A stretch of DNA of 39,980 bases from Actinomycetes bacterium. Its GTDB lineage: Bacteria > Actinomycetota > Acidimicrobiia > Acidimicrobiales > Palsa-688. Of the stretch, positions 1-39,980 are shown piece by piece. Under the pieces are notes generated by a model that worked only from the letters and a program-made list of their open reading frames with translations, made no database searches and had not been told where the DNA came from. The DNA lies in contig JAJZMF010000021.1 of assembly GCA_021850325.1 (NCBI GenBank), positions 1 through 39,980 of the forward strand, written 5' to 3'. The translations under genes and the position numbers were made by a program. Numbering within the stretch: position 1 is the stretch's first letter; each line of letters opens with the position of its first letter.

Positions 1-2
1 CG

Positions 3-1583
3 CCCACTACGACGACCGCCCTGCTCTTGGCTGCGCCGACCGCCCTCGTCGCCACACCGGGAAACTCTCTGGTGGCACTCAACTGGTCCGCCTCGCCCGG
101 TGCGACCTCCTATCAGGTGTACCAGTCCACCGGCAGCGGCTACAGCCCGGTCCCCTCCACCGACGGCGGCCGGCCCACCTCGACATCGACCGTGGTGAGC
201 GGGCTCGGAGACGGCAGTACCTACAGTTTCGAGGTGGTGGCCGAAGCCACGGGCACTACCTCCTCGGCCCCCTCGTCCTCCGTGAACGCCACCCCGTACT
301 CGATGTACTTGAGCGTGTACGCGGGCACCGGCGCACGGGGAGCACCTACCCCCGGCCCTGCCACTGGCTCGGCCCTGAGTGACCCAGCCTCCGTCGCGGT
401 CGACAGCTCCGGCAACCTCTACATCGCCGATCTCGCGAACAACGTCATCGAGAAGGTCACCCCGGCCGGCCAGCTGTCGATAGTGGCCGGCACCGGGAGC
501 GCCGGTGCTCCGACCCCGGGCCCGGCCCTGCGTTCCGATCTCTACTACCCCGACGGCATAGCGGTCGACGGCTCCGGCAACCTCTACATCGCCGATAGCC
601 GGAACAACGTCATCGAGAAGGTCACCCCGGCCGGCCAGCTGTCGATAGTGGCCGGCAGCGGCGTCCTGGGCCCCCCGACAGCCGGCCCGGCCACGGGCTC
701 CGATCTCCACGACCCCAACGGCATAGCGGTCGACAGCTCCGGCAACCTCTACATCGCCGATCGCGCGAACAACGTCATCGAGAAGGTCACCCCGGCAGGC
801 CAGCTGTCGATAGTGGCCGGCACCGGGAGCGCCGGTGCTCCGACCCCGGGCCCGGCCCTGCGCTCCGATCTCTCCTACCCCATCGGTATAGCGGTCGACA
901 GCTCCGGCAACCTCTTCATCGCCGACAGCGGGAACAACGTCATCGAGAAGGTCACCCCGGCCGGCCAGCTGTCCATAGTGGCCGGCAGCGGCGTCCTGGG
1001 CCCCCCGACAGCCGGCCCGGCCACGGGCTCCGATCTCCACGACCCCAACGGCATAGCGGTCGACATCTCCGGCAACCTCTTCATCGCCGACAGCGGCAAC
1101 GGGGACATAGAAGAGGTGACGCCAGCCGGACAGCTGTCCATAGTGGCCGGCACCGGGAGCACCGGTGGCGGTCTGCCGACCCCCGGCCCGGCCACTAGTT
1201 CCGGCCTCGGCTTGCCCCTAGGGCTTGTCGTGGACAGCTCAGGTAGCGTCTTCGTGGGCGACTACGGCGGCAACGTAGTCGAGAAGCTCGCCGCGGCCCT
1301 CCCCGTCCCAACCTCCCTGTTCGCTGCCCCGGGCAACGCAGAGGTGGTCCTCGATTGGTCCGCCTCGCCCGGTGCCACTTCATACCAGGTGTACCAGTCC
1401 ACCGGCAGCGGCTACAGCCCGGTCAGCTCCCCCGACGGTGGCCGACCCACCTCGGCGTCGACCATCGTGAGCGGGCTCACAAACGGCACCACGTACAGCT
1501 TCGAGGTGGTGGCCGAGGCCCCGAACGCCGCCCCGTCGCCACCCTCGTCCGCCGTCAACGCCACACCGGCACTCCCGGTGTGA
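3..1583 (+). CDS. NHL-repeat / fibronectin type III exported protein (5' truncated)
   Basis: The frame is open to the left edge, so the start and any signal peptide lie outside the window; an internal TTG at 27 is not a convincing start. The visible part begins with an FN3 domain (about the first 95 residues, TYSFEVVAEA near its end). Five or six NHL units of about 55 residues follow, each with a core like 'GIAVDSSGNLYIAD' and 'NNVIEKVTPAGQLSIVAG'. A second FN3 domain, closely similar to the first, forms the C-terminus. NHL units usually build a beta-propeller that binds protein or carbohydrate. The architecture suggests a secreted or surface-bound adhesion protein; this role is inferred. No sorting motif or C-terminal membrane anchor is visible. 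The gene ends before a strong inverted repeat. Confidence 0.85.
   Translation, partial: PTTTTALLLAAPTALVATPGNSLVALNWSASPGATSYQVYQSTGSGYSPVPSTDGGRPTSTSTVVSGLGDGSTYSFEVVAEATGTTSSAPSSSVNATPYSMYLSVYAGTGARGAPTPGPATGSALSDPASVAVDSSGNLYIADLANNVIEKVTPAGQLSIVAGTGSAGAPTPGPALRSDLYYPDGIAVDGSGNLYIADSRNNVIEKVTPAGQLSIVAGSGVLGPPTAGPATGSDLHDPNGIAVDSSGNLYIADRANNVIEKVTPAGQLSIVAGTGSAGAPTPGPALRSDLSYPIGIAVDSSGNLFIADSGNNVIEKVTPAGQLSIVAGSGVLGPPTAGPATGSDLHDPNGIAVDISGNLFIADSGNGDIEEVTPAGQLSIVAGTGSTGGGLPTPGPATSSGLGLPLGLVVDSSGSVFVGDYGGNVVEKLAAALPVPTSLFAAPGNAEVVLDWSASPGATSYQVYQSTGSGYSPVSSPDGGRPTSASTIVSGLTNGTTYSFEVVAEAPNAAPSPPSSAVNATPALPV
481..1140 (+). repeat. Two 330-bp higher-order direct repeats inside the NHL gene
   Basis: NHL units alternate between two types, one with 'AGTGSAGAPTPGPALRSDL' and one with 'AGSGVLGPPTAGPATGSDL'. 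The pair recurs with a 330-bp period (for example 481 with 811, and 646 with 976) at near identity. This points to recent duplication of a two-unit block rather than of single units. Confidence 0.85.
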
Positions 1584-1640
1584 GCAGGCCCGCCAATGAG
1601 GTGCTGTCCCTGGGCCCCGGCGCCGCTTGGAGGTGCCGGT

Positions 1641-1678
1641 CGGTACCGGCTCAATCGAGGCGCACTGAGCCGGTACCG
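1641..1678. terminator. Bidirectional hairpin terminator
   Basis: A perfect 13-bp inverted repeat (CGGTACCGGCTCA at 1641-1653 and its complement at 1666-1678) encloses a 12-base loop. It sits between the convergent ends of the NHL gene (stop 1583) and the GerW-like gene (stop 1733), where a shared terminator is expected. There is no U-tract, which is common in high-GC actinobacteria. Confidence 0.75.
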
Positions 1679-1732
1679 AGCCCGACGACATGGGCGTGTT
1701 CTCGACCGGGACCGCGCATGGTTGAACCGCGG

Positions 1733-2071
1733 CTAGCCGGCCCTGCGGAGGCGGCGCAAGAGTGCCACTTCGACCACCCTGCGGAAGGCAATGATGGCAG
1801 TCACCGCCACCAGGGTCGCGTTGACCGCGGGCACCCAGCGGACCTTCCCCCCTTTGAGCACGTAAACTCCGAGGGGCCGGGTGAGCCCTCCCGAGCCACC
1901 TCCGGTCTCTGGGCCCTTGTCGGCCCCGGAGGGACGCTCGCCCCCGCCCCAGCCACCGGCCACCATGGCCACCGGGATAACGAGCGTGCCGTCCTGGTTG
2001 ATCGGTGCCCCGAACACCCGGGTTACCGTAAGTTCGTCTGCTGTCTTGCTGGTCAGCTTGTCAATGTCCAT
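1733..2071 (-). CDS. GerW/YtfJ-family (sporulation protein YtfJ-like) protein
   Basis: 112 residues from the ATG at 2071, chosen because AGGAGGG (2078-2084) lies 6 bases upstream. A longer frame reaches 2197 but lacks such a site and adds low-complexity sequence. The pattern 'VFGAPINQDGTLVIPVAMVAGGWGGG', then a Gly-rich stretch, then 'PLGVYVLKGGKVRWVPA' matches the GerW/YtfJ family (Spore_YtfJ). A C-terminal hydrophobic stretch (VNATLVAVTAIIAF) followed by an Arg-rich tail may be a membrane anchor. In Bacillus, YtfJ/GerW is involved in spore germination, but homologues are frequent in non-sporulating actinobacteria, where their role is unknown. It stands alone and converges on the NHL gene. 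Confidence 0.8.
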   Translation of the reverse strand: MDIDKLTSKTADELTVTRVFGAPINQDGTLVIPVAMVAGGWGGGERPSGADKGPETGGGSGGLTRPLGVYVLKGGKVRWVPAVNATLVAVTAIIAFRRVVEVALLRRLRRAG

Positions 2072-2421
2072 TTGTGGCCCTCCTACTGGAGCCATCTCCC
2101 GGGCGCAACCGGCTTGTCCCTGCCACGAAGGCGGCACCGTCGCGTCCCCGTCCACCGACGGCCCACCTTGCGGCACTGACCGGCCGGCCGTGGGCAACTC
2201 AAGGCTATCGACCCCACCGCTCCTTCAGTCGACCGAGCCGCGAGGCCGCAGGGGACGGTTGCGAGGCATCCCTTGGCCCGGGTCGAGCCAGCGCCACGCT
2301 GACCGGCGGGGAGCTCCGGGCGGCAGGCAGGCGGTGCGGCGCCCTACTATCGCCGGTGAGGGCCGCCCAGGGGTGCGGCGGCCGCGGACGGGTATGGCGG
2401 GCGCGTACAGGGGAGGAACGG
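2072..2421. other. Intergenic region between the GerW-like and mutarotase genes
   Basis: About 350 bases between divergent starts. It holds the ribosome binding site of the GerW-like gene (2078-2084) and that of the mutarotase gene (GGAGG, 2412-2416). A TACTAT at 2345-2350 could be a -10 element for the mutarotase gene, but no good -35 lies 17 bases upstream. No palindrome like that at 4899-4910 was seen. Open frames crossing it have no supported start. Confidence 0.4.
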
Positions 2422-2778
2422 GTGGCACCTTTGGACGACGGCAATGGGCGGCCGGTGCGGCGTGTGGCATCGGTGCTGGGGCTGGTCCCGGAGCACGCCG
2501 ACGATTACCTCCGTCACCACCGGGCGGTCTGGCCCGAGGTCCTGGCTACGCTGTCGGCCGCCAACGTCACGAACTACTCCATCTACCGTCACGGCGACCT
2601 GCTCTTCAGCTACTTCGAGTACCGGGGGACGGACTACGAAGCCGACATGGCCCGCATCGCCGGGGACCCTGCCACCCAGCGCTGGTGGGCGCTCATGACA
2701 CCGATGCAGCAGACCCTGCGTTCGGGCCCTGACGAGCCGTGGTGGACCGAGATCCCTGAGGTGTTCCACCTGGACTGA
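2422..2778 (+). CDS. rhaM: L-rhamnose mutarotase family protein (RhaM/DUF718)
   Basis: 118 residues from the GTG at 2422, with GGAGG 5 bases upstream; a longer frame to 2074 has no comparable start. The protein fits the RhaM family (about 104 residues) over its whole length. Residues matching the E. coli enzyme are visible: H33 in 'RHHRAVWPEV', Y52 in 'NYSIY', the W88-W89 pair in 'QRWW', and the C-terminal 'EVFHLD'. These enzymes interconvert alpha and beta anomers of L-rhamnose and related deoxysugars in the cytoplasm, speeding supply of the anomer used by the next enzyme. It converges on an aldo/keto reductase gene (56 bp between stops) that would use the product. The true sugar may be L-fucose or L-rhamnose. 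Confidence 0.85.
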   Translation: MAPLDDGNGRPVRRVASVLGLVPEHADDYLRHHRAVWPEVLATLSAANVTNYSIYRHGDLLFSYFEYRGTDYEADMARIAGDPATQRWWALMTPMQQTLRSGPDEPWWTEIPEVFHLD

Positions 2779-2833
2779 GCACCACGGCCGGTACCGGGCC
2801 CCGTCGGCCGGGCCTGTCGGCGCAACGGTGGGC

Positions 2834-3823
2834 TCAGGCCTCGACGAGCCCGCGCGTCACCAGTTCGTGGTACAGCTCCTCGGGGACCGGCTGGCTGAAG
2901 TAGGCGATGTCCTCGCGGACCTCGGCAGCGGTGCGGGCACCGACGACGAGGGCGTGGACGGCGGGGTGACGGAGCGGGTAGTGCAGTGCCGCAGCAGCGA
3001 GCGGGACGCCGAAGGCGGTGCACACCTCCCCGATGGACCGGGCGCGGGCGATCACCTCGTCGCTGGCCGGAAGGTAGTCGTAGTGCGCCCCCGGGCGGGG
3101 GTTGGCGAGCACGTCACCGTTGAACACGCCGGCGGCGAGGACGCTCACGTCCCTTTCGGCGCAGGCCCCGAGGAGGGACCGGCCTGCCGACTGGTCGAGC
3201 AGGCTGTAGCGACCGGCCACCAGGACGCAGTCGACGTCGGCTTCGCGCACGATCCGCTCCAGGGGCTGGCAGAGGTTCATACCCGCCCCTACGGCACCTA
3301 TCACGCCTTCGTCACGCAGCGCGGCCAGGGCCGGGAAGGCACCGGCGAGCGCCTCGTCGAGGTGGTCCTCGGGGTCGTGGACGAGCGCTATGTCGACCCG
3401 GCCGACCCCGAGCCGTTCGAGGCTCTCAGCGAGCGACCGCCTCACCCCTTGGGCGCTGTAGTCGCGGACCCTCACGACGGGCGCCTCGCCTGCGAACTCG
3501 GGCGCCGGTGCGTCACCGTCGCCTTGGTCGGCCAGCAAACGGCCCACCTTGGTCGAAAGCACGTACGAGCCGGCGGGCTGGGCCGCCAGGAACCGCCCCA
3601 CACGTCTCTCGGAGAGACCGCCACCGTAGTGGGGTGCCGTGTCGAACGCCCGCACCCCGAGCTGCCAGGCCTGCTCCAGGGTGGCTGCGGCCTGCTCTTC
3701 GGGCACAGCCTGGTAGAGCCCGGCCAGTGGTGCGCAGCCGAGCACGAAGCGGGTGACCTCGACCGACGTCCGGCCGAGCCGGACGCGCCCGGGCCCGGCG
3801 GGCGCTGCCGCCCCCTCAGTCAT
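2834..3823 (-). CDS. Aldo/keto reductase, D-threo-aldose 1-dehydrogenase / L-fucose dehydrogenase-like
   Basis: 329 residues from the ATG at 3823; an upstream extension to 3922 is Arg/Gly-rich and unlike the family. The AKR catalytic tetrad is visible: D61 and Y66 in 'FDTAPHYGGGLSERRVG', K92 in 'VLSTKVGR', H149 in 'IALVHDPE'. 'AGRYSLLDQSA' and the overall pattern resemble D-threo-aldose 1-dehydrogenases, which oxidise L-fucose or related aldoses to the lactone with NAD(P)+. The gene lies downstream of a FadR-type regulator on the same strand (about 150 bp apart) and beside a mutarotase. With the lactonase, dehydratase and sugar importer nearby it probably performs the first oxidation of an imported deoxysugar. 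Substrate and cofactor are not certain from sequence. Confidence 0.8.
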   Translation of the reverse strand: MTEGAAAPAGPGRVRLGRTSVEVTRFVLGCAPLAGLYQAVPEEQAAATLEQAWQLGVRAFDTAPHYGGGLSERRVGRFLAAQPAGSYVLSTKVGRLLADQGDGDAPAPEFAGEAPVVRVRDYSAQGVRRSLAESLERLGVGRVDIALVHDPEDHLDEALAGAFPALAALRDEGVIGAVGAGMNLCQPLERIVREADVDCVLVAGRYSLLDQSAGRSLLGACAERDVSVLAAGVFNGDVLANPRPGAHYDYLPASDEVIARARSIGEVCTAFGVPLAAAALHYPLRHPAVHALVVGARTAAEVREDIAYFSQPVPEELYHELVTRGLVEA

Positions 3824-3976
3824 CTCGACGGTCCTGCCTGCAGTACGAGCACATGGCGGTCTCCCCCTCCTGCCCGGTCCGGCTCCGTGCCGGTCCTCAC
3901 ACTGTTGCCCGCGGGGCCACACCGGCGCCCTTCAAGGTCTTGTCCCCCACCTGCGTTGCGGGCCGGTCCGGCGCCA

Positions 3977-4822
3977 CTATTTGCCACCCCCGGCGTGTTG
4001 GTGGTCGTCCGAGCCCTTGGCGAGGCTCAGACGGTAGATGCGGCGCAGCCGCTCCTGGGAGTGCCGGAGGTGCTCACGCATCGCCCGCGCCGCCTGGTCG
4101 GGGTCGCGCTGGCCGAAGGCCTCGACGATCGCTGCGTGCTCCTCGGCTGTGTCCCCACCCTCGGGCGCGTGGCCGACCTTGAAGTAGAGGCGGTAGATCG
4201 TGACGTGGGCGTGCAGGCCGGAGACCGCCCGCCGCAGGAGCCTGTTGCCCGAGGCCTCGGCGACGTAGTCGTGGAAGTAGGCGTCGGCCGAGACCAGGCT
4301 GCGGTGCCGTCTGTAGTGGCCGGTGTCACGGTCGTCGCCGGCCAGCTCCACCATGCGCTCCACGCTCGAGCGCAACCGGGCGACGTCCTCGGGGCTGAGG
4401 TTCCTGCTCGCGGCGCGGGCGGCGCCCGGTTCGAGCATGAGCCGGAGGTCGAACAGCTCGTCCACGTCGCGCATGTCCGGCACGGGGGCCACGGTGAAGC
4501 CCTGGAGGCTGCGGCGCGTCACCAGGCCCTCCAGCTCCAGGCGCGTCAGGGCCTCGCGTAGCGGCGTGTTGGAGACTCTGAGCTCGCGTGCCAACTGGTC
4601 GATCACAAGCCGCTTGGACGGGGTCAGCTTCAGGTCCATGATCTGCTGCTTCACCACGTCGTACACGCTGTCGGCAAGCACTTGACGGCCGGGGAGCGCC
4701 CCCTCAGCCGACGGGCCGTCGGGCTCGGCCGAGCGCAGCCCATCGCCGGCGCGCGGCTCGAGTTGCACGGCGGCACGCGGCGGGCCCCCGTCCGCCTGCG
4801 ACCCCGGAACCTCGCTCTGCAT
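3977..4822 (-). CDS. GntR-family transcriptional regulator, FadR subfamily (FCD domain)
   Basis: 281 residues from the ATG at 4822, preceded by AGAGGGG 5 bases upstream; a GTG at 4828 is an alternative. After an unstructured N-terminus of about 45 residues comes a winged helix-turn-helix ('VYDVVKQQIMDLKLTPSKRLVIDQLARELRVSNTPLREALTRLELEGLV', positions roughly 52-105) and an all-helical FCD ligand-binding domain. FCD metal-ligand positions are plausible in 'DAYFHDYV' and the later His residues of 'LHAHVTIYR' and 'EEHAAIVEAF'. Such regulators usually repress sugar-acid genes until bound by a pathway intermediate. It is divergent from the dehydratase gene, and the space between holds a palindrome (4899-4910) likely to be its operator. 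The regulated pathway is inferred from the neighbours. Confidence 0.88.
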   Translation of the reverse strand: MQSEVPGSQADGGPPRAAVQLEPRAGDGLRSAEPDGPSAEGALPGRQVLADSVYDVVKQQIMDLKLTPSKRLVIDQLARELRVSNTPLREALTRLELEGLVTRRSLQGFTVAPVPDMRDVDELFDLRLMLEPGAARAASRNLSPEDVARLRSSVERMVELAGDDRDTGHYRRHRSLVSADAYFHDYVAEASGNRLLRRAVSGLHAHVTIYRLYFKVGHAPEGGDTAEEHAAIVEAFGQRDPDQAARAMREHLRHSQERLRRIYRLSLAKGSDDHQHAGGGK

Positions 4823-4866
4823 GGTCACCCCTCTGCTTGCCGCAGGGCCAAACGGTAGTGGCCGTA

Positions 4867-4896
4867 TTGACGCACCTGCAAGTGGTCCTGTATCGT
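4867..4896 (+). promoter_or_regulatory. Putative promoter of the dehydratase gene
   Basis: TTGACG (4867-4872) and TATCGT (4891-4896) are separated by 18 bases, a fair sigma-70-type promoter. The expected start would fall inside or just after the palindrome at 4899-4910, so a repressor bound there would block transcription. Confidence 0.5.
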
Positions 4897-4898
4897 AT

Positions 4899-4910
4899 AT
4901 CGTGCACGAT
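4899..4910. promoter_or_regulatory. Putative GntR/FadR-type operator palindrome
   Basis: ATCGTGCACGAT is a perfect 12-bp palindrome in the 131-bp space between the divergent GntR regulator and dehydratase genes, 2 bases after the putative -10. Two outer base pairs extend it imperfectly. The form (GT...AC around a short AT/GC core) resembles operators of FadR-subfamily regulators. An extra half-site ATCGT lies directly upstream (4892-4896). Confidence 0.55.
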
Positions 4911-4953
4911 GTAGGGGGCTACCGGACGCACCGTAGGGGGGTGGAACGGGGGG

Positions 4954-6048
4954 ATGACGTTGCGGGTTGTAGGGGCGCGCGCCTGGCTTTGTGACATCCC
5001 GGTCCTTCGGGAGAGGACCGACGCCGTGCAGTCGTTCCTGTCCCAGGAGACGGTCTTCGTGGAGGTGGTGACGGAGCCGGGCACGAGCGGTCGCGGCTAT
5101 TCCTACACGATCGGCGTCGGAGGCTCCGCCGTGCTCGCCCTCCTGCAGGACTACCTGCTCGACAAGCTCGTGGGCCTCGACGCCGCCTGCCCCGAGATGG
5201 TCTGGCGGCACATGTTCGACCAGTGCCGGTCCCTGATGGCCGGCCCCGTGAGCGCGCTCGCTCTGGCTGCCATCGACACCGCCGTGTGGGACGCCCGGGC
5301 CAGGCACCTGGGGCTCCCCGTGCACGAGCTCGCCGGTGGCGCCCAGCAGGAGGTGCCGGTGTACGACACCGAGTGCGGCTGGCTCCACTTCAGCACCGAC
5401 GAGCTCGTCGCCAACGCCGTCGAAGCGGTCAGGGAGGGCCGGCGCGGTGTGAAGGTGAAGGTCGGCAAGCCCGACGCCAGCGAGGACGTCGAGCGCCTGC
5501 GTGCGGTGCGGGAGGCGATAGGCCCGGCCGTAGCCCTGATGGTCGACGCCAACCAGGGCTTCACCCGCGACGAGGCGGTGCGCCGGGCACACCTGTACGA
5601 GCCCTTCGACCTCACCTGGTTCGAGGAGCCGCTCCCGGCTGACGATGTCGAGGGCCATGCGCTGCTCGCCAGGTCCACCTCGGTAGCCGTCGCCGTCGGC
5701 GAGACCATGTACTCGCTGGGGCACTTCCGCGAGTACCTGTCCACCGGGGCGGCGAGCGTGGTGCAGCCCGATGTGGCCCGGGTCGGCGGTATCACGCCCT
5801 GGCTCAAGGTTGCGCACCTCGCCGAGGCCTTCGGCGTCCCGACGGCCCCCCACTTCCTGATGGAGCTCCACGTGAGCCTTGCTGCCGCCGTGCCCAACGG
5901 GCGCTGGGTGGAGTGGATACCCCAGCTGGCCCCGGTCACCACGAGCTCGGTCACCGTGACCGAGGGCAGGGCACGCCCGCCGACCCTGCCCGGGCTCGGC
6001 ATCAGCTGGGACGACGAGGCGATCGGCCGCCTCGCCGGTCGGCGCTGA
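4954..6048 (+). CDS. Enolase-superfamily sugar-acid dehydratase (mandelate racemase subgroup; L-fuconate/L-rhamnonate dehydratase candidate)
   Basis: 364 residues, the normal length for the family, starting at an ATG behind a G-rich site. The N-terminal capping domain contains 'RGYSYTIGVGGSAV'; the barrel shows the K167-x-K169 motif in 'GVKVKVG', metal ligands D198 ('VDANQ'), E224/E225 ('FEEPL') and E250 ('GET'), then D273 ('QPDVARVGG') and H300 ('APHF'), the Asp-His dyad typical of the mandelate racemase subgroup. These enzymes remove a proton next to a carboxylate, and many dehydrate aldonic acids to 2-keto-3-deoxy acids. Placed between a sugar regulator and a sugar importer, and with a lactonase downstream, it most likely dehydrates the acid made from the lactone. 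Racemase or other acid-sugar dehydratase activity cannot be excluded. Confidence 0.85.
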   Translation: MTLRVVGARAWLCDIPVLRERTDAVQSFLSQETVFVEVVTEPGTSGRGYSYTIGVGGSAVLALLQDYLLDKLVGLDAACPEMVWRHMFDQCRSLMAGPVSALALAAIDTAVWDARARHLGLPVHELAGGAQQEVPVYDTECGWLHFSTDELVANAVEAVREGRRGVKVKVGKPDASEDVERLRAVREAIGPAVALMVDANQGFTRDEAVRRAHLYEPFDLTWFEEPLPADDVEGHALLARSTSVAVAVGETMYSLGHFREYLSTGAASVVQPDVARVGGITPWLKVAHLAEAFGVPTAPHFLMELHVSLAAAVPNGRWVEWIPQLAPVTTSSVTVTEGRARPPTLPGLGISWDDEAIGRLAGRR

Positions 6049-6088
6049 GCCGGTCCCGACGCCCGGGACATCGAGAGAAAGGAACCAC

Positions 6089-6135
6089 CAACCGAGGGGA
6101 AAGCCCAACCGAGGGAAAGCTCAGCCGAGGAACGC
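6089..6135 (+). repeat. Three imperfect 14-17 bp tandem repeats in the leader of the sugar-binding protein gene
   Basis: Units 'CAACCGAGGGGAAAGCC' (6089-6105), 'CAACCGAGGGAAAGCT' (6106-6121) and 'CAGCCGAGGAACGC' (6122-6135) lie in the 158-bp space between the dehydratase and binding-protein genes. They are purine-rich and contain SD-like GAGG cores without a start codon at the right distance. Their role is unknown. Confidence 0.6.
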
Positions 6136-6206
6136 AACAGACCCGGACCAGTGCAAGACCAACAGCCAACAGGCGCAACGCGCGCCACGAAGGGGGTTAC
6201 GCAGTG

Positions 6207-7337
6207 ATGCATGAACGAGTCAAGCCGCACCAGCGTGGGCGGACCAAGCAGACGCTCGCTTTTGCCGCCAGCCTCAGTGCCGCAGCGCTGTGTGCGGGCA
6301 CGGCCACCAGTGCGAGCGCCGCGACAAGGGCACCGGCACGGGCCGGCGCGTTCGCCAAAATGGCGAAGTCCAAGATCAAGATCGCCCTTGTCCCCGGTGG
6401 GCCGAACGTCTACTTCGCGCCCTGGGCTGCGGCGGCCAAGGCTGCTTCCAAGGAGCTCGGGGTCACAGTGAGCTACGTCGTGCCGCCGACACCGACCTTC
6501 GACCCGTCGGTGGAGATAAGCACGGTCGACTCCCTCGTAGCCAAGGGCTACAACGCGTTCGCGATCTTCCCTGACGGCGAGGCGTCGATCATCCCTCTGT
6601 ACACTCGCCTCAAGGCGCGTGGGATCCCGGTCATAGACCTCGCCGGTTGCACCAGCGACCCGACCCCGGCGCTGTTCTGCTTCGCCACCAACGTGGAGGC
6701 GTCGGCGAAGTACGAGACCCAGGTGCTCACCAAGGCCATGGGGGGCAAGGGCAAGATCGCGTTCCTCACCGGCCTGCTGACCGACGCCAACACCGCGCTG
6801 CGCGAGGCCGGCGTCAAGCAGGGGGTGGCGGCCAGCCACGGCAAGGTGAAGCTCGTCCAGGTGGTGTCGAACATCGACAGCCCGAGCGCCGCGCCGCCCG
6901 CGGTCGAGAGCCTGCTCGCCTCCAAGGGGAGCCAGCTCACCGGCATGCTGTCGACCGACTACTACCCCTCAGTGGCAGCAGCGAGCGTGCTCACGTCGAA
7001 CAAGCAGTTCCGCCACATCCTGTTCATAGGCCAGGACAACGACCCAACCGTGATGAAAGCCCTGGAGAAGGGCTACATCTACGGCACCATGTGGCAGAAC
7101 TCCTACGGCCAGGGTGTGGTCGCCGCCCAGTGGCTCTACAAGATGCTGGCCAACGGCTGTACGGTGAGCCCGCACGCGCCCTTTACCAAGGTCGGCCAGA
7201 CCAGCAACTTCATCAACTCGGGCTACTTCTTCGTCGGTCGCCAGAAGGCCGCCCAGTACGCCCATGGCATGGAGAGCATCCCGTCAGCTACAAAACAGGT
7301 GCTCGGCGAGACGAACAAGTTCCTCTCCTGCCCCTGA
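6207..7337 (+). CDS. Sugar ABC transporter substrate-binding protein (RbsB-like, periplasmic-binding family)
   Basis: 376 residues from the ATG at 6207 (GTG at 6204 is equally possible; GAAGGGGG is 7-10 bases upstream). The N-terminus has a basic segment, a hydrophobic core (LAFAASLSAAALCA) and a likely signal peptidase I site after 'TSASA'; the Cys lacks a proper lipobox. The mature part begins 'KIKIALVPGGPNVYFAPWAAAAKAA', typical of type I sugar-binding proteins, and contains 'YNAFAIFPDGEA', 'GIPVIDLAG' and 'GMLSTDYYPSVAAA' as in the RbsB/XylF group. It would capture a monosaccharide outside the membrane and deliver it to the two permeases encoded next. A strong stem-loop separates it from the permease genes, a usual way to keep binding protein in excess. 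Confidence 0.88.
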   Translation: MHERVKPHQRGRTKQTLAFAASLSAAALCAGTATSASAATRAPARAGAFAKMAKSKIKIALVPGGPNVYFAPWAAAAKAASKELGVTVSYVVPPTPTFDPSVEISTVDSLVAKGYNAFAIFPDGEASIIPLYTRLKARGIPVIDLAGCTSDPTPALFCFATNVEASAKYETQVLTKAMGGKGKIAFLTGLLTDANTALREAGVKQGVAASHGKVKLVQVVSNIDSPSAAPPAVESLLASKGSQLTGMLSTDYYPSVAAASVLTSNKQFRHILFIGQDNDPTVMKALEKGYIYGTMWQNSYGQGVVAAQWLYKMLANGCTVSPHAPFTKVGQTSNFINSGYFFVGRQKAAQYAHGMESIPSATKQVLGETNKFLSCP

Positions 7338-7364
7338 ACCCCATCGAGACCACAAGTAGTCTCG

Positions 7365-7439
7365 GGGCCATGGAGGAGCACGGAGCGAGGGGCACCACGG
7401 TTCTCACGGGGTGCCCCTCGGGGCCGTCCTCCATGGCCC
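7365..7439 (+). terminator. Two-tier stem-loop between binding-protein and permease genes
   Basis: An outer 13-bp stem (7365-7377 with 7427-7439, GGGCCATGGAGGA and complement) and an inner 11-bp stem (7386-7396 with 7410-7420, CGAGGGGCACC and complement) are separated by an asymmetric internal loop. It starts 28 bases after the binding-protein stop. It probably acts as a partial terminator or an RNA-protecting end, lowering permease expression relative to the binding protein. Confidence 0.7.
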
Positions 7440-7545
7440 TGTCCGAACGGTCGACGCGGCCCGCGCAGGGGCGGCACGGATATCGAGGGCAACTGGATTG
7501 CTGAAGACGAGAGCTACCGACGAGGCGGGCGAGGGACGTCCAGGG

Positions 7546-8589
7546 GTGACGGTTACCCGCTCGGCGGGCGGCATGATCGAGCGGGTGCGCGAGGTTGCGG
7601 CCACGCAGACGAGCGCCATCGGCCTCGTGATCCTGATCACGATCACCTGGACGGTGTTCGGCGTCGCCGGGAGCGGGTTCCTGGGCAGTTTCAACCTGTA
7701 CAGCATCGGCCAGTTGGCGGCACGCGACGCCGTGCTCGGCATGGCACAGGCGATGCTCATCGTGGTGGCCAGGATGAACCTGGCGGTGGGCAGTATCGGC
7801 GCCGTCTGCACCTCGCTGCTCGGTTACCTCCTGGTGTCCGCGGGCGTGCCGGTCTGGCTGGCGTTCCTCCTGGTGGCGCTGACCGGTGTGCTGGCATCGC
7901 TGCTGATGGGTGCCGCCGAGCTCCTCACCGGGCTGTCGAGCTTCATCGTGACCCTCGCCTTCCTTTCGGCCTACGCGGGCGGCGCCCTGTTGTTCACAAG
8001 CGGGCACCAGTACCAGATCAGTTCCTCCATCATCAGCCGGCTCGGTAACGGCACGCTCCTTACGTCGGCGATCTGCCCGCTGGTAGCCGTCGCTGTCGTC
8101 TGCGGCGTGCTCTGTTGGCTGCTCTACAGCCGCAACAGCCTGGGGTGGAAGATGCTGGCGGTCGGCGCCAACGAGCGGGCGGCGAGGGCGTCGGGCGTCA
8201 ACGTGCCCCGGGTGGTGCTGGCTGCGTACGCCTTGTCCGGCCTGCTGTGCGCCGTGGCGACGGTGATGAACGCCTCCTACGAGCTCAACGTCAACGCCGG
8301 GTTCGGCTCGGACTGGCTCCTGCCCTCTTTCATCGCCGCGGTGCTGGGCGGCGTCGCTCTCACGGGCGGGGAGATCTCGGTGACAGGGATCCTGCTCGCG
8401 GCCCTGTTCTACGACAGCCTCCAGTCGGGCCTGACCATCATCAACGTGCCCAGCTACTGGATCCAGCTGCCCGAGGGCCTCGTACTACTGGTGGCCGTCC
8501 TGCTCGACCGGGCCAGGCGTGCGCGAAGGAAGTCGATGCGGCCCCGCGATGTCGTCGCCAGCGCTCCGGCGCCGGTGGTCGTGCCGTGA
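7546..8589 (+). CDS. Sugar ABC transporter permease 1 (RbsC-like, BPD_transp_2)
   Basis: About 347 residues from the GTG at 7546. Other starts are TTG 7498 (GAGG 9 bases upstream) and ATG 7573; a GTG at 7411 lies inside the stem-loop and is unlikely. Eight to ten hydrophobic segments are visible, beginning 'AIGLVILITITWTVFGVAG'. The family pattern 'LGMAQAMLIVVARMNLAVGSIGAVC' after the second segment and 'GGVALTGGEISVTGILLAALFYD' near the C-terminus are typical of RbsC/AraH permeases. It forms a membrane channel with the next gene product. Its stop overlaps the start of permease 2 (GTGA), which implies translational coupling. Confidence 0.85.
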   Translation: MTVTRSAGGMIERVREVAATQTSAIGLVILITITWTVFGVAGSGFLGSFNLYSIGQLAARDAVLGMAQAMLIVVARMNLAVGSIGAVCTSLLGYLLVSAGVPVWLAFLLVALTGVLASLLMGAAELLTGLSSFIVTLAFLSAYAGGALLFTSGHQYQISSSIISRLGNGTLLTSAICPLVAVAVVCGVLCWLLYSRNSLGWKMLAVGANERAARASGVNVPRVVLAAYALSGLLCAVATVMNASYELNVNAGFGSDWLLPSFIAAVLGGVALTGGEISVTGILLAALFYDSLQSGLTIINVPSYWIQLPEGLVLLVAVLLDRARRARRKSMRPRDVVASAPAPVVVP

Positions 8590-9617
8590 ACCGCCTGGCG
8601 CGTACCCAGTGGGCGCCGCTGCTCGCCGCAACAGTGGTCGCCGGCGTCGTGCTCAGCTTCACCACCAAACAGTTCGGCTCCTCCTTCAACGTTTACACCA
8701 TCCTGCAGACGGCTGCTGTCTACGCGGTGATAGGGCTGGCGCAGATGATGGTCCTGGCCGTTGCCGACATGAGCCTGGCCGTGGGCGGGATCGCGTCGCT
8801 GGCGACGATCGTGACGGGCAACCTCTACCAGGTGCAGCACTGGCCGATCGGCGCCGCGATCGGCGCCGCACTGGTGCTCGGGCTGGGGTGCGGCCTGGTC
8901 AACGGGGTCGTGATCGCGGCGACCGGGCTCTCCGGCTTCATCGTGACACTGGCGACCGGTACGGCCTTCACCGGCGTCGCCTACGGCATCACGAGCTCGA
9001 TCCCGTACTCCAACATCGCCTCGGTGCTGACGAGCCTCGGCCAGGGGCGTGCCGCCTTCTTCTCCTACCTGCTGCTCCCGGCCATCGCCATGACCCTCGC
9101 CGTTGGTGCCGGCTTCCGCTGGTTGCCGACAGGCCGGGCATTACTGGCGGTCGGGGGCAACAAGGACGCAGCAGTGCTCTCGGGTATCTCCCAGAAGCGT
9201 GCCATAGTCACGGCCCATGCGGTGTCGGGGCTTCTCGCCGCCATCGCAGCCGTGCTGTACATCGGGGTGCTCCAGAGCGCCACCCCGGCCACCGGGAGCG
9301 ACTGGCTGATCATCTCCTTTGCGGTCCCCATCATCGGCGGTACGGCGCTGGTGGGTGGTGAGGCACCGGCGTCGGGCTGTTTCGTCGCCGCCGTCGTGCT
9401 GGCAGCGATCAACGACGCCCTGATCGTGCTCAACGTCAACACCGAGGCGGTGCAGATGGCCGAGGGCCTCCTGATCTTCGCTGCCGTGATCGCGGGCAAG
9501 CTCGGGCAGGGTATCCGCACCGGGAGCGGCCGCTCCCCACAGCGGCCCGGCCTCGGGGCCCGTGGGTTCGGTAAAGCTGCGCCGGACGGTGCGGCTCCGG
9601 GGCTGGGCCTGCCATGA
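8586..9617 (+). CDS. Sugar ABC transporter permease 2 (RbsC-like)
   Basis: 343 residues from the GTG at 8586, which overlaps the previous stop by four bases. It is a paralogue of permease 1, with the same 'IGLAQMMVLAVADMSLAVGGIASLA' motif and the C-terminal 'GGTALVGGEAPASGCFVAAVVLAAINDALIVLNV'. About nine membrane segments are visible. Separate genes for two non-identical permeases suggest a heterodimeric channel, whereas RbsC usually forms a homodimer. The stop overlaps the ATPase start (ATGA at 9614). Confidence 0.85.
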   Translation: MNRLARTQWAPLLAATVVAGVVLSFTTKQFGSSFNVYTILQTAAVYAVIGLAQMMVLAVADMSLAVGGIASLATIVTGNLYQVQHWPIGAAIGAALVLGLGCGLVNGVVIAATGLSGFIVTLATGTAFTGVAYGITSSIPYSNIASVLTSLGQGRAAFFSYLLLPAIAMTLAVGAGFRWLPTGRALLAVGGNKDAAVLSGISQKRAIVTAHAVSGLLAAIAAVLYIGVLQSATPATGSDWLIISFAVPIIGGTALVGGEAPASGCFVAAVVLAAINDALIVLNVNTEAVQMAEGLLIFAAVIAGKLGQGIRTGSGRSPQRPGLGARGFGKAAPDGAAPGLGLP

Positions 9618-11230
9618 GAGGGGAGCCAGGCCCGGGGGCGGGCAGCGCCGAGATGGTCGAGACGTTCTCACTGCAGAACATCTGGAAGTCCTTCGGTGGT
9701 GTCGCCGCACTGTCCGACGCCTCGCTGCAGTTGGTGCGCGGGGAGATCCACGCCCTGATCGGCGAGAACGGCGCGGGCAAGAGCACGTTGATCAACATCG
9801 CCACCGGGGTCCACCGGCCCGACCGGGGGACGGTCCGCATCGGCGGGCAGGTGGTGCACCTTGTCTCGCCCGGCGCTGCTGCCGACCACGGGGTTGCGGT
9901 GGTCCACCAGGAGCGCAACCTGGTGAGGAAGTTCTCCCTGGCCGAGAACCTCCTCCTGGGCCGCCAGCCCGTCAAGCAGGGCGTCGTCAGCTACCGCCGG
10001 ATGGTGGCGGACGCCGAGCCGTGGCTGGAGCGCGTCGGCCTGCACCTCGACCCGCGGACGGAGGCGAGCCGGCTGGGGCCGGGCCAGGCCCAGTTGCTCG
10101 AGATCGCCAAGGCGCTGATGCGGCGCTGCCAGGTGCTGCTCCTCGACGAGCCGACCTCGTCCATCACCGACGCTGAGTTCGAGCACCTGATGGGGATCCT
10201 GCGCGAGCTGCGTGACGAGGGCACGAGCATCGTCTTCGTGAGCCACAAGCTCGAGGAGGTCTACGCCCTCTGCAGCCGGGCCACCGTGTTGCGGGACGGG
10301 CGCAACGTGTTGAACGGCGCCTCCCTCGGCGAGGTCAGCCAGGAAGACATCGTGCGGGCGATGGTCGGTCGCCACATCGAGCTGTTCGCCTCCGGCAGCG
10401 TCGCCAAGCGTCAGACGGGCGCACCCCGGCTCGAGCTGCGTAACGTCTCCACCGAGCTCGGGCACCACGGGGTGGACCTCACGGTGCACAAGGGGGAGAT
10501 CGTCGGGCTCTACGGCCTCGTGGGGGCGGGCCGCACGGAGCTGGCCCGGGCCATCGTCGGGTTGGCCAAGGTCACCGGCGGTGAGGTGCGCGTGGACGGC
10601 CGGCCCACCCGTATCCGCAACCCCTACGACGCGCTGCGCCACCACCGCATCGGCTACGTGAGCGAGGACCGCAAGGACGAGGGCCTGATCCTCACCCATT
10701 CGATCAGCCGCAACGTCGGCATGACCGTGTGGGCCCGGCTGGAACGCAGGATGGGCTGGATCTCCGAGAGCCGGGTCCGTCCCCATGTGGCCCCTCCCCT
10801 CCAGCGCCTGGACGTCCGCATGCAGCGGGTCTCCCAGCCGGTCGGCAGCCTGAGCGGAGGCAACCAGCAGAAGGTCTCCGCTGCCAAGTGGATCGCGGCC
10901 GAGGCCGAGCTGTTGATCTTCGACGAGCCGACCGTCGGCATCGACGTCGCAGCCAAGGACGCCATGCACCGCCTCATCGCAGAACTTGCCGACGACGGCC
11001 TGGCGGTCCTGCTGATCTCGAGCGACCTGCGCGAGGTCGTGCAGCTTGCAGACCGGATCGTGTTGATGGGCGACTTCCGCATCCTGGACGAGATCGAAGG
11101 GGGCGGCGACTACGGGCCGGTCAGCCAACGGGTCATGCGGGCCATCACGGCGGCAACCGAGGAGGCCGAGGCCGCGGCCGGGGACGCCGACGGGGCGGCA
11201 AGGCCGGCTGCGGAGGCACCGGCCCAGTGA
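9614..11230 (+). CDS. Sugar ABC transporter ATP-binding protein with two ATPase domains (RbsA-like)
   Basis: 538 residues, with the double ATPase layout of RbsA/XylG/MglA. Domain 1: Walker A 'GENGAGKST' (50-58), Q-loop 'VVHQERNL', Walker B '[10 protein letters not shown]', switch 'FVSHKLEEV'; its signature loop reads 'LGPGQAQLLEIAKAL', slightly away from the usual form. Domain 2: the degenerate P-loop 'GLVGAGRTELARAI' expected of these proteins, signature 'LSGGNQQK', Walker B 'LLIFDEPTVGID', switch 'LISSDLREV'. It powers import through the two permeases. An internal ATG at 9653 could also serve as start, but the ATGA overlap with permease 2 favours 9614. The C-terminus is Ala/Glu-rich. The next gene starts 14 bases after the stop. 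Confidence 0.9.
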   Translation: MRGEPGPGAGSAEMVETFSLQNIWKSFGGVAALSDASLQLVRGEIHALIGENGAGKSTLINIATGVHRPDRGTVRIGGQVVHLVSPGAAADHGVAVVHQERNLVRKFSLAENLLLGRQPVKQGVVSYRRMVADAEPWLERVGLHLDPRTEASRLGPGQAQLLEIAKALMRRCQVLLLDEPTSSITDAEFEHLMGILRELRDEGTSIVFVSHKLEEVYALCSRATVLRDGRNVLNGASLGEVSQEDIVRAMVGRHIELFASGSVAKRQTGAPRLELRNVSTELGHHGVDLTVHKGEIVGLYGLVGAGRTELARAIVGLAKVTGGEVRVDGRPTRIRNPYDALRHHRIGYVSEDRKDEGLILTHSISRNVGMTVWARLERRMGWISESRVRPHVAPPLQRLDVRMQRVSQPVGSLSGGNQQKVSAAKWIAAEAELLIFDEPTVGIDVAAKDAMHRLIAELADDGLAVLLISSDLREVVQLADRIVLMGDFRILDEIEGGGDYGPVSQRVMRAITAATEEAEAAAGDADGAARPAAEAPAQ

Positions 11231-11244
11231 ACGAGGGGACGACC

Positions 11245-12156
11245 ATGGCGCTCATCGACACGCACTTCCATGTCTGGGACCCGGCTGTCAGGGAGCAGGC
11301 GTGGCTCGCCGAGGAGCCGGAGCTCAACCAGCGGTTCGGCATCGAGGACTTCGAGGCCGTCGCCCGGCGCAACGGTGTCACCGGGGCAGTGCTGGTACAG
11401 GTGCTGAACCACCCGGGCGAGACGAGGGAGTTCCTCGCCATTGCCGCCGAGCACGAGATCGTGTCCGGTGTCGTGGGGTGGGCCCCCATCGAGTCCCCGC
11501 AGGTAGGTGAGGAGATCGCCGCCCTGCGGAGCTCGCCCGGTGGGGACAGGCTCGTGGCGGTCCGCCACCTGGTCCAGGACGAGCCCGACGACGCCTATGC
11601 GGCTCGCCCTTCGGTGGCAGCCGGTGTCCGCGCCGTCGCCGAGGCGGGGCTCGCCTACGACGTCCTGGTACGGGCCCACCAGCTCCCGGCCGCGGTCGCC
11701 CTGGCCCGGGCGACCGAGGGCTGCCGGTTGGTCCTCGACCACGGGGCCAAGCCGCCCTTCGGTGACGCGGAGGCGCTTGAGACCTGGGAGCGCAGGGTGG
11801 CCGAGCTGGCCGGGATGGAGCACGTCAGCTGCAAATTGTCCGGTTTTATCACCGAGGCGGGGCCGCACTGGCGGGACGTCGACGTGCGGCGGTGCTTGGC
11901 CCACCTGGTCGAGTGCTTCGGCCCGGGCCGCCTGATGTACGGGTCCAACTGGCCCGTCTGTGCCGCCCTGGCGGGGTACGACGAGATCCTCGAGCTGTGC
12001 CGGTCGGCTCTGGGCGGTCTCTCGGCGGGCGAGCAGGAGGCGGTGATGTCCGGCAACGCCCGGCGCACCTACGGGCTCGATGCGTTGCCCGTCCGGGGCG
12101 GGACGAGCTCAGCCGGCGGCGGGCCCGTCCGGGCCCCGACGGCGCAACAGGGCTGA
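11245..12156 (+). CDS. Amidohydrolase-2 family lactonase (COG3618, L-fuconolactonase-like)
   Basis: 303 residues from the ATG at 11245, preceded by GAGGGG 6 bases upstream; a GTG at 11227 overlapping the ATPase stop is the alternative. It opens with the metal-binding HxH motif in 'LIDTHFHVWDP', followed by 'VLVQVLNHPGETREFL', 'LVAVRHLVQDEPDD', 'LVLDHGAKPP' and 'RLMYGSNWPVC', all typical of COG3618 lactonases and L-fucono-1,5-lactonase relatives. It probably opens the sugar lactone made by the aldo/keto reductase to give the aldonic acid for the dehydratase. It is the last gene of the plus-strand operon, and its 3' end overlaps the convergent hydroxyacid dehydrogenase gene by 48 bp. Confidence 0.85.
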   Translation: MALIDTHFHVWDPAVREQAWLAEEPELNQRFGIEDFEAVARRNGVTGAVLVQVLNHPGETREFLAIAAEHEIVSGVVGWAPIESPQVGEEIAALRSSPGGDRLVAVRHLVQDEPDDAYAARPSVAAGVRAVAEAGLAYDVLVRAHQLPAAVALARATEGCRLVLDHGAKPPFGDAEALETWERRVAELAGMEHVSCKLSGFITEAGPHWRDVDVRRCLAHLVECFGPGRLMYGSNWPVCAALAGYDEILELCRSALGGLSAGEQEAVMSGNARRTYGLDALPVRGGTSSAGGGPVRAPTAQQG

Positions 12157-13347
12157 GCCACCCTGGCGCAGTTCTGCGACCGAGGCCACGCCCATTAGCT
12201 GCATGGTCCGGCGGAACTGCTCGCTGAGCACTGTGAGCGCCCGGCTGACGCCACGCTCGCCCCCTGCCGCCAGGCCGTAGAGGTAGGGCCGGCCGATGGC
12301 GGCCGCGTCGGCGCCCAGGGCCAGAGCGGTGGCGATGTCGGCCCCATGGCGGATGCCCGAGTCGACGACTATGACGGCGTCGGCGCCCAGGGCCTGGCGC
12401 AGTGGGGCGATCATGTCGGCGGTCGGTAGTGAGCGGTCCAGTTGGCGGCCGCCGTGGTTGGAGAGGTGGATGCCGTCGATGCCGATGGAGACGGCGCGCC
12501 TGGCGTCCTCGGGGCTGACCGGGCCCTTGAGCAACATGGGGCCGTGCCACCAGCCGCGGACCTCGGCCAGGTCGTCCCAGTCCAGGCTGGGGTCGAAGAG
12601 GTTGGCCATATTGGCCGCAGTGACGGTGTCGGAGCCCACGCCGCTCAGGTCGTCGACGCTGGCGAAGCGCAGGGCTGGTGCTCCGAGCATCGAGCTCCAG
12701 TAGGAGACGTGCACGGCGATGTCGGCGAGGGCCCGCAGGCTGAGCGTCGGGGGGATCGTGAGGCCGTTGCGCACGTCACGCTCGCGCCGACCGGACACGG
12801 CGGTGTCGATCGCCACGTCGAGCACGCGGAACCCGCTGGCAGCGGCGCGCTCGAGCAGGGCGCGGCACTGGCCCCGGTCGCGCAGCACATAGAGCTGGAA
12901 CCAGAGGTCGTCATGGCCGCTTGTCGCCAGTTCCTCCACCGAGCTCGTGCCCACCGTGGACAGTGCATAAGGAACACGATGGGACGCCGCGGCCCGGGCG
13001 ACAGCAAGCTCTCCGTCCGGGTGCATCATGCGCGTGTAGCCGGTCGGGCACAGGGCGAGCGGTAGCGCGATGCGGTGCCCAAAAAGCTCTGCCTCTGTGG
13101 AGACTGCGCTGACATCGCGCAAGGAACGGGGGACGAAGCGCCAGGACTGGAAGCCGGCGCGGTTCTCCCGTAGTGAGACCTCCTCGTCCGCCCCGCCGTC
13201 GACATAGTCGAACACCGCCCGTGGCAGCCGGCGGCGCGCCAGGCGGCGGAGGTCGTCGATGTTGAGGCACGCCTCCAGACGGTAAGCCTCGCGGTCCAGG
13301 GTCGGCCGCCGCAGCTGCAGGAGCTGGCGGATCTCCGAGGGCCGCAT
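12109..13347 (-). CDS. FMN-dependent alpha-hydroxy-acid dehydrogenase (L-lactate dehydrogenase LldD-like)
   Basis: 412 residues starting at an ATG. The family signature 'IHLSNHGGRQLD' carries the catalytic His (H298) and Arg (R301); Y48 in 'FDYVDGGADEE', K274 in 'MLLKGP' and 'VIVVDSGIRHGADIATALALGADAAAIGRPYLYG' complete the FMN and substrate site. Such enzymes oxidise L-lactate, glycolate, mandelate or similar acids to 2-keto acids. Oxidative L-fucose and L-rhamnose routes can yield L-lactate, so an L-lactate dehydrogenase here would finish the pathway to pyruvate; this is inferred from context. No mycofactocin genes adjoin it, so an MftD role is less likely. It converges on the lactonase gene with a 48-bp overlap, and a partial copy of the putative operator lies 32 bases upstream. 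Confidence 0.85.
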   Translation of the reverse strand: MRPSEIRQLLQLRRPTLDREAYRLEACLNIDDLRRLARRRLPRAVFDYVDGGADEEVSLRENRAGFQSWRFVPRSLRDVSAVSTEAELFGHRIALPLALCPTGYTRMMHPDGELAVARAAASHRVPYALSTVGTSSVEELATSGHDDLWFQLYVLRDRGQCRALLERAAASGFRVLDVAIDTAVSGRRERDVRNGLTIPPTLSLRALADIAVHVSYWSSMLGAPALRFASVDDLSGVGSDTVTAANMANLFDPSLDWDDLAEVRGWWHGPMLLKGPVSPEDARRAVSIGIDGIHLSNHGGRQLDRSLPTADMIAPLRQALGADAVIVVDSGIRHGADIATALALGADAAAIGRPYLYGLAAGGERGVSRALTVLSEQFRRTMQLMGVASVAELRQGGSALLRRRGPDGPAAG

Positions 13348-13378
13348 TGCCTAAGCGAGCGCCGCGAGAGGGGACCGC

Positions 13379-13390
13379 ATCGTGCAATTA
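13379..13390. promoter_or_regulatory. Possible operator half-site upstream of the hydroxyacid dehydrogenase gene
   Basis: ATCGTGCAATTA shares its first eight bases with the palindrome ATCGTGCACGAT at 4899-4910, and lies 32 bases upstream of the minus-strand start at 13347. It may let the same GntR regulator act here. One eight-base match can arise by chance. Confidence 0.25.
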
Positions 13391-13438
13391 TGCCAAAGCA
13401 CTCGGCCGGTGCGCCCAAAAGGTGCTGCGCCGTCCCGG

Positions 13439-13474
13439 CCCTGCGCCGAGGGGAGGACCCTGCGCCGAGGGGAG
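13439..13474 (+). repeat. 17-bp direct repeat, two copies
   Basis: CCCTGCGCCGAGGGGAG occurs at 13439-13455 and 13458-13474, separated by two bases, just after the 3' end of the reductase gene (minus strand, stop at 13480). Its role is unknown. Confidence 0.6.
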
Positions 13475-13479
13475 AGAGG

Positions 13480-14046
13480 TCAGCGCACGACCCGGTAGCG
13501 CAGGTGCACGGCTCCCGAGCCGAAACTGCGGGACCCGATGAGCTCGAGGTCCGTCCGGCGCCCGTGGTGGGGGAAGAAGGGGACGCCGCCGCCGACGAGG
13601 ACCGGGTACACCCGGGGCCGGTACTCGTCGACCAGGCCCAGTGCCGCCGCCTCGGAAGCCAGCGTCGCACCGCCGATGGCTATGTCGCCCTCGGCCCGCT
13701 CGGCCCGTAGCCGCGCGATCTCGCCCGCCAAGCCGTCGGAGGCCAGGCGGGCGTTACCCTGCACGGCCGACAGCGTGGTGGAGAAGACCACCTTGGGCAG
13801 TTCTCTCCAAAGTCTGGCCCACTGGCGCGCCATCGGAGCGGGCAGCGGTGGGGCCTGGTCGGTGGTCTCCCAGTAGAGCATGGTCTCGTAGAGCCGCCGT
13901 CCCAGGAGGTGCACGCCCACCCCCCGCACCTCGTCGGTCACGAAGCGGAAGAGCTCCTCGTCGGGCGCGGCCCAGTCGAAAGTGCCGTCCGGCCCGACGA
14001 CGTAGCCGTCCAGTGACACGCCCATCGAACAGGTCACCTTGCGCAT
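13480..14046 (-). CDS. Dihydrofolate reductase / RibD C-terminal family protein
   Basis: 188 residues from an ATG preceded by a GAGGAG-like site. It begins 'KVTCSMGVSLDGYVVGPDG' and has 'EVRGVGVHLLGRRLYETM', 'KVVFSTTL', 'GDIAIGGATLASEAAALGLVDEY' and 'VGGGVPFF', the pattern of the RibD_C/DHFR-like reductases common in actinobacteria. These bind NADPH with a DHFR fold; most have no assigned substrate. It lies 82 bases downstream of the phosphotransferase gene on the same strand and may be transcribed with it. Confidence 0.85.
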   Translation of the reverse strand: MRKVTCSMGVSLDGYVVGPDGTFDWAAPDEELFRFVTDEVRGVGVHLLGRRLYETMLYWETTDQAPPLPAPMARQWARLWRELPKVVFSTTLSAVQGNARLASDGLAGEIARLRAERAEGDIAIGGATLASEAAALGLVDEYRPRVYPVLVGGGVPFFPHHGRRTDLELIGSRSFGSGAVHLRYRVVR

Positions 14047-14128
14047 GAGGGCTCCTCATTGCCGCCTCCGGCCACGGCTACGACCTTATGTGCCCGGCGG
14101 CCGGGAAGGGCGCTACCGGCCGTGCCGG

Positions 14129-15022
14129 TCAGAGCGGCGGGGCGGCGAGGACGCGGGCCAGGGACCGCCGGCCCGTCCGTGCCATCGTGGGGTTGGTGCG
14201 CACGTAGTACCAGACCGCCCCCAGTGCCTGTACGAACGCCCAGGCCTTGCTACGTTCCCACTCGAGGTCGTCACAGCCCAGCTCGGCACGGAACAGCCCC
14301 CGTGGGCCGTCGTCGAGCAGGTGCCAGGCGGCGCTGACGTCGAGCGCCGGGTCGGCCGGCCCGAAGCCGCCACAGTCGAGCACTCCCGTGAGCCGTCCGT
14401 CGGCCACGAGGAGGTTGCCGGGGATGAGGTCCCCGTGGCTCATCACGTCGGGGCCCCTGCGCGGCAACCGCCGGAACCGCTCCCACAGCGCGGCGAGGCG
14501 GGGCACGTCGAGCAGCCCCTCGCTACGGTGCAGGCACAACCGGGCCCAGTCCTCGTGGTCGGCCAGGTTGCCGCCCCGGCCGGCCCCCGTGAACCTGCGG
14601 CCGTCCGTGCCCCTCGCGCGCAGGGAGCGCACCAGGAGTGCTAGGTCGGAGGCGAAAGCCTCGCTGCCCCCGGGGTCGTCGACGGTGGCGTCGGTGCCCT
14701 CGACCCAGGTCTGCAGCGTCCAGGGCAGGGGGTAGCCCTCACCGGGCCGGCCGGTACCGACCGGCTGGGGGGAGGGGAAGGGACAGGCGAGGGCGAGCTC
14801 GGCGCTGGCCCTGGCCTCCGCCTCCAGCCGGCGCCGGGCCTCGTCGGGGTCGCTGCGCACGAGCGGGAACCGTGCCGCGTGGCCTTCACCGACCCGGAAG
14901 ACCGTGTTGACCGTACCGGCGGAGCGCACCCGACGCAGCGGTGCCGGCGCCAGGTGCGGGAACTGGGTGGCGACCAGGGCCCGGGCAGTGGCGTCGTCGA
15001 GGCTGATCTCGTTGTCGTGCAC
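14129..15022 (-). CDS. Aminoglycoside-phosphotransferase-fold kinase (APH family)
   Basis: 297 residues from the GTG at 15022, 10 bases after the stop of the DrrB-like permease gene, which fits an operon; the longer frame to 15298 only reads through that permease. The kinase-like catalytic loop 'VMSHGDLIPGNLLV' (HGD-x(2)-PGN) and the metal-binding 'GVLDCGGFGPADPALDV' are present. An N-terminal ATP-binding lobe includes 'RRVRSAGTVNTVFRVG'. Members phosphorylate aminoglycosides, macrolides, homoserine or other small molecules using ATP or GTP. Next to a DrrAB exporter and a TetR regulator it may modify the same drug that is exported; the substrate cannot be told from sequence. Confidence 0.82.
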   Translation of the reverse strand: MHDNEISLDDATARALVATQFPHLAPAPLRRVRSAGTVNTVFRVGEGHAARFPLVRSDPDEARRRLEAEARASAELALACPFPSPQPVGTGRPGEGYPLPWTLQTWVEGTDATVDDPGGSEAFASDLALLVRSLRARGTDGRRFTGAGRGGNLADHEDWARLCLHRSEGLLDVPRLAALWERFRRLPRRGPDVMSHGDLIPGNLLVADGRLTGVLDCGGFGPADPALDVSAAWHLLDDGPRGLFRAELGCDDLEWERSKAWAFVQALGAVWYYVRTNPTMARTGRRSLARVLAAPPL

Positions 15023-15032
15023 AGGCTGCGCC

Positions 15033-15860
15033 TCAGTTGGAGGAGATGGCGGTCCGGAACCGTCGGAGGGCCAGTGGCACGCACACGGCGATGATGAGCA
15101 GGCACCAGCCGACCATGGCGATGACGGGGTGGTCGAGCTCGGGCGAGCCCTGGGAGCGGACGCCCTGGGCCACCAGGCGGACGGCGGCGACGATAGCCGA
15201 GAGCGGGTCCCATTCACCGATGACCCGGGGCACGAGCGCCATGCCCTTGATGGGCACGAAGGTGCCGGCGAGGAACGACAGGGGCAGGACGATGGCAAAG
15301 CCGAGCCCCTGCATGGCGTCCGAGTCGTGCACCACCATGCCGAGCAGGACCCCGAACCAGGTGAAGGCCGTGAGGCCGAGGAGCACCAGGCCGAGCAGTG
15401 CGAAGGCGCCGCCCACCCCGGCGGTCGGGTGCCACCCGAGCGCGAGCCCGAGCCCGGTGACGATGGCGAGGCCGAGCAACTGCTCGAGGACCTGGCCGAT
15501 GACCTGGGCCGAGATCACCGACAGGCGGGTCACAGGCAGGGACTTGAAGCGGTCGACCACGCCGCTCGTGAAGTCGGTGACCGTGGCCGTACCGGCCCCG
15601 AGGACGCCGAAGGCCAGGCTCTGGCCGAGCAGGCCGGGCAGGAGGTAGTCCTGGTAGCGGATGCCGTGGATGTGGATGGCCGAGCCGAACACGTAGAGGA
15701 AGAGCAGGGTGAACAGGACCGGCTGGATGGTGACGTCGGAGAGCCGGGTGGGTACCCGGGGGATCATGCGCAGGCCCCGGGCGACGAGCAGCCCGGTCTC
15801 CCTCAGGTAGCGCCGGGTGGCCGACGGCCGGACGGGCAGGGTGGTGGCGAGCGTGCTCAT
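15033..15860 (-). CDS. ABC-2 type exporter permease (DrrB-like)
   Basis: 275 residues from the ATG at 15860, with AGGAGG 8 bases upstream. Six hydrophobic segments are visible, starting 'PVLFTLLFLYVFGSAI' and ending 'AMVGWCLLIIAVCVPLAL'. 'YQDYLLPGLLGQSLAFG' and 'DFTSGVVDRFKSLPVTRLSV' are typical of the DrrB/ABC-2 family that exports daunorubicin-like drugs or lipids. Its start overlaps the ATPase stop by four bases, so the two are coupled. It forms the membrane part of the exporter. Confidence 0.88.
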   Translation of the reverse strand: MSTLATTLPVRPSATRRYLRETGLLVARGLRMIPRVPTRLSDVTIQPVLFTLLFLYVFGSAIHIHGIRYQDYLLPGLLGQSLAFGVLGAGTATVTDFTSGVVDRFKSLPVTRLSVISAQVIGQVLEQLLGLAIVTGLGLALGWHPTAGVGGAFALLGLVLLGLTAFTWFGVLLGMVVHDSDAMQGLGFAIVLPLSFLAGTFVPIKGMALVPRVIGEWDPLSAIVAAVRLVAQGVRSQGSPELDHPVIAMVGWCLLIIAVCVPLALRRFRTAISSN

Positions 15861-16819
15861 GGGGCGACCTCCTGAAGGGCTGCACCGGTGGGCTGGCCGG
15901 TGAGGGCGAGGAAGGCGTCGTCCAGGGTGGGGCGCCGCAGCGCCACCTCGTCGACGACCACCCCCGAGGCCCGCAGGGCGGCCGACACGGCAGCCAGGTC
16001 GGCGAGCTCGTCGGGAGCTTCCACGGAGACGGTGCGCCGCTCCCTGGACACGGACACGGAGAAGCGGGGGGCCAGGGCGGCGAGCACGTCCTCGAAGCCG
16101 GCCGAGTCGACCGCCACCACGTCGACCCTCTGGTCGCCGATGCGGGTCTTGAGCTCGCTCGGGGTGCCACTGGCCACCGCACGCCCGTGGTCGATCATCA
16201 CGACCCTGTCGGCGAGGGCGTCGGCCTCCTCCAGGTACTGGGTGGTGAGCAGCACGGTGACCCCCTCGTCGACCAGGTCGCGCACCGTCGACCAGACCGC
16301 CTGACGGCTGCGGGGGTCGAGGCCGGTGGTGGGCTCGTCCAGGGCGAGCAGCTGGGGGCGCACCACCATGCTGGCGGCCAGGTCGACCCGGCGGCGCTGG
16401 CCACCCGAGAGCCCCTTCACCAGCTTGCCGGCGAACTCGCCGATCTCGAAGCGGTCGATGAGGCCGTCCACCACGGCAGCTGCCGAGCGGCGGCCGTAGC
16501 CGCGCAGACGGGCCATGAGGACCAGGTTCTCCCGGGCCGTGAGGTTGGCCTCCAGGGCTGCGAACTGCCCGGTGAGGGAGATGCGCTGGCGCACGGCGTC
16601 GGCGTCGGTGACCACGTCGTGGCCGCACACCAGCGCCCGCCCGCCGGTGGGCTGGAGGAGGGTGGCGAGCATGCGCACCACGGTGGTCTTGCCCGCCCCA
16701 TTGGGCCCGAGCAGCGAGACCACCCGGCCCTCCTCGACCTCGAGGTCGAGGTGGTCCACGGCGGTCAGCTCGCCGAAGCGACGGGTCAGGCCCTCGGTGA
16801 GGACTGCGAGATTGCTCAT
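15857..16819 (-). CDS. Daunorubicin-resistance type ABC ATPase (DrrA-like)
   Basis: 320 residues. Walker A 'GPNGAGKTT' (38-46), Q-loop at 'SLTGQFAALE', signature 'LSGGQRRR' (137-144), Walker B 'LLALDEPTTGLDPRSR' and switch 'TTQYLEEADALADRV' are visible. The C-terminal domain ('RVDVVAVDSAGFEDVLAALA' to 'PTLDDAFLALTG') is the one specific to DrrA-type ATPases. It drives export with the DrrB-like permease. A good promoter lies directly upstream and would give an almost leaderless message. The divergent TetR regulator is the likely repressor. Confidence 0.9.
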   Translation of the reverse strand: MSNLAVLTEGLTRRFGELTAVDHLDLEVEEGRVVSLLGPNGAGKTTVVRMLATLLQPTGGRALVCGHDVVTDADAVRQRISLTGQFAALEANLTARENLVLMARLRGYGRRSAAAVVDGLIDRFEIGEFAGKLVKGLSGGQRRRVDLAASMVVRPQLLALDEPTTGLDPRSRQAVWSTVRDLVDEGVTVLLTTQYLEEADALADRVVMIDHGRAVASGTPSELKTRIGDQRVDVVAVDSAGFEDVLAALAPRFSVSVSRERRTVSVEAPDELADLAAVSAALRASGVVVDEVALRRPTLDDAFLALTGQPTGAALQEVAP

Positions 16820-16827
16820 GGCGAGAC

Positions 16828-16856
16828 AATCTACAGTGACTGAAGGTTTACGTCAA
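16828..16856 (-). promoter_or_regulatory. Promoter of the DrrA-like gene, overlapping a probable TetR-binding region
   Basis: Reading the minus strand, TTGACG (16851-16856) and TAGATT (16828-16833) are 17 bases apart. The predicted start is within a few bases of the ATG at 16819, so the message would have little or no leader. Short inverted repeats (CAGT-G-ACTG at 16834-16842; TTAC...GTAA at about 16848-16862) overlap the promoter and could bind the divergently encoded TetR protein. Confidence 0.6.
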
Positions 16857-16871
16857 CAGTAAGCTTGGGCC

Positions 16872-17696
16872 ATGGAGGACGAAGCCCTGACCTGGCTGGT
16901 GTCGGCCCTGCGGGAGCGGGCGTTGCGGGCTGCCCAGACAAATGGCGGGGAGGGGTTGCGGGAGCGCAAGAAGCGCCTGACGCGCCAGCTGATCTCGGAC
17001 ACGGCGACGGCCCTGTTCCTCCAGCGGGGGTTCAACCACGTGCGGGTGGCCGAGGTGGCCGAAGCGGCCGGGGTGTCGGAAAAGACGGTCTTCAACTACT
17101 TCCAGACCAAGGAGTCCCTGGTGCTGGACCGGGAGGAGGCCGTGGCGGGGTCGCTGCGCCACGCGCTGGCCCAGGGCGACCCGGTGGCCGCCACGGTAGA
17201 GGCCATCGCGGCCGACGTGCGGGCCCTGGCCGACCAACTGGGCGACGCCGGTCACGGGGCTCAGGCGGCCGAGGCCTTTGCCCGCTTCAGGTCCATGGTG
17301 GAGGGCACCCCGGAGCTGCGGGCGGCCGAGCGGGACATGGTCGAGCGCCTCACACAGGTGGCCGCGGAGGCCCTGGCCGCCCGTGCGGGGGTGTGCCCCG
17401 AAGACCCCGAGCCTCAGATCGCGGCCACCGCCATTGTCGGCCTGTGGCGGGTCCAGCAGCGCTCGAGCGCCCGCCACCTCGGCCGGGGGGACCCGGCCCG
17501 GGCTGCCGAGGAGATCGTCGCCGACGTCCGTCGTGCTGCCCGCCTGATCGACAGCGGGCTCTGGAGCTTCGGCGCCCTGGTCCAGGGCGCAGCGCGCCAG
17601 GAGGAACTGGCGGCCGCCTTCGACGCCGTGCAGGACGCGGTGCGCCAGGTGGTCAGCGCCGTCCGCCAGGCGCGTGCCACCTTCCGCCGCCAGTAG
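16872..17696 (+). CDS. TetR-family transcriptional regulator
   Basis: 274 residues, longer than the usual 190-220 because of an N-terminal extension of about 30 residues and a long C-terminal ligand domain. The helix-turn-helix is clear: 'LISDTATALFLQRGFNHVRVAEVAEAAGVSEKTVFNYFQTKESLV' at about 40-84. The C-terminal part is helical, with no recognised ligand motif. It is divergent from the DrrA gene with 52 bp between starts, the usual arrangement for a repressor of a drug exporter that is released by the drug. No strong ribosome binding site is seen before the ATG. Confidence 0.9.
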   Translation: MEDEALTWLVSALRERALRAAQTNGGEGLRERKKRLTRQLISDTATALFLQRGFNHVRVAEVAEAAGVSEKTVFNYFQTKESLVLDREEAVAGSLRHALAQGDPVAATVEAIAADVRALADQLGDAGHGAQAAEAFARFRSMVEGTPELRAAERDMVERLTQVAAEALAARAGVCPEDPEPQIAATAIVGLWRVQQRSSARHLGRGDPARAAEEIVADVRRAARLIDSGLWSFGALVQGAARQEELAAAFDAVQDAVRQVVSAVRQARATFRRQ

Positions 17697-17711
17697 GGCC
17701 GACCGCCGTTG

Positions 17712-18554
17712 TCATCCCCCCCTGCGGGGATCCCTGGCCCCGGGGCCGTCGGCGTCCGGGGCCTCCCCCTGGGCGGCGACGTTGGCCGCTGGGCTCGGGG
17801 GGCCACGGAGGACCCACGCCACCCCCACTGCCATGAGCCCTCCCAGTACCGGCCCGGCGACGTAGGCCCACCAGCTGGACCAGTCGCCCGAGAGCAGGGC
17901 CGGGCCGAACGACCGGGCCGGGTTCATCGACGCCCCGCTCACGGGGGCCGCCCACAGCCCGGCGAGGGCGATGTAGCCGCCGACTGCTATGGCGGCGTTG
18001 GCCCCCACGTTCCGTGCCCCGGAGGCCGTCCCGAGGATGACGCTCACGAGGCCGAGCGTGAGGAGCATCTCGACCACGAGCGCCGTCCCGGAGGATATCC
18101 CCGGGCCGGGGAGCGTCGCGCCCAGGTGGCCGGCGGTGCCGAAGAGGGCCCGCAGGAGGAGCGCTGCCGCCATCGCCCCGGTCAACTGGGCGACCACGTA
18201 ACCGGGCACCCGGCTCCAGGGGAAGTTGCCCCGGGCGGCGAAGGACAGGGTGACCGCCGGGTTGAGGTGGGCGCCGCTCACCATGCCCATGAAGTAGATG
18301 GTCGCCATCACCATGAGGCCCGGGGCGACGACCTGAGCGTCGAGGGGGACCCGGCCGTGGGATACGGCGTCCACCACGGGGCCGCCCGCGGCGACCACGA
18401 CGAGCAGGAAGGTGCCGAGGACCTCAGCGAACAGGCGCCGCCACTCGTGCCGGCGGGCACGTGGGTCGCGTACCCAGGGGGGTTCCGCCTCACCCGGCCC
18501 GCGGGCAAGGACGGCGCCTCTCTCGAAGCTGGCCTCTCCCGGGCTGCCGGCCAT
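17712..18554 (-). CDS. MIP-family aquaporin / glycerol channel
   Basis: 280 residues with six membrane segments and two half-helices carrying the NPA motifs, 'AHLNPAVT' (N98-P99-A100) and 'ASMNPARSFGPAL' (N211-P212-A213, R214 of the selectivity filter). 'SMNPARSFGPA' resembles the water-selective AqpZ group more than GlpF, so water or small neutral solutes are likely. An N-terminal extension of about 38 residues precedes the first membrane segment. It converges on the TetR gene with only 15 bp between stops, and lies downstream of the Lgt-like gene on the same strand (51 bp). Confidence 0.88.
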   Translation of the reverse strand: MAGSPGEASFERGAVLARGPGEAEPPWVRDPRARRHEWRRLFAEVLGTFLLVVVAAGGPVVDAVSHGRVPLDAQVVAPGLMVMATIYFMGMVSGAHLNPAVTLSFAARGNFPWSRVPGYVVAQLTGAMAAALLLRALFGTAGHLGATLPGPGISSGTALVVEMLLTLGLVSVILGTASGARNVGANAAIAVGGYIALAGLWAAPVSGASMNPARSFGPALLSGDWSSWWAYVAGPVLGGLMAVGVAWVLRGPPSPAANVAAQGEAPDADGPGARDPRRGG

Positions 18555-18605
18555 GCCGCAAAGCTACCTTCCCGCACCCTCGGCTGCGGGCCGGTGAGGG
18601 CCCGG

Positions 18606-19469
18606 TCAGTCCCCTCCGGCTGCGGGCGCCCCGGTCGTGATGGGTGCCGGCCGGCCCGGGGCCACCGGCGGCCCCGGCTCCGGCACCACCCGGCCGGGCC
18701 GCCGCCCCGGGCGGCTCCTGCGCAGCAGCACGCCGGCTGTCCCGAAGCCGGCCGCACAGAGCACCAGGCCGATCGCCTGCACGGCGAGCGCTCCCGCATG
18801 GCCGGGATAGGCGAGCCACAGGTGCTCCTCGATGGACCGGTTGAGGCCCCAGAAGCCGGCGGCCACGGCGATAACGAGCCCATGGGCCAGGTCGTGGCGC
18901 CGGGCGTACCTCTCCACCTGCCAGACGATGAGGAGCACGGCGAAGGTGAGGGCGGCCTGGAAGATGGGCACGGGCAGGCGCTTGCCGACCTGTCCCGCGT
19001 AGTACATGCCGAACCACTGGTGGGTCGGGTGCCCACCACCGGCGTACATCAACTGGGGGCCGAGCAGGCGGCCCAGCGCCCAGGCGGCGAGCAGCACCGG
19101 CGCCACCAGGTCCGCGAGCACCGACGACGCCAGCTCGGGTGCCTTGCGCCTGGCGAGGAGGAAGCCCGTCAGCGTGCCCAGGGCCAGCCCGCCGAACGAC
19201 GAGAGCCCCCCGTTCCACACCTCGAGCACCTGGACCGGCTGGGAGGTGTAGGAACCGATGTTGGCGAGGACGTGGGCCACCCGGGCGCCGACCAGTGCGG
19301 CGACGACCACCAGCACGGTCGTGGTGCCCAACCAGTCGTAGCGGTAGCCGTTGTCGCGGAGCCTGCGGCGCAGGTAGTGGTAGGCGAAATAGAACGTGAT
19401 GGCAAGGCCCAACCCGTAGGTGTGGAACTGGAGCGGGCCCAGGTGCCACGCCACCGGTACAGGTCGCAA
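18606..19469 (-). CDS. Prolipoprotein diacylglyceryl transferase (Lgt) family protein, divergent
   Basis: 287 residues from a TTG at 19469, supported by GGGAGG about 10 bases upstream. Seven membrane segments, the N-terminal 'LGPLQFHTYGLGLAITFYFAYHYL' and the 'NGGLSSFGGLALGTL' segment place it in the Lgt family. Two hallmarks are altered: the 'FHGG' His is absent (SSFGG), and the usual GR-x-GNF-x-N motif reads 'GRLLGPQLMYAGGG'. The Arg is kept, but the rest of the signature is gone. Canonical Lgt transfers diacylglycerol to the Cys of lipoprotein precursors. This copy may be a paralogue with a different substrate; a housekeeping lgt would be expected elsewhere. Confidence 0.75.
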   Translation of the reverse strand: MRPVPVAWHLGPLQFHTYGLGLAITFYFAYHYLRRRLRDNGYRYDWLGTTTVLVVVAALVGARVAHVLANIGSYTSQPVQVLEVWNGGLSSFGGLALGTLTGFLLARRKAPELASSVLADLVAPVLLAAWALGRLLGPQLMYAGGGHPTHQWFGMYYAGQVGKRLPVPIFQAALTFAVLLIVWQVERYARRHDLAHGLVIAVAAGFWGLNRSIEEHLWLAYPGHAGALAVQAIGLVLCAAGFGTAGVLLRRSRPGRRPGRVVPEPGPPVAPGRPAPITTGAPAAGGD

Positions 19470-19569
19470 CTACGTCCACCTCCCAGGTCGCCCCCACGGC
19501 CACCGCTCGCCCAACCTACCGGCGGCCGGCAACGTTGTCGGCGCGGAGGGCGCCTCGCCGTGGCGCGCG

Positions 19570-19797
19570 TCAGCTGCCGGCCGGGGGCCGGGCCCGACGC
19601 TGGTGGCGGGCCCCGGCCACTGCGCTCGCAGCCGGGACGATGGCCAACCAGAGGCCGATGGTGGCCACCATGGCGGTGGGGTAGCCAAAAGGCCGGGTGC
19701 CGACCTGTTCGCCCACGATCCCGCCGAAGACCATCAGCAGCCAGGCGCTGAGGAAGAAGGCCGGGCCGGCCGACAGGAGCTTGAAGAAGTTGCCCAT
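19570..19797 (-). CDS. Small membrane protein of unknown function
   Basis: 75 residues from the ATG at 19797, with AAAGGAGGAG about 9 bases upstream; the longer frame to 19959 has no such site. Two hydrophobic segments are visible, 'AGPAFFLSAWLLMVFGGIV' and 'YPTAMVATIGLWLAIVPAASAVAG', then a basic tail 'ARHQRRARPPAGS'. I do not recognise a family. It precedes the Lgt-like and aquaporin genes on the same strand (100 bp gap) and may be transcribed with them. Confidence 0.65.
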   Translation of the reverse strand: MGNFFKLLSAGPAFFLSAWLLMVFGGIVGEQVGTRPFGYPTAMVATIGLWLAIVPAASAVAGARHQRRARPPAGS

Positions 19798-20021
19798 CGT
19801 GAGCGCTCCTCCTTTTGTGCGCCACAGGCTGGTGGGCCCGGCGGGGCGGTGCCCCCTGCGGGGACGGGCCGGGCTGCCTCTGGCGTCGGTGCCAGTCTCC
19901 CTCGCTGCCATCGGTTGCGATAGGGCCCAGCGTCCCTGTGGCGCACGTGCAGGATCCACAATCTTGTAGAGGCGACCGGTCCCCGCGCAGGGTTAGAAAC
20001 GCGTCGACATGACAAACAGAT

Positions 20022-20056
20022 GCCCGCCGGCAGCTGTGTTGGGCCTGCCGGCGGGC
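20022..20056 (+). promoter_or_regulatory. Perfect 12-bp stem-loop in the leader of the SipW-type exported protein gene
   Basis: GCCCGCCGGCAG (20022-20033) pairs perfectly with 20045-20056 across an 11-base loop. It ends 8 bases before the ribosome binding site GAAAGGA and 24 bases before the ATG. It may be an attenuator, an mRNA-stabilising 5' element, or a terminator of upstream readthrough. I could not match it to a known riboswitch. Confidence 0.65.
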
Positions 20057-20079
20057 GGATCCGAGAAAGGACTCGAACC

Positions 20080-20628
20080 ATGAGGATCCTACCTCGACGC
20101 CTTCTCCTGCTGGGAGGGGCGCTGATGATAGCCGGGGGCGGCTTCGCCTACATGGACAGCAACACCGTGTCCGCCAGCAACGCCGGTGAAGGTGCCGGTG
20201 TGGTGTCGGGCTACAGCGTGTACAACCTCGAGTACTCCGGGGTGTCCACGGTCGGCAACACCGGTGGGCAGACGGGCACGATGGCCTACAACCCCACCCT
20301 CGAGTCGCCCATACATGTGACGGGGAGCTCGGCCACCCTGTCGGGACAGGACACCATCGCCTACGTGTCCTTCCAGCTCAACCCGGACAACGCCCACTGG
20401 GCGGCCGTCCAGGCCTATGACAAGGGGGGCAACGTCATCAGCGGCGGCGGGGCGAGCAACTGCCAGGAGTACGCCAGCCCGGCCACTGACCCCGCGTTCA
20501 GCGCCACGGGCGGGACCACCCAGGCGATGGGTTCCTTCACCACCGGGGTCGGGATCTGGAGCTGCCGGCTCGGTACCCCGCTGCCCGCGGTCAACTTCGC
20601 CTACGTGGACGTGGAGGCCGCCCAGTAG
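20080..20628 (+). CDS. Small exported protein with SipW-dependent-type signal peptide (TasA/camelysin-like candidate)
   Basis: 182 residues from the ATG at 20080, with GAAAGGA 9 bases upstream. The N-terminus 'MRILPRRLLLLGGALMIAGG' and then 'GFAYMDSNTVSASNAGEGAG' has the form of SipW-dependent signal peptides: a short basic end, a hydrophobic core and a first strand with 'SNTV-x-ASNAG'. The mature part is small, Gly/Ser/Thr-rich and predicted beta, like camelysin or TasA-type fibre subunits, though sequence identity to TasA is not evident. Two Cys residues (NCQEY and WSCRL) could form a disulfide. The next gene encodes an S26B signal peptidase, its probable processing enzyme. A hairpin follows the stop, and another lies in the leader. 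Confidence 0.75.
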   Translation: MRILPRRLLLLGGALMIAGGGFAYMDSNTVSASNAGEGAGVVSGYSVYNLEYSGVSTVGNTGGQTGTMAYNPTLESPIHVTGSSATLSGQDTIAYVSFQLNPDNAHWAAVQAYDKGGNVISGGGASNCQEYASPATDPAFSATGGTTQAMGSFTTGVGIWSCRLGTPLPAVNFAYVDVEAAQ

Positions 20629-20650
20629 CCGGTCCGGCTCCCAGGCCGTC

Positions 20651-20680
20651 CGGGCACCGTCCGCTGTCGGGCGGTGCCCG
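20651..20680 (+). terminator. Hairpin between the exported-protein and signal-peptidase genes
   Basis: CGGGCACCGTCC (20651-20662) pairs with 20669-20680 over 12 bp with one G-T pair and a 6-base loop. It starts 22 bases after the stop at 20628 and ends 23 bases before the signal peptidase ATG. It probably limits readthrough so that the structural protein exceeds its processing enzyme. Confidence 0.6.
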
Positions 20681-20703
20681 GGCGACGGGCCCGCACTGCG
20701 ACG

Positions 20704-21258
20704 ATGACCGCACTTCGCTTTGACGCACTGCACCCGGCCGCCCGTGCCGGCCGTGGGCCGGCCGGGTACCGGTTGGGCCACCACCCCGTCGTGGTGCTCG
20801 TGACGTTGTTGGCGTTCGCCCTGGCCTGGGCCTATTGCGGGCCTGTGCAACTGGGTGGTACGACCTCCTACGCCATTGCCAACGGCGTCAGCATGCTGCC
20901 CCGGTTCCACGCCGGGGACCTCGTCGTCCTGCGCCGGGAGAGCACCTACCACGTGGGGGAAGTGGCCGCCTACCACAACGGGCAGTTGGGCATCGTGGTC
21001 ATGCACCGCATCATCGCCATCACAGATGGCCACTACGAGTTCAAAGGCGACAACAACACGTTCGCTGACTCCTTCGAGCCCACCAGGGCCCAGATCGTGG
21101 GCGCCGAGTGGATCCACCTCCCGGGGGTCGGCCGCTACGTGCTGAAGTTGCGCAACCCGGCGGCAGCCGCCCTGCTGCTGGGCCTTTTGTGGCTGGGCGC
21201 GTTCTGGCCGGCCGCGACCACCAGACGCCGGAGGAGGAGGCACCGTGATGCACACTGA
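20704..21258 (+). CDS. Signal peptidase I, S26B type (SipW/ER-archaeal-like)
   Basis: 184 residues from the ATG at 20704 (a GTG at 20674 lies within the hairpin). A membrane segment 'VVVLVTLLAFALAWAYCG' precedes the catalytic Ser S63 in 'NGVSMLPRFHAGDLVVL'. H101 in 'IVVMHRIIAI' takes the place of the general-base Lys of ordinary bacterial enzymes, as in SipW and in archaeal and ER signal peptidases. 'YEFKGDNNTF' is the conserved box E. A second membrane segment (AALLLGLLWLGAFW) and an Arg-rich tail end the protein. It would cleave the preprotein encoded just upstream and perhaps few others. The last 11 bases overlap the next gene. Confidence 0.87.
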   Translation: MTALRFDALHPAARAGRGPAGYRLGHHPVVVLVTLLAFALAWAYCGPVQLGGTTSYAIANGVSMLPRFHAGDLVVLRRESTYHVGEVAAYHNGQLGIVVMHRIIAITDGHYEFKGDNNTFADSFEPTRAQIVGAEWIHLPGVGRYVLKLRNPAAAALLLGLLWLGAFWPAATTRRRRRRHRDAH

Positions 21259-22444
21259 GGCGCGAGCCAGGCATGCCGAGGCGGCGGCCGAGAAGGCACG
21301 ACGGCGGACGCGGTCGGGGGAGGGGGCCAGCCGACGGTGGACCTGGCTCATGGGCACGTGCGCCCTGGTGGCGGTCGCTGCCGGCGCGGTGGCCATCACT
21401 GCCTGGGAGCGGCCCGTACGCGGGAGCCGGACGTTGCAGTACGTGCAGTCCGGTCGCTTCGCCTACGACGCGCGGACATCAGCGGGGTCCGTCTACGGGA
21501 GCGGGGGGTTGCGCACAGGTCAGCCTGTCTACACCGCAGAGGTGACCGCACTGCGCGTCCGCTTCTCGTACCGGTTCCGCGCCGGTGCACCCTGGAGCAT
21601 CAAGGGGCGGGGCCAATTGCTCGCCGTCATGAGCAACGGCCAGGGCATCAGCCGCCGGTTCGTGCTCCAGCCGGTGACGGCCTTTGACGGGAGCTCGTTC
21701 AGCCTGGCGGGCACCGTGCAGGTGAGCAGGCTCAACGGCATTGCCCGGGCGTTCGCTGTCGCAGCCGGCACCTCCTATGCCGGCTCGGGCTATGTCCTGA
21801 CCGTGGAGCCGGTGGTGCAGGTGCAGGGCAGGGTCGGCACCGTGGGCCTGCGGACCTCGTTCGCCCCGTCGTTCAGCTTCAGCTACACACAGGACGCCCT
21901 CCTCCCGGCCGCGAGTATGGCTGCTGCCGCCGGGGGCCCGGCAGCTACCGCGCAGGGCGGGTCGCCCTCGTTCGCTCCGACAGCCGGCGGGCAGCTCCGG
22001 GTGCCCGGCGCTCGCCCGGCCACCTACCTGGTCGCCGGCCTGACCGTGCCCGAGGCCCGTTGGGGTTCTCTCGGCACGCTGGTCCTGGCGCTGCTGGTCG
22101 GCGCCCTGGCCACCCGGGGGGCGGCGCGCCGGGCCGAGGCAGGCGTCCAGGGGGCCTGGGCCCGCGCCCGCCTGGGCCAGTCGGCCGTCGAGGTGGGCAC
22201 GCTGCCCGACTACCCCGTCGTGGCGGTGGTGGAGATGGCTGCGCTCGCCGGGCTGGTGCAGGTGGGCCGCAAGCTGGAGTGCCCGGTCCTGGTCGAAGGA
22301 GGCCCCCGGCCCACCTATGCCGTTGTCGACAGTGGGACCCTCTACCGGTACCGCCCGCCTGAGGTTGCGGTCAGTGCCAAGGGGCCGGACAGGGCCCGCA
22401 CCGCTGAGCTGCGGTTGAGCTCGGACGGCGCGTCCCGGGACTGA
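21248..22444 (+). CDS. DUF5305-like membrane protein associated with SipW-type signal peptidase
   Basis: 398 residues from the ATG at 21248 (GTG 21245 adjacent), with a GGAGGAGGAGG site just upstream inside the peptidase gene. After a basic 30-residue start comes a membrane segment (LMGTCALVAVAAGAVAITAW), a long extracytoplasmic beta-rich domain containing 'TLQYVQSGRFAYDART' and 'VYTAEVTALRVRFSYRF', a second membrane segment near 'LGTLVLALLVGALAT', and a cytoplasmic tail with 'VVAVVEMAALAGLVQVGRKLECPVLVEGGP'. This layout and the Y-x-Q-x-G-x-F-x-Y motif fit DUF5305, found beside SipW-like peptidases in archaea and actinobacteria as far as I recall. The function is unknown; it may assemble or anchor the exported protein. 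Confidence 0.65.
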   Translation: MHTEARARHAEAAAEKARRRTRSGEGASRRWTWLMGTCALVAVAAGAVAITAWERPVRGSRTLQYVQSGRFAYDARTSAGSVYGSGGLRTGQPVYTAEVTALRVRFSYRFRAGAPWSIKGRGQLLAVMSNGQGISRRFVLQPVTAFDGSSFSLAGTVQVSRLNGIARAFAVAAGTSYAGSGYVLTVEPVVQVQGRVGTVGLRTSFAPSFSFSYTQDALLPAASMAAAAGGPAATAQGGSPSFAPTAGGQLRVPGARPATYLVAGLTVPEARWGSLGTLVLALLVGALATRGAARRAEAGVQGAWARARLGQSAVEVGTLPDYPVVAVVEMAALAGLVQVGRKLECPVLVEGGPRPTYAVVDSGTLYRYRPPEVAVSAKGPDRARTAELRLSSDGASRD

Positions 22445-22463
22445 GAGCCGGCCGTGACCACCT

Positions 22464-22496
22464 GGCCCCTGCCCGCCATTACGGCGGGGCAGGGCC
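22464..22496. terminator. Bidirectional terminator hairpin
   Basis: GGCCCCTGCCCGCC (22464-22477) pairs with 22483-22496 apart from two single-base bulges, around a 5-base loop. It lies between the convergent ends of the DUF5305-like gene (22444) and the histidine kinase gene (22528). Confidence 0.7.
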
Positions 22497-22527
22497 GAAC
22501 ATGTCCCGGATGGCTGTCGGAGGCCCC

Positions 22528-24084
22528 TCAGACGCCCCGGTGGTCCTCGTCGCGGGAGGCAGGCCACCGGGCCGGGAGGCGCACGGACGCGCTCAGCCCC
22601 CGCCGGCCCGGGGGAGCGGCCGGGTCGGTGGTGCCGAGCCCGATCGTGCCCCCCTCGGCCTCCACCAGTTGCCGGCACTGGTAGAGGCCGAGCCCGTTGC
22701 CCGGCTGGAGGTAGCTCTGACGGCCCCGCCAGTGGGCCTCGAAAGCCATGGCCTGCTCGGCCTCGGTGAGGCCGGGGCCGTGGTCTACCACCAGGACCTC
22801 GACCAGCTCGCCGGTACGCCGGGCGCTCAGCTCGACCGGTGCACCTGGCGCGTAGGCGGTCGCGTTGGCGAGCAGGTTGCCCAGCACCGAAGCGAGCCGT
22901 TCGGGATGGCCTTGGACCTGGAGGCCCTCCTGTACGTGGGCCCGGGCCCGGCCGCCGGACGCGTTCTGCAGGGCGGTGACGGTCAGGCACAGCTGAGAAA
23001 GGTCGTAAGTAGCTGGTGCTCCAGGGCCGGTGAGGATCCGGCGAAGGCTGTGGACTTCGTTGCGCACCGCAGTCGTAAGCCTGTCCACGTCTGCGCCGGA
23101 CATGGACTCCCGTTGGCCGGCCAGCACCATCAGCGTGCCGTCGATGGCGCTGAGCATGCTGTTTATGTCGTGGCGTTGGGCCTGGTAGGACCGTCGCACC
23201 CGGGCCAGCTCCCGCTCCGCCATCTCCCAGCGGCGCCGGCCGCGCACGTCCTGACGGACCACCCGCTTCAAGACCGTGCTCAGCTCGGGCCCTGTCAGTA
23301 CGAGAGCCATGGTCGCACCGGCGGCAAGGAACATCGAAGGCATGCTCGCCCAGCCCCCCTTGCCGCCCGAGGGGTACCAGGCGAGCACGGCCCATGCCCC
23401 GGCCAGGGCGAGGTCCGTCCCCCCGGCGCCCGCCAGCACGTGCCTGCCGTTACGGGCTGCCCGCGCCAGCAACAGGCCGCCCACCCCCAGGGCGGCGAGC
23501 GAGGCGGCGAGGTCGGTGACAAGGGCACCGGCCAAGCGGTAGCCCAAAAGCGCCCGGGCCGGCACGAGGCAGAGGGCCCCGGCGCCCACGGGCACGAGCA
23601 CCAGCACACTGACCATGAAGGGTGCCGGCCGAAGGCGCGCCTTCACCTCCGGCAGGGCGCTCGAGTAGATGCCCAGGACGAGGACCGCGACCGTGGCGAC
23701 CAGGCGCAGGGCGGCGGGGTACCCCGTACCGGGCCAGGGAAGGCGGGCCGATGTGGGCAGGAAGTACAGACCAGTCGCTGCGGCCCCCGTGGCCGCCGGC
23801 ACGGCAGCGGCCTCCCCGGCCAGGCGCCAGTGCAGGACGAGCACGGCCGCCCCGGCCAGGAGCTCCACGAAGGCCACGTCGCTCACGCCGGCGGTCCACG
23901 CCGGCACGGTGAGGAAGGGGAGCGAGGTCACCAAAGCTGCCGCAACGAAGGGGAAGGCCAGGGCCCAGAGCACGGCACCTGCTACGAGCGAGGGTCGGCT
24001 CGGGTGGGCGACGCCCAGTACCCCGCGCCGGTCGGGGCCGGCGTAGCCGTCTCCTCGTCGCTCACGAGCCAGGACCGTGCCCAT
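22528..24084 (-). CDS. Membrane sensor histidine kinase
   Basis: 518 residues. The first 270 hold about eight hydrophobic segments with no recognised periplasmic sensor domain. A dimerisation helix follows with the phospho-acceptor H305 in 'RRSYQAQRHDINSMLSAI', then the ATPase domain: N-box 'LGNLLANATAYA' (401-412), D-box 'VVDHGPGL' (432-439) and G-box 'GNGLGLYQCRQL' (462-473). The H-box is not of the HPK7 type often paired with NarL-type regulators. The gene starts 9 bases after the stop of the response regulator gene, so the two form one operon. The signal is unknown; a membrane-embedded sensor is suggested. Confidence 0.88.
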   Translation of the reverse strand: MGTVLARERRGDGYAGPDRRGVLGVAHPSRPSLVAGAVLWALAFPFVAAALVTSLPFLTVPAWTAGVSDVAFVELLAGAAVLVLHWRLAGEAAAVPAATGAAATGLYFLPTSARLPWPGTGYPAALRLVATVAVLVLGIYSSALPEVKARLRPAPFMVSVLVLVPVGAGALCLVPARALLGYRLAGALVTDLAASLAALGVGGLLLARAARNGRHVLAGAGGTDLALAGAWAVLAWYPSGGKGGWASMPSMFLAAGATMALVLTGPELSTVLKRVVRQDVRGRRRWEMAERELARVRRSYQAQRHDINSMLSAIDGTLMVLAGQRESMSGADVDRLTTAVRNEVHSLRRILTGPGAPATYDLSQLCLTVTALQNASGGRARAHVQEGLQVQGHPERLASVLGNLLANATAYAPGAPVELSARRTGELVEVLVVDHGPGLTEAEQAMAFEAHWRGRQSYLQPGNGLGLYQCRQLVEAEGGTIGLGTTDPAAPPGRRGLSASVRLPARWPASRDEDHRGV

Positions 24085-24093
24085 CGCCGGCGA

Positions 24094-24849
24094 TCAGGGA
24101 GCTGTGCGCCCTGCGGCGTGCACCAGGTGGCCGGGGGACGGCCCGGGCGGGCAGGCCTCCGTTGTCGAGCAATGCCCACCCGGCTTGGCCGTTGTGCGCA
24201 GTAACGCAACGGCGGCCAGCTGGCTCGAGACGCCGAGCTTGGTGAGGACGGCGTGGATGTGGCTGCGCACCGTGCCCACCGAGATGTAGAGGTCCCCTGC
24301 GATCTCGTTGGCCGTCCTGCCTTCGGAGAGGGCGAGCAGCACCTCGTGCTCGCGGCCCGTGAGCTCGGACAGGCGCCGGCAGAGGTCGCGTTGCTCGGCC
24401 AGACGGTCCCGGCCGATGTCCCGCAGGTGCCCGAGGTCGCCGGAAGGGAACTGGCGCCGGCCGCTCATCGCCACCTCGGCGGCGTCCAACAGGCGCTCGA
24501 AGGGCTCGGTCTTGCTCACCCAGCCGGTGACACCCAGGGCGACCGCCTCGGCCAGGCGGGCCTCGTCGGTGTAACCGGTGACGACGAGCACCCGGGCGCC
24601 GGTGGCGCCCAGCCCGGGGACGAGGTCGAGGCCGTCGGTGCCGCCCAGGTCCAGGTCCAGGAGCACCAGCCCGGGGCGCTGGCGCGCCGCCTGGGCCAGG
24701 ATGCCCTCCCGACCGGCCACTTCTGCCACCCGGCAGTCAAAACCTCGGGCTCCCAGGCTGAGGGCAAGGGCCTCCGCCAGCATCTGGTGGTCCTCGACGA
24801 TCAGCACTCGCCTCGACTTGCCGGGCTCGCCGCAAGCCTGCTCTGGCAT
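24094..24849 (-). CDS. NarL/FixJ-family response regulator
   Basis: 251 residues from the ATG at 24849, chosen for GGAGG 5 bases upstream; the longer frame to 25068 has no such site. Receiver domain: acidic pair E19-D20 in 'LIVEDH', phospho-acceptor D65 in 'LVLLDLDLGG', T91 in 'VVTGYTD', K113 in 'VSKTEP'. A LuxR-type helix-turn-helix follows at about 168-225 ('LTGREHEVLLALSEGRTANEIAGDLYISVGTVRSHIHAVLTKLGVSS'). About 25 C-terminal residues after it are Pro/Gly-rich. It is cotranscribed with the histidine kinase. Target genes are unknown; the convergent SipW-like module is one candidate by closeness only. Confidence 0.9.
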   Translation of the reverse strand: MPEQACGEPGKSRRVLIVEDHQMLAEALALSLGARGFDCRVAEVAGREGILAQAARQRPGLVLLDLDLGGTDGLDLVPGLGATGARVLVVTGYTDEARLAEAVALGVTGWVSKTEPFERLLDAAEVAMSGRRQFPSGDLGHLRDIGRDRLAEQRDLCRRLSELTGREHEVLLALSEGRTANEIAGDLYISVGTVRSHIHAVLTKLGVSSQLAAVALLRTTAKPGGHCSTTEACPPGPSPGHLVHAAGRTAP

Positions 24850-25157
24850 TCGTCCTCCAACCCGAGTCAAAGCGTACTGGCGACGGCCCGGCTGCGCGCA
24901 AGCGTTGTGCGGGCGGTGGCGGCGAAGAGGGCGAAAGCGCCCGGGACAGAAGGGTGTACGGGTACGCGCCGTGTTGGCCGGGCCGCCCAATGCGGCGGGA
25001 GGCAAATAGGGGCAAGGCCGGTTGCAAGCCCCGTAGCAGGTGGGGAAGGCCCGCCAAAGTGCTGGCAAAAGGGGGGACTTACGGGAGAGGGCCCGGGGGG
25101 CGCGAGGAGCACTGTGGGCCGGTGGGCACGTTGCCCCGGACGGCGGGCCGGCCGGGC
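24850..25157. other. Gene-free region upstream of the response regulator
   Basis: 308 bases between the response regulator start and the stop of the LuxR-type ATPase gene. It should hold the two-component promoter and the 3' end of the ATPase message. Apart from the GGAGG just before 24849 I see no clear promoter pair or strong hairpin. Frames crossing it lack ribosome binding sites. Confidence 0.4.
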
Positions 25158-27935
25158 TCAGTCAGCTTGTTGGTGCCGGGCACCGAGCGCCTCGGCCAGC
25201 TGCCGGCGCGACGAGACACCCAGACGCGCGTAGACCCGGGTGAGGTGGTGCTCGACGGTACGCGACGAGATCATCAAAAGCCTTCCGATCTCGGCGTTTG
25301 TCTTGCCCGAGGCGGCCAGCTCGGCGGCACGGCGTTCCATGGGCGTGAGAGGCCCCGCCTGTGCGGCTCCTGTGCGGCGACGGCCTCCGGCAGCATGCAG
25401 TGCCCCGGTGGCGAGGGCCTCCAGCCGGCGGGCACCGCATGCCTGGGCCAGCTGCAGGGCGCGGCTGAGCACGGGACGGGCCTCGGCGGGTGAACGGTGG
25501 CGACGCAGGAACTCCCCGTAGGCGACCAGTGTCTCGACCTCTTCCAGGGGCATGGACAGGCCCTCGTGCCACCCAAGTGCCAGGCAGAACTGGGACCGGG
25601 CACCTTCGATGTCACGGCCCTGCTCGGCGAGCAGGGCCCTGCCCCGGCAGGCGACGGCCCGGGGGTACCGGGTACCGAGGGCCTCGCCTGTGGCCTCGAG
25701 GGCCTCGACGACCCGACGGGCGTCGTCGTAGCGGCCGGCGGCCACGTAGGCCCTCACTGCCACCGGGTGCCAGACGGCTGAGGCGGGCTCCAGGGCCCCG
25801 ACCAGGCCGGCCAGAGCCTCGGCCTGCGCCATGAGCCGGCAGGCGCTGCCCACGTCGCCCGCGTCCAGGGCGAGCAGGGCCCGGACGCGCCACAGCCAGA
25901 ACCGGAGGAGGGGCAGCGACGTACCGTCGGTGCCCACCACGTCCTCGATCGCCCGGCAGTACCCGGCAGCCTGGTCGGGCATCGCCAGTTCCAGGTGCAC
26001 GTGAGCCAGCCCGACCAGTGTCCACGCACCGGCCGAGGGTGCAAAAGGCAGGACCTCCAGGGACCGGAGCAGGGTCTCCCTGCTGTCCAGGAGCCGGCCC
26101 GTGCGGGCCAGGGTGTCGGCGTGGGTCACCCAGTAGACGGCCCGGGCCATCGGGGTGGCCGAGGGGCCGGCCTCGGCCATGGCGAGGCGGTAGTCCTCCT
26201 CGGCCTCGTCGAAGAGCTCCAGGAACTTGTGGGCCTGCATCTGCTGGAGCCGTGGCCCCCACTCGGGGGCGCCCTGCAGCCCGCGCAGGCCCTGGCCGTG
26301 AGGGAGCCGGGACAGCGCGTCGGCGATCTCGGTCGCCCCCTGGGGGCACGCCTGGGCCAGGCTTGCCATACCCCTGGCCGTGTGCGCCCAGATGGCCAGT
26401 TCCGGGCGGGCGCCGGCCGGCAGCGCGCTCAGCGCCTGGTCGGCAAAGTGCAAAGAGCGCTTCGGGCCTGAGGTGTACAGGGCCACCTGTGAGGCTTCGA
26501 GCAGTACCTCGGACGCCAATGAACGGTGCCCCGGACGGGCCGCAGCCGCCGCTCGTTCGAAGGCCGTCTCGGCCTCGGCGGAGCTGCCCGTCCTGACCAG
26601 CGCCCGGGCCAGCGCCCGGTAGGCCCCGGCGGTGACGACAGGGCCCCTGGGTGTGGCGAGGAGGCGACGGCAGACCTCGGCCGCCTCGGCTGCCTCGCCC
26701 GCTGCCAGCAGGCAATCGGCAAGCCTCACGACCAGCTCGGCCGCCGGCCGGGCACCGGCCAGGTGCAGGGCCCCGCGCAGCCAGCGTGCCGCCAGGGCCG
26801 TGGCGCCGTGGTCGAGCGCTTCCAGGCCGGCCGCCTCCAGGACATGAACGGCTTCGGCGCTACCTGTCAGATCCGCGGCCAGAGCGTGGCTCGCCGCCTC
26901 CGATGCCGGGAGCCCTGCTTGCCAGACCAGACGGAACGCGGCAGCGTGGAGCTGGGCCCGCAGCGGTGGCGGCATGTCGTCGTAGAGCGCCTGGCGCAGC
27001 AGGGCGTGCGCGAAGCGTACCGAGCCTTCCGAGGCGCTCAGGACGAGCGCGCCTCCGCACAGGGCAGCGAGGGCGGCCCGGGACGCGCTCTCGTCCAGCC
27101 CCGCCAGTGCCCCGGTCAGGGCAGGACGGAACTCCACCCCGAAGATGGAGGCTGCCCGGGCGTAGTCCAGGCTGATGGCGTCCAGGCCGGTGAACCGGCT
27201 GAGCAGTAGCCGGGCGGGGGCGTTCGTGGAGCCGGGGACCGGAAGGTCCGGCCCGGCGGAGCCGGCGGCCAGCTGTTGCAGCAGGGCAGGGTTGCCGGCG
27301 CACAGGTCCTCCAGCCGCCCGGCCAGCTCGGGAGACGGGGCGTGCCCGGCCACCCTGGTGAAGAGGGCGACCGATGCGGGGTCGCTCAGCCGGGCCAGCC
27401 GCACGGCCCGGGCTGTCCCGGCCGACACGAGCGCCTCGACCGTCCTCATCGGCCCCGGTGGCCAGGGCCGCAGGCCGGCAATCACGGCGACAGGCGTACC
27501 CGTTGGACGGAGGGCCAGGAGCTCCAGCAGGCGCAGGCTGTCGGGGTCGGCAAAGTGCAGGTCGTCGAGGCACAACAGCACCGGCCGCCGCCTCGAGGCC
27601 AGCCAGTCGCGGGCGCGGTACCAGGTCGCCGCCGCCCGCTCGGCCACCGGCAGCTCGGGTGCCGCTCGTGCGAGGTCCGTTGCCCCCGCCCGGGAGAGGG
27701 CCCTGCCGATCACCCCGAAGGGGAGCAGTGTCTCCGAGGCCTCTCCACTGGCCCCGCCCACCTTGAAGCCGGCCGCGGTCCCCACCGCGTGCTGGAGCAG
27801 AGCGGACTTCCCCAGCCCGGGTTCACCCAGCACGAACAAGAGCGACATGCGGCCATGGCGGGCGGTGGCGAGAGAGGTTGCAATGGCCTCGACCGCCTCT
27901 CGACGCTCCAGCAGGCCCAGCTCCTCCGTCGGCAC
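25158..27935 (-). CDS. Large ATP-binding LuxR-family transcriptional regulator (LAL)
   Basis: 925 residues from the GTG at 27935 (TTG at 27938 also possible), preceded by GAGGAGGG 8 bases upstream. The N-terminus starts 'LLERREAVEAI' and has the Walker A motif 'GEPGLGKSALL' near residue 38 and a Walker B 'VLLCLDDLHFADP' near 120, an AAA/STAND ATPase. The centre is about 500 residues of Ala/Leu-rich helical repeats, probably TPR-like. The C-terminal LuxR helix-turn-helix reads 'LTPMERRAAELAASGKTNAEIGRLLMISSRTVEHHLTRVYARLGVSSRRQL'. LAL regulators are usually activators of secondary metabolism or sugar genes that respond to a small molecule. A TATAAT on this strand at 28032-28037 may be part of its promoter. 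The regulon is unknown. Confidence 0.9.
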   Translation of the reverse strand: MPTEELGLLERREAVEAIATSLATARHGRMSLLFVLGEPGLGKSALLQHAVGTAAGFKVGGASGEASETLLPFGVIGRALSRAGATDLARAAPELPVAERAAATWYRARDWLASRRRPVLLCLDDLHFADPDSLRLLELLALRPTGTPVAVIAGLRPWPPGPMRTVEALVSAGTARAVRLARLSDPASVALFTRVAGHAPSPELAGRLEDLCAGNPALLQQLAAGSAGPDLPVPGSTNAPARLLLSRFTGLDAISLDYARAASIFGVEFRPALTGALAGLDESASRAALAALCGGALVLSASEGSVRFAHALLRQALYDDMPPPLRAQLHAAAFRLVWQAGLPASEAASHALAADLTGSAEAVHVLEAAGLEALDHGATALAARWLRGALHLAGARPAAELVVRLADCLLAAGEAAEAAEVCRRLLATPRGPVVTAGAYRALARALVRTGSSAEAETAFERAAAAARPGHRSLASEVLLEASQVALYTSGPKRSLHFADQALSALPAGARPELAIWAHTARGMASLAQACPQGATEIADALSRLPHGQGLRGLQGAPEWGPRLQQMQAHKFLELFDEAEEDYRLAMAEAGPSATPMARAVYWVTHADTLARTGRLLDSRETLLRSLEVLPFAPSAGAWTLVGLAHVHLELAMPDQAAGYCRAIEDVVGTDGTSLPLLRFWLWRVRALLALDAGDVGSACRLMAQAEALAGLVGALEPASAVWHPVAVRAYVAAGRYDDARRVVEALEATGEALGTRYPRAVACRGRALLAEQGRDIEGARSQFCLALGWHEGLSMPLEEVETLVAYGEFLRRHRSPAEARPVLSRALQLAQACGARRLEALATGALHAAGGRRRTGAAQAGPLTPMERRAAELAASGKTNAEIGRLLMISSRTVEHHLTRVYARLGVSSRRQLAEALGARHQQAD

Positions 27936-28010
27936 CAACCGGCCCTCCTCAACTGATCTCGGTTGCCGGAGCTGAAAGTCACACGCTATGTACGGGGGGT
28001 GCCCCCGATG

Positions 28011-28039
28011 TTGTGAGCGCTACTGAGCGGGATTATAAC
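28011..28039 (+). promoter_or_regulatory. Promoter of the small hypothetical gene
   Basis: TTGTGA (28011-28016) and TATAAC (28034-28039) are exactly 17 bases apart, one of the best promoter matches in this GC-rich window. On the other strand the same AT-rich stretch reads TATAAT (28032-28037) and could serve the divergent LuxR gene, though its -35 is weak. Confidence 0.6.
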
Positions 28040-28071
28040 AACGTGCGAAGTTCGTTGACCGGCCTGGGCCG

Positions 28072-28275
28072 ATGAGCCGGGCCCGGGTGCAAAGGGGGCA
28101 GCGCCGTGCTCCCCACCTGGCTGTCGACCTGGTCCTGGACTTCGACGACGGGGTCATGTCAGGCACTGTCGGGCGGCCGGACGAGGTGCGCCTGGCGTTC
28201 AACGGCTGGATAGGGCTGATGGCGGCCATCGACACCCTGCGCCGGGAGCGGGAGCCCCCCACGGCGGCCCCGTAG
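28072..28275 (+). CDS. Small conserved-looking hypothetical protein
   Basis: 67 residues from the ATG at 28072, about 33 bases after a good -10 element; no strong ribosome binding site is seen. The sequence has a sensible soluble make-up, with 'DLVLDFDDGVMSGTV' followed by 'LAFNGWIGLMAAIDTLRRE'. The 'F-x-GW-x-x-LMAAID' end resembles small actinobacterial proteins of unknown function that I cannot name. It is divergent from the LAL regulator gene and may be its target. An overlapping reading of the other strand has low-complexity Arg/Pro sequence and is less likely. Confidence 0.5.
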   Translation: MSRARVQRGQRRAPHLAVDLVLDFDDGVMSGTVGRPDEVRLAFNGWIGLMAAIDTLRREREPPTAAP

Positions 28276-28323
28276 AGGCGCCGCCGGGTACCCTCCGGGC
28301 ACCATGTCGGGCGGCCTTATCCG

Positions 28324-28413
28324 TGGGGGGTCACCCCCATGTTCGCACCAGTGCCTCGGTGCGACCATTCGGGTAGTGAGCGGTCCTGCCGCACCCCTGC
28401 CCAGGGGTGCGGC
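28324..28413 (+). promoter_or_regulatory. Leader with three consecutive hairpins before the secreted protein gene
   Basis: TGGGGG-TCA-CCCCCA (about 28324-28340), CGCACC...GGTGCG (about 28345-28364) and a perfect 11-bp stem GCCGCACCCCT/AGGGGTGCGGC (28388-28398 with 28403-28413, loop GCCC) follow each other. The last ends 4 bases before the ribosome binding site AAAGGAGG. It may be a structured regulatory leader or a terminator of the small upstream gene; no known riboswitch class was recognised. Confidence 0.5.
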
Positions 28414-28433
28414 CCGTAAAGGAGGCTGGTGCT

Positions 28434-29177
28434 GTGGCAGTAAAGCATTACCGTGCGGTGGTTCTCGTCGCTGCGGCGGCCGTGGCCGCACCCTTCGCCG
28501 CGACCGGTGGTGGCGCCGCGTACGCCTCCGGCCGCCCGGCACTGGCCAACGAGAGCGGGAACCCCTACTTCCCGCTGGTGGTGGGCTCGACGTGGAGGTA
28601 CCGGGACGTGGGTGGCCCGACCGGCGGGTCGACGTTCGCCATCCACGTGGTGGGCGCGCAGAAGACCGCGGCCGGCGAGGCGGTGCAGGTGCGGGACACC
28701 ATGGGCACCGCCACGGTCACGGACCGCTACGTCATCGGGGCCAACGGCGCCATCGATATCGAGGTCGCAGCCGGGAAGGGTGCGGCCAGCACGACGGTCA
28801 GCGCCGACGGCAGGTACTTCATCCCGAGCGCTTCACAGGTCGCCTCGTGCCACCCTTGCGCCTTCACGACCGCTTTCACCATCGCAGGCCCGGGCGGCAC
28901 GTTGAAGGAGCACATGGCGGAGACGGCCACCAGCGCAGGGGTGCAGACCGTTCACGTGCCTGCAGGTACCTTCCAAGCCGAGAAGCTGGACCTGGTGGTC
29001 AAGATCACCTCTGTGACCGCGGTCGTCTCCTCCACCGGCACCGCCAGCTATGCCGTTTACCTGGTCAAGGGGACAGGCATGGTGGAGACCAGCGCCGGCA
29101 GTGTCACCGCGTCGGTGATGGGGCACACCTTCAAGGAGCCCATCAGCGAGGCAGAGCTGCTCGCCTATACCCCGTAG
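28434..29177 (+). CDS. Secreted protein of unknown function (TapB/DUF3108-like pattern)
   Basis: 247 residues from the GTG at 28434, with AAAGGAGG 9 bases upstream. A signal peptide is clear: 'MAVKHYRAVVLVAAAAVAAP', ending near 'GGAAYASG'. The mature protein starts 'YFPLVVGSTWRYRDVGG' and later has 'VQTVHVPAGTFQAEKLDLVV', a pairing seen in secreted beta-rich proteins of the DUF3108/TapB type. A Cys pair in 'ASCHPCAF' could bind a metal or form a disulfide. No membrane anchor follows, so release or loose binding to the envelope is likely. The function is unknown. It converges on the hexuloisomerase gene (37 bp between stops). Confidence 0.75.
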   Translation: MAVKHYRAVVLVAAAAVAAPFAATGGGAAYASGRPALANESGNPYFPLVVGSTWRYRDVGGPTGGSTFAIHVVGAQKTAAGEAVQVRDTMGTATVTDRYVIGANGAIDIEVAAGKGAASTTVSADGRYFIPSASQVASCHPCAFTTAFTIAGPGGTLKEHMAETATSAGVQTVHVPAGTFQAEKLDLVVKITSVTAVVSSTGTASYAVYLVKGTGMVETSAGSVTASVMGHTFKEPISEAELLAYTP

Positions 29178-29214
29178 GCAGGCTCGGTGGCCTCCTCCAG
29201 GGTGGGTGGCGGGC

Positions 29215-29763
29215 TCAGTCCAGGTTCGTGTGCCTGGCGCGCAGTTGCGCCGGTGCGTCCCGAGCCTCCGAGGCAAGGGCGTTCACGAGGCTGTCCAGCA
29301 CCACCAGGGCGGTCTGCTCGAAGAGGTCCCCACCGAGCTGCACCGATGGCCCGGCCGGAAGGCAGAGCACGGAGGCCGAGAGCGCTGCCAGTGGGTTGTC
29401 GCGGTCCCGGGTGACGCTGAGGACCCGGGCGCCGGCGCGGGAGGCAACCTCGGCGTGGTGCAGGGTCGTCACCGTTGTGCCTGAGGCCGATACGGCGATC
29501 ATGGCGTCGCCGGGCCCGATGGCGGGCGCAGTGGGCTCACCGACCACGTGGCAGCACATCCCGATGTGCATGAGCCGCATGCCGACCATGGACGCCACCA
29601 GGCCGGAGCGCCCCCGGCCGGTCAGGAACCAGCGTGGCCCGGGCCCGCGGAGCAGGTCGACGAAGGCCCAGAACTCCTCCTCGCTCACCAGCGCGGCGAG
29701 CTGGGCGACCTCAGCGCTGGCGGCCAGCCATGGCCGCGGGCCGGCAACTGGTCCGATAGCCAC
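29215..29763 (-). CDS. hxlB: 6-phospho-3-hexuloisomerase (PHI, SIS domain)
   Basis: 182 residues from the GTG at 29763, with GGGAGGG 7 bases upstream. A single SIS domain is visible: 'WFLTGRGRSGLVASMVGMRLMHIG', 'AMIAVSASGTTVTTLHHAEVA', 'GARVLSVTRDRDNPLAALS' and the C-terminal 'LGGDLFEQTALVVLDSLVNALA', which fits the PHI family (about 180 residues). It converts D-arabino-3-hexulose 6-phosphate into fructose 6-phosphate, the second step of the ribulose monophosphate pathway. Its first 79 bases overlap the 3' end of the synthase gene in another frame, so the pair is tightly coupled. Confidence 0.87.
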   Translation of the reverse strand: MAIGPVAGPRPWLAASAEVAQLAALVSEEEFWAFVDLLRGPGPRWFLTGRGRSGLVASMVGMRLMHIGMCCHVVGEPTAPAIGPGDAMIAVSASGTTVTTLHHAEVASRAGARVLSVTRDRDNPLAALSASVLCLPAGPSVQLGGDLFEQTALVVLDSLVNALASEARDAPAQLRARHTNLD

Positions 29764-30353
29764 TGGGCAGCCCTCCCGGGGTCCTCGGCCTGCGTGATCG
29801 CACGCCCGACGACGACGATATCGGGAGCAGCGCGCACGATGGCGCCGATGTTGTCGGCGCCGACCGAGCCGGCTATCACCACCCCGTAGCCGAGGTCACG
29901 CAGGGCGCTGACATCCCCGGCCCGGTCGCGCCCGCTCGCACCGAGCTTGCTCATGTCCGACGGCGTATGGAGCCCCACGTAGGCGGTCCGCTCCGGGTAC
30001 AGCCCGGGCCGGTCGGGCAGGGCACCGCAGATGGTGTCGACGACCACGTAAGCGTCGTGCTCCCGGGCCACGCGGTCCACCGCGTCGTGCGTGGAGGCAG
30101 AAGCGAGCTGCAGCACCGTCATGAGGCTTGCACCCGCCCCGAGGACCATCCCGGCCTCCTCTGCGCCTCCGTCGACGGTCTTGGTGTCGGCGAGGACCGG
30201 CACGCCCGGTGCCAGTTCGCGCACCGTGGCGATCGCTGACAGCCCGAAGCGCTTGAGCAGCGGGGTCCCGACCTCGATGATGTCCACCAGTTCGGCGACG
30301 GCCGCGACCACGGAGAGGGAGGCAGCGTCGTCGAGGGCCAGTTGCAGGAGCAC
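29685..30353 (-). CDS. hxlA: 3-hexulose-6-phosphate synthase (HPS)
   Basis: 222 residues from the GTG at 30353, placed 6 bases after GGAGGAGG; a TTG at 30359 sits too close to that site. The OMP-decarboxylase-type barrel shows 'LLQLALDD' (D8), 'DIIEVGTPLLKRFG', the D-x-K-x-x-D motif in 'LADTKTVDGG' (D56, K58, D61), 'VVVDTI' and 'VIAGSVGADNIGAIV'. HPS condenses formaldehyde with ribulose 5-phosphate. Either formaldehyde removal or assimilation is possible; in non-methylotrophs the pair is mostly for detoxification. The last 25 residues extend past the usual end of the family and overlap the isomerase gene. It lies 111 bp downstream of the ABC permease gene. Confidence 0.87.
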   Translation of the reverse strand: MLLQLALDDAASLSVVAAVAELVDIIEVGTPLLKRFGLSAIATVRELAPGVPVLADTKTVDGGAEEAGMVLGAGASLMTVLQLASASTHDAVDRVAREHDAYVVVDTICGALPDRPGLYPERTAYVGLHTPSDMSKLGASGRDRAGDVSALRDLGYGVVIAGSVGADNIGAIVRAAPDIVVVGRAITQAEDPGRAAQWLSDQLPARGHGWPPALRSPSSPRW

Positions 30354-30464
30354 GGCCAACCTCCTCCGTCGACGTCCAGCTGCGCCCAGCCTCCCTCGAG
30401 AGCGGTGCTCGCTGGAGGCGGCAGCAGTGTAGCGCGACAGGTGGGGGCCCCGGAGAGGGCCGGG

Positions 30465-32072
30465 TCAGCCCACGTCGCGGTGGCGCAACCCGGCCAGCCC
30501 GGCCGCGGTGAGGGCGCTTGCGGTGGCGATGAGCAACAGGACGGGCAGCAGCCGAGGGCCCTCGCCGGGCAGGCGGGGTACGTGGGTGAACGGAGAGAGG
30601 TCGAGGGCCCACTGGGGTAGGCGCAGGAGCGGGCCCACGAACCCGATGACAAGGCACACCGAGAGCGCCAACCAGGCCCCGATGGTGGCGCGCCGGGCCA
30701 GGCCCACCAACGCCACGCCGAGACCGGCCATCACCCAGACGGCGGGTGCGTAGAGGACCAGGGTTGCCAGAGCCCGGTACGTGGCACCGGGGGGGCCGCC
30801 GGCGAGGCTGTAGCTGGCGCCCAGCGTGACCCCGGTCAGGGCCAGGAGCACCAGTACCCCGCCGAATGCCAGGGCCAGGTGGCTGAGCGCCCAGCGCAGC
30901 CTCGAGGTCGGCGTGGCGAGGAGGGCTTCGGCGTGAAGGGAGGCCTCCTCGCTGCGCAACCGCAGGACGGACTGGAGGGCATAGCCGGTCCCGATGAGAG
31001 CCAGGACCTGAGCCGAGGTGGCTAGGTAGGCGTCGGTCAGACTGCCGCCCCCGGCCGCGAACATGTCGGCAAGCGCCTGGTTGGTGCGCACGAACTGGTC
31101 GATGGACGGGGCGATGGCGCCATAGGCAACGGCCATGACGACGGTGCCCAGGCCCCATCCCACCAGGCTGCCCCGCTGGAGCCGGACGGCCAACCCGAGC
31201 GTCCCCCGCAGGTGGCGGGTGGCGTTGGCCCGTCCCGGGCGGGGCGCCACCAGGCCGGCACCGTAGTCGCGGCGGGCGCCGAGGCGGCCGGCCAAGGCCG
31301 CCACAGCGACCGTGGCCGCTACGAGCAAGCCGAAGGGCCACCAGCGGTCACCGGCGTAAGGCCGGGCCTTCTGTGCCCAACCGATGGGTGACAGCCACGA
31401 GACCGTGCCGTCCCCCGTGTCCCCGATCGCCCGCAGCACGAAGGCGGCAGCGAGCACCGCCCCGGTGCTGCCGTAGACGACCCTCGTGTTCTCGGTTGTC
31501 TCCGCCACCGCCATGGCGATGGCGGACAGGAGCAGGCCGAAGAGCACGAACGAGGCGCCGAAGGTGACCGAGCCTGCGACCGGCAGCGCGAGCACGACCA
31601 GGCAGGCGGTGACCGCGCCACCGGCCACCACGTTCATCAGGCCCACGGCGAGCACGGCGGCGGCGGTGGGTGCCCGGGCACCCACCGGCAGGGCACGGAG
31701 CATCTCGAGGCGGCCGGTCTCCTCCTCGCCCCGGGTCAGGCGGCCGACCATGAGCAGGCTCATGAGGCCCATCATCACCAAGCCGAACGCTCCCAGGTTG
31801 AACGCCACCTGCCCGCCCACCGTGTCCAGCCCCACGGCGGGGCCGTTGAAGGCGATCGCTGCGACGTTGTCCCTGGCCGCGGCCGCCGCCTCGTCCAGGT
31901 CCGCCTGGGTCGGGTAGAGGCCCTTGACGCTGGCCGCGCTGAGCGCCGCCAGGAGGACGAAGCCCCCCACCCAGGCGAGCATGCGGGCCATGTCGCGGCG
32001 CACCACGAAGCGCAGGAGCACCGCTGTCCCTGTCAGAGGCGCCCCGCCCCCCGCTGGGCGTCCCGGCGCCAT
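30465..32072 (-). CDS. ABC exporter permease (large polyketide-antibiotic exporter type)
   Basis: 535 residues from the ATG at 32072, one base after the ATPase stop; a longer frame to 32198 only overlaps the ATPase gene. About twelve hydrophobic segments in two similar halves are visible, beginning 'LAWVGGFVLLAALSAASVKGLYP'. 'DNVAAIAFNGPAVGLDTVGGQVAFNLG' and 'GRLTRGEEETGRLEMLRALPVGA', and 'RSEEASLHAEALLATPTSRLRW' in the second half, are typical of the ABC-2 permeases annotated as exporters of polyketide antibiotics. It works with the ATPase next to it. The substrate is unknown. Confidence 0.85.
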   Translation of the reverse strand: MAPGRPAGGGAPLTGTAVLLRFVVRRDMARMLAWVGGFVLLAALSAASVKGLYPTQADLDEAAAAARDNVAAIAFNGPAVGLDTVGGQVAFNLGAFGLVMMGLMSLLMVGRLTRGEEETGRLEMLRALPVGARAPTAAAVLAVGLMNVVAGGAVTACLVVLALPVAGSVTFGASFVLFGLLLSAIAMAVAETTENTRVVYGSTGAVLAAAFVLRAIGDTGDGTVSWLSPIGWAQKARPYAGDRWWPFGLLVAATVAVAALAGRLGARRDYGAGLVAPRPGRANATRHLRGTLGLAVRLQRGSLVGWGLGTVVMAVAYGAIAPSIDQFVRTNQALADMFAAGGGSLTDAYLATSAQVLALIGTGYALQSVLRLRSEEASLHAEALLATPTSRLRWALSHLALAFGGVLVLLALTGVTLGASYSLAGGPPGATYRALATLVLYAPAVWVMAGLGVALVGLARRATIGAWLALSVCLVIGFVGPLLRLPQWALDLSPFTHVPRLPGEGPRLLPVLLLIATASALTAAGLAGLRHRDVG

Positions 32073-32073
32073 G

Positions 32074-33102
32074 TCAGTGCCCGCTGCCCGACCGGCCGTC
32101 AGCACCGGCTGCCGTGCGCTCCCGGGCCAGTTCGTCGCCGTAGTGGCGCAGGAACAGCTCCTCCAGGGTGGGTGGGTGGCTGACGAGGCTACGGGCACCG
32201 AGGTCGCTCAGGTGGCGCAGCACCCGGTCCAGTTGCCCCGCATCGACCTCGAAGTGCGCCGTGAGCCCGTCCACCTGCAGGTCGTGGACGCCGGGCACGC
32301 CGGCGAGGGCGGTGGGGGGGAGGCTCGTCTCGGCCGTGACCGAGGTGCGGGTGAGGTGGCGCAGCTCGCTCAGCGTCCCCGTCTGCTCGGTCCGGCCGGC
32401 CCGGATGATGCTCACCCGGTCGCAGAGGGCCTCGACCTCGGCCAGGATGTGGCTCGACAGGAGCACGGTGCGCCCCTCGGCCTTGACCTCGCGGATGCAG
32501 TCCTGGAACACAGCCTCCATCAGGGGGTCGAGCCCCGAGGTCGGTTCGTCCAGGAGGAGCAGTTCGGCCGAGGATGCCAGGGCGGCCACCAGCCCCACCT
32601 TTTGGCGGTTGCCACGCGAGTAGGTGCGGGCCTTCCGGGTCGGGTCGAGCTCGAACCGCTCCAGTAGCTCGTCGCGCCGGCGGGGGCTGAGGTCGCCTCG
32701 CAGCCGGCCGAAGAGGTCGATGATCTCCCCGCCCGAGAGCTTGGGCCACAGGTTGACGTCCCCGGGCACGTACGCCAGACGGCGGTGCAGGGCGACGGCG
32801 TCGTGCCAGGGGTCCCCTCCGAGCAGCACGACCCGGCCCGCATCGGGCCTCAGCAGGCCGAGCAGTACCCGGATCGTCGTGGTCTTGCCTGCTCCGTTCG
32901 GCCCCAGGAAGCCGTGCACCTCGCCGGTGCGCACGACGAGGTCCAAGCCGTCCAGGGCCCGTGTGGCCCCGAACGCCTTGACCAGTCCCTGCACCGACAC
33001 GGCCGTGCCAGGGCCTGTCGTCGGGGGCACCCCCACAGGGGGCGCAACGGGGCCGGCCCGAAGGGGCACGCTCAGCAACCCACCGCCTCGTTGGCGAGCC
33101 AT
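32074..33102 (-). CDS. ABC exporter ATP-binding protein
   Basis: 342 residues from the ATG at 33102; upstream codons to 33210 look non-coding. Walker A '[10 protein letters not shown]' (67-76), Q-loop region '[16 protein letters not shown]', a signature loop altered to '[11 protein letters not shown]' (as seen in this subfamily), Walker B '[13 protein letters not shown]' and switch '[17 protein letters not shown]' are present. The C-terminal domain resembles those of drug-export ATPases. It forms a two-gene unit with the large permease and probably exports a hydrophobic compound. No dedicated regulator adjoins. Confidence 0.87.
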
Positions 33103-33229
33103 GGCCCCAGTATCCGGCCCACCGTCTGTCAGCACCCAGGGGCCAAGGTCACCTCGGGCGGTACCCGGGCCCCGGCCCGGGCTGCGCACGCGGGGCCCGG
33201 CTGCCCGCACCGCGGCGGTCGGTTGCCAC

Positions 33230-33928
33230 CTAGCCGGAGGCCGGTCCCCCTGCAGCCCGAGGCATGCGGTAGTCCAGTGCCCCGCTCGGAGCGGACGAGA
33301 AGAGCACCGTGTACGACGCCCTACCCCGTACCGTAGCGAACGCCGCGCCCATCGAGGGACGGGGCCCGTAGCGGCCGAGCACGTTGGCCCGGTGCACCCA
33401 GCAACCGGCCCGGGTCACGCCTGTGCACTCGAGGTTTGAGGAGCCGGGCCCGTCGTCGTAGACCCAGTCGAAGTCTGCCAGCAGGGCGGAGACGTGCCCG
33501 CCCGCCCAGTTGGAACCCCACGAGGTGCCGGGCGGGCCCAGGGGGTCGCGGTCCGCCCGAGCTCCTGCCAGTGCCCTGGCGTCGAGGGCCGCCGACAACC
33601 CGGTGAAGCCGGGGAGCCCGCGGTCGCGGCGTTCCCGGTCTGCGAGGACGAGGAGCTGTTGGGGCACGGTGAGCGCGCCGTAGTCGGCGGGCAGCCTGAG
33701 CGGCCTGACGCCCTCACGGGCCCGGGCGGCGTCGACAGCCCGGAGAACGGCTTTCTGGCAGGCAGCGGGGCGGTCCACGCCACACGAGGCCAGCAGGGCC
33801 CCGCTCCCGCCGTCCAGTAGGGCCGGCACCCCTACGCCTGTGCCGAGGAGCACGGCCACGAGCATCAGTGCCCACGTGGGCACCGACCCGACAAGCCTGC
33901 GTTCCTGACGACGGTGCCCGACGGGCAC
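33230..33928 (-). CDS. Exported CAP/SCP-like domain protein
   Basis: 232 residues from the GTG at 33928, with AGGAGG 7-8 bases upstream; a frame to 34312 has no good start and an unlikely N-terminus. A basic start '[14 protein letters not shown]' and a hydrophobic segment '[22 protein letters not shown]' form a signal anchor or signal peptide. The rest resembles the CAP (cysteine-rich secretory protein/SCP-PR1) fold: '[24 protein letters not shown]' for the first helix, '[23 protein letters not shown]', '[24 protein letters not shown]' for the usual HRANIL strand, and 'YTVLFSSA'. Four Cys residues may pair. Function of bacterial CAP proteins is unclear; the usual His/Glu set is only partly visible. 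Confidence 0.7.
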
Positions 33929-34523
33929 GAAAGCACCTCCTGTCGCCGCCGCGCCTGCGAGAAGCCCTGTGCCGGCATGGGCCCAGGCCCCGGGGACGCA
34001 TGCCGGCGTCACGAATAATGCCCGGGCGGGCTGGGCGCAAAGGGGGACCAAGGTCCCGGGCGCTGCCACCCAAGGGCACCTGTCAAGCTCGGCCCCGAGA
34101 GGGCCGCCGACGCATGAGGGCCGCCTGAGCAAGGCCCCCGGCCGCCGCCGGCTGCCCGGTAGCGCCATCTGCACCTGCTCTCCACGTGCCATGTACGTCC
34201 CCTGTACCGCCCAGGGTTTGGATACGCAGGTGCCCAGTCGAAGGTCAGCACAGCACGGCAGGTACCTGCTCGGTGTTGGCGGCAAGTACCCGCCCCCTGC
34301 CTTCGGGCGCAATGCGGGCCCAGGTAAGACATATCGCAGTGCTGCGGATCAAGAGCTCCTGTGGGCCGTGCCCCCGGCACGGTGCAGGCGGAGTGCTCGC
34401 TTGCCTGCGGGACGCGGCCGGCCCGGACCGGTCGCTCAAAGGCAACAGGGCCCCTCGAGGCCACCCGGTCAGTGGCCACCAACAGTGCCTGATATCCCAA
34501 GTACAGGAAGGTGAGCTCCAACC
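33929..34523. other. Long gene-free region between the CAP-like and propeller-repeat genes
   Basis: About 595 bases between divergent starts. It contains several stem-loops: GCCGGCATG (33971-33979) with 33999-34007; CCGTGCC (34366-34372) with 34376-34382; GCAGGC...GCCTGC (about 34384-34408); GGCCAC...GTGGCC (about 34459-34477). A GAATAATGCC at about 34013-34022 is AT-richer than its surroundings and may be a minus-strand -10 for the CAP-like gene. The run of hairpins before 34524 suggests a long structured leader for the surface protein. No coding frame here has a supported start. Confidence 0.45.
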
Positions 34524-36815
34524 ATGAGACTACTTCGCAGGAACTTATTGATGAGCGTCCTGACCGGCATCGCCACGCTCGCGCTCGCCGTCCCCAGTGC
34601 CACCTCCGCCTACGCCGCAGGCAGCGGCAGTGGTGGTGGGGGAGGCGGCGGTGGTGGCGAGGAGACGACGGTCACCAACAACCTCTCCGTCCCGGTGATC
34701 CTGGTCGGGGACAACCCGTTCGGCTTGGACTGCGGTACGGTCGTCGGGGAGCCCGGGCCCTATGTGGCTCCTACGGGGGAGCCTACGACCGGGTACCCGG
34801 TCGACCCCGAGGCGTACTACTACGTCCAGGGGACCAACACCTGGCAGGCCCAGTGCGAGAGCGCCCTCACGGCAACGGCGACGGTGTCCTGGGGCGACAA
34901 CCTGAGCGGTGACGCGGCGTTGGTCGTCGGCCACCCGATCCGGGTGGAAGTAGGCCTGCTGTCCGACAACCCGCCCTCGATGACAGGCCTGTCCGTCGTG
35001 AAGCTGGACCCGGCGGCACTTGACAGGGAGTCCGCCTACGGCACCCTGGCCACCCAGTCCGGTAGCAGTTACGTGGCCAACCCGGTCACCCCCTACTCCG
35101 AGGTGCGCGTCTGGGACTCCGGCGCCCAGATGGTGATCACCGACCCCAGCGGTGCTGTCGTCCCCGGGGTCAGCGTTGCCGGTGAGCTGAACTCCACCGG
35201 CACGGTCGTGTACGGCTTCCAGCTGACACCCTCCGTAGCCGGCACCTACACCATCACCTTCACAACCTCATCCGCGGTGACGATAAGTGGTGGTAACAGC
35301 ATCACCTTCAACGTGACCTCGTCCAGCGGCAGCAGCGGCGGGACCACGGTTGCTCCGGCCGCCCCGACCAACCTGCAGGCCTCCCCGGCCAGCGGGCAGG
35401 TCAACCTGAGCTGGACGGCCCCTGCCGACATGGGCACGGGTACCTTCCTCGGCTACCAGGTGTACATGGGAACTGCGCCGGGCGGAGAGGCGACCACTCC
35501 GGTCAACGCCTCGTTCATCACCGGGAGCAGCTACAGCGCCAGCGGGCTGACGAACGGTACGCCCTACTACTTCATCGTGAAGGCAGTGACCAGCGCCGGT
35601 GTCTCCCCGGCGTCCAATGAGGCGAGCGCCACGCCGGGGACTGTGGTCAACCCGACGACCCCGCCCACCACGTCAGGCACCAGCACGGTCACCCTGCCGA
35701 GCAGCAGCACCGGCACCAGCTCGACGGCCACCCCGGCCTCGGGGTCAGGGAGCGGTGCAGGGTCGGCAGCGGCCCAGGGGGCCGGCCAGCCCGGCTCGGG
35801 CGGCATCAGCCTCAGCGCCTCCCCCACAACGGTGGGCGGGGCGAAGGCCGTGACATACACCGTCAAGGTGAGCGGGGCCTCGGGCGGCACGGTCCTGATC
35901 ATGTCCGGCCAGCGGCTCGTCTGCACCATCCACCTGGACGCCAACGGGCAGGGCAAGTGCACCTCCACCCGGTTCAACGGCAACGGGGTCGTGACGGCCA
36001 AGTACCTTGGTGACGCCACCCACGGGCCCTTGTCGTCCACCATAAGGACCTCCATGGTCCCGGCCAGTTACTGGGTCCTGGGTTCCAACGGCAACGTCTA
36101 CCGCTTCGGCGGGGCGCCCAACTTCGGCACGCTGCCCGGGCACCAGGTGCGGGCCAGCAACGTCATCGCCCTGGTGCCGTCACCAGACGGGCAGGGCTAC
36201 TGGATGCTGGGCCGTGACGGAGGGGTGTTCGCCTTCGGTAGCGCCCACTTCTACGGCTCCCTCGGTGGCAAGCACCTGAAGGGCGCGATCGTGGGTATGG
36301 CGGCGACCCCTGACGGACGGGGCTACTGGATGCTGGGCCGTGACGGAGGGGTGTTCACCTTCGGTAGCGCCCACTTCTACGGCTCGCTCGGTGGCAAGCA
36401 CCTGAACAGCCCGATCGTTGGCATGACGGCCAGCCCCGACGGCAAGGGCTACTGGCTCGTGGCGGCCAACGGGGCCATGTACCGCTTCGGCAGTGCGCAG
36501 ATGTTCGGCTCACTGGCCGGCAAGACCCTCGCCTCCCAGGCCGTGGGCATGGTCGCCACGGCCGATGGCAAGGGGTACTGGGTCTTCACCTCCAAGGGCG
36601 CCGTGTACGCCTTCGGCGATGCCAAGATGTTCGGCTCACTGGCCGGCAAGACCCTCAGCTCGCCCATCACCGGTATGGCCTCCACGCCGGACAGCAACGG
36701 CTACTGGCTGGTGGCCCGCAACGGCTCTGTCTACAACTTCGGCAGCGCCGCCAACTTCGGCTCACCGCGACAGCTCGGCACCGGGACCTGGGTCGCCGGC
36801 ATAGCGGTCAGCTAG
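34524..36815 (+). CDS. Secreted surface protein with FN3, Ig-like and 42-residue propeller-like repeats
   Basis: 763 residues, with GGAAGGTGAG upstream of the ATG. A signal peptide ends near 'TSAYAAG', followed by a poly-Gly stretch. Further on come a beta-rich region (about 50-265), an FN3 domain (about 275-368, with 'LGYQVYMGTAPGGE' and 'YYFIVKAVTSAGVSPASNEASATPG'), a Ser/Thr-rich linker (about 370-420), an Ig-like domain (about 425-510, 'VGGAKAVTYTVKVSGASGGTV'), and six C-terminal units of 42 residues of the form 'GYWMLGRDGGVFAFGSAHFYGSL'. Such repeats are frequent in acidimicrobial exported proteins and probably form a beta-propeller. It likely binds cell-wall or matrix polymers; this is inferred. 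A hairpin terminator follows, and the next gene is a paralogue. Confidence 0.85.
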   Translation: MRLLRRNLLMSVLTGIATLALAVPSATSAYAAGSGSGGGGGGGGGEETTVTNNLSVPVILVGDNPFGLDCGTVVGEPGPYVAPTGEPTTGYPVDPEAYYYVQGTNTWQAQCESALTATATVSWGDNLSGDAALVVGHPIRVEVGLLSDNPPSMTGLSVVKLDPAALDRESAYGTLATQSGSSYVANPVTPYSEVRVWDSGAQMVITDPSGAVVPGVSVAGELNSTGTVVYGFQLTPSVAGTYTITFTTSSAVTISGGNSITFNVTSSSGSSGGTTVAPAAPTNLQASPASGQVNLSWTAPADMGTGTFLGYQVYMGTAPGGEATTPVNASFITGSSYSASGLTNGTPYYFIVKAVTSAGVSPASNEASATPGTVVNPTTPPTTSGTSTVTLPSSSTGTSSTATPASGSGSGAGSAAAQGAGQPGSGGISLSASPTTVGGAKAVTYTVKVSGASGGTVLIMSGQRLVCTIHLDANGQGKCTSTRFNGNGVVTAKYLGDATHGPLSSTIRTSMVPASYWVLGSNGNVYRFGGAPNFGTLPGHQVRASNVIALVPSPDGQGYWMLGRDGGVFAFGSAHFYGSLGGKHLKGAIVGMAATPDGRGYWMLGRDGGVFTFGSAHFYGSLGGKHLNSPIVGMTASPDGKGYWLVAANGAMYRFGSAQMFGSLAGKTLASQAVGMVATADGKGYWVFTSKGAVYAFGDAKMFGSLAGKTLSSPITGMASTPDSNGYWLVARNGSVYNFGSAANFGSPRQLGTGTWVAGIAVS
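36195..36720 (+). repeat. 126-bp tandem repeats coding for propeller-like units
   Basis: Units recur every 126 bases (42 codons). The pair beginning at about 36195 and 36321 is nearly identical at DNA level, and a second pair shares 'GGCTCACTGGCCGGCAAGAC' at about 36504 and 36630. Pairwise similarity suggests recent local duplication. Confidence 0.8.
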
Positions 36816-36828
36816 TCGTGCAGTTGGC

Positions 36829-36870
36829 CTGGCCCACCCGCACCGCCCTGGCGTGGCGCGGGTGGGCCAG
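36829..36870 (+). terminator. Hairpin terminator after the propeller-repeat gene
   Basis: CTGGCCCACCCGC (36829-36841) pairs perfectly over 13 bp with 36858-36870 across a 16-base loop. It begins 13 bases after the stop at 36815 and ends 38 bases before the next ATG, so the two surface genes are probably separate units or partly coupled. Confidence 0.7.
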
Positions 36871-36908
36871 TGCCGTTCCCACCCCTCCTCGTCGATCGTG
36901 AGGCGTTG

Positions 36909-39900
36909 ATGTCCTTGCACCGTTACTCCCTGCCCCTCTCCCTGCTGGCGCTCCTGGGCTTGGCCCTGCCACTGCAGGGGGTGCCGTCCGCCGCCTCCGA
37001 GGTGGCTGCACCGGGCGGCGCCCCGACTTCGATAACCATCGAGCCTGTCTCCAGTTACGCCGCGGTGGGAACAGCCGAGGTCCTGACCGCTGTGGTGAAG
37101 GCCGACGGAGCGCCCGTCGCGGGGGCGCATGTGGACTTCTTCGTCGCCGACCAGAACGCTGAAGGCGGCGGCCACCAGACATCGGCGTGCGGGGGCTCCG
37201 CCTCCGCCACACCTTCGACAAGCGGCACCACAGGTTGCGTGGTCGACTCGACGGACCCCGTGACAGACGCCGAGGGGCGTGCCAGCTTTGCCTACCACTG
37301 GGCCTCCGCCGTCGGGCAGCGGCCCCTGGAGGGATCTCTCCAGCAGACGGTCACCGCGTTCACCGCTCCCGTGGGCGTCGCCTACGACCCGGCCAACCCC
37401 TCGGTCCTGTCCACCACAGCCTCGGTGACCTGGGTCAACAGTGTCACCTCCCTCGTCCTTTCACCCTCGCCCATAACGGTCCGCTACGACAGCACCGCCT
37501 CGGTCGGCGCCACCCTCACCTACACCTCCATGGAGGGTGCCGTATCGGCTGTGCCGTACCCGGGCGGCGCTGTGGACTGGTCCGTGTACACGGGGCCGGC
37601 GTGCACGCCCGGCTCAGCCACACCACCGGCGGGACAGCCGGTCACCAGCGGCACAGCCCTGACCGGCCCCACGGGGACGGCCACGATCAGCTATGCGTAC
37701 GGCGCGGACGCCACGCCGGAGGTCGACACCACGCAGTGCCTGTTCGCCTTCTACGACCGTGACGGCAACGGGGCCCTGAGCGCCGGCGAGCCTGCCACCA
37801 CCACCAGCGTGACCTGGTCGCTCGCTGCCTCCTCGACGAGCCACCTCAGCCTGTCGCCGGCTACCAGCACCGGCCTTGCCGGCCAGGAAGCCAGCCAGGT
37901 AGTGACGGGCACGCTCACCGACCAGTACGGGGCGCCGGTCGCCGGTGCGCAGGTTGCATGGGAGGTCGCGCCCGCAGGGTCGGGCAAGCCGGGGAGCTCA
38001 GGGCCGGCCACCACGGATGCCGAGGGCCAGTTCGTGGTCGAGGTCAGCCCCACGGCATCGGCTTCCATGCAGACCGTGTCGGCAACGGCAGGGGCACTGT
38101 CGGCCTCAGCCGACGTGTACTGGGTGAAGGAGGCGACGGACGGCTCCTACACGTCCGCCACGGTCCTGGCTGCCCAAGCGACTTCCAGTAGCTCGGGCTA
38201 CATCGACGTGGCGAGCGGTGGCACATGGCTGCGGCTCTCGTACGACGTCAACGACATCCTGCGCGTCGGGCAATCGGTGGTGAAGACGGAGCGCTTCACC
38301 GAGGGCCTCAAGCCGGGAGCGACCATCAGCGCCGACCCGTACCGGGCGTCCCCGACCGGGGTCAGCACCTTCAGCGAGGCTGGTTCGGGCCATAGCGGTG
38401 GTGGCGGCAGTGGAGGTGGGAGCGGCGGCGGCGGGTTGCCCAATGCACCCACCGGCCTGAGCGCCTCCGCCGGCAACGGCCAGGTGGTCCTGGAATGGGC
38501 CAAGCCTTCGTCGGTGGGAGAGGGCAGCCTCACCGGTTACAACCTGTTCATGGGCACGGCTCCTTCGCAGGAGCTGCTGGTGCCGGTGAACGGGCCTCTC
38601 GTCCAGGGCACGAGCTACACCGTCAGCGGGCTGGTCAACGGCAGGACCTACTACTTCGTCGTCCAGGCCGTCACCACCCGGGGCGCGTCGGCCAACTCCA
38701 ACGAGGCGACCGCCATGCCCGCAGGGCCCCCTCAGGCCCCCACGGGCCTGGCGACGGTGGTCGGCGACGGGAGGCTGACGCTGTCCTGGGACGCACCGTT
38801 CAGTGACGGTGGCCGCCCGGTGACGGGTTACAACGTCTATATGAGCACCTCGGAGGGAGCGGCTGCTGCCAACGCTCTCAACCCCGGACCGGTGCAGGCG
38901 GACAGTTATGCCGTGGGCGGGCTCACCAACGGACAGGCCTACTTCTTTGTGGTGAGGGCCGTCAACGAGCTCGGGCTCTCGGGCCCGTCGGCCGAGGTGT
39001 CGGCACGGCCCTTCGCGTCCTCTGGAGGGCCCGGTGGTGGGCTCCCCGGCTATGGCTGGGACACCAGGGCTTCGACCACGGTCCAGCTCAGCTCATCGGG
39101 TAGCCCGAGCGCACCGGGGCAGAGGGTCACCTTCACCGCACTGGTGAGCCCGGCGCCTGATGGCGGCTCCGTCGATTTCGTCGATGCGGCATCGGGTACC
39201 AGCTACGTCGGTTGCGCCGGCGTGCCGGTGGTGTCGGGACAGGCCACCTGCAAGGTCGGCTACGAGTCCCAGGGCCGGCACACCGTGGTCGCCACCTTCT
39301 CGGGGACCGCGAGGTTCGCCCCCTCCACTTCTGCCCGCGCCACTCATGAAGTCCAGGGCCAGACCGAGATCGTGGTCACCGCCTCCCGCGCTGGTGGCGG
39401 TGCCGGTGTCACGTACGCGGTCCAGGTCCGGTCGGCGGGAGCGGCGGCGAGCGGCACGGTCACGCTGTGGGCCGGCGGCACATTGCTCTGCACTGCGGCG
39501 CTGGACAGCGCCGGTGCCGGGCACTGCACGGCGCCGTCCCGGCCCTCGGGGGGCACGGTCACCGCCAGGTACTCGGGTGACCACGTCTATGCAGCGTCGG
39601 AGGCCACGCTCGCACTGGTGCTGGCACCTACCTCCTACTGGTTGGCCGGGACCAACGGCGAGGTGACCTCGTTCGGCCAGGCCCCGGTCGCGGGCCCGGT
39701 CCCGGGCGGCAGGGCCGTTACCAGTGGCGTGGTCGGCATGGCCGCCACCGCCGACGGCCAGGGCTACTGGCTGGTCGGCCGGGACGGCGGCGTCTTTGCC
39801 TTCGGTGACGCCAAGTTCTACGGCTCGGCCACCGGCAAGGCGCTCAAGGGCGCCGTGGTCGGCATGGCCGCCACCGCCGACGGCCAGGGCTACTGGCTGG

Positions 39901-39980
39901 TCGGCCGGGACGGCGGCGTCTTTGCCTTCGGTGACGCCAAGTTCTACGGCTCGGCCACCGGCAAGGCGCTCAAGGGCGCC
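36909..39980 (+). CDS. Giant secreted protein with Ig-like, FN3 and propeller-like repeats (3' truncated)
   Basis: An uninterrupted frame of 1024 codons runs from the ATG at 36909 (GAGG 7 bases upstream) to the window edge. A signal peptide 'MSLHRYSLPLSLLALLGLAL' ends near 'PSAASE'. Several Ig-like (Big-type) domains follow ('TSITIEPVSSYAAVGTAEVLTA', 'TGTLTDQYGAPVAGAQVAW'), a Gly/Ser linker, two FN3 domains ('LTGYNLFMGTAPSQE', 'VTGYNVYMSTSEGAA'), further Ig-like domains ('VTFTALVSPAPDGGSVDFVD'), and finally 42-residue units 'GYWLVGRDGGVFAFGDAKFYGS'. A stretch 'FYDRDGNGALSAGEP' looks like an EF-hand-type calcium loop. FN3 and repeat sequences match those of the preceding gene, so they are paralogues. 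A surface or matrix adhesin is likely. Confidence 0.85.
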   Translation, partial: MSLHRYSLPLSLLALLGLALPLQGVPSAASEVAAPGGAPTSITIEPVSSYAAVGTAEVLTAVVKADGAPVAGAHVDFFVADQNAEGGGHQTSACGGSASATPSTSGTTGCVVDSTDPVTDAEGRASFAYHWASAVGQRPLEGSLQQTVTAFTAPVGVAYDPANPSVLSTTASVTWVNSVTSLVLSPSPITVRYDSTASVGATLTYTSMEGAVSAVPYPGGAVDWSVYTGPACTPGSATPPAGQPVTSGTALTGPTGTATISYAYGADATPEVDTTQCLFAFYDRDGNGALSAGEPATTTSVTWSLAASSTSHLSLSPATSTGLAGQEASQVVTGTLTDQYGAPVAGAQVAWEVAPAGSGKPGSSGPATTDAEGQFVVEVSPTASASMQTVSATAGALSASADVYWVKEATDGSYTSATVLAAQATSSSSGYIDVASGGTWLRLSYDVNDILRVGQSVVKTERFTEGLKPGATISADPYRASPTGVSTFSEAGSGHSGGGGSGGGSGGGGLPNAPTGLSASAGNGQVVLEWAKPSSVGEGSLTGYNLFMGTAPSQELLVPVNGPLVQGTSYTVSGLVNGRTYYFVVQAVTTRGASANSNEATAMPAGPPQAPTGLATVVGDGRLTLSWDAPFSDGGRPVTGYNVYMSTSEGAAAANALNPGPVQADSYAVGGLTNGQAYFFVVRAVNELGLSGPSAEVSARPFASSGGPGGGLPGYGWDTRASTTVQLSSSGSPSAPGQRVTFTALVSPAPDGGSVDFVDAASGTSYVGCAGVPVVSGQATCKVGYESQGRHTVVATFSGTARFAPSTSARATHEVQGQTEIVVTASRAGGGAGVTYAVQVRSAGAAASGTVTLWAGGTLLCTAALDSAGAGHCTAPSRPSGGTVTARYSGDHVYAASEATLALVLAPTSYWLAGTNGEVTSFGQAPVAGPVPGGRAVTSGVVGMAATADGQGYWLVGRDGGVFAFGDAKFYGSATGKALKGAVVGMAATADGQGYWLVGRDGGVFAFGDAKFYGSATGKALKGA
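39729..39980 (+). repeat. Perfect 126-bp tandem repeat at the window end
   Basis: Bases 39729-39854 and 39855-39980 appear identical. Each copy codes for one 42-residue unit. The array continues past the edge, so its true copy number is not known and may have been collapsed in assembly. Confidence 0.85.

Follow-up and report, generated by a model that had tools for sequence, protein, structure and literature searches.

The locus described here raises the question of what three adjacent actinobacterial genes, for a small exported protein (P1), a signal peptidase (P2) and a membrane protein (P3), do together, and whether they form a fibre-producing system of the kind known from Bacillus, as an earlier note on this DNA had suggested. 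The genes lie in a stretch of 39,980 nucleotides from an uncultured actinobacterium, the whole of which is referred to here as the window, and by open reading frame analysis all three are on the plus strand between 20080 and 22444 (Table 1). The original start for P1, at 20022, is too far upstream by about 58 bases: its relatives share the ATG at 20080, which is preceded by a good Shine-Dalgarno sequence (GAAAGGA). The ATG of P3 lies inside P2, and the identical 11-nt overlap recurs in five close homologues with split genes (L016, L017, L019, L020 and L005), the overlapping start codon being GTG or TTG in L019 and L005.

Table 1. Features of the window, with positions counted from its first nucleotide
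Feature	Position	Strand	Length	Assignment and basis
Leader hairpin	20022-20057			Near-perfect and GC-rich (GCCCGCCGGCAG...CTGCCGGCGGGC)
P1	20080-20628	+	182 aa	Small exported protein, putative substrate; ORF; N-terminus and motif kept in 30+ relatives
P2	20704-21258	+	184 aa	S26B (ER/SipW-type) Ser/His signal peptidase; TIGR02228, invariant residues, SEC11 alignment
P2 stop/P3 start overlap	21248-21258	+	11 nt	
P3	21248-22444	+	398 aa	Divergent DUF5305 membrane protein; relatives above PF17231 cut-off, structure model, fusions
Membrane histidine kinase	22528-24084	-		HATPase_c (Pfam); QRHDIN H-box; convergent with P3
NarL/LuxR-type response regulator	24094-25068	-		Pfam; likely start 24849
AAA/TPR/LuxR (LAL-type) regulator	25158-27938			Large; adjoins the response regulator
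Two FN3/Big_3_5 proteins	34524-39983			Large, secreted, in tandem
FN3/Big giant protein	1-1583			

The leader hairpin, just 5' of the P1 ribosome-binding site, has a computed RNA folding energy of -36.1 kcal/mol (z -4.0) and is not followed by a T run; it may serve as a regulatory element of the leader or as a block resembling a terminator. The LAL-type regulator was not seen in the module elsewhere. The FN3/Big giant proteins, once proposed as matrix partners, were set aside: over 12 kb separates them from P3, nothing was found that links them to the module, and among its neighbours at other loci, which were judged by reading and not by Pfam, no FN3/Big gene was noticed.

Conservation of the trio and the peptidase-DUF5305 pair

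Searches with each of P1, P2 and P3 recovered the trio in relatives, and the gene set is found in dozens of related genomes. At all 33 loci with enough flanking sequence, P2 and P3 were adjacent, overlapping or fused; they abut or overlap in 15, and form a single open reading frame in 18 (L034-L038, L042, L115, L118-L121, L123, L125, L126, L128-L130 and L132, where the peptidase part of L130 is a fragment match only). P1 was directly upstream of the pair at 28 of the 32 loci where this position was visible, and three distant fusions had no recognisable P1. Close split forms of P2-P3 make up one clade (support 0.95), and L042, a fused locus, comes from the window's own genus, so that both forms occur even among close relatives.

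This arrangement is far above chance. The earlier note had treated the three genes as one unit and named a linkage survey as one of the tests that might overturn that view; the survey came out for linkage. That the genes are chance neighbours with unrelated functions, a reading for which their patchy occurrence speaks (24 of 397 genomes of the order carry P3 by profile), is exceedingly improbable and was refuted by the survey, since gene order, the 11-nt overlap and fusion are kept across many families. In the phylum, the P3 profile found 6 of 396 genomes and the P1 profile 5, all of them among the six with P3. The P1 profile was built partly from loci beside P2-P3, and this overlap is therefore partly by construction; the same does not apply to the absence of P1 from the remaining 390. 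One locus, L016, is labelled Dormiibacterota, but lies on a 6-kb contig, and the label may be a binning error.

The assignment of P2 as a Ser/His signal peptidase of family S26B was borne out. It passes the cut-off of TIGR02228 (56.9 bits against 51.85) as well as that of Peptidase_S24, is hydrophobic at both ends, and has Ser63, His101 and Asp122 invariant across eight homologues, with Asp116 nearby. The GxSMxP serine motif was found at every locus of the wider set except L130, the fragment match, and the H-[RQ]-[IV] motif at all except L130 and L112. A P2 profile matched human SEC11A/SEC11C (E 1.8e-11), with the stretches containing Ser, His and the GDNN Asp in alignment. At 27.3 bits, P2 is well below the cut-off of 190 for the equivalog of SipW proper (NF046067), and judging by its sequence it is SipW-like, not the Bacillus SipW. 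Other S26B peptidases of the phylum that have no DUF5305 have different neighbours.

For P3, the description as DUF5305-like holds through its relatives, while the protein of the window is itself below detection, with no match to PF17231 at E<=5 or to any other Pfam family. Its homologues in L016 (31.2 bits) and L017 (29.3 bits), which are 41-43% identical to it, reach the PF17231 cut-off of 29 bits, and five P2-P3 fusion proteins score 33.7-58.5. An AlphaFold model predicts a membrane helix (25-54), an extracytoplasmic beta-sandwich (about 58-257; pLDDT about 85-93 over most of its length), a second helix (267-308) and a low-confidence cytoplasmic tail, in which a motif is conserved (LECPVL...YAVVDSGTLYRY, also given as LECPVL...YAVVD..TLYRY). 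Fold searches gave middling matches, including RbmA (Z 8.1; 103 aligned residues, 2.8 A), with many unrelated entries scoring near, and for this reason no fold family is claimed. The sequence of P3 had no significant match among solved chains. A likeness to SPCS3 was also considered and set aside, there being no sequence match; SPCS3 did not appear among the fold matches listed, an absence that is not evidential.

A further secreted protein with a C-terminal membrane tail (P4) follows P3 at two loci (L016, 5334-6053; L019, 7630-8418), and none was noticed adjoining P3 in the window.

Since P2 and P3 are one protein at 18 loci, the peptidase and DUF5305 very likely act together, and a complex shared by the two is the strongest inference to be drawn from the locus. 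An alternative is that DUF5305 is not an assembly partner but an export sensor, the outer domain detecting uncleaved P1 and the conserved tail relaying this state inward. It would suit the conserved cytoplasmic motif, the two modelled membrane helices with an outside domain and the linkage to a kinase, but fusion to the peptidase at 18 loci, at some of which no regulator was seen, argues for a role in the enzyme complex, and we regard a sensor as unlikely. The function of PF17231 (DUF5305) is undescribed in the literature found; our search, which took in a minority of the subscription journals, returned no publication on the family and no description of a module of this kind.

P1 and the TasA question

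The signal of P1 (residues 1-23) was originally described as of SipW type. Its shape, its conserved N-terminus and its motif resemble such signals, but neither PF12389 nor the model of the SipW-dependent signal, TIGR04088, was matched, the latter at E<=1 by P1 or by any of the relatives scanned. The first 45 residues are the most conserved part of the protein, with a mean pairwise identity of 40% versus 22% elsewhere, and are the more similar part in 77 of 78 pairs. In nearly all relatives the hydrophobic stretch ends in A-[FY]-[TLM]-[AN], usually followed by N, which makes a motif like A-[FY]-[TLM]-A-x-N, and the likely cut in P1, predicted by eye, is GGGFA|YMDSN (A23|Y24). The aromatic residue at this junction recalls TasA, where residues around the cut, one aromatic among them, block the Ser/Lys enzyme of E. 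coli (PMC10269814).

The mature domain of P1 contains two cysteines (SNC and WSC), and at least two are present in the mature part of 23 of 24 automatically split relatives, the last usually within [WYF]xC. Neither a sortase motif nor a C-terminal anchor or tail helix was found in P1, which is the sole copy of its family in its own genome. No match was obtained among Pfam, NCBIfam or PDB profiles; the structure model was poor (pLDDT 51.5), and the fold search gave nothing significant. On these sequence comparisons, P1 appears to represent a new family, marked by two conserved cysteines and lying outside TasA and camelysin.

The comparison of P1 with TasA and camelysin, made in the earlier note, found no support. 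Their family models (PF12389 and NF046066) were unmatched, and hhalign against four TasA-type proteins gave a probability of 8%. A separate TasA-type protein is encoded in the same genome (PF12389, 38.4 bits; cut-off 22.5), followed by another S26B peptidase (L045, 7187-8807, corresponding to about 237.2-238.8 kb of contig C17 in genome G000; also L001), which makes the module of the window a second, distinct SipW-like unit. In another genome, G018, a similar pair and the module are about 3-4 kb apart (L039, 14509-15910). With a Ser/Lys signal peptidase also encoded in the genome of the window (contig C31), the role of P2 is distinct from both. A plain fibre system of the Bacillus type, to which the SipW-like peptidase and the shape of the signal would point, is then quite improbable: P1 lacks a TasA or camelysin match, it is the other SipW pair of the genome that matches PF12389, and the published Bacillus loci found have no DUF5305.

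In one locus (L086, 4444-6474; G278:C128) a P1-type signal and domain head a protein of 677 aa, away from the peptidase, and the repeats of this protein resemble a parallel beta-helix of surface type. Tandem P1 genes also occur, with three clear copies and a partial fourth in L125 and three in L038.

The two-component regulator and a proposed working

A histidine kinase and a NarL-type response regulator, absent from the earlier note, adjoin P3 in the window. In L016, L019 and L020 both genes have orthologues directly upstream of P1. The kinases of L016 and L019 share 40% identity with that of the window along their entire length, the L020 kinase 47% in its C-terminal half, and the response regulators of the three loci 53-58%. 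At L112-L114, L116, L117 and L127, P3 and a regulator are placed tail-to-tail, and in genome G029 a diverged, convergent pair is downstream of the module. Among 18 genomes tested, each with 4-14 such regulators, the best match to the module regulator adjoins the module in 11 (G000, G747, G713, G729, G512, G029, G574, G698, G023, G014 and G686), or in 9 of 16 when the genomes used for building the profile (G000 and G747) are left out. If a genome of 3 Mb holds about six candidates, one of them would by our own estimate fall within 5 kb of the module by chance in about 2% of genomes. The module is present without the pair in G018, and in G015 the pair is away from any module, on an 8-kb contig.

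We consider it fairly likely that the module is an export unit, regulated and dedicated to P1, whose membrane complex of the S26B peptidase and DUF5305 cleaves that protein. P1 would enter via Sec and remain tethered by its signal, the conserved A-[FY] junction probably being a poor substrate for the general Ser/Lys signal peptidase. The signal would then be removed by P2, which P3 would keep in one membrane complex, and the beta-sandwich of P3, outside and near the cleavage site, would probably receive, chaperone or assemble the freed P1. The adjacent kinase and response regulator would turn the operon on. P1 would then do its work on the cell surface, where the most likely role for it is that of a small, disulfide-bonded building block of a filament or coat. 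P1 is probably a surface protein exported by its own signal peptidase with an often-fused membrane partner and, usually, a two-component switch. Of this picture, the gene identities, the catalytic residues, the conserved linkage, the joining of P2 and P3 and the link to the regulator are computed results; cleavage of P1 by P2, the complex and regulation are inferred.

Polymerisation of P1 is speculative, a guess made by analogy, and is helped by the tandem P1 copies and by the P1 domain at the head of the 677-aa repeat protein; a filament as the product of the module is possible, although not what we would expect, and P1 matches no known fibre subunit family among those searched. The nearest working model would be the sipW-bsaA system of C. 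perfringens, in which the BsaRS two-component system is needed for sipW expression, SipW is needed for secretion, and BsaA forms filaments (PMC7395162). The sipW-bsaABCRSD locus and the module each unite a two-component system with a SipW-type peptidase and its small exported substrate, putative in the case of P1, but DUF5305 is not described from the clostridial locus. Fibre formation by P1 is plausible on this analogy; BsaA filaments have been demonstrated, and P1 is likened to BsaA by the content of the locus, not by comparison of their sequences.

Alternatively, P1 may not polymerise at all but be released as a protein signal or sensor ligand, the peptidase freeing it and the kinase sensing either P1 or the state of the envelope. 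A signalling circuit of this kind would account for the regulator pair beside the module at many loci, and for a P1 that is small, anchorless and variable in its mature part. Structural subunits are the better fit to loci where P1-like genes stand three or four in a row and to the large repeat protein headed by a P1 domain, and sipW-type loci elsewhere yield matrix proteins (PMC7395162), so that we judge the circuit improbable, and the dedicated export unit is preferred.

Like the tapA-sipW-tasA operon of B. subtilis and the sipW-tasA/calY genes of B. cereus, that unit has a dedicated Ser/His peptidase and a substrate whose cut site lies close to an aromatic residue (PMC10269814, PMC13082335). 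It differs in that P1 shows no detectable homology to TasA or CalY, and the Bacillus accounts found describe nothing equivalent to the P3-type partner, which is often one protein with the peptidase. The SEC11 match of the P2 profile also recalls the eukaryotic signal peptidase complex, where the catalytic subunit is joined by membrane accessory subunits, the SPCS proteins (PMC13385932); the parallel is one of layout only, P3 being without significant sequence match to solved chains.

A broader proposal is that bacterial ER-type signal peptidases have in DUF5305 the assembly partner they were missing: the S26B-DUF5305 complex, often a single polypeptide, would couple signal removal to assembly of a so far unnamed family of disulfide-bonded surface filament subunits under its own two-component control. 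We hold this to be doubtful. The analysis gives DUF5305 a role that can be put to the test, that of partner to an ER-type signal peptidase. It also defines a new substrate family outside TasA and camelysin, and shows that SipW-like loci equipped with a two-component switch of their own occur beyond the Firmicutes. Should P1 form fibres, these would represent actinobacterial surface filaments of a new class.

Actinobacterial S26B peptidases of a similar kind were seen at four other loci (L069, 7498-8463; L070, 7530-7940; L071, 7197-8148; L072, 4895-5338), adjoining another unnamed family of small secreted proteins (AASLGVTTETLGAGGTSVASCD...GYKVxxITVTGIADTC). P4 weakly matches this family (20.5 and 15.6 bits), and in L071 a response regulator is directly upstream of the peptidase.
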